DNA from: a virus
DNA length: 26,040 nucleotides
Reading direction: 5' to 3' (one strand)
Virus record (IMG/VR): IMGVR_UViG_3300028883_000125
Span: 1 to 26,040 of that record
The notes beneath the pieces are model-generated. The model saw only the letters and a list, made by a program, of their open reading frames with translations. It had not been told where the DNA came from and searched no databases. Positions 1 through 26,040 of this stretch are shown piece by piece (positions within the stretch are counted from its first letter, which is position 1; each line of letters begins with the position of its first letter). The position numbers were made by a program, and so were the translations under genes.

Positions 1-131
1 TCGGTACAGGAACTACCGGAATAGTAGCGGAGAAGCTCGGTTTTAAGAATTGGATCGGTTTTGAGATGAATGAATGTTCAATAAAGTTGGCTAAACTGCT
101 TATTCAAAAAGAAGTCGGACAACTTATTTAA
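1..131 (+). CDS. DNA methyltransferase, C-terminal end (partial)
   Basis: Only the last 43 residues or so are in the window; the frame is open from base 3 to the TAA at 129-131. It begins with GTGTTGIVAEKLGF, which fits the SAM-binding motif I (DPFxGxGT) of N6-adenine or N4-cytosine methyltransferases, and continues with WIGFEMNE, the usual strand ending in an acidic residue that binds the SAM ribose. Motif I sitting at the C-terminus implies the beta-type motif order, with the catalytic DPPY or SPPY upstream, outside the window. The segment is AT-richer than most genes further on. Target base and specificity cannot be read from this fragment. Confidence 0.75.
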   Translation, partial: GTGTTGIVAEKLGFKNWIGFEMNECSIKLAKLLIQKEVGQLI

Positions 132-143
132 GGAGAACAGAAG

Positions 144-416
144 ATGAGACTCTTAAAAAATTCAGTAAATGTATTAATCGTGATTGCCCTTCTTTTTTTT
201 CTTGCTCTCGTTATTGGGGCGATCATTGAGACGTCCCAATCATTCGCGGCGGAAAAGCCGATCAAAACCCTCTACCCTTGCGATTGTTGCGGTCGATACC
301 TTCCGGAAGACCGGCTTCTTTCCTGCCAGTGTGGAGCCCGGATATGCCCGAAGTGCTACGAACTTTACGGATGCCCGGGGAAGCATTTTACTCAGACAGG
401 CGCGAGGGAAGAATGA
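144..416 (+). CDS. Small membrane-anchored or secreted Cys-rich protein
   Basis: A 90-residue protein starting 12 bases after the preceding stop, with AGGAGA about 8 bases before the ATG. Residues 1-35 have a short basic start, a hydrophobic stretch (VLIVIALLFFLALVIGAII) and an AAE-type end, so either a signal anchor or a cleavable signal. The rest is compact and Cys-rich: CDCCG near residue 46, CQCG, CPKC and a last Cys near residue 77. That spacing suggests one or two zinc-binding knuckles of the RING or zinc-ribbon type. No family was recognised. Its stop overlaps the start of the next gene (ATGA), so the two are probably translated together. If exported, the cysteines might instead form disulfides. 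Confidence 0.7.
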   Translation: MRLLKNSVNVLIVIALLFFLALVIGAIIETSQSFAAEKPIKTLYPCDCCGRYLPEDRLLSCQCGARICPKCYELYGCPGKHFTQTGAREE

Positions 417-634
417 GCTTCGGAGGCCATAACAAGGGAAAACATTATCGACCGGGAGTCGGATATGTTCGAGGAAGAGTAAGCGTAAAGGTTCTTCTTG
501 CAGGAGCGGGGAGGGATATTAAATGTCCCTATTGCAGAACTTTTACCAATACTCTTAATGCTATAAAGACATGCCCGACTTGCGGTCGGCAATGGTTTGA
601 GAAGAAAAACGGAGAATTCGTTTTTCAGGAATAA
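413..634 (+). CDS. Small zinc-ribbon protein
   Basis: A 73-residue basic protein. The ATG at 413 overlaps the preceding stop as ATGA, which argues for this start over any upstream one. The first 30 residues are rich in Gly, Arg and Lys. Residues 38-41 (CPYC) and 54-57 (CPTC) form a standard four-cysteine zinc ribbon, followed by GRQWFEKKNGEF. Such ribbons commonly bind nucleic acid or protein partners, but nothing here fixes a role. It belongs to a set of small zinc-binding proteins in this part of the genome. Confidence 0.75.
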   Translation: MSFGGHNKGKHYRPGVGYVRGRVSVKVLLAGAGRDIKCPYCRTFTNTLNAIKTCPTCGRQWFEKKNGEFVFQE

Positions 635-654
635 CTACAAAAGAGAGGGAACCG

Positions 655-1080
655 ATGAGCCTTCCTCAACACGTTAAACGCGTCGTTCTCAAGGTGGCAA
701 CCGGAACGAGGTTCGTTCGCAAGATCCCGGGTTACAACTCCCGGGCGTTCAAGTGGTTCGAAGACCGCGACCTTGCTTACATCGAGACCGATTGGAATGG
801 TCCCGGTAAAGATGAACTTCAAATCGAGCCACATATCGCCGCCTTGATCCGTGAAGCATATCGGATTGGTCGCCGGGCGGAGCGGCGGTCGATTGTCAGG
901 AAAGCCCGTGAGTTCGCCTTCCTCGCTCCGCTTTCCTTTTTCTGGCGAACAAAGAAAGAGACAGTAAGCAATACGCTTCTCGTCTTCGCGCAAGCTCTCG
1001 AAGAGAACGCGGAAGCAACTCGGGGCGGATATCGTTTAAGCGATGAAGCAATAAGGAGAATTGGAATTGAACAAGATTGA
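655..1080 (+). CDS. Hypothetical protein, basic, 141 aa
   Basis: Not recognised. The ATG is preceded by GAGAGGGAA at good spacing. The protein is rich in Arg and Lys and mostly alpha-helical in appearance, with an amphipathic stretch around residues 60-85 (IAALIREAYRIGRRAERRS) and a semi-hydrophobic patch near residue 90 (FAFLAPLSFFW). No Cys pairs, nucleotide-binding loop or transmembrane segment is evident. Its 3' end overlaps the start of the ParB/methyltransferase gene, which suggests co-expression with it. A DNA-associated role would fit the charge but is only a guess. Confidence 0.65.
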   Translation: MSLPQHVKRVVLKVATGTRFVRKIPGYNSRAFKWFEDRDLAYIETDWNGPGKDELQIEPHIAALIREAYRIGRRAERRSIVRKAREFAFLAPLSFFWRTKKETVSNTLLVFAQALEENAEATRGGYRLSDEAIRRIGIEQD

Positions 1081-2362
1081 AAAATACATTTTTCCGGAGC
1101 GGATCGAATTTTTGGGCGTTGACGAGGTTAAGCTTTGCCCGACGAACAGCAAAAAACACGATATCGACTCGATTGTTCAATCGATTGTCGAGTTCGGGTT
1201 TAATGATCCGATCGCAGTCGACGAGAACGGGGAGATTATCGAGGGACACGGTCGACTTGAGGCGGCGAAGCGTCTGGGAGTGAGTTTTGTTCCGGCAATA
1301 ACCCTCCGGCATCTCACTGAAGCTCAGAAGAAGGCGTACCGGATTGCTCACAATAAACTCACAATGCTGGAAGGATTCGACCTCAAGCTTCTTGAGGCGG
1401 AATTCAGCGCTCTTCAGGAACTCGAATTCGACCTCACGCTTACCGGGTTCGACGACAAAGAGATCAAGGCAATTCTTCCGCCGGAGAAACCGGACTACAA
1501 GGAAGATCCGGACGAGGACAAGCTCGGCGGCGTTGACGGCGACACAGTCGACCCGGTATCGATCCCGGGAGATGTTTGGATCCTCGGTAAGAGCGTTCTT
1601 ATTTGCGGCGACTCCCGGAAGCCCGGAACCTACAAGACCGCTTTTCCTGATCGGGTCGGATATCAGATCGGAGACGCGGATCTTGTTCTCACAGATCCGC
1701 CGTACGGCGTCGATATTGTGAAGCATAACAAAGTCGGCAATGACAAAAAAGTTACAACTCGCGGCGGAATCGGCGAGGGGGTACTTGCTCCATTGCATAT
1801 ATATCCAAAAATAAAAGGAGACGACTCAATAGAAACCGCTAAAGACTGCTTTACAATCTTAAAAGATGGGCTTTTAATGAAGAGAATAATCTTTTTCGGA
1901 GGGCATTATTTTACGGATTTTTTGCCAGCATCGAGAGCTTGGATCGTCTGGGACAAAAAGAACGCCGGAGACTTTGGGCAAGTTGAGCTTGCTTGGAGTA
2001 ATCTTGATCGCCCGACAAAGCTTTATACGCACCAATGGCATGGACTTATAAGAGAAGGGTCTCGGAAAGACGAGCTTGTTCGCCGGGTTCATCCGACCCA
2101 GAAGCCGGTCGGCTTGTTCTTCAAGATCCTCGAAGACCTTCCAGACGTGAAGGTCGTTCTCGATCCGTTCGCCGGGTCCGGCTCCATTCTCATCGCTTGC
2201 GTGAAGTTCGGAATCTCCTGCATCTCGATAGAGTTCGAACCCTTGTACGTCGATCTGATCGTAAACCGATATCGCGAGTTTACCGGCGACGACGTGTATC
2301 ACGCCGGGACCGGGGAATCGTTCGGAAAGACGAAGGAAGAGAGGAGAGTGCGATTATCGTGA
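1067..2362 (+). CDS. ParB-like domain / DNA methyltransferase fusion
   Basis: About 431 residues. The N-terminus (about 12-110) has the ParB/Srx-like fold, with DPIAVDENGEIIEGHGR followed by LEAAKRLG. A linker rich in Asp and Pro leads to a methyltransferase with catalytic motif IV LTDPPYG (about residues 208-214), HPTQKPVG (about 342-349) and SAM-binding LDPFAGSGS (about 365-373). This IV-before-I order is typical of beta-class N6-adenine or N4-cytosine enzymes. In phages such fusions usually act as orphan methylases that mark phage DNA. Two TTG codons can start it (1061, 1067). AGGAGA at 1054-1059 is properly spaced only for 1067, so I chose that. Bases about 1780-2060, the likely target-recognition part, are visibly AT-richer than the flanks. 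The gene overlaps both neighbours. Confidence 0.9.
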   Translation: MNKIEKYIFPERIEFLGVDEVKLCPTNSKKHDIDSIVQSIVEFGFNDPIAVDENGEIIEGHGRLEAAKRLGVSFVPAITLRHLTEAQKKAYRIAHNKLTMLEGFDLKLLEAEFSALQELEFDLTLTGFDDKEIKAILPPEKPDYKEDPDEDKLGGVDGDTVDPVSIPGDVWILGKSVLICGDSRKPGTYKTAFPDRVGYQIGDADLVLTDPPYGVDIVKHNKVGNDKKVTTRGGIGEGVLAPLHIYPKIKGDDSIETAKDCFTILKDGLLMKRIIFFGGHYFTDFLPASRAWIVWDKKNAGDFGQVELAWSNLDRPTKLYTHQWHGLIREGSRKDELVRRVHPTQKPVGLFFKILEDLPDVKVVLDPFAGSGSILIACVKFGISCISIEFEPLYVDLIVNRYREFTGDDVYHAGTGESFGKTKEERRVRLS

Positions 2363-2574
2363 TCCCGAAAGATGAACTTTTACTGAAGATTCAGAATGCA
2401 ATTATCGACGCAATTATCGATGAGCGAGACTCTGAGATTAATCTTCCATGGACAACGCAAGGAGGAGAAGAGGTCGCTCATGTAACTCAAGCTTACATGA
2501 AGGGGCAATCGCAAGGCTTCCTTGTCTCAATGGCGATTGTAAGAAAAGTGATTCGAGAAAGGATAAACCGATGA
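2359..2574 (+). CDS. Hypothetical protein, 71 aa
   Basis: Not recognised. The start is a GTG overlapping the preceding TGA (GTGA), with a purine-rich GAGGAGAG upstream at somewhat long spacing, so it probably depends on translational coupling to the methyltransferase gene. The protein is largely helical: an acidic amphipathic N-terminal part (IQNAIIDAIIDERDSE) and a basic end (VRKVIRERINR). No Cys, membrane segment or enzyme motif is visible. It is coupled by ATGA to the next gene, which places it inside a tightly packed block running to about 3909. Confidence 0.65.
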   Translation: MIPKDELLLKIQNAIIDAIIDERDSEINLPWTTQGGEEVAHVTQAYMKGQSQGFLVSMAIVRKVIRERINR

Positions 2575-3005
2575 AATTTGCAATTATGGAACTTTTCAAG
2601 AAGGCGTACGATCTTGGGTATGAGGACTCTGACAAAGAGCAGGGTTACGACCCAATGGGCCATTGGGGCGAGAAACAGGATCGCGAAGTTCATGAGATTG
2701 TAAGCAAGACCGAGGAGTTCTTGTGTTATCTCGGCGACAACCAGTTCTCCGCTTGGATCTGGAAAGAAAAGGTCGACCGATATCCGGCTTGTAATCACTG
2801 CAAGTCTCCGATCATTGTCACGACAACTCCGCGAGCGGCAAAGCCCGGGGAAGAGCCTTACTCCAATAATGGAGATTACTTCGCTTACTGTTCGAATCCT
2901 CATTGTAAAAATCACTCCGGCGAAGAGATTGGGGATATGGAAGAGCCGAAATTCCTGCAATGGATCGGCAAGGGAGATAACAAATTGCCCGGGAGTGAAA
3001 AGTGA
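2571..3005 (+). CDS. Zinc-ribbon-containing hypothetical protein, 144 aa
   Basis: The ATG at 2571 overlaps the preceding stop (ATGA). Residues 1-60 are acidic and helical, with several aromatic residues. Residues from about 70 hold a likely zinc site: CNHC, then after some 35 residues CSNPHC. The wide loop between the two Cys pairs contains basic and proline-rich sequence. The C-terminus is KFLQWIGKGDNKLPGSEK. No family was recognised. The Cys arrangement supports metal binding, and contact with nucleic acid is possible. It is coupled to the next gene by a GTGA overlap. Confidence 0.7.
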   Translation: MKFAIMELFKKAYDLGYEDSDKEQGYDPMGHWGEKQDREVHEIVSKTEEFLCYLGDNQFSAWIWKEKVDRYPACNHCKSPIIVTTTPRAAKPGEEPYSNNGDYFAYCSNPHCKNHSGEEIGDMEEPKFLQWIGKGDNKLPGSEK

Positions 3006-3394
3006 TCAAGGAACTCGCGAGAGAACAACTCAAGGCGGCGGAGAAGGAGAACGCCGGTAAGGTCGAGGTTGACAACCGGGACAACTCTCCCGACGGAATC
3101 GCCCGGGCTGAACTGTTCAAGAAGATTCTTCAGTCTCCGAACGCAATCGTCTCAGATCAGGTCTGGGCGGAAACGAAGCTCGGCGAAATTGTACTTCTGA
3201 ATTTCGGGGATTACTTCGGAACATATATCCGGGAGACATTCAAAGACGGCGATCAGGTTTATCATTCCTTCCGGAAGTTGAGCAAGAAGCGGCGGCAATA
3301 CATTCAGGAAACCCGGGCAATGATCGCCGAACAGGAAGCCCGGGACAAGGGAAAGCCGAAGGCGATCGGGGAACCGGTCGCGAAGTCGATATAA
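3002..3394 (+). CDS. Hypothetical protein, 130 aa
   Basis: Not recognised. It starts at a GTG overlapping the previous TGA. The protein is charged and probably mostly helical: residues 1-45 have alternating Lys and Glu with NRDNSPDGIARAELF, and residues 90-120 form a strongly basic helix (FRKLSKKRRQYIQETRAM). There are no cysteines and no membrane segment. Its stop shares a base with the start of the PD-(D/E)XK-like gene that follows, so the two may be produced together. Confidence 0.65.
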   Translation: MIKELAREQLKAAEKENAGKVEVDNRDNSPDGIARAELFKKILQSPNAIVSDQVWAETKLGEIVLLNFGDYFGTYIRETFKDGDQVYHSFRKLSKKRRQYIQETRAMIAEQEARDKGKPKAIGEPVAKSI

Positions 3395-3909
3395 TGCAGA
3401 GCGATCTCCACAAAGAACTCTCAACCCGGGCAATCGCTTGGGTAAGATCACGGGCGACGATCAAGGGCGTTCGAGGGCTTGCTGAAGTTCAGGTAAGCGA
3501 TTCGTATATCGCCGATGCTGTTGTCTTAGCGAACCTTCAGTATCGATTCAAAAAGCAATACAAGATTCCCGTAACCAGAAAAGACTATCTGATCAAGGTA
3601 AAACCGTTTGATACGCGGAATCTCACGCTTGCCCTCATTTTCGAAACAAAGGTTTCACGATCTGACTTTCTGAATACATTCAAAGAGAACGGGAACAATC
3701 ACGACAACCGGCTCAACCCGGTCGGAAACCTTCATTTGATAATCACTCCGCCCGGATTGGTCTCGCCCGATGAGGTTCCGCGACCGTGGGGACTGCTTGA
3801 ACAATCAGGGAACGGGTTACGCGAGATCGCCGTTCCTGTATATTGTGAGATCTCGGATATTCAACTCTACCGCATTGCGGCGAGTATGCTTTGGAGAGAT
3901 AAACAATGA
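3394..3909 (+). CDS. PD-(D/E)XK nuclease-like protein, MmcB-related
   Basis: A 171-residue protein whose layout resembles the MmcB-type putative endonucleases. Residues 36-47 (DSYIADAVVLAN) look like the strand carrying the first acidic catalytic residue (probably D41), and residues 81-90 (LIFETKVSRS) give the E-x-K of the PD-(D/E)XK site (E84, K86), followed by DFLNTFKENG. Known MmcB-like proteins have the same ExK followed by S-x-x-D-F. A later strand, LHLIITPPGLV, fits the rest of the fold. It starts at an ATG that shares one base with the preceding stop. Activity on DNA is inferred from the motif only. A role in nicking or degrading DNA beside two methylases is plausible. Confidence 0.65.
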   Translation: MQSDLHKELSTRAIAWVRSRATIKGVRGLAEVQVSDSYIADAVVLANLQYRFKKQYKIPVTRKDYLIKVKPFDTRNLTLALIFETKVSRSDFLNTFKENGNNHDNRLNPVGNLHLIITPPGLVSPDEVPRPWGLLEQSGNGLREIAVPVYCEISDIQLYRIAASMLWRDKQ

Positions 3910-4148
3910 AGAAGCAATGTCTTTTGTGCGATCCTGATCCAATAACGGGACGTCACGAGTTCCATTGCGTAAGCAAGGAAGCCCTTCAGGAGAGAGGTTT
4001 TTATCCGATTCATAAACCTCCTGCAACTCCGCAAGAGATACTCAAAGACCCAATAAGGTCCGGGTTTAACGATTTCGCGAAGAAGCACCCGGACCTTTTC
4101 TGCCTATCGGACATTCAGCATGGATCAAACAGTTCGGGGTATAAATAA
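3906..4148 (+). CDS. Hypothetical small protein, 80 aa
   Basis: Not recognised. The ATG at 3906 overlaps the previous stop (ATGA). It opens with MKKQCLLCDPDPITGRHEFHC, a CxxC pair plus nearby His and Cys residues that could bind a metal. The remainder is proline-rich (YPIHKPPATPQEILKDPIR) and then NDFAKKHPDLFCLSD. No membrane segment is visible. The 3' end is followed by a short coding-like stretch in another frame (4145-4231). Confidence 0.6.
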   Translation: MKKQCLLCDPDPITGRHEFHCVSKEALQERGFYPIHKPPATPQEILKDPIRSGFNDFAKKHPDLFCLSDIQHGSNSSGYK

Positions 4149-4231
4149 TACTCGTTGACGACGCCGGGGCGAAACCGGTCACGGTTCGAGAACTCATTCA
4201 GGAGATTAAAGGTGATAAAAGCAATTTGTGA
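4120..4231 (+). pseudogene. Possible frameshifted mini-gene
   Basis: An ATG at 4120 reads MDQTVRGINN and would meet a stop at 4156. One base further along, the frame from 4151 reads LVDDAGAKPVTVRELIQEIK and ends at the TGA at 4229-4231. The second part uses the same codons as neighbouring real genes (CTC, GAC, GCC, GTC, CCG, ACG) and resembles a genuine amphipathic small protein. Joining the two parts needs the ribosome to skip a base or a one-base insertion to be removed. No good ribosome-binding site precedes 4120. It may be a broken gene, a sequencing error, or a tiny gene with a rare ATA start. Confidence 0.3.
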
Positions 4232-4424
4232 TTCATGCGGGGCGGAAGAGTCACTTGAACTCAAGCGAGGCTGTCTCGATAAAAACGTTCCGCCGAATTG
4301 GGTCGTATGGTACGACAAAAACGGGGTGCAACTCGAATTCTGTTCAAAGTTTTGTCGTGATCGTTTTTGTTTTTCGGGGGAATTCAATGAGTCTCGGAGT
4401 TCAGACAGGCCCGTTCATTCCTGA
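4212..4424 (+). CDS. Small zinc-finger-like protein, 70 aa
   Basis: I chose the GTG at 4212 because AGGAG at 4200-4204 lies 7 bases upstream; the longer version from a TTG at 4155 has no such site. The protein starts MIKAICDSCGAEESLELKRG and has CDSC near residue 6 and CSKFCRDRFCF near residue 50, so a treble-clef or MYM-like zinc site is likely. Between them lies NWVVWYDKNGVQLEFCS. It resembles small phage zinc-finger proteins in general form, but I cannot name a family. It overlaps the next gene. Confidence 0.65.
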   Translation: MIKAICDSCGAEESLELKRGCLDKNVPPNWVVWYDKNGVQLEFCSKFCRDRFCFSGEFNESRSSDRPVHS

Positions 4425-4569
4425 GAAGGGAAAACGGACGTGGGCAAAGAAAAAGAAGAAGTACAAGCGATGGAAGAACCGGATTGAGCGTCGCCGGGCG
4501 AACATGAATCCCGAATGTGCTCCCGGGTACGGAAAGTATAGCTCTGATTACTGGCTCATTTATTGGTAA
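4387..4569 (+). CDS. Hypothetical basic protein, 60 aa
   Basis: Starts at the ATG at 4387, with GGGGGAA just upstream, and overlaps the end of the previous gene in another frame. Residues 15-40 are extremely basic (KRTWAKKKKKYKRWKNR), typical of a nucleic-acid-binding or ribosome-associated peptide. The C-terminus is short and aromatic (YSSDYWLIYW). No family was recognised. It is the last small gene before the terminase genes. Confidence 0.55.
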   Translation: MSLGVQTGPFIPEKGKRTWAKKKKKYKRWKNRIERRRANMNPECAPGYGKYSSDYWLIYW

Positions 4570-4605
4570 TCGTTAAGGTAGTTCTCGAAGGTAGTGGGAG
4601 ACACA

Positions 4606-5217
4606 ATGCAGAATCCGACGTATCGGCGAACGCCGTTTGAACGGAAGCGGGATCGGGCGTTCGTTGCGAAACATCTTGCACTCCGAAAAACGATCTCGGA
4701 GATTACCGATCTCGTTAACCTCACATTCGGCTATGATCCGCCGCTCGTCTGGCAGACGATACAGAAAGACGTGAGGGCGATCGAGAAGGTTTATCACTCT
4801 GAGACGTTGATCGATTACGAAGCGTATCGGAAGCAGGAAGAAGCCCGGTATGTCGCGATTGAAACAGAAGCCCTTGAGCAATGGGAGCTTTCCAAGCGTG
4901 ACCGAACGACGGAATCTCAGAAGATCAAGGGCAAAGCGGCGAAGGGATCGGAATCGGTCGACAAGGTGAACGAGGTCGAAAAGTCGAAGACCGTCGAACG
5001 CCGGGAAGGAGATCCTCAGTTCCTTCGCCTAGCCCTCGATGCCGTCGATCGGCGAATAAAGCTCATGGGCGTATCGTCGCCAGTTCGACACGAGATCACG
5101 GGGAAGGGCGGGGCTCCGCTTGTTGATTCGCTCCCGGATATGACGAGCCTTCCAGACGATCAACTCATAAAGATTATCGAGACGTATGAGAACGCAAAGC
5201 GCAAGCAGGATAAGTAG
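4606..5217 (+). CDS. terS: Terminase small subunit
   Basis: A 203-residue protein directly before the large terminase, the usual place for the small subunit that recognises phage DNA and starts packaging. Residues about 27-62 (KTISEITDLVNLTFGYDPPL onward) form a probable helix-turn-helix region. The middle (about 70-135) is a charged, helical, likely coiled-coil section for ring assembly, and the C-terminus has a short GKGG loop and LPDDQLIKIIETYENA, often the part that contacts the large subunit. The ATG at 4606 sits behind GGGAG at 4595-4599; a GTG at 4594 in the same frame is less suitable. It overlaps the large-subunit gene by 32 bases. Confidence 0.8.
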   Translation: MQNPTYRRTPFERKRDRAFVAKHLALRKTISEITDLVNLTFGYDPPLVWQTIQKDVRAIEKVYHSETLIDYEAYRKQEEARYVAIETEALEQWELSKRDRTTESQKIKGKAAKGSESVDKVNEVEKSKTVERREGDPQFLRLALDAVDRRIKLMGVSSPVRHEITGKGGAPLVDSLPDMTSLPDDQLIKIIETYENAKRKQDK

Positions 5218-6685
5218 AGCCTCATCGATATACGAATCTGCCCGCCGGGAACTTGCCCGGCGTTCGTTGCTTGCGTTTACTGAGTACACTTTTCCGGGTT
5301 ATCAAGTCGGATGGGTTCATCGGGATATATGCCGCCGCCTTGATCGGTTCCTTGCCGACGTACAAGCCGGGCGATCTCCTCGTCTGGCTTTATTCATGCC
5401 TCCGCGACACGGGAAAAGCGAACTCGCTTCCCGCCGGTTCCCGGCGTTCGCCCTCGGGCAAGACCCAGACCTTCAGATCATTCTCACGTCGTACGGGGCG
5501 GATCTAGCAACGCTCATGAACGGCGATATTACCTCGATAATCGATTCTGATCTTTATGGGTCGATCTTCCCGAATACGATTCTCGGCGGCAAGGGGTCGA
5601 CGAAAAAAAAGCGGGAAGACTTTATTCAAACAGTTGGACACTCTGGGCAAGTGAAAGCGGCGGGCGTCGGCGGATCGATCACGGGCATCGGGGCAAACAT
5701 CTTCATTATTGACGACCCGGTTAAGAATATGGAAGAAGCCGATTCTCCGACGTACCGGGAAAAAACGTGGGACTGGTATCGATCAACGGCCCGGACCCGT
5801 CTTCAGCCGGGAGGCGGCGTTCTCCTGATTCAAACGCGATGGAACGAAGACGACCTCGGCGGGAGATTGCTTGAAGACGGGGAGAACACTTGGGAGATTG
5901 CAAGATATCCAGCGATCTCCGAACCAGACGATCAGGAACCCGGTTCTCCTGCATGGAAGAAGCGCCTTCAGGTTGACAAAGAGAATCGTGATATCGGAGA
6001 TCCGCTTCATCCGGAACGGTTCAGCAAGGAAGAGCTTGAACAGACGAAGCGCGAAGTCGGTTCCCGGGTCTGGTGTTCACTCTATCAACAGGATCCTCGA
6101 GCCCGGGAAGGCGGTCTTTTCCGTCGCGAGTGGTTCGATATCGTCGAAAAGATTCCGCTCACCAAAGGATTGCGAACGGTTCGATATTGGGACCGAGCCG
6201 GGACCGATCCGAAAACAGAGGGCGGCGATCCTGCTTTTACAACCGGCGTGAAGCTTACTTATGATTCCGCCTCGGGAATCTTTTATATTGAGGATATCCG
6301 CCGGTTCCAAAAAAGACCTCGTGGCGTACGAGACGCGATCCGGGCGACGGCATCTCAAGACGGTGCCTCTGTTCATATTGGCATCGAACAGGAACCCGGA
6401 TCTTCCGGGAAGGAATCGATCGAGATAATGATCTCCGAACTTGCCGGGTATGTTGTTCGGGCGGATCGCCCGACGGGATCGAAGGAGACCCGGGCGGAGC
6501 CGGTTTCCGCTCAAGCGGAGATCAGGAATATCAAGCTTCTTAGAGGATCGTGGAATCGGGCGTTCCTCGATGAGGCGGAGGGATTCGGGGCGGGCGGAAA
6601 ATACAAGGATCAGGCCGACGCCTTATCTGGAGCTTTTGCGATGTTAGTCGGGTCAAAATATGATATCTACCGGCTCATTCATTAG
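5186..6685 (+). CDS. terL: Terminase large subunit
   Basis: A 499-residue DNA-packaging motor with both enzymatic halves visible. The N-terminal ATPase has Walker A MPPRHGKS (71-78), Walker B IFIIDD (172-177) and a probable coupling motif QTRWNEDD (about 216-223). The C-terminal RNase H-like nuclease has YWDRAG with D336, IGIEQEPG with E401, and DQADALSG with an acidic residue at 475 or 478, giving the expected metal-binding triad. The length is normal for the family. It starts inside the end of the small-subunit gene, indicating coupled translation. It cuts concatemers and pumps DNA into the prohead through the portal encoded next. Confidence 0.95.
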   Translation: MRTQSASRISRASSIYESARRELARRSLLAFTEYTFPGYQVGWVHRDICRRLDRFLADVQAGRSPRLALFMPPRHGKSELASRRFPAFALGQDPDLQIILTSYGADLATLMNGDITSIIDSDLYGSIFPNTILGGKGSTKKKREDFIQTVGHSGQVKAAGVGGSITGIGANIFIIDDPVKNMEEADSPTYREKTWDWYRSTARTRLQPGGGVLLIQTRWNEDDLGGRLLEDGENTWEIARYPAISEPDDQEPGSPAWKKRLQVDKENRDIGDPLHPERFSKEELEQTKREVGSRVWCSLYQQDPRAREGGLFRREWFDIVEKIPLTKGLRTVRYWDRAGTDPKTEGGDPAFTTGVKLTYDSASGIFYIEDIRRFQKRPRGVRDAIRATASQDGASVHIGIEQEPGSSGKESIEIMISELAGYVVRADRPTGSKETRAEPVSAQAEIRNIKLLRGSWNRAFLDEAEGFGAGGKYKDQADALSGAFAMLVGSKYDIYRLIH

Positions 6686-6694
6686 GAGAACGAT

Positions 6695-8158
6695 ATGAAA
6701 GAATCAACGGCTCCCTCGGTTCGCGGCATGAAGACCGACGAGATCAACGAATACGCCTCCGCCTTCCGGCGTTACGATTCATGGGCGAATGTGTTTACCG
6801 GGCTCGGCATGGAGGGACGGGATAAACGACTCTCGACGAAGTATACAACGCCGACGATTCTCGATGAACAACAGTTGATCGACTTGTATCGAGGAGACGG
6901 TCTCGGTCGGCGAATCGTTACCGTTCCCGCCGACGAAATGACTCGGGAGGGGTTTAAGGTAAACGGCGATCCGGAAGGGGTGATCGTAGAGTATCTCGAA
7001 GATCAGGGATTCCATATTGAAGTAAACCGGCTAATTCGATGGGCGAAGCTTTTCGGAGGGGCGATCGGCGTGATCCTCGTCGACGACTCGTCTTCAGATC
7101 TTGCACTTCCCCTCAACGAGGGAACCGTTCGATCATTGCAGGGAATGAAGGTCTTCAGCCGGTTCCGATGCCCTATCAATCCGACCTCGTTGTATAAAGA
7201 CCCGATGAACCCGAAGTTCCTCACTCCTGAATATTACGAAGTCACCCCGATACAGGGATCTCCGTTCCGCGTTCACGAATCTCGGGTTGTCCGTCTCGAT
7301 TCCGTCGACGTCCCGGACCGGGCTTTGCTGGCAAATCAAGGCTGGGGCGATTCTGATCTTCAAGGAGCGTACGAACGACTCCGGGCGATGGGTACGGCAT
7401 ACGCCGCGACCGAACTGATTATCGAGGACTTCGCTCAAGCCGTTATGAGGATCAAGGATCTCGGAACCTTGATCGCTTCCGACGAGGGGTATCAAGCCCT
7501 TCTCCGCCGCCTCAATCTGATCGATATGAGTCGGCATATTGCGAATACTGCAATCCTCGACGTTGATGAGGAGTATTCGAAACACTCGACAAGTGTTACC
7601 GGGCTCCCGGATCTTCTCGACCGCTTCGTTCGAGGCCTAGCGGCGTCTTGTAATCCATCGATACCGGTTACTCTTCTCATGGGACAAGCTCCGGCGGGAT
7701 TGAACGCAACCGGCGACTCCGATGTTCGGAATTGGTACGACTCAATTCGCCGCTTGCAGTATTCATGGCTTCTCCCGGTCTGGAAGCGCCTTGTTCACCT
7801 TGCCTATATATCCAAAGACGGACCGTACTCCGGGACCGAAGAGGATTCGTGGAAGATCGAATTCAATCGGCTATGGCAACTCACGGAAAAAGAAGAAGCC
7901 GACGTTCGGAAAACAATCGCTGAGACGGATAAGATTTATATCGATACCGGCGTCGTTGATCCCGAAGAGGTCGCGGTTTCCCGGTTCGCCGGTTCAGAGT
8001 TCAATATGGATATCGAACTTGCCGAAGGTTCAGACACGCTTGAAGGGCGTCTCGGTCGTGAAGGGCAAGAGTCACCCGAAGATGTCGAGGAGCGGGTTCG
8101 TATGCAGGTTGAGGCAGAATACGCCGCGAAAGAACAAGTTCAACCCGGGGCGAAGTAA
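6695..8158 (+). CDS. Portal protein (DUF1073-like)
   Basis: A 487-residue protein with AGGAGAAC at good spacing before the ATG. Several traits match the DUF1073/Gp6-like portal family: SWANVFTGLGMEGRDKR near the start, the core RIVTVPADEMTREGFKV, GGAIGVILVDD, and LMGQAPAGLNATGDSDVRNW (about residues 326-345), a hallmark of the family. The C-terminal 60 residues are acidic and helical. The portal forms the ring at one vertex through which DNA enters and leaves and on which the tail assembles. It lies right after the large terminase and its stop shares a base with the next start, the common head-gene order. Confidence 0.9.
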   Translation: MKESTAPSVRGMKTDEINEYASAFRRYDSWANVFTGLGMEGRDKRLSTKYTTPTILDEQQLIDLYRGDGLGRRIVTVPADEMTREGFKVNGDPEGVIVEYLEDQGFHIEVNRLIRWAKLFGGAIGVILVDDSSSDLALPLNEGTVRSLQGMKVFSRFRCPINPTSLYKDPMNPKFLTPEYYEVTPIQGSPFRVHESRVVRLDSVDVPDRALLANQGWGDSDLQGAYERLRAMGTAYAATELIIEDFAQAVMRIKDLGTLIASDEGYQALLRRLNLIDMSRHIANTAILDVDEEYSKHSTSVTGLPDLLDRFVRGLAASCNPSIPVTLLMGQAPAGLNATGDSDVRNWYDSIRRLQYSWLLPVWKRLVHLAYISKDGPYSGTEEDSWKIEFNRLWQLTEKEEADVRKTIAETDKIYIDTGVVDPEEVAVSRFAGSEFNMDIELAEGSDTLEGRLGREGQESPEDVEERVRMQVEAEYAAKEQVQPGAK

Positions 8159-9108
8159 TGGATTCCGTCGAGATTCAAATCCGGAAGCGGTATATCAAGG
8201 CGATGAGAGCGGCGAATAACGATCGCCGTCGTCGCCCGCCTCGCCCTCCGAAGTGGCTTCCGCCGAAAAAGCTTGAGCGTGAATATTCCCTCACTCTCGT
8301 TCGAGTCTTTGTGAAGTCGATCGAGGAAGCGGTTGAGAAGTTCCTGATCCCGGCTCTTCCCTCGCTTATCCCGGACGTGAACCGGGATCGATCCGACGCC
8401 TTCCCGCAAACAATCGATGAGCTGTTCGCAATGATCCACCGGTATACTGGCGATGAGTTCTCGCTTGAGGATATGCAGTCGATCTCCCGGGATATGGCAA
8501 ACAAGGTCTCAATATGGAACAATGCTCAATGGCAAAAGATACTCCGGTCTGTTCTGGGCGTCGATCTGTTCTTTGACGACCCGGCCCTCCGTCTGGCGAC
8601 ACAATCGTTCGTCTCAGAGAATGTATCGCTTATCAAATCGATCAGGAATCAGTCTCTCGACCGTATCGAATCCCGGGTATACGCCGGGATCAGACAAGGG
8701 GATCGGTGGGAGGGCGTTGCAAAGACAATACGGGAAGAATACGGCGTTACGGAACGACGGGCTCGTCTGATCGGTCGCGATCAAGTCAATAAGCTCAACG
8801 GAAAGCTTACCCAGAACCGGCAAGAACAGATAGGCGTAAAGCGGTATAAATGGCGAACAGCAATCGACGAACGGGTTCGCGGGAATCCCGGCGGGCTTTA
8901 TCCGAAAGCAAAGCCCTCTCACTGGCATCGGGAAGGGAACGTTTACAATTGGAACGAACCGCCCAAAGGCGGGCATCCGGGTATACCGATTCAGTGTCGA
9001 TGTATTGCCGAGCCAGACCTCGATGATCTGTTCAAGGAAACGTCGCCGATTGAGGAAGAGGTTGAGAGCAATGAACGTCGCCAAACTACAAAGCGGAGAA
9101 AAGTATGA
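8158..9108 (+). CDS. Head morphogenesis protein (SPP1 gp7 / Mu F-like)
   Basis: A 316-residue protein following the portal. The N-terminus is very basic (NNDRRRRPPRPPKWLPPKK), fitting DNA or scaffold contact. Residues about 190-215 (VAKTIREEYGVTERRARLIG) and about 231-285 (WRTAIDERVR, then HWHREGNVYNW, then CRCIAEP) match the conserved C-terminal part of Mu F-like and SPP1 gp7-like proteins, including the His and paired Cys residues near the end. Family members join the portal and a few copies enter the prohead. A short basic tail (RRQTTKRRKV) ends it. ATGA overlap with the next gene. Confidence 0.85.
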   Translation: MDSVEIQIRKRYIKAMRAANNDRRRRPPRPPKWLPPKKLEREYSLTLVRVFVKSIEEAVEKFLIPALPSLIPDVNRDRSDAFPQTIDELFAMIHRYTGDEFSLEDMQSISRDMANKVSIWNNAQWQKILRSVLGVDLFFDDPALRLATQSFVSENVSLIKSIRNQSLDRIESRVYAGIRQGDRWEGVAKTIREEYGVTERRARLIGRDQVNKLNGKLTQNRQEQIGVKRYKWRTAIDERVRGNPGGLYPKAKPSHWHREGNVYNWNEPPKGGHPGIPIQCRCIAEPDLDDLFKETSPIEEEVESNERRQTTKRRKV

Positions 9109-9302
9109 GCCCGATCGAGATCGGTCACGATATCCTCGAACAGTTATCGAAGATCATTCTCGATCTGTTTGTATCGCGGTTTACCGGGTCTCTTACCCTT
9201 CGGATCGACTTCACTCAGGGAAGCCCGGCGAAGGCGACCGTACGGCAAGAGTACGCCTTGCAGACAAAAAAGAACTCCTCGAACGGATCGGGGAGTTCTT
9301 GA
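9105..9302 (+). CDS. Small hypothetical protein, 65 aa
   Basis: Coupled by ATGA to the head morphogenesis gene. Residues about 8-45 (HDILEQLSKIILDLFVSRF, then GSLTLRIDFTQGSPAKATVR) have a helix followed by a beta-hairpin, similar in outline to small DUF2292-like proteins, though this is only a pattern resemblance. The last 15 codons coincide with a hairpin that serves as a terminator for the opposite strand, and the product ends in a low-complexity KKNSSNGSGSS. The native C-terminus may therefore have been altered by insertion of the neighbouring antisense cassette. Confidence 0.6.
   Translation: MSPIEIGHDILEQLSKIILDLFVSRFTGSLTLRIDFTQGSPAKATVRQEYALQTKKNSSNGSGSS
9264..9301 (-). terminator. 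Rho-independent terminator of the antisense cassette
   Basis: Read on the - strand: a perfect 9-bp stem AAGAACTCC / GGAGTTCTT (arms 9292-9300 and 9270-9278) with a 13-base loop, running directly into a T tract (complement of A9266-A9271). On the + strand the hairpin is not followed by Ts, so it works only for - strand transcripts. It lies about 25 bases beyond the stop of the last - strand gene and inside the 3' end of the 65-aa + strand gene. Confidence 0.8.
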
Positions 9303-9315
9303 GGAGAGGAATACG

Positions 9316-9330
9316 ACGGTTATCGTTATT
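9316..9330 (+). repeat. 15-bp inverted repeat, left copy
   Basis: ACGGTTATCGTTATT on the + strand. The same 15 bases occur on the - strand at 11292-11278. The two copies sit at the two ends of the antisense gene pair; this copy overlaps the stop codon of the 68-aa gene. The match does not extend beyond 15 bases at either side, although a TTGAGGAGAG motif also appears near both copies in inverted orientation (9299-9308 and 11260-11251). Confidence 0.6.
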
Positions 9331-9532
9331 GAGTCTCTCCCGGCTTCGGATATGCCTTCCGATCAATCTCGATCAGATCAAAGCCCATTCGCTTCATCTC
9401 TTTGTTGATCTCCTTCACGCATTCGCGGCAAAGCGGTTTCGACCCGTCTTTATACGAGGTCTTCGGAACGTACAAGAGGCGGCAATGGAACGGATTACGG
9501 CATCGCCCGCAATGCTTTACTCGCGTAATCAT
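9326..9532 (-). CDS. Small zinc-finger protein, 68 aa
   Basis: Second gene of the antisense pair. Its ATG shares a base with the TAA stop of the 570-aa gene (TAATGA), so it is probably translated by re-initiation. Residues 8-11 (CGRC), Cys17 and residues 35-38 (CREC) form a probable zinc site, with FHCRLLYVPKTSYKDGSKPL between them; then comes a charged helix EINKEMKRMGFDLIEID. No family was recognised. The overlapping + strand frame has no start signal or motif, whereas this strand has a terminator just downstream and a promoter upstream of the pair. Confidence 0.75.
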   Translation of the reverse strand: MITRVKHCGRCRNPFHCRLLYVPKTSYKDGSKPLCRECVKEINKEMKRMGFDLIEIDRKAYPKPGETQ

Positions 9533-11244
9533 TAGAAAGCCCTCGACGGCTTGATCTCGACGACGCGGCGAAGTTCCCACTCGAGCCGACCCTTGATCTT
9601 TTCCTCGCGTTCAATACTTGCGATCTTGTCCGTTGCCTCTTCCCTTGTATTGAAGTGATTCCCGATACAGATATACCTTACTCCGTGTTTGTTGTGATCC
9701 ATCGCCGTCAATTCAAAGCGGATCGTATTGTTCTCGATATCCGCGATCACGCGATCTGCATCGCCGACCGGATGAGAGGGAACGTTCGTCGCTTCGCTAA
9801 AGGCGGAGGAGTGACGGTTCCGGGCGTGGAAGTAATAAGGGGCGGTATACATCTTCAGGTCGATGAATTTCCCGGGGATAAACGGCTCAAGGTCGCCGAT
9901 ATACATTACGCGGTCGGTGTACCTCTTATCGTCGATCGGGGAGCCGTCGTGATCCGTCGCCTTGTTGTACGGAGTGTTATGGAAGAACCGGACCGTTACC
10001 CGGTTCTTGTTCATGTACCCGGGGAATTCGACGATCTTCGCGTTCTGAAAGTACTTGCAGGGATCGCCCTTCACGCGAACCTGAGTCCCGATATAAATAT
10101 CGCCGACGAAGTTCGGGCGACCGGTCGTCTTCAGAATATCAACGGCCCGGGCAAACAGGGAAGCAAAGCGTTCCTCGATCATTACCGGGCGATCATTCTC
10201 GCGAACGAGTTCCGCTTTATCCATTGCCCGGAACTTTTCCGGAAATGAGAAGTCTTCAAGCTTCGACTTCGCGTCGATCCCTGCGAACAGGCCCAGACGC
10301 TCAGCGTCGGCGTCGAGTTCGTTGTAATGGTTCTCGATGAACTTCAAGACGGCGAATGAAGCCCTCTCGCTCTTCTGGTTGGCAACGTAACCGCGAAGCT
10401 TGTACGCGTGAGTGAATGGGCCAGAATCTTCGAGAGCGATCCTGATCGACGCCAGAACAGAACTTTCAATATGCTTCGCGCCAAGAGACGCCGTGACGTA
10501 AATACCTTCCGAATCGGTCTCGATATCGAAGTCGCGAATATACTGAACGTCGAACATTACAAGCCCGCGTTCCTCGAGGAACTCAAGGCGATCGCAAATA
10601 TCGCTTTTGATCCGGTTGAAAGCCCGGATAAACCGATGTTCCTCGCGACTCGCTTCGCTTCCATCTTCGACCCGGGGCTTTCGGGAAACGACGACGATCG
10701 TAATGATATCGCGGTCGACCGGATCTTGAACGATCTCAACCCGGGACTCGCGAACCTGATATTTGCAGAGTGGGCAATAGTAGAACTTTTCGCCGGTCTT
10801 TGTTTGCGGAAAGTAGAATTGATCAGAAGAATCGATCTTTTCGGAATGTTGAAGGAGTCCCTTGTCGCAAGACGGGCAAATCAGGTTGTACCCGTCGGCG
10901 CTCTTCTGAACCTTGATCGGCTCGCCGGATTCGATCTCCGCTTTGCCCTTCGCCAGATCTTCAGTGATCTCGCCCGAACCCGGGGAGGGCTCGGGATCGT
11001 CGTCGATCAGGTAATATTTACCTCCAAAAGCCCACTCATTCGGATTCTCGGTATTGATAAAGTTCTCTGCATCCTCTCGTGAGTCAAATTTCTTCACAAG
11101 AAGCGTTGACCCGTCTTTGTGCCCATTCTGGATATAAACAGGAAATTTCCCATCGAAAGCCGGGGAAGAAATAATTTCCTTCTGGAATTGATAATCTCTG
11201 ACGAGGGTAGTCAGTTTGGCGGCTTTTTCACTTGTGCTCTTCAT
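9532..11244 (-). CDS. Unknown 570-aa protein with a zinc ribbon
   Basis: The largest unassigned gene and one of only two on the - strand. The ATG follows GAGGAGAGAGAACA, a strong ribosome-binding site, and a sigma70-like promoter. Residues 1-80 look like a small alpha/beta domain (FPVYIQNGHKDGSTLLVKKF, then DSREDAENFI). After an acidic linker, CPSC (123-126) and CPLC (157-160) make a four-Cys zinc ribbon. Residues 170-300 contain beta-strands and helices (IITIVVVSRKPRV, then FIRAFNRIKSDICDRLEFLE), and the C-terminal half has further beta-rich sequence (IYIGTQVRVKGD, YICIGNHFNTREEA). No catalytic motif, signal peptide or membrane segment is visible. Codon use matches the surrounding phage genes. 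Its isolation, orientation and own signals suggest an accessory (moron) gene, perhaps expressed in lysogeny; function unknown. Confidence 0.85.
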   Translation of the reverse strand: MKSTSEKAAKLTTLVRDYQFQKEIISSPAFDGKFPVYIQNGHKDGSTLLVKKFDSREDAENFINTENPNEWAFGGKYYLIDDDPEPSPGSGEITEDLAKGKAEIESGEPIKVQKSADGYNLICPSCDKGLLQHSEKIDSSDQFYFPQTKTGEKFYYCPLCKYQVRESRVEIVQDPVDRDIITIVVVSRKPRVEDGSEASREEHRFIRAFNRIKSDICDRLEFLEERGLVMFDVQYIRDFDIETDSEGIYVTASLGAKHIESSVLASIRIALEDSGPFTHAYKLRGYVANQKSERASFAVLKFIENHYNELDADAERLGLFAGIDAKSKLEDFSFPEKFRAMDKAELVRENDRPVMIEERFASLFARAVDILKTTGRPNFVGDIYIGTQVRVKGDPCKYFQNAKIVEFPGYMNKNRVTVRFFHNTPYNKATDHDGSPIDDKRYTDRVMYIGDLEPFIPGKFIDLKMYTAPYYFHARNRHSSAFSEATNVPSHPVGDADRVIADIENNTIRFELTAMDHNKHGVRYICIGNHFNTREEATDKIASIEREEKIKGRLEWELRRVVEIKPSRAF

Positions 11245-11277
11245 TGTTCTCTCTCCTCAATGGTTGTAAAAGAATTG

Positions 11278-11292
11278 AATAACGATAACCGT
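11278..11292 (-). repeat. 15-bp inverted repeat, right copy
   Basis: The partner of the copy at 9316-9330, in opposite orientation. It coincides with the predicted transcription start of the antisense pair and overlaps an imperfect palindrome TAACG-N5-CGTTA at 11280-11294. It may therefore be both a cassette boundary and part of an operator. Confidence 0.6.
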
Positions 11293-11299
11293 TACAAGG

Positions 11300-11328
11300 A
11301 ATATAGTATACTGAAAGTTCAGTGTCAA
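11300..11328 (-). promoter_or_regulatory. Sigma70-like promoter with operator-like palindrome
   Basis: On the - strand a perfect -35 box TTGACA (11328-11323), a 17-base spacer and a -10 box TATATT (11305-11300) predict a start near 11293, about 49 bases before the 570-aa gene. The spacer is almost filled by a perfect palindrome, ACTGAA-AG-TTCAGT (11310-11323), placed where a bound repressor would block RNA polymerase. A second dyad, TAACG-N5-CGTTA (11280-11294), lies at the start site. Confidence 0.7.
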
Positions 11329-11362
11329 GCAAAAAGTGAATAATCAAAGGATATTAAGGCTC

Positions 11363-11392
11363 TTGACTCCTCTGGCTCTGGGAGCTTATCTT
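11363..11392 (+). promoter_or_regulatory. Candidate + strand promoter
   Basis: TTGACT (11363-11368), an 18-base spacer, then TATCTT (11387-11392). The -35 is good and the -10 weak. It diverges from the - strand promoter and would start a transcript near 11399 that runs into the hairpin at 11440-11483. Support is sequence resemblance only. Confidence 0.35.
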
Positions 11393-11439
11393 TTGGCAAC
11401 GGTTACGAACAGACCGGCGAAAAAAGCCGGGATCTGATC

Positions 11440-11483
11440 GCCCGGAAAGACACTCTTCGCGTGGGGTCTTCCCGGGCTTTTTT
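11440..11483 (+). terminator. Strong + strand rho-independent terminator
   Basis: GCCCGGAAAGAC (11440-11451) pairs with GTCTTCCCGGGC (11466-11477) with one mismatch in 12, then six Ts (11478-11483). It lies only 13 bases before the ATG of the next + strand gene, and no promoter fits between them. A smaller hairpin, CCGGC-GAAAAAA-GCCGG (11415-11431), precedes it. The pair could end a short RNA, or act as an attenuator that late transcription must pass. Confidence 0.7.
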
Positions 11484-11496
11484 ATTGGGGTAACGA

Positions 11497-11826
11497 ATGA
11501 TCCGGATCTTGAAGGCGATCGACAATATCATTACCAGAAAGCTTCGTCGGTCCCGGTTCATTGTTGAGGGGTTATGTGAGAACTCTTGGGTCTGGGCTCA
11601 TGGACTTCGCGGGGCGGTTCTGGCGATTCTGCTTACCCGGGGATTCGATATTTCTCGGAACGTTGCGTTCCTGATCGTTGTCGCGGTTTCAATCTTCTGG
11701 GAATATCTCGAATCGAAGATGAACGATCAGCAAGTCGTATACGGCAATCTCGCCCGGGCAAGGAATGACGCCCTCGGCGATATCCTTTATGAGTCGGCGA
11801 TCGCCGGTCTTGTTCTGTTCTTGTGA
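11497..11826 (+). CDS. Small integral membrane protein, 109 aa
   Basis: The ATG follows TGGGG at suitable spacing just after the terminator hairpin. Residues about 36-50 (AHGLRGAVLAILLTR) and 56-70 (VAFLIVVAVSIFWEY) are hydrophobic segments, and the C-terminus (YESAIAGLVLFL) is a third. The pattern FWEYLE, then NDALGDILYES recalls the conserved Glu and Asp positions of VanZ- or DUF2238-like membrane proteins, but the similarity is loose. A position among head genes is unusual for a lysis gene; it might be a holin-like or superinfection-exclusion protein. It lies 9 bases before the protease gene. Confidence 0.7.
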   Translation: MIRILKAIDNIITRKLRRSRFIVEGLCENSWVWAHGLRGAVLAILLTRGFDISRNVAFLIVVAVSIFWEYLESKMNDQQVVYGNLARARNDALGDILYESAIAGLVLFL

Positions 11827-11835
11827 GAGGCGATA

Positions 11836-13053
11836 ATGGCGAAAAGAATTGATAGGGTCGAGATCCGGGAAGACTTCGTTACTTATTCGAACGAAGGCTT
11901 CATTCGGTCGCTCGCCGCCGTTACAAGAACCGGCGTCTTCGTTTATCAGAACCCGGACGGAACCCTCCGCCGGGAGCTTCGGCACCCAGACGACGTATTC
12001 CTCGCAGAATCCCTCAAAACCCTTAAAATGATTCCGGTAACGAATGAACATCCCACCGAACTGGTTACGGCTGAGAACGCGAAAGCGTTGTCGATCGGGT
12101 CGACTGGCGAAACAGTTCGACCGGACGGGAAGCTTGTTCTTGCTCCGGTAATGATTACCGATATTGCAGCAATCAAAGAGATCGAACGCGGAAAGCGCGA
12201 GTTCTCTTGTGGATATGAGGTCGACCTTGTTGAGGAAGACGGGCTTTACGGAAACGAGCAATACGATTACCGTCAAACAAATATCCGATACAATCACTTA
12301 GCCCTCGTGCAGGCGGGGCGAGCCGGTCGAGATGTTCGGCTCAAGATGGACTCAGACGACGGAATTCTTGTAACGGCGGCGCACGCCGAAACCATAAACG
12401 GAGGAGCACCTCTCATGACAATGAGAAAAGTGACTCTCGACGGCATCGAATACGACGCCGCTCACGAGGTCGCGAACGCTCTTCGGAAGGCAGAAGAACG
12501 AGCCGATAACGCCGAAGCAAAGCTCAAAGGCTTTGTAGAGGTAAAGCTCGACGGCGGAGTCGTCGTTCTCGCCGAACCGAAAGCAATTGAAGCTCTTGAT
12601 CGTGCCCGGGCAGACGCCGACGCAAGTCGCGCTGAACTGGAAAAGATCAAGAACGTCGATCGCTCCGACGAGATTCAGAAGGCGGTTAAAGAGCGCGTTC
12701 GCGTTCTCGATTTCGGGAAGTCAACCTTGCCGAAAGAAACCGTCGCGAATCTCGACTCGATGAGCGATATCGATATTCAGAAGGCTGTGATCCTCGATCA
12801 GGCGGATAAAGCCGATCGGGACACACTCCAGCAAAAGCTCGATGCCGCGTCTGAAACGTACATTCGGGCTCGCTTCGATCAGGTCGTCGAGAATCTCCCG
12901 AAACGGGATTCCCGGGCGATCGCCGGGCAGCGGGAAAAAGTGATTCCTGATCCTGCCTCCCGGATCGATAACGACGAGAAGTCAGCGGAGGCTCGTCGTG
13001 ACTCGATGGAACAGAAGGTGAAAGACCGCTACAAGAATCTCGGGAAGGAGTAA
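11836..13053 (+). CDS. Prohead protease with scaffold domain (DUF2213-like)
   Basis: A 405-residue maturation protease fused to scaffold. The N-terminal part (about 1-190) resembles DUF2213: a probable catalytic His in TNEHPTELV (H72), Ser in EFSCGYEVDL (S124) and a second His in RYNHLALV (H154), the His-Ser-His arrangement expected of herpes-type prohead proteases. The C-terminal part (about 200-405) is a charged coiled-coil scaffold (ALRKAEERADNAEAKLKGF, ARADADASRAELEKIK). The enzyme cleaves scaffold and capsid proteins during maturation. An internal start with its own ribosome-binding site (see 12415) probably makes scaffold alone. It sits directly before the decoration and capsid genes. 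Confidence 0.85.
   Translation: MAKRIDRVEIREDFVTYSNEGFIRSLAAVTRTGVFVYQNPDGTLRRELRHPDDVFLAESLKTLKMIPVTNEHPTELVTAENAKALSIGSTGETVRPDGKLVLAPVMITDIAAIKEIERGKREFSCGYEVDLVEEDGLYGNEQYDYRQTNIRYNHLALVQAGRAGRDVRLKMDSDDGILVTAAHAETINGGAPLMTMRKVTLDGIEYDAAHEVANALRKAEERADNAEAKLKGFVEVKLDGGVVVLAEPKAIEALDRARADADASRAELEKIKNVDRSDEIQKAVKERVRVLDFGKSTLPKETVANLDSMSDIDIQKAVILDQADKADRDTLQQKLDAASETYIRARFDQVVENLPKRDSRAIAGQREKVIPDPASRIDNDEKSAEARRDSMEQKVKDRYKNLGKE
12415..13053 (+). CDS. Nested scaffold protein (internal in-frame start)
   Basis: Within the protease gene, codon 194 is an ATG preceded by GAGGAG (12401-12406) eight bases upstream, as good a ribosome-binding site as any in the window. It would yield 212 residues (MTMRKVTLDGIEYDAAHEVA onward) comprising only the coiled-coil scaffold part, starting exactly at the boundary after the protease domain. 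Nested scaffolds of this type are known from lambda (Nu3 inside C) and Mu. Scaffold is needed in many copies and protease in few, so the arrangement makes sense. Inferred, not demonstrated. Confidence 0.6.
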   Translation: MTMRKVTLDGIEYDAAHEVANALRKAEERADNAEAKLKGFVEVKLDGGVVVLAEPKAIEALDRARADADASRAELEKIKNVDRSDEIQKAVKERVRVLDFGKSTLPKETVANLDSMSDIDIQKAVILDQADKADRDTLQQKLDAASETYIRARFDQVVENLPKRDSRAIAGQREKVIPDPASRIDNDEKSAEARRDSMEQKVKDRYKNLGKE

Positions 13054-13056
13054 GCG

Positions 13057-14154
13057 ATGCAGACCTCTTACTCTCGCGACTTCGCAATCGGTCAGAAGGG
13101 ACAACTCGCCGACTCCTCATTCCATCATATCGTCTCGCTTCTTGGCAAGGAAGATATCGGAATCGGCCTGGGTCTGGCGAAGTTCAAGGGCGAAGACAAT
13201 GTCGCCCGGCTCCCTCAGATCAATATTATCTCCCTTCAAGCCGATGCCGATCTCGTCACGTCGAACTCGACCGTCGCTTCGGTGACGATTCAGGTCTTCG
13301 GCGGATCTGAGGTCGTAAACACAACGTCGGCGACCGTCTTCGCAACGGATCACGCGACGACAATGGCGGCAATTGCGGCAAAGATCGCGGCTTTTACCGG
13401 CATCTCCTCGTGTACCGTAACCGACGCAAACAGCCGGACGCTTTACATTGTCGCCGAAGACAATGTTCAGATTTCGGACGCCGAAGCGACCACGACCCTC
13501 GGCGGATCACAAGCGGCATGGACTGCGACGAACGACTCGGGCGATGAGTTGTACGCAATCGCGGCAACCGGTCACGATATCGAGCAGACGTACCCGCCGA
13601 ACAAGCTTACCGTCTCGACGATCACGATCACGCTCGACGCCGACTTCGTCGCCTCGAACGTTCTCGCCGGGTATATCAACGGAACCGCGATCTCGATCAC
13701 GTATGCGTCGAGTCACGCGAACACTATGAACCTGCTCAAGGCGGCGGTCGAAGCGATTACCGGGATCAAGAACGCAACGGTCTCCGGTCGCGTTCTTACC
13801 GTGAACGCCTTCGCCGGGTATAACATCCGGTATTCGACGTTTGCGATTACCGGCGGATCTTCGCAGGCAACCGTAACCCTCGCGAACGCGACCTCCCAGA
13901 CCGGCGGACTCGTGCAGTACGACGAGGGCGAAATGATCCCGGGGCTTCGTCGTGGTCGGGTTTATGTCGAGGTCGAGCAGGCGGTCGATTCCGACGATAC
14001 CGTATACGTCCGCTTTGAGGCGAACTCGAACGGAGAACCGGGCGGATTCCGCAAAGACGCCGACACGAACACGGCAATCGCGTGGACCGGGGCGAAGTAT
14101 GTCACCTCCGCCTCCGCCGGAGGGATCGCAGAGATTGAACTGAACCTTCCGTAA
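13057..14154 (+). CDS. Capsid cement/decoration protein with two inserted repeat domains
   Basis: 365 residues; the AAGGAG site lies inside the end of the previous gene. Residues 1-58 (GQLADSSFHHIVSLLGKED onward) and 284-365 (VQYDEGEMIPGLRRGRVYVE onward) resemble a phage structural cement protein (Gp24-like) split in two. Between them lie two copies of a beta-rich, Ala/Thr-rich domain (about 62-157 and 186-280), each with a TxxxFAxxHAxTM-like core and a closing GGSQAxxT-like end. The same domain occurs in the tail sheath gene at 20 kb. The core probably stabilises the capsid lattice; the inserts are probably exposed on the surface. Confidence 0.75.
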   Translation: MQTSYSRDFAIGQKGQLADSSFHHIVSLLGKEDIGIGLGLAKFKGEDNVARLPQINIISLQADADLVTSNSTVASVTIQVFGGSEVVNTTSATVFATDHATTMAAIAAKIAAFTGISSCTVTDANSRTLYIVAEDNVQISDAEATTTLGGSQAAWTATNDSGDELYAIAATGHDIEQTYPPNKLTVSTITITLDADFVASNVLAGYINGTAISITYASSHANTMNLLKAAVEAITGIKNATVSGRVLTVNAFAGYNIRYSTFAITGGSSQATVTLANATSQTGGLVQYDEGEMIPGLRRGRVYVEVEQAVDSDDTVYVRFEANSNGEPGGFRKDADTNTAIAWTGAKYVTSASAGGIAEIELNLP

Positions 14155-14156
14155 GC

Positions 14157-14172
14157 AACCCGGGAACGGGTT
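14157..14172 (+). other. Intergenic RNA hairpin before the major capsid gene
   Basis: A perfect 6-bp stem AACCCG / CGGGTT closed by a GGAA tetraloop, a stable GNRA-type loop, in the 58-base gap after the decoration gene. No T tract follows, so it is not a terminator. It may stabilise or mark the processing of capsid mRNA. The sequence behind it contains a short direct repeat, AACTTGAACTTGAAC. Confidence 0.45.
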
Positions 14173-14212
14173 CAGAATAACTTGAACTTGAACGAAGAAG
14201 GAGCTTCTCACA

Positions 14213-15193
14213 ATGAACGAGAAGGAAAAAAAGATCATTCTTGACTCGATTCACTTCGATTCGAACGAGTCGATCTTCTTCGCCCGGGAGCTTGAGTACG
14301 TGAAGGCTCAGACGTACGACGTTGAATATCCGGAACTTCAGGCAAAAGCCTTGTTCCCGGCTTCAACCGAAGCTCCGGCGGGCGCGAAGGTTATCACTTA
14401 TCGCCAGTTCGACAAGCTCGGCATGGCGAAGATAATCGCGAATTACGCCGACGACCTTCCTCGCGTGAACCTGAAGGGGAAGGAATTCAGTTCTCCGGTT
14501 CGTACCATTGGCGACGCTTACGGGTATTCCGTGATCGACATTCAGCACGCGGCAATGGTCGGAATGCCTCTCGACTCCAAGCTTGCAACGACTGCCCGGG
14601 AAGCCGTCGAGATGAAAGAAGACGATATCGCGTTCTTCGGCGACGAGGAATTCGGTCTTCAGGGCATTCTCACGAATGGCAACGTCTCTGCGTATGTTGT
14701 TCCCGACGGAACGGCAAGCGTAACGAACTGGATTCCGAACTCCGCTGGATCAGGGAAGACTCCGCTTGAGATCGTGCGGGACGTGAACGACGTTCTCCGC
14801 TTCGCTCCGAGCCTTACCCGGGGCATCGAGCGGCCCGATACGCTCGCGATCTCGTCCGACGAATTCACGCACATCTCAACGACTCCGATGAGTGCGGATA
14901 ACACGAACACGACGATCCTCGAGTTCCTGAGGAGGGCTCACCCGACGGTAACATTCGTTTCCGTCGAAAAACTCTCGGATCTTTCTCCGGCCCGGGTCGG
15001 AGGCGGGGATACGACGAACGTTATGGTCGCGTATCGACGTTCTCCGGATCGTCTCACATTCGAGATTCCGATGATGTTCACTCAGCTCCCGGTTCAGGAG
15101 CGGAACCTCGAATACGTCGTGAACTGCATCGCCCGGAACGGCGGAATCATTATCTACCGGCCTCTCTCGGTCACGATCGCCGAAGGCATTTAA
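14213..15193 (+). CDS. Major capsid protein (DUF2184-like)
   Basis: 326 residues, preceded by AAGGAGCTT. The DUF2184 traits are clear: FFARELEYVKAQTYDVEYPE near residue 25, then ALFPASTEAPAGAKVITYR, AKIIANYADDLPRVNLKG and YGYSVIDIQHAAM. Later parts, REAVEMKEDDIAFFGDEEFG and GLQGILTNGNV, fit the family's capsid core, which is HK97-like. The ending RNGGIIIYRPLSVTIAEGI is also typical. It forms the head shell. Position after protease/scaffold and decoration genes is standard. Confidence 0.92.
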   Translation: MNEKEKKIILDSIHFDSNESIFFARELEYVKAQTYDVEYPELQAKALFPASTEAPAGAKVITYRQFDKLGMAKIIANYADDLPRVNLKGKEFSSPVRTIGDAYGYSVIDIQHAAMVGMPLDSKLATTAREAVEMKEDDIAFFGDEEFGLQGILTNGNVSAYVVPDGTASVTNWIPNSAGSGKTPLEIVRDVNDVLRFAPSLTRGIERPDTLAISSDEFTHISTTPMSADNTNTTILEFLRRAHPTVTFVSVEKLSDLSPARVGGGDTTNVMVAYRRSPDRLTFEIPMMFTQLPVQERNLEYVVNCIARNGGIIIYRPLSVTIAEGI

Positions 15194-15274
15194 CCGACGG
15201 CGACCGATTGAGGGAATGAGACTCCGAAGACGTTCAAGCGTGATATCGAGACAAAACAGAAAGAGAGGTATCAA

Positions 15275-15709
15275 GTGGCGGTAATGATTATCAGGTGGGA
15301 TCGGGCTCATGTTACGAAGCTTGCAGGAATGAGAATCGCTCCCGGAACGAACCGGGTAAGCGAAAACCTCGCTCCGGTAATGGTTCGGAACAAGGTCTTC
15401 TTGGAACAGGAAAAGCGGGGAGTTATCAGGGTTCTCGAAGGCGATCCGCGTAAAAAGGGGAGCGATAAAGAGGCGAAGGCTTCGAAAAGCTCCTCTGATT
15501 CCGACCTTGCAGAGATGAAGGCAAACGAAGCGATCGATATCGTTCACGATACCTTTGATCTTGCAATTCTCGCCGAATGGAAAAAGGCTGAGGAGCGGAA
15601 GACCGTACTCTTCGCGATCGAAGATCAGATCGACAAGATCAACGAGAAGGGAAAGTACGCTCCGCCCGAGAGCAAGAAGGAACCCGATCCGGCGAAAGCT
15701 TACTCATGA
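15275..15709 (+). CDS. Hypothetical head-region protein, 144 aa
   Basis: Not assigned. I chose the GTG at 15275, with GAGAGG six bases upstream; an ATG at 15284 is further from that site. The first 60 residues look like a small beta domain (MIIRWDRAHVTKLAGMRIAP). The middle is Lys/Ser-rich, and the end (about 75-125) is a charged helix (EMKANEAIDIVHDTFDLAIL). It stands between the capsid and head-completion genes, where many phages carry a short variable head protein. An 81-base gap with no visible signal separates it from the capsid gene. ATGA overlap with the next. Confidence 0.65.
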   Translation: MAVMIIRWDRAHVTKLAGMRIAPGTNRVSENLAPVMVRNKVFLEQEKRGVIRVLEGDPRKKGSDKEAKASKSSSDSDLAEMKANEAIDIVHDTFDLAILAEWKKAEERKTVLFAIEDQIDKINEKGKYAPPESKKEPDPAKAYS

Positions 15710-16083
15710 GTCTCACGACCGCTCAATATATCGACATTCGTGATCCGGATACATACGCTTCGCTTGTCGCAGCGAGTCGATTGGATAATCTGATCGAGGT
15801 TGCCGCTGAACAGTTGAGCGCAACGGTTTACGGAGACCGATATGAACTCGCCGTCGCCCTCCTCGTTCTTCATTGGGAAGCCATGAGGAACCGGGGCGGC
15901 GTCGGCGGAGCGGTATTGTCTGAACGGCAGGGGCAAGTCGCCCGCCAGTATTCCGGAGGCTCTGGATCGTTCGGATCTTTGAAAAATGATCTTGAGGCGA
16001 CTGCATGGGGGCAGGAGCTTGCTTCCCTTCGGATGAAGACGCCCGCCGGGTTCTCGCCAATGAACCGAATGATCACGAGGTAA
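15706..16083 (+). CDS. Head-completion / connector protein (DUF4054-like)
   Basis: 125 residues. The DUF4054 pattern is visible: a helical N-terminal half ending AVALLVLHWEAMRNRGG, then GGAVLSERQGQVARQY and the end LEATAWGQELASLRMKT. Family members form the ring that joins the portal to the neck. The start overlaps the previous stop (ATGA), and the gene is followed without a gap by the gp10-like neck gene, as expected for this module. Confidence 0.85.
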   Translation: MSLTTAQYIDIRDPDTYASLVAASRLDNLIEVAAEQLSATVYGDRYELAVALLVLHWEAMRNRGGVGGAVLSERQGQVARQYSGGSGSFGSLKNDLEATAWGQELASLRMKTPAGFSPMNRMITR

Positions 16084-16085
16084 TG

Positions 16086-16583
16086 ATGAAAACCGGAAAC
16101 CTGATCATTCGAGACAAAGGCTGGAATCGAATCAAAAAAAGCCTTCAGGAGGCAGAAGGAAGTTATACAAAGGTCGGAATCCAGCAAGGAGCGCTACACG
16201 AGCCGTCTGCAAAAGGATCAAAACCTCAAGAGACGTCCGATCTTGTAAAAATTGCGGCAATTCAGGAATTCGGAGCGCCAAGGGCACCCGGCGGAGCGAT
16301 TCCAGAACGTTCATTCCTGAGATCGACAATTGATGCAGAACAAGCCCAGATCCTCGCCCGGATCGATCGAGAGCGGTCTCGCTTCATCGAAGGGAAGCAA
16401 GACGTACGGACCGCCCTCGCCCGGATCGGCGAAGACGTACAAGGGCGAATTCAGAAGAAGATTACCGATCTCCGTGAACCGAAAAACTCGGACGTTACAA
16501 TCGCTTTGAAAAAGTCGTCGAATCCTCTGATCGATACCGGACAACTTCGGCAATCGATCAGACACGTCGAGAAAATCGTATGA
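16086..16583 (+). CDS. HK97 gp10-like / virion morphogenesis neck protein
   Basis: 165 residues. Two adjacent ATGs are possible (16083, 16086); CGAGG ending at 16080 suits the second better. The motif VKIAAIQEFGAPRAPGGAIP followed by ERSFLRSTID (about residues 57-85) is typical of gp10-like and Mu gpG-like proteins involved in completing the neck or tail. A helical middle and a closing NPLIDTGQLRQSIRH are also family-like. ATGA overlap with the next gene. Confidence 0.8.
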   Translation: MKTGNLIIRDKGWNRIKKSLQEAEGSYTKVGIQQGALHEPSAKGSKPQETSDLVKIAAIQEFGAPRAPGGAIPERSFLRSTIDAEQAQILARIDRERSRFIEGKQDVRTALARIGEDVQGRIQKKITDLREPKNSDVTIALKKSSNPLIDTGQLRQSIRHVEKIV

Positions 16584-16930
16584 GTCTTCCTCAGCATACA
16601 TTAACAGTAACCCGGTATTCAGCCGGTTCTCTTGTGAAAGGGCGATGGGTCGAGGGGACTCCTTCGACGTTCACGATTAAGGCAAGCGTTCAACCGCTTC
16701 GCGGGAAAGATATCGAGCTTCTCCCGGAAGGGCGAAGAACCGGATTCTCGCAAGTTCTTTTTACCGATACGGAATTGAAGATTATTACCGAAGGCGCAAC
16801 GCCAGTAAACGCTGATCGGGTTTCAATCGATGGAAGCTCATTCGAGGTTCTTCACGTTGAGCCGTGGAACAACCTCGGAACTCTGAATCATTACCGGGCA
16901 ATCGTTACCCGGGAAGGGGCGAAAGCGTGA
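16580..16930 (+). CDS. Head closure / head-tail adaptor protein
   Basis: 116 residues, mostly beta-strand in appearance: HTLTVTRYSAGSLVKGRWVE, TIKASVQPLRGKDIELLPEG, then FTDTELKII and a final strand HYRAIVTREG. This is the usual layout of small closure proteins of the gp16/FII-like beta-barrel kind, which plug the connector after packaging. The location between gp10-like and tail terminator genes supports it. Assignment rests on pattern and position rather than a named motif. Confidence 0.65.
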   Translation: MSLPQHTLTVTRYSAGSLVKGRWVEGTPSTFTIKASVQPLRGKDIELLPEGRRTGFSQVLFTDTELKIITEGATPVNADRVSIDGSSFEVLHVEPWNNLGTLNHYRAIVTREGAKA

Positions 16931-17463
16931 TCGACTTCTCCGCCTTGCAAGACAACCTTTTCGATCAGTGGCTTACTGGCGAACTGACTTCGACCGGGTT
17001 CACATTCGTATGGGCGGATCAGAACGCTCCGACTCCAAACGGTTCAGTCGTATTCGGGCGAATTGGATCGATGAGAAAGATCGGCGACGATCAACTCGCG
17101 ACGAACGTCGACGGCGGAATCGATATCGGCGGAATTCGCGAATTCACACTTCGGCTTGAGGCGATTGGATCAGGATCACTCGATCTCTTGTCGAGCCTTG
17201 AAACATCGCTCGAGCGCCCGACGATTCTCGATTCTCTTCGGTCTGTTCAGATTGTGGCGATCAGAACGCTCGCAATGCAGGATCTTACGGGACTCTTTGA
17301 GGGGGAATATGAATCCCGGGGAGTCCTCGAGATAGAGATGAGGATCCCGTCGCCCTACGAGGAATCGCTTGAAGACGAGCCCGGCTACTTTGATCACGTA
17401 ACCGGCGAAGGGGCCGTCGAGAACGGTCAAGAGATTGATATCCCGATAAGCGTAACTCAGTAA
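16927..17463 (+). CDS. Tail terminator / neck protein (LIC_12616-like)
   Basis: 178 residues from a GTG overlapping the previous TGA (GTGA). The sequence GGIREFTLRLEAIGSGSLDL followed by LLSSLETSLERPTILDSLRS matches the LIC_12616-type phage neck terminator family, with a later QDLTGLFEGEYESRGVLEIE. The protein caps the tail tube and joins it to the head. The acidic C-terminal part (EESLEDEPGYFDHVTG) is typical of this protein in related phages. The next gene starts 15 bases later. Confidence 0.8.
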   Translation: MIDFSALQDNLFDQWLTGELTSTGFTFVWADQNAPTPNGSVVFGRIGSMRKIGDDQLATNVDGGIDIGGIREFTLRLEAIGSGSLDLLSSLETSLERPTILDSLRSVQIVAIRTLAMQDLTGLFEGEYESRGVLEIEMRIPSPYEESLEDEPGYFDHVTGEGAVENGQEIDIPISVTQ

Positions 17464-17478
17464 TCTTGGGAGAGATAT

Positions 17479-17949
17479 ATGTCAACTCAGGAACAGCGGG
17501 CGGCAAGAAACGCAACGCCTTTTCAGAAGGGGCCGGTCTTTACCGGCGACTTCGACAGGCTCGGCGAGGTCGAACTTACGATATCGGGAACGACGGAAGT
17601 CTCCGGAGATATTCGATGGGACGGTCGAGATCTGAATGGGAATATCTTCGTAATCGTGGAATCGACTGAGGTTACTTCCGGACTTGCGTCGCTTCTCGTG
17701 CAAGAGCGACCGCTTTACCCGAAACAGAGCGGAACGATCGGTGTCGACGAAGCGGGCGATACTGAGATCGATCTGTTCACGGGTCTCGACCTCTCGACGC
17801 TTGGTTACTCATCATTCATGGATCTCACTTCCGAGGTCGGCTTGGCTTTTGATGCAAAGAAAGCCTTGTCGCCGTGGGGAATTCGATTCTACGCGACCGG
17901 AGTCGGCGGTGACGACGGGAAAGTTAAAATCACAGTTTACGGGAACTAA
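17479..17949 (+). CDS. Hypothetical structural protein, 156 aa
   Basis: Not recognised. The ATG lies 15 bases after the neck terminator, with GGGAGAGATAT upstream. The protein is acidic and beta-rich (VELTISGTTEVSGDIRWDG, then IFVIVESTEVTSG), and closes with WGIRFYATGVGGDDGKVKITV, which looks like a jelly-roll or Ig-like fold. No Cys or membrane segment. Its stop shares a base with the start of the LamG adhesin gene, so the two are probably made together. It may be a virion-surface or adaptor protein that carries the adhesin. Confidence 0.65.
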   Translation: MSTQEQRAARNATPFQKGPVFTGDFDRLGEVELTISGTTEVSGDIRWDGRDLNGNIFVIVESTEVTSGLASLLVQERPLYPKQSGTIGVDEAGDTEIDLFTGLDLSTLGYSSFMDLTSEVGLAFDAKKALSPWGIRFYATGVGGDDGKVKITVYGN

Positions 17950-19631
17950 TGAATCTCCTCTTCGAAAAGAAGAATAGGGTCTCCGGATTCGGGCATAAAG
18001 TCTGGGGAAGACCGGCGGGAGTAATATTGCCGGAAAAAGTCGCCTCGGCATACTGGATCGACTTTACCGAGCAAGCGTTTGATTCAATGCGCGGCTTGAG
18101 TGAAAGCGTTGATCTTTTCACGGAGGCGAGTTGCGAGACTGTTCCATCATTCGAAGGCGACGCAATATCTACAAACTGGACCGGGGAAACAGGGTTACTT
18201 GCGTCTCAAGCTGCTGTCACCAATGATAGTGATTATGCGCTTTCTTTCGTGAATAATACGACTGCTTTCAAACAGGTTGGACTCGATCTCGGCGCCTTTT
18301 TAACTGACGGAGATTACGCGTGGGTCGAGTTTGATGTCAGGCATAATGGATTAGGTTCCGATACATATTGCCAGATTGCTTTCAATACTTCCGCGTCTGG
18401 GTGGACAAGTACCGGAAGAACTATCAATATCTTAAAAACCCAGACAGATTGGGTAAGAGTTGCGCTTCTTTTCCCCTACGATGAGGCTGTCGACTGGCTT
18501 CGTTATATGAAAGTCGGCTACATGTCCGGGGCTGCCTACGATGGTGGGGGAATATTTATAGACAATATGCAGGTTAAGTCTATTGATAGCGCGGCGACAA
18601 GTCAACTTTTTGCAAACAACGACTTTGTGAACTGGTCTGGGTCATTCCCGAATGAAGTTCCGGATAATTGGGTATTAAACGGCACAGCCGACGCAAATAA
18701 TTATTTAACAGAAGACGCTCCGAGTATTTTAAGACTCGTTTCAAACGGCGGGCTCATTGGAACGTATCAGGATATAGGCGACCCTTCAAATCATTCCGTT
18801 TTGATCCTTTTAAACATAACGGACGCTACTGATCCGCCAGCAGTTTTAAATATTGGTGCGGGCGGATCTGAGTTCATTGAGTCTTTGGGAACAACCGGAA
18901 TCGTCTCGAATACGGGTTCTCCGCAAGGCGCAACCCTAAAGGATCGTTTGCGTATTAATCGAACTTCAGGCGAGACAACAGACATGAAGTTCGATTGGGG
19001 GAGAGCATACCGTCTATATACCGGGATTGACGATTATTCTCGTTTCGTTAATATCTACGATCGAATATCAGGAAATTCTTTCATTTATCAAAACAGTTCA
19101 TCGAAAAGACCCACATTCTTTCCGGGGCTCGGTGGCTATTTTGACGGAGTCGACGATATTGTCGACCGTGGACTCGGGAACGAGATTAATTGTAAAGGGA
19201 TTATTGTCGCCTTCAGGCCCGACTCCTTCACTCTCTCAAGCAGATTGTTTGCTGGTAAGGATGGGTCAACCGATGTTTTCGGCGTTGGAATTTATCTTTC
19301 TGCAAGTAAAATACAATGGTATATCGATTCTGCTTATCGCCAATCGGTAAACACCTTCGCTGCAAATACATGGTGTGTCGGACTTTTTTACGTGGACTCA
19401 AAAAATAATCACATTCTGAGAGTGAACGGCATCGAAGAAATAAATTACAATGCAACTCCGGCGGCAACAAGCACATTTAGAATGATTGGGAATCGCGTAT
19501 CTACTGCAACTTATTTTAAAGGATTTGTCGGGGATTTTTACCTTATTCCACCCAATACTCCCGATGGCTTGATTGAGTCTGTATACAAGTATTTTCTCGT
19601 AAGATCAAAGAATCGAGGCTTGATTACATGA
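17949..19631 (+). CDS. Adhesin-like protein with LamG-type lectin domain
   Basis: 560 residues. After a short N-terminal region (1-60), residues about 60-215 and 215-350 look like two carbohydrate-binding-type beta-sandwiches (EGDAISTNWTGETGLLASQA; FIDNMQVKSID as the closing strand of the first). Residues from about 395 (GGYFDGVDDIVDRGLGNEIN) to about 545 form a LamG/concanavalin-like domain, with AFRPDSFTLSSRLFAGKDGS and AANTWCVGLFYVDSKNNHIL. These folds bind sugars, so a receptor-binding or head/tail fibre role is likely. The gene is AT-richer than its neighbours from about 18.1 kb and sits between neck and sheath genes, not with the baseplate, suggesting acquisition. The substrate cannot be inferred. 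Confidence 0.75.
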   Translation: MNLLFEKKNRVSGFGHKVWGRPAGVILPEKVASAYWIDFTEQAFDSMRGLSESVDLFTEASCETVPSFEGDAISTNWTGETGLLASQAAVTNDSDYALSFVNNTTAFKQVGLDLGAFLTDGDYAWVEFDVRHNGLGSDTYCQIAFNTSASGWTSTGRTINILKTQTDWVRVALLFPYDEAVDWLRYMKVGYMSGAAYDGGGIFIDNMQVKSIDSAATSQLFANNDFVNWSGSFPNEVPDNWVLNGTADANNYLTEDAPSILRLVSNGGLIGTYQDIGDPSNHSVLILLNITDATDPPAVLNIGAGGSEFIESLGTTGIVSNTGSPQGATLKDRLRINRTSGETTDMKFDWGRAYRLYTGIDDYSRFVNIYDRISGNSFIYQNSSSKRPTFFPGLGGYFDGVDDIVDRGLGNEINCKGIIVAFRPDSFTLSSRLFAGKDGSTDVFGVGIYLSASKIQWYIDSAYRQSVNTFAANTWCVGLFYVDSKNNHILRVNGIEEINYNATPAATSTFRMIGNRVSTATYFKGFVGDFYLIPPNTPDGLIESVYKYFLVRSKNRGLIT

Positions 19632-19888
19632 CGATATGCTGTTATGCGTTCAAAATCTCTCGTGGACAATGGATGCAGCTAACAGCACAAGAACAAACAG
19701 AATGGACACAAAAAATACTAAAATCGGGGAAAAGCTCTTGTTATGTAAAATGCTTTATTAATATTTCGGATAATGAGGTATTTAAAACAAGAAACCCAAG
19801 ATCAAACATTAATGCTATTGAACATTCAGGAAGATTGCAAGATTTGAACGATATATTTGATTTGGAAGGAGAACTCAATGAGCGATAA
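19628..19888 (+). CDS. Hypothetical protein, 86 aa
   Basis: Not recognised. The ATG overlaps the adhesin stop (ATGA). The protein begins MTICCYAFKISRGQWMQLTA and has a Cys-containing strand near residue 40 (SSCYVKCFINISD). The gene is AT-rich like the adhesin, so both were probably acquired together. It could be an assembly partner of the adhesin, but no motif proves it. Its 3' end holds the ribosome-binding site of the sheath gene. Confidence 0.6.
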   Translation: MTICCYAFKISRGQWMQLTAQEQTEWTQKILKSGKSSCYVKCFINISDNEVFKTRNPRSNINAIEHSGRLQDLNDIFDLEGELNER

Positions 19889-21236
19889 GCTTCCCGAAAT
19901 CGTCGACGTTTCGATTTCACGCGAGACGGCGGCAGTTTCTCAGGCTGGATTCGGAACGCTTCTCGTCGTCGGAGATTCGGGCGTATTTCCCGAGGTCGAT
20001 GTTGTAACAATTACCGTCGACGCCGATCTTGTCACGGGTAACTCGACACTTGTTACCGTGAATGGAACCGCTTTATCGCCGGTTGTCTTCGCGTCCGATC
20101 ACGCAACGACAATGACGGCAATTGCGACCGCGATTCAGGCATTAAGTGAAGTCGCGACCGCGACGGCTGGCGGAACGGGAACTCGTACGATTACAATCAC
20201 GGCGGCGGCTGGCGAGACCGTAATCGTGAACTCAGTCGTTACAACCCTCGGAGCAACACAGCCGACGTGGACAATCTCCCGAACGGCTGCGGCCCGGATT
20301 CGATTCTATTCCGACCCTGACTCGATCCTCGACGACGGTTTCGTAGCAACCAATCCGGAATACATCGCGGCGAATGCCGCGTTCAGCCAGTCGCCCGGGC
20401 CGACACAAGTCGCAATCGGGGCGAAGTGGTCCGGCGATGCAGATTACCCGGCGGCTCTTGCGGCGATCCGCGAGGAGAGCGACGATTGGTACGGGCTCGT
20501 GATCGAGGACCGTACGAAGTCGGTTGTTCTCGCAGTCGCGGCATGGGTTGAGTCGAAGATGAAGATCTTCGGAACCGCGTCGAACGATACCGATATCCTC
20601 GGGACCGGCTCAACGGATGTTGCAGCGGAACTGGCGGCCCTCAATTACGACCGTACGTTCTGCATGTATCACCCGGACGCCTTCAATACATACCCGGAGG
20701 CGGCGTGGTTCGGCGAACGGTCGCCGGATAATCCGGGCTCGGCAACGTGGATGTTCAAGACACTCTCCGGCGTTGCCGTTACAACCCTCACGACAACCCA
20801 ATCGACGAACGCTCTCGCGAAAGCGTGTAACGTTTATGAATCGATCGGCGGCGTCTCAATGACTCGTAACGGAACAATGGTTTCCGGCGAGTATATTGAC
20901 GTGATCCGGTTCGTCGACTGGCTTCAAGTCGAGATCGAGACGAACATCTTCTCTCGGCTCGTGAACCTGAAAAAGATTTCGTATACAGACGGCGGCGTCG
21001 GGATTATTGAGGCGGAGCTTCGCAAGGCTCTCGACAAAGGTATTCGCCGGGGCGGTCTGGCGGAGAATACCGACGAGACGAAATACAATGGGAAAAAGTA
21101 TCAAGTCACGGTCCCGAAGGTCGCCGATATCTCGGCGAACGATAAGGCGAACCGGCTTCTTCCCGATGTTTCGTTCCGGGCAACCCTCGCCGGGGCAATT
21201 CACAAGGGCGAAGTCGCCGGCGTCGTCGAAATTTAA
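19878..21236 (+). CDS. Tail sheath protein (DUF3383-like) with inserted domain
   Basis: 452 residues. The ATG at 19878 follows GGAAGGAGA; a TTG at 19857 is in frame but lacks such a site. The start IVDVSISRETAAVSQAGFGT is a DUF3383 hallmark, and ARIRFYSDPDSILDDGFVAT, then NAAFSQSPGPTQVAIGAKW continue the family. Residues 42-137, between VVGDSGVFPE and RIRFYSD, hold an extra domain homologous to the repeats in the decoration protein. The C-terminal part (AELRKALDKGIRRGGLAENT) is typical of contractile sheath proteins. The protein forms the contracting outer tail tube. Confidence 0.88.
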   Translation: MSDKLPEIVDVSISRETAAVSQAGFGTLLVVGDSGVFPEVDVVTITVDADLVTGNSTLVTVNGTALSPVVFASDHATTMTAIATAIQALSEVATATAGGTGTRTITITAAAGETVIVNSVVTTLGATQPTWTISRTAAARIRFYSDPDSILDDGFVATNPEYIAANAAFSQSPGPTQVAIGAKWSGDADYPAALAAIREESDDWYGLVIEDRTKSVVLAVAAWVESKMKIFGTASNDTDILGTGSTDVAAELAALNYDRTFCMYHPDAFNTYPEAAWFGERSPDNPGSATWMFKTLSGVAVTTLTTTQSTNALAKACNVYESIGGVSMTRNGTMVSGEYIDVIRFVDWLQVEIETNIFSRLVNLKKISYTDGGVGIIEAELRKALDKGIRRGGLAENTDETKYNGKKYQVTVPKVADISANDKANRLLPDVSFRATLAGAIHKGEVAGVVEI

Positions 21237-21254
21237 CGGAGAAGGGAGGCTCAA

Positions 21255-21692
21255 GTGGCAGTTCGTACTTACGATCCGAAGGCGGTCTCAATCTCCGCTA
21301 ATGGTATTCCGATTGGCGGTTTCGCCGACGGAACCTTCGTTGAGATCGAACGGTCTGAGGATATGTTTACAAAGGTCGTCGGAGCTGACGGTGAAACGTC
21401 ACGCTCAAAGACGAATGATCGATCGGGAATGATCACGATCACGCTTGCCCAGACGTCACTCTCGAACGATATCCTCTCCGGTCTGGCATATCTCGACGAG
21501 GTTTCGAATACCGGTGTCTTTCCTGTTCTTGTGAAGGATAACGAGGGGAACGCAATCTTCTTCTCGGAGCAAGCGTGGATCAAGAAGGTTGCTCCAGCTT
21601 CCTTCAGTAAGGGCATTGAAAACAGGGAATGGGTAATTGAATGCGCGGATCTCGACCCGTTCCCGGGCGGAACGTCTCCGTTCGGAGGCTAA
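21255..21692 (+). CDS. Tail tube protein (DUF3277-like)
   Basis: 145 residues starting at GTG 21255, with GAAGGGAGG upstream. The sequence RTYDPKAVSISANGIPIGGF, then DGTFVEIERSEDMFTKVVGA and MITITLAQTSLSNDILSGL fits the DUF3277 tube family. It polymerises inside the sheath and guides DNA during ejection. Location directly after the sheath gene is the standard order in myoviruses. Confidence 0.9.
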   Translation: MAVRTYDPKAVSISANGIPIGGFADGTFVEIERSEDMFTKVVGADGETSRSKTNDRSGMITITLAQTSLSNDILSGLAYLDEVSNTGVFPVLVKDNEGNAIFFSEQAWIKKVAPASFSKGIENREWVIECADLDPFPGGTSPFGG

Positions 21693-21721
21693 AATAACCT
21701 TTTCGCAAGAAGGAGAAGTTC

Positions 21722-22186
21722 ATGAGTATCGAGACGAAGAAAAAGACAATCGACGACCTCGATTTTGAGGTAACTCAATTCCCGGCTCGTCGTGCTTTGA
21801 TGTTTCAAAGACGAGTGATCCGGGTTATTGGTCCCTTACTGGCGACCGGCGTCGGATCTTTCAAGGATATGAAAGCCGGGCTCCTGAACGCTTCGATCGA
21901 CGGCGACGCCCTCGGTCGTGGCGTTCAGAGGGCTCTTGATACCCTCTCCGATACGGAATATATCGATCTGATCCTCGACTCGTTCTCAATGACAAAAGTC
22001 AACGGAACACTCATCGACCGGCCCGAAGCCTTCGACAACGCTTTCAACGGCAAAACCTCTGCAATATTTAAGGGATTCGCGTTCGTCTGGGAGGCGAACT
22101 TCGGCCCTTTGCCGTTTATTGGAAGTATACGCGAGAGAGTCGAGACGGCGATGAGCGAGATCGGGTCGAACGCCTTCGGGGAATAA
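21722..22186 (+). CDS. Tail assembly chaperone, short form
   Basis: 154 residues, preceded by AAGGAGAAG. Sits between tube and tape measure genes, the place of tail assembly chaperones that coat the tape measure while the tail is built. The sequence DDLDFEVTQFPARRALMFQR and WEANFGPLPFIGSIRERVET is consistent with this role. A canonical slippery heptamer C CCT TTG (22105-22111) is correctly phased near the 3' end, and the -1 frame is open from there to 22374. A longer fusion product is therefore expected (see the next entry). Confidence 0.8.
   Translation: MSIETKKKTIDDLDFEVTQFPARRALMFQRRVIRVIGPLLATGVGSFKDMKAGLLNASIDGDALGRGVQRALDTLSDTEYIDLILDSFSMTKVNGTLIDRPEAFDNAFNGKTSAIFKGFAFVWEANFGPLPFIGSIRERVETAMSEIGSNAFGE
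22105..22111 (+). other. Slippery heptamer for -1 ribosomal frameshift
   Basis: C CCT TTG fits the X XXY YYZ rule in the reading frame of the chaperone gene, so the tRNAs on CCT and TTG can re-pair with CCC and TTT. It lies 73 bases before the stop. No clear stimulatory stem-loop was identified by eye. Confidence 0.5.
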
Positions 22187-22374
22187 TTGAAAAAGGTCTC
22201 GATGAGGATCTCAAGGAAGAGTGGGCGATATGGCGATTAGTTACTAAAGGTTCAGTATCGCTTAAAGAACTCGAGACTTATTGGAGTCTCGACGACGTCG
22301 CCCGGGCGAACGCGATCCTCGATATGATCGAAACCGTAAAGGCTGAATCGATGCCAAAGGTCAAGAAAAAGTGA
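22105..22374 (+). CDS. Tail assembly chaperone, -1 frameshift extension
   Basis: The -1 frame reads without stop from before 22105 to the TGA at 22372-22374. Its last 63 codons (22183-22371: EWAIWRLVTKGSVSLKELET, then YWSLDDVARANAILDMIE) are clearly coding but have no ATG, GTG or TTG start and no ribosome-binding site. Slippage at CCCTTTG would give a fusion of about 217 residues, like the G/GT pair of lambda and the usual two-form chaperones of many phages. The tape measure gene starts at GTG 22371, overlapping the TGA. An ATA or ATT start at about 22183 is a less likely alternative. Confidence 0.7.
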   Translation, partial: PFAVYWKYTRESRDGDERDRVERLRGIIEKGLDEDLKEEWAIWRLVTKGSVSLKELETYWSLDDVARANAILDMIETVKAESMPKVKKK

Positions 22375-24254
22375 TCGTTCGCGAACTCATAACAAAGCTC
22401 GGATTCCACGTCGACGAGGCTCAAGCCCGCCGTTATGATCGCCTTGCGATGCAGACCGGAAAGAAGGTAATGGACGTCGGGAGGCGACTCTCGATGAGCA
22501 TTACCCTTCCGCTTACGATCATGGGAGGAGCGATCCTCGGAGTTGCCGGTTCTTTTGAACAGGCAATGAACCGGGTTCAAGTGATTACCGGGGCAACGAC
22601 CGCCGAGTTCGAGCTTTTGCGTGAACAGGCAGCAGAACTCGGAGCGACAACTCAATTCTCCGCCTCAGAAGCGGCTCAAGCGATGGGTTTCCTTGCTCAA
22701 GCCGGATTCTCCGCCGAACAGATATATAGGTCGATGCCAGCGACACTCTTCCTCGCCGGGGCATCGATGCAGGATCTCGCGACGACCGCCGATCAATTGT
22801 CTAACATAATGACTCAATTTAATATCCCGGCGGGCGATGCCGCCCGGGTATCGGACACTCTCGCCGCGACCGCATCTTCCTCGAATACCAGTATCACTCA
22901 GCTCGCTCAAGCAATGAGCTTCACTGGCGGCGTTGCCAATGATCTCGGCGTATCAATTGAACAAGCGTCGGCGCTTATTGGGATTATGGGTAACGCAGGT
23001 ATTCAGTCAACGAGAGCCGGTCGAGGGCTCCGCATGGCCCTTCTCCGCCTTCTTGATCCTGCCTCGGATGCAGAACAAGCCCTGAGTCGATTGAATGTAC
23101 CCTTATCGGATGCCTCCGGCGACGTTCGGAACTTTGTTGATATTCTGGCGGATCTTCGCCGGGCGGAAGCTTCTGTTCGCGATCTTGAGGCGATCTTCGG
23201 AACCGAGGCGGTTTCCGGGATTTCGGCGGTAATAAATCAGAGCGAAGAATCGTTTAATTCCTTCGTCGATGCCCTTGAGCGGGCGGGCGGAACGGCGGCC
23301 CGGCAATCTCAGACACAGATGAGAGGTTTCTACGGATCGCTCAAAGAATTGAGATCCGCACTCGAAGCGGTCGCGATTGCGATCGGCGATTCCGGGATTC
23401 TGGAATTCTTTACCGGGCTGGCAAAAGGGGTCGCGAGAGTAACCCGGGATCTCTCCCGGGCGAACCCGGTCTTCTTAAGAATCGCGTTCGCGATTGGGGC
23501 AATCGTCGCCGCAATCCCTCCGCTCCTTATCGGTATCGGGGCGGTAACGTGGGCAATCGGAGCACTTGAGGCGGTCTCGTGGCCCGTCGTTCTTGTCATA
23601 ATGGCAATCGTTGCCGCGATCATCGCACTTGTTCTGATTATCGAAGATCTTTATACGTGGATTACCGGAGGGAATTCGCTTATCGGATCTTGGATCGGTC
23701 CGTTTGATGAGCTTGTCGACCGCATAACTCTTGCGTTGCGTATTGCGTGGATCGTTATCCGCGATGGATTCATCGGGGCGTGGGAGGCAGTTCGAGACTT
23801 TACGATCACGGTCTGGGAGACAATCGTCGACGGGATCAAGGGCGCAATCGATACAATCGTCTGGGCGTTTAACTCGGCGGTCGACTGGATTCGGGATCTT
23901 TGGAACGGGCTTGTCGATACAATCGTCGGCTTCTGGGAGAACACAATCAAGCCGATCGTTGACGCAATTGCGGGCGTGTTTAATTCAGCAATGGACTTCG
24001 TCACCGGAACCGTCGACGTAAGCGGCGGGAATTTCATCGGCAACCCGTACGACGTTGCCACCGCCGCCGCCGACGCAACCGGTATAGCTGGCGTTCGCAA
24101 CGTTGACGTTCAATCGACAATCAATCTCACGCTTCCAGACGGAACGCCAGACTATCAAGTTCAGATTGTTCGCGGAGCGGCGGAAGAAGCGGTCGGGCAG
24201 GAGTTGAGGCGGCAACTCCGGCGAGCAATCGCCGAGAACCCGGAGGTCGAATAA
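22371..24254 (+). CDS. Tape measure protein (TP901-type)
   Basis: 627 residues from a GTG overlapping the previous TGA. Residues about 60-300 match the TP901-type tape measure core: SFEQAMNRVQVITGATTAEF, LGATTQFSASEAAQAMGFLA, then STRAGRGLRMALLRLLDPAS. A hydrophobic section (about 363-430) with GAIVAAIPPLLIGIGAV and VVLVIMAIVAAIIALVLII may cross the host membrane during DNA delivery. The C-terminal part repeats Trp-rich helices (FWENTIKPIVDAI). The protein sets tail length; 627 residues suggests a fairly short tail. TAATG overlap with the next gene. Confidence 0.9.
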   Translation: MIVRELITKLGFHVDEAQARRYDRLAMQTGKKVMDVGRRLSMSITLPLTIMGGAILGVAGSFEQAMNRVQVITGATTAEFELLREQAAELGATTQFSASEAAQAMGFLAQAGFSAEQIYRSMPATLFLAGASMQDLATTADQLSNIMTQFNIPAGDAARVSDTLAATASSSNTSITQLAQAMSFTGGVANDLGVSIEQASALIGIMGNAGIQSTRAGRGLRMALLRLLDPASDAEQALSRLNVPLSDASGDVRNFVDILADLRRAEASVRDLEAIFGTEAVSGISAVINQSEESFNSFVDALERAGGTAARQSQTQMRGFYGSLKELRSALEAVAIAIGDSGILEFFTGLAKGVARVTRDLSRANPVFLRIAFAIGAIVAAIPPLLIGIGAVTWAIGALEAVSWPVVLVIMAIVAAIIALVLIIEDLYTWITGGNSLIGSWIGPFDELVDRITLALRIAWIVIRDGFIGAWEAVRDFTITVWETIVDGIKGAIDTIVWAFNSAVDWIRDLWNGLVDTIVGFWENTIKPIVDAIAGVFNSAMDFVTGTVDVSGGNFIGNPYDVATAAADATGIAGVRNVDVQSTINLTLPDGTPDYQVQIVRGAAEEAVGQELRRQLRRAIAENPEVE

Positions 24255-24832
24255 TGGCAATCGGGAATCTTCTCTTCGGTCGACAAGCGAAGAAAATAGG
24301 CGATATTGAGATCGACGTTACCTTGCACGAGAAACATGAGTTCACGTCCGAGGTAACGGAATTCCCAATTGAAGACGGTTCGGTAATATCTGATCACGTA
24401 ATTACTCGACCGGAAAAGGTAAGTATAACCGGATTCATTACGAACACTCCGATCTCCTTCTTCTCTGCGGTCGGAAACCTCATTACCGGGTCGACTCCGG
24501 TCGCCGACGCTTACGGTAAGCTTCGCGAGATTCATTCAACCCGGGAACCGGTTACGCTCGTCACTGGCTTATTTGTGTATACGAATATGATTCTCGAACG
24601 GCTTACGATTCCTCGGGATCGAACCTCGGGCGATGCGATCCGGTTTACGGCTGAATTCAAAAACATTGTAAAAGTCACGTCTGAGAGTGTGAATATTCCG
24701 GCGGATCAACTCGCCGCTTCCGCCCTCGATGCAGGAGCGGCGGCGGGAGACCTTGGAAGGCAAACAGGGTCGCCGGTCGCCGACGGTCCTCGATCGTCGA
24801 TTCTGGCGACAATATTTGGCGTGGGGAACTAA
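24254..24832 (+). CDS. Dit-like baseplate/tail protein
   Basis: 192 residues, TAATG overlap with the tape measure gene. The first 120 residues are beta-rich (IGDIEIDVTLHEKHEFTSEV, then EKVSITGFITNTPISFF), in line with Dit-like N-terminal domains of simple myoviruses (DUF6046-type). The part LREIHSTREPVTLVTGLFVY fits a split-barrel. The C-terminal 50 residues are Ala/Gly/Ser-rich and probably flexible. Such proteins line the tube end and hold the baseplate. Assignment is by position and general pattern. Confidence 0.7.
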   Translation: MAIGNLLFGRQAKKIGDIEIDVTLHEKHEFTSEVTEFPIEDGSVISDHVITRPEKVSITGFITNTPISFFSAVGNLITGSTPVADAYGKLREIHSTREPVTLVTGLFVYTNMILERLTIPRDRTSGDAIRFTAEFKNIVKVTSESVNIPADQLAASALDAGAAAGDLGRQTGSPVADGPRSSILATIFGVGN

Positions 24833-25170
24833 TGATTAGGATTCCCTTCAATAGCGACTTTTCATCATTCCGCGAGCGAATTGCTCTCGACGGCGTTCCC
24901 TATATTCTTTCGTTCAAATGGAACGGTCGCGGCGGTTACTGGAGTATGAGTATCTCTTCCGTCGACGGCGTTGAGATTCTTTCAAGTATCAAGCTTGTTC
25001 CTGATTACGAATTGATCTCCCAATACGTTGCCGCCGATATTCCGCCCGGAATGATCGTCGTTCACGATTCGAGCGGAAACAAGGATATGATTGGGCGTGA
25101 CGACGTGAACGTTCGGGCGATTCTGGCATACATAACCGAAGCGGAGGTCGAGGAATATGGCCTCGTATAA
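24832..25170 (+). CDS. Baseplate plug protein (Pam3 gp18-like)
   Basis: 112 residues. DGVPYILSFKWNGRGGYWSM, then SISSVDGVEILSSIKLVPDY and ADIPPGMIVVHDSSGN match the small plug-type baseplate protein described in cyanophage Pam3 and relatives (DUF6983/gp18-like): a Trp-Asn-Gly-Arg core and an L/IPPG-x-hydrophobic end. It sits at the tube end near the hub. The gene shares one base with the previous stop and overlaps the hub gene by 14 bases. Confidence 0.72.
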   Translation: MIRIPFNSDFSSFRERIALDGVPYILSFKWNGRGGYWSMSISSVDGVEILSSIKLVPDYELISQYVAADIPPGMIVVHDSSGNKDMIGRDDVNVRAILAYITEAEVEEYGLV

Positions 25171-26005
25171 TCGTATCGCTTCGGTCGTGATCGGACCGCC
25201 CGGGGAAGAGGGGCTTCGTATTGAAGGTCTTCATATTGCGTTTAATGTGAAGAAGACCTCGACAAGATCCGCGAATACGGCGGAGGTCGATATTTACAAC
25301 CTCTCTCCAGAAACAAGGGGAAGGTTTCAAGAGACCGAAGCCGTCTTGCAGCTTTTTGCCGGGTATGCTGAAGATTCGGGAGAGGTTCTCCTCTTCTCTG
25401 GCGATGTTTCGCGGATTATTCATCGACGGAAACCGCCGGATATTATTTCGACGTTTGAATGTGGAGACGGCGAAAAGATTCTCCGCGATTCCCGGGTAAA
25501 CCTGTCTTATACAGTCGGGTCAAGCCCGATGCAGATAATAAATGATATCGTCGGATCGATGGGAATTCCCTTCCCGGGGCTTCCGCAAGAAGTTGAGGAC
25601 CAGCCATACGCGAACGCTTTCGCGTTCATCGGCCCGGCGGTAGACGCTCTTGACGCCGTAACGGATCGACTCGGCTTGCAATGGAGTATTCAGTCGGGCG
25701 AGATGAAGATCACCCTTCAGGAAGGAACGGACGGATCGGAGGCGGTGCTTTTGAAACCGGATACCGGTCTCATCTTATCGCCAGAGCGTTTGACGGATAT
25801 TGGAACAGGAATACCCGGGGCATCGAATCGCCCGGGCTGGAAAGTTGTCTCACTTCTCGACCCGAGACTTGAACCGGGATCGCCGATACAGATCGAAAGC
25901 CGGGAAACAAGCGGGATATACCGGATCGAGGAAGTTCTTCACAAGGGCGACACTCACGGCCCGACGTGGGTATCTGAGACGGAAGTATCGGAGATTGCAG
26001 AATGA
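25157..26005 (+). CDS. Baseplate hub protein (gp27-like)
   Basis: 282 residues; GCGGAGG lies a little upstream of the ATG. The outline fits baseplate hub proteins: a beta-rich N-terminal domain (IASVVIGPPGEEGLRIEGLH, then NTAEVDIYNLSPETRGRF), a central helix region (SPMQIINDIVGSMGIPFPG, FAFIGPAVDALDAVTDRLGL) and a barrel near the end (GWKVVSLLDPRLEPGSPIQI). The hub joins tube and spike. It is followed by ATGA overlap with a probable spike gene, as in other simple myoviruses. Confidence 0.78.
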   Translation: MASYNRIASVVIGPPGEEGLRIEGLHIAFNVKKTSTRSANTAEVDIYNLSPETRGRFQETEAVLQLFAGYAEDSGEVLLFSGDVSRIIHRRKPPDIISTFECGDGEKILRDSRVNLSYTVGSSPMQIINDIVGSMGIPFPGLPQEVEDQPYANAFAFIGPAVDALDAVTDRLGLQWSIQSGEMKITLQEGTDGSEAVLLKPDTGLILSPERLTDIGTGIPGASNRPGWKVVSLLDPRLEPGSPIQIESRETSGIYRIEEVLHKGDTHGPTWVSETEVSEIAE

Positions 26006-26040
26006 GCGGATCAGGGACGTTGTCGGACGCGATGAGGGCG
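26002..26040 (+). CDS. Probable baseplate spike protein, N-terminal fragment
   Basis: Only 13 codons are present, MSGSGTLSDAMRA, from an ATG overlapping the hub stop (ATGA). Position directly after the hub and a start of the kind LxxAMRA suggest a Gp138-like spike or gpV-type puncturing protein, but the fragment is too short for certainty. Confidence 0.5.
   Translation, partial: MSGSGTLSDAMRA

Follow-up and report, generated by a model that had tools for sequence, protein, structure and literature searches.

Can a single surface domain serve both the head and the tail of one phage, and if so, by what route did it reach both and what does it do there? This question is raised by a 26,040-base viral sequence (hereafter the window, i.e. 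the whole stretch of DNA analysed) containing a myovirus head and tail cluster. A first-pass annotation had proposed that one domain occurs twice in the capsid decoration (cement) protein and once in the tail sheath. We will refer to the two cement segments as copies A and B (Table 1).

The proposed relationship was confirmed. In local alignments compared with 2000 shuffles, z-scores were 8.9 for A and B, 16.6 for A and the sheath copy and 17.5 for B and the sheath copy, and none of the 2000 shuffles scored as high. Both cement copies were recovered when the window was searched with the sheath (8e-14 and 1e-11), and a fourth copy was not found within its 26,040 nucleotides. AlphaFold2 models gave the same strands-helix-strands order, with matching elements, in all three segments, i.e. 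their predicted secondary structure does not differ in order. The three segments are thus one homologous domain of about 95 residues. Their previously claimed positions held up (Table 1); of the claimed motif plan, copy A and the sheath copy fit well, but copy B follows it more loosely (DADFVASN, YASSHANTMNLL, GGSSQATVT).

Table 1. Coordinates of the structural genes, domain copies and DNA-level repeat discussed in the text
Feature	Position	Strand	Residues and site	Evidence
Capsid cement/decoration protein, core split by two inserted domains	13057..14154	+	365 aa	PF22758, core fold
Domain copy A	13225..13536	+	cement ~57-160, site C1	Flanking core residues; predicted strands 57-62, 71-80, 84-88, helix 99-111, strands 116-122, 128-133, 137-147, 155-160
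DNA-level repeat, member 1, in copy A	13327..13394	+		75% identical to 20076-20143
Domain copy B	13618..13890	+	cement ~188-278, site C2	Fold match; predicted strands 188-193, 202-207, 210-215, helix 220-232, strands 237-243, 246-251, 263-265, 273-277
Major capsid protein, adjoins cement gene	14213..15193	+		PF09950 1.7e-60
Head-closure/collar protein without domain	16580..16930	+		phrog_939, as the L032 homologue with domain
Tail sheath protein, DUF3383/phrog_205	19878..21236	+	452 aa	PF11863 1.8e-31; phrog_205 8.5e-102
Domain copy in sheath	20001..20288	+	sheath ~42-137, loop S1	z to A and B; predicted strands 42-47, 56-61, helix 75-87, strands 92-98, 103-109, 117-123, 131-136
DNA-level repeat, member 2, in sheath copy	20076..20143	+		Pairs with 13327-13394

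We then considered the proteins that carry the domain. The cement protein belongs to Pfam family PF22758 (Phage_cement; E 1.4e-14, 54.9 bits against a cut-off of 27), and its gene is followed by that of the major capsid protein, the gene order expected of this family. The Pfam match consists of two stretches, one on each side of the inserts. When the core of its AlphaFold2 model (pLDDT 79) was read across the inserts, it matched XM1 7kmx (Z 15.8), Pam3 gp6 8hdt (Z 15.5) and E217 gp24 8frs (Z 14.2). The sheath is a member of DUF3383/phrog_205 (PF11863, 110.1 bits against a cut-off of 34.9), and the core of its model (pLDDT 88, about 78-93 within the domain copy) superimposes on the Sf14 sheath 9c3b with Z 37.1 and 1.8 A over 317 residues, leaving over an insert of about 100 residues. 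The next gene after that of the sheath, at the position of the tail tube gene, belongs to phrog_280 and encodes a structural protein. Of 53 near-complete related sheaths, 15 carried a domain of the window type and eight carried none, while the remaining 30 had a diverged one in another loop (S2, see below). Because Phage_cement sequence flanks the cement inserts, the Sf14 core fits without the insert and the domain-free related sheaths (345-372 aa) lack it, the inserted segments are insertions, in agreement with the earlier proposal that the domain splits a known core in both proteins.

Scans of IMG/VR yielded about 90 loci, and an iterated profile gave 56 distinct protein/position entries, representing 53 different sequences. 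A single-protein scan with the window sheath found no close relatives; these appeared once an alignment was used as query. In tblastn searches against named isolates, no relative of the window cement was found, and the only match of the cement of L009 was the sheath of Rhizobium phages. Searching across phage structural proteins, as had been suggested, placed the domain in sheath, cement, collar, baseplate wedge and other virion proteins. Within the sheath family it occupied three loops, which follow predicted core strands 28-32 (S1), 178-182 (S2, after the IGRK strand) and 206-209 (S3, after the WYAFTI strand) of the window sheath model. Carriers were the window, L020, L021, L081 and L084 for S1; L020, L021, L031/L032, L039 and L048 for S2; and L010, L011, L035, L066, L069, L077 and L091 for S3, so that the L020 and L021 sheaths contained two copies each. 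The window sheath carries its extra domain in S1 and has a short S2, i.e. it lacks the S2 domain that is common in the family but does not define it; this absence concerns the insert and not the membership of the protein in the sheath family.

Cement proteins likewise had more than one site. Site C1 was used in most relatives, among cements that were found by searching with a carrier; site C2 in the window, L088 and L020 and, as a tandem, in L082 and L084; and site C3 in L032. Cement alignments had placed the single inserts of relatives at copy B, an assignment that we rejected, as flanking core residues assign them to the site of copy A. In the L084 cement (9479-10594), the whole insert is tandemly duplicated. 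Identical residues of these tandem copies use the same codon in 52 of 64 cases (34 expected, z 4.8), which points to a recent duplication. In L032, the domain was also present in the baseplate wedge (phrog_6) and in the collar protein (5172-5813, residues 27-114), which is a homologue of the domain-free collar protein of the window. L020 carried it in a 316-aa protein of no assigned role (7143-8090), and an unrelated phage (L017) in a different protein at the position of the decoration gene. The copy in the 316-aa protein closely resembles the one in loop S1 of the L020 sheath (z 25). Rhizobium phage RHph_I42 (L098, 13161-15482) possesses a T4-type sheath of 773 aa with copies at residues 137-214 and 281-376, annotated only as tail sheath.

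To which known fold does the domain belong? In a fold search, copy B matched the extra domains of tail proteins of phiTE, A-1(L), Bas63, Mu and Milano and the nozzles of P-SCSP1u and T7 (Z 7.7-10.4), including residues 84-179 of the phiTE sheath (Z 9.6, 2.2 A over 82-84 residues) and the T7 and P-SCSP1u nozzles (Z 9.3 and 10.4). FliD and flagellin themselves matched more weakly (Z 5-6.5), and immunoglobulin chains reached only Z 2-3, below the sheath, nozzle and FliD matches. With about seven strands and one helix, the domain has the FliD/flagellin D2-D3-like lateral-domain fold; this match was obtained with copy B, and the assignment of copy A and of the sheath copy follows from their sequence homology and order of strands. 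No FliD-like matches were returned for the sheath model, since its core fills the match list. Flagellin_IN (PF07196) remained below its cut-off (best E 0.0079, in two of 11 members; L098 reached 16 bits against a cut-off of 22.7). When the domain alone was used for a profile search against solved structures, matches (e.g. histidinol dehydrogenase) did not exceed chance level and were discarded. As the fold has been described in sheaths, nozzles, auxiliary capsid proteins and flagellar caps (PMC12846349; PMC10172136; PMC10457771), its occurrence, including that in heads and tails of different phages, is already known.

Next, we examined how the copies are related to each other. The tree comprised 53 copies and, as it was built from few columns (98), only starred branches were used. 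Three starred clades united copies from different proteins of one lineage: sheath, collar and wedge of L032 (97/97); two cement copies and the sheath copy of L081/L082/L084 (100/99); and sheath S1, cement C2 and the 316-aa protein of L020/L021 (98/95). A single clade of all sheath copies was rejected (p 1e-15), as was one of the S1 copies (p 5.6e-7); both p values are on the optimistic side, since the tested clades were named after the tree had been seen. Sheaths thus acquired the domain more than once. The window and L088 copies as a single clade were neither rejected nor shown (p 0.09). Over nine lineages, the composition-corrected z between cement and sheath copies was 16.7 within genomes and 10.2 for permuted pairings (p 0.0002; p 0.0014 without the related L077). 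Copies of one lineage are thus often each other's nearest relatives, even though the sheath copies of L048 and L010 were not near their own cement copies. The lineage clades and the same-genome excess are consistent with a domain copied repeatedly inside genomes; selection acting jointly on the copies of one genome is a possible addition, but is not needed.

In the window itself, no supported branch grouped the sheath copy with the cement copies. Each of A and B paired with its orthologue in L088, whose cement is 53% identical, and therefore the A/B duplication is older than the split of the window and L088. A trace of later events was found at DNA level. The likeness of copy A and the sheath copy reported near 13339-13377 and 20089-20127 is real, but its pairing was one base off; realigned, it extends over 68 nt (Table 1). 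In a 69-nt block, 51 of 69 bases are identical, compared with a mean of 43.4 predicted from the proteins and codon usage (p 0.001), and identical residues of the two copies share the same codon in 21 of 36 cases (11.8 expected, z 3.4). Copy A and the orthologous copy A of L088 agree at only 45 of 69 bases of this block, whereas in protein sequence copy A is nearer to the L088 copy than to the sheath copy. This points to a later DNA exchange between cement copy A and the sheath gene, although the result concerns one locus, for a pair that had been named beforehand by the first-pass annotation. Within the window, the excess was seen in one pair; most other cross-protein pairs lacked it, and therefore most transfers are old.

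We consider it likely that the domain is a mobile module, probably displayed outwards, which lodges in virion surface loops; the earlier suggestion that it moved between head and tail of phage lineages is supported by the relatives together with the DNA block in the window. According to this model, a beta-sandwich module of about seven strands and one helix would lodge in surface loops, leaving the cores undisturbed, and its copies would spread by intragenomic recombination, i.e. segment duplication or gene conversion between virion genes. The most recent exchange in the window would have involved cement copy A and the sheath copy.

Two other histories might account for the same distribution. 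Head and tail copies could each have been acquired from outside, from other phages or host flagellar proteins, as the fold also occurs in FliD and flagellin, a host source has been proposed for the XM1 sheath insert (PMC10457771), and a weak Flagellin_IN score was obtained (E 0.008). The lineage-specific clades across proteins, the excess similarity within genomes and the excess DNA identity that copy A shows with the sheath copy all speak for copying within genomes instead, and no confirmed relative emerged when bacterial and archaeal genomes were scanned with the domain profile by a pattern-based, non-exhaustive method, which makes an outside origin of each copy distinctly unlikely. The insert could also have been inherited vertically as a normal, integral domain of both families, for the phrog_205 and PF11863 profiles span a domain in the insert region and a diverged domain with a similar pattern occupies S2 in 30 of the 53 sheaths. 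Vertical inheritance may indeed hold for cement site C1, where most of the cements sampled (via a carrier) have a copy. As a general explanation it is very improbable, given the use of different loops, the existence of cores without the domain and the rejection of a single acquisition by sheaths; moreover, the sheath copy of the window sits in an earlier loop and not in the usual one after the IGRK strand.

What, then, might the module do? Judged from the model, S2 and S3, at least, would be located at the same edge of the alternating alpha/beta sheath core. The divergent domain III of the Mu sheath is reported to extend outward (PMC11915804), and it appears to be the stretch matched in the fold search of copy B. 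From these two points, the module is most likely displayed on the virion exterior. In a comparison of 13 pairs, the domain evolved no faster than the core (it was faster in one pair, p 0.03, and slower in two, p 0.001-0.002). Such a rate is unlike that of a receptor-tracking tip, yet compatible with weak binding to a constant ligand. The selective value of the module might lie in many-fold weak adhesion, with copies displayed all over the capsid lattice and down the length of the tail; multivalent binding of this kind to a constant ligand, be it the host envelope, the matrix or other particles, comes close to an even chance in our estimation.

The main alternative, equally compatible with mobility, is a structural one, in which the module contacts neighbouring subunits and thereby pads the sheath and thickens or cements the capsid lattice, without any outside ligand. 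A core-like evolutionary rate would suit such a role, and the extra sheath domain of phage 812 has been proposed to stabilise the sheath disk (PMC9230969); three different loops in one sheath family and three sites in cement are nevertheless hard to reconcile with a fixed contact, many close relatives do without the domain, and the phiTE-type lateral domain was reported to have no part in contraction (PMC12846349). We regard reinforcement as possible, if somewhat doubtful, and the probability left over by adhesion and reinforcement falls to a module of no clear benefit. The more specific suggestion that the copies bind host or mucus glycans on head and tail draws on their likely surface display on high-copy proteins, on the likeness of copies within a phage, as expected from a common ligand, and on additional phage beta-sandwich domains that have been proposed as weak carbohydrate binders (in work cited in PMC9230969). 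Copying explains the within-phage likeness equally well, the domain evolves no faster than the core, and none of the Pfam carbohydrate-binding families matched the domain copies, so that specific glycan binding seems unlikely. We would also hold it unlikely that ongoing gene conversion keeps one module alike across head, collar, sheath and baseplate genes, with jumps between permissive loops; if this were true, the whole particle would show the same adhesive face.

Comparison with known systems helps to define what is new, which appears to be the mobility of the domain and not its fold. The lateral domains of DUF3383- and Mu-type sheaths (phiTE 9cb9, Mu 9khy, A-1(L) 8kee and InD of XM1) are, like the window copy, the same fold inserted in the sheath core, and are dispensable for that core (PMC12846349, PMC10457771). 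The window copy differs in its earlier loop, S1, and in belonging to a sequence family common to the cement of the same phage; profile comparison connects it only weakly with the domain usually found in S2 (hhalign E 0.0034, probability 9%). In the FD domain of the crassvirus auxiliary capsid protein gp36, as in Patience 8giu, a FliD-like fold is inserted into a capsid-surface protein (PMC10172136; PMC12846349); the host core is a different one, PH-like in the crassvirus, and, unlike in the window, the available part of the crassvirus report describes no such domain in the phage's own tail (PMC10172136). A survey of fragment shuffling among phage proteins found domain mosaicism, as here, but it stresses receptor-binding proteins, baseplates and endolysins; a term search of its main text gave no mention of tail sheath or decoration proteins (PMC10684548).

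Sharing of a fold by unrelated virion parts is known from structures, where the relationships are too old for sequence comparison. In the present case, the sharing is legible at sequence level inside a single genome, and copy number and insertion sites vary, so that the path taken by a surface domain as it spreads over the virion becomes testable. Promiscuous Ig-like domains of phages were reportedly described by Fraser et al. in 2006 (as cited in PMC9230969 and PMC10684548); by that account, they too are small beta-sandwiches distributed over unrelated virion proteins. The window domain differs by a helix amid its strands, by best matches that are FliD-like and not Ig, and in that it has spread to internal loops, at sites that vary, and shows signs of having been copied within genomes. 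Phages can thus re-use one surface module all over the particle. The insertion sites also point to naturally permissive loops in the contractile sheath and the capsid cement protein.

Several neighbouring genes of the window also deserve mention. Between the tail terminator and sheath genes lies a gene for a 560-aa protein (17949-19631) without relatives in Pfam, PHROG or the fetched loci, in a stretch that falls to 39% GC; by eye, it has the look of a LamG/carbohydrate-binding adhesin and might be a recent acquisition. It is preceded by a gene for a 156-aa protein (17479-17949), adjacent to the terminator, with no relative in any fetched locus, and followed by a small AT-rich ORF (86 aa, 19628-19888) directly upstream of the sheath, whose product is possibly a chaperone of the adhesin-like protein. 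At 1061-2362, a ParB-like N-terminus appears, from inspection of the translation, to be joined to a DNA methyltransferase-like domain.
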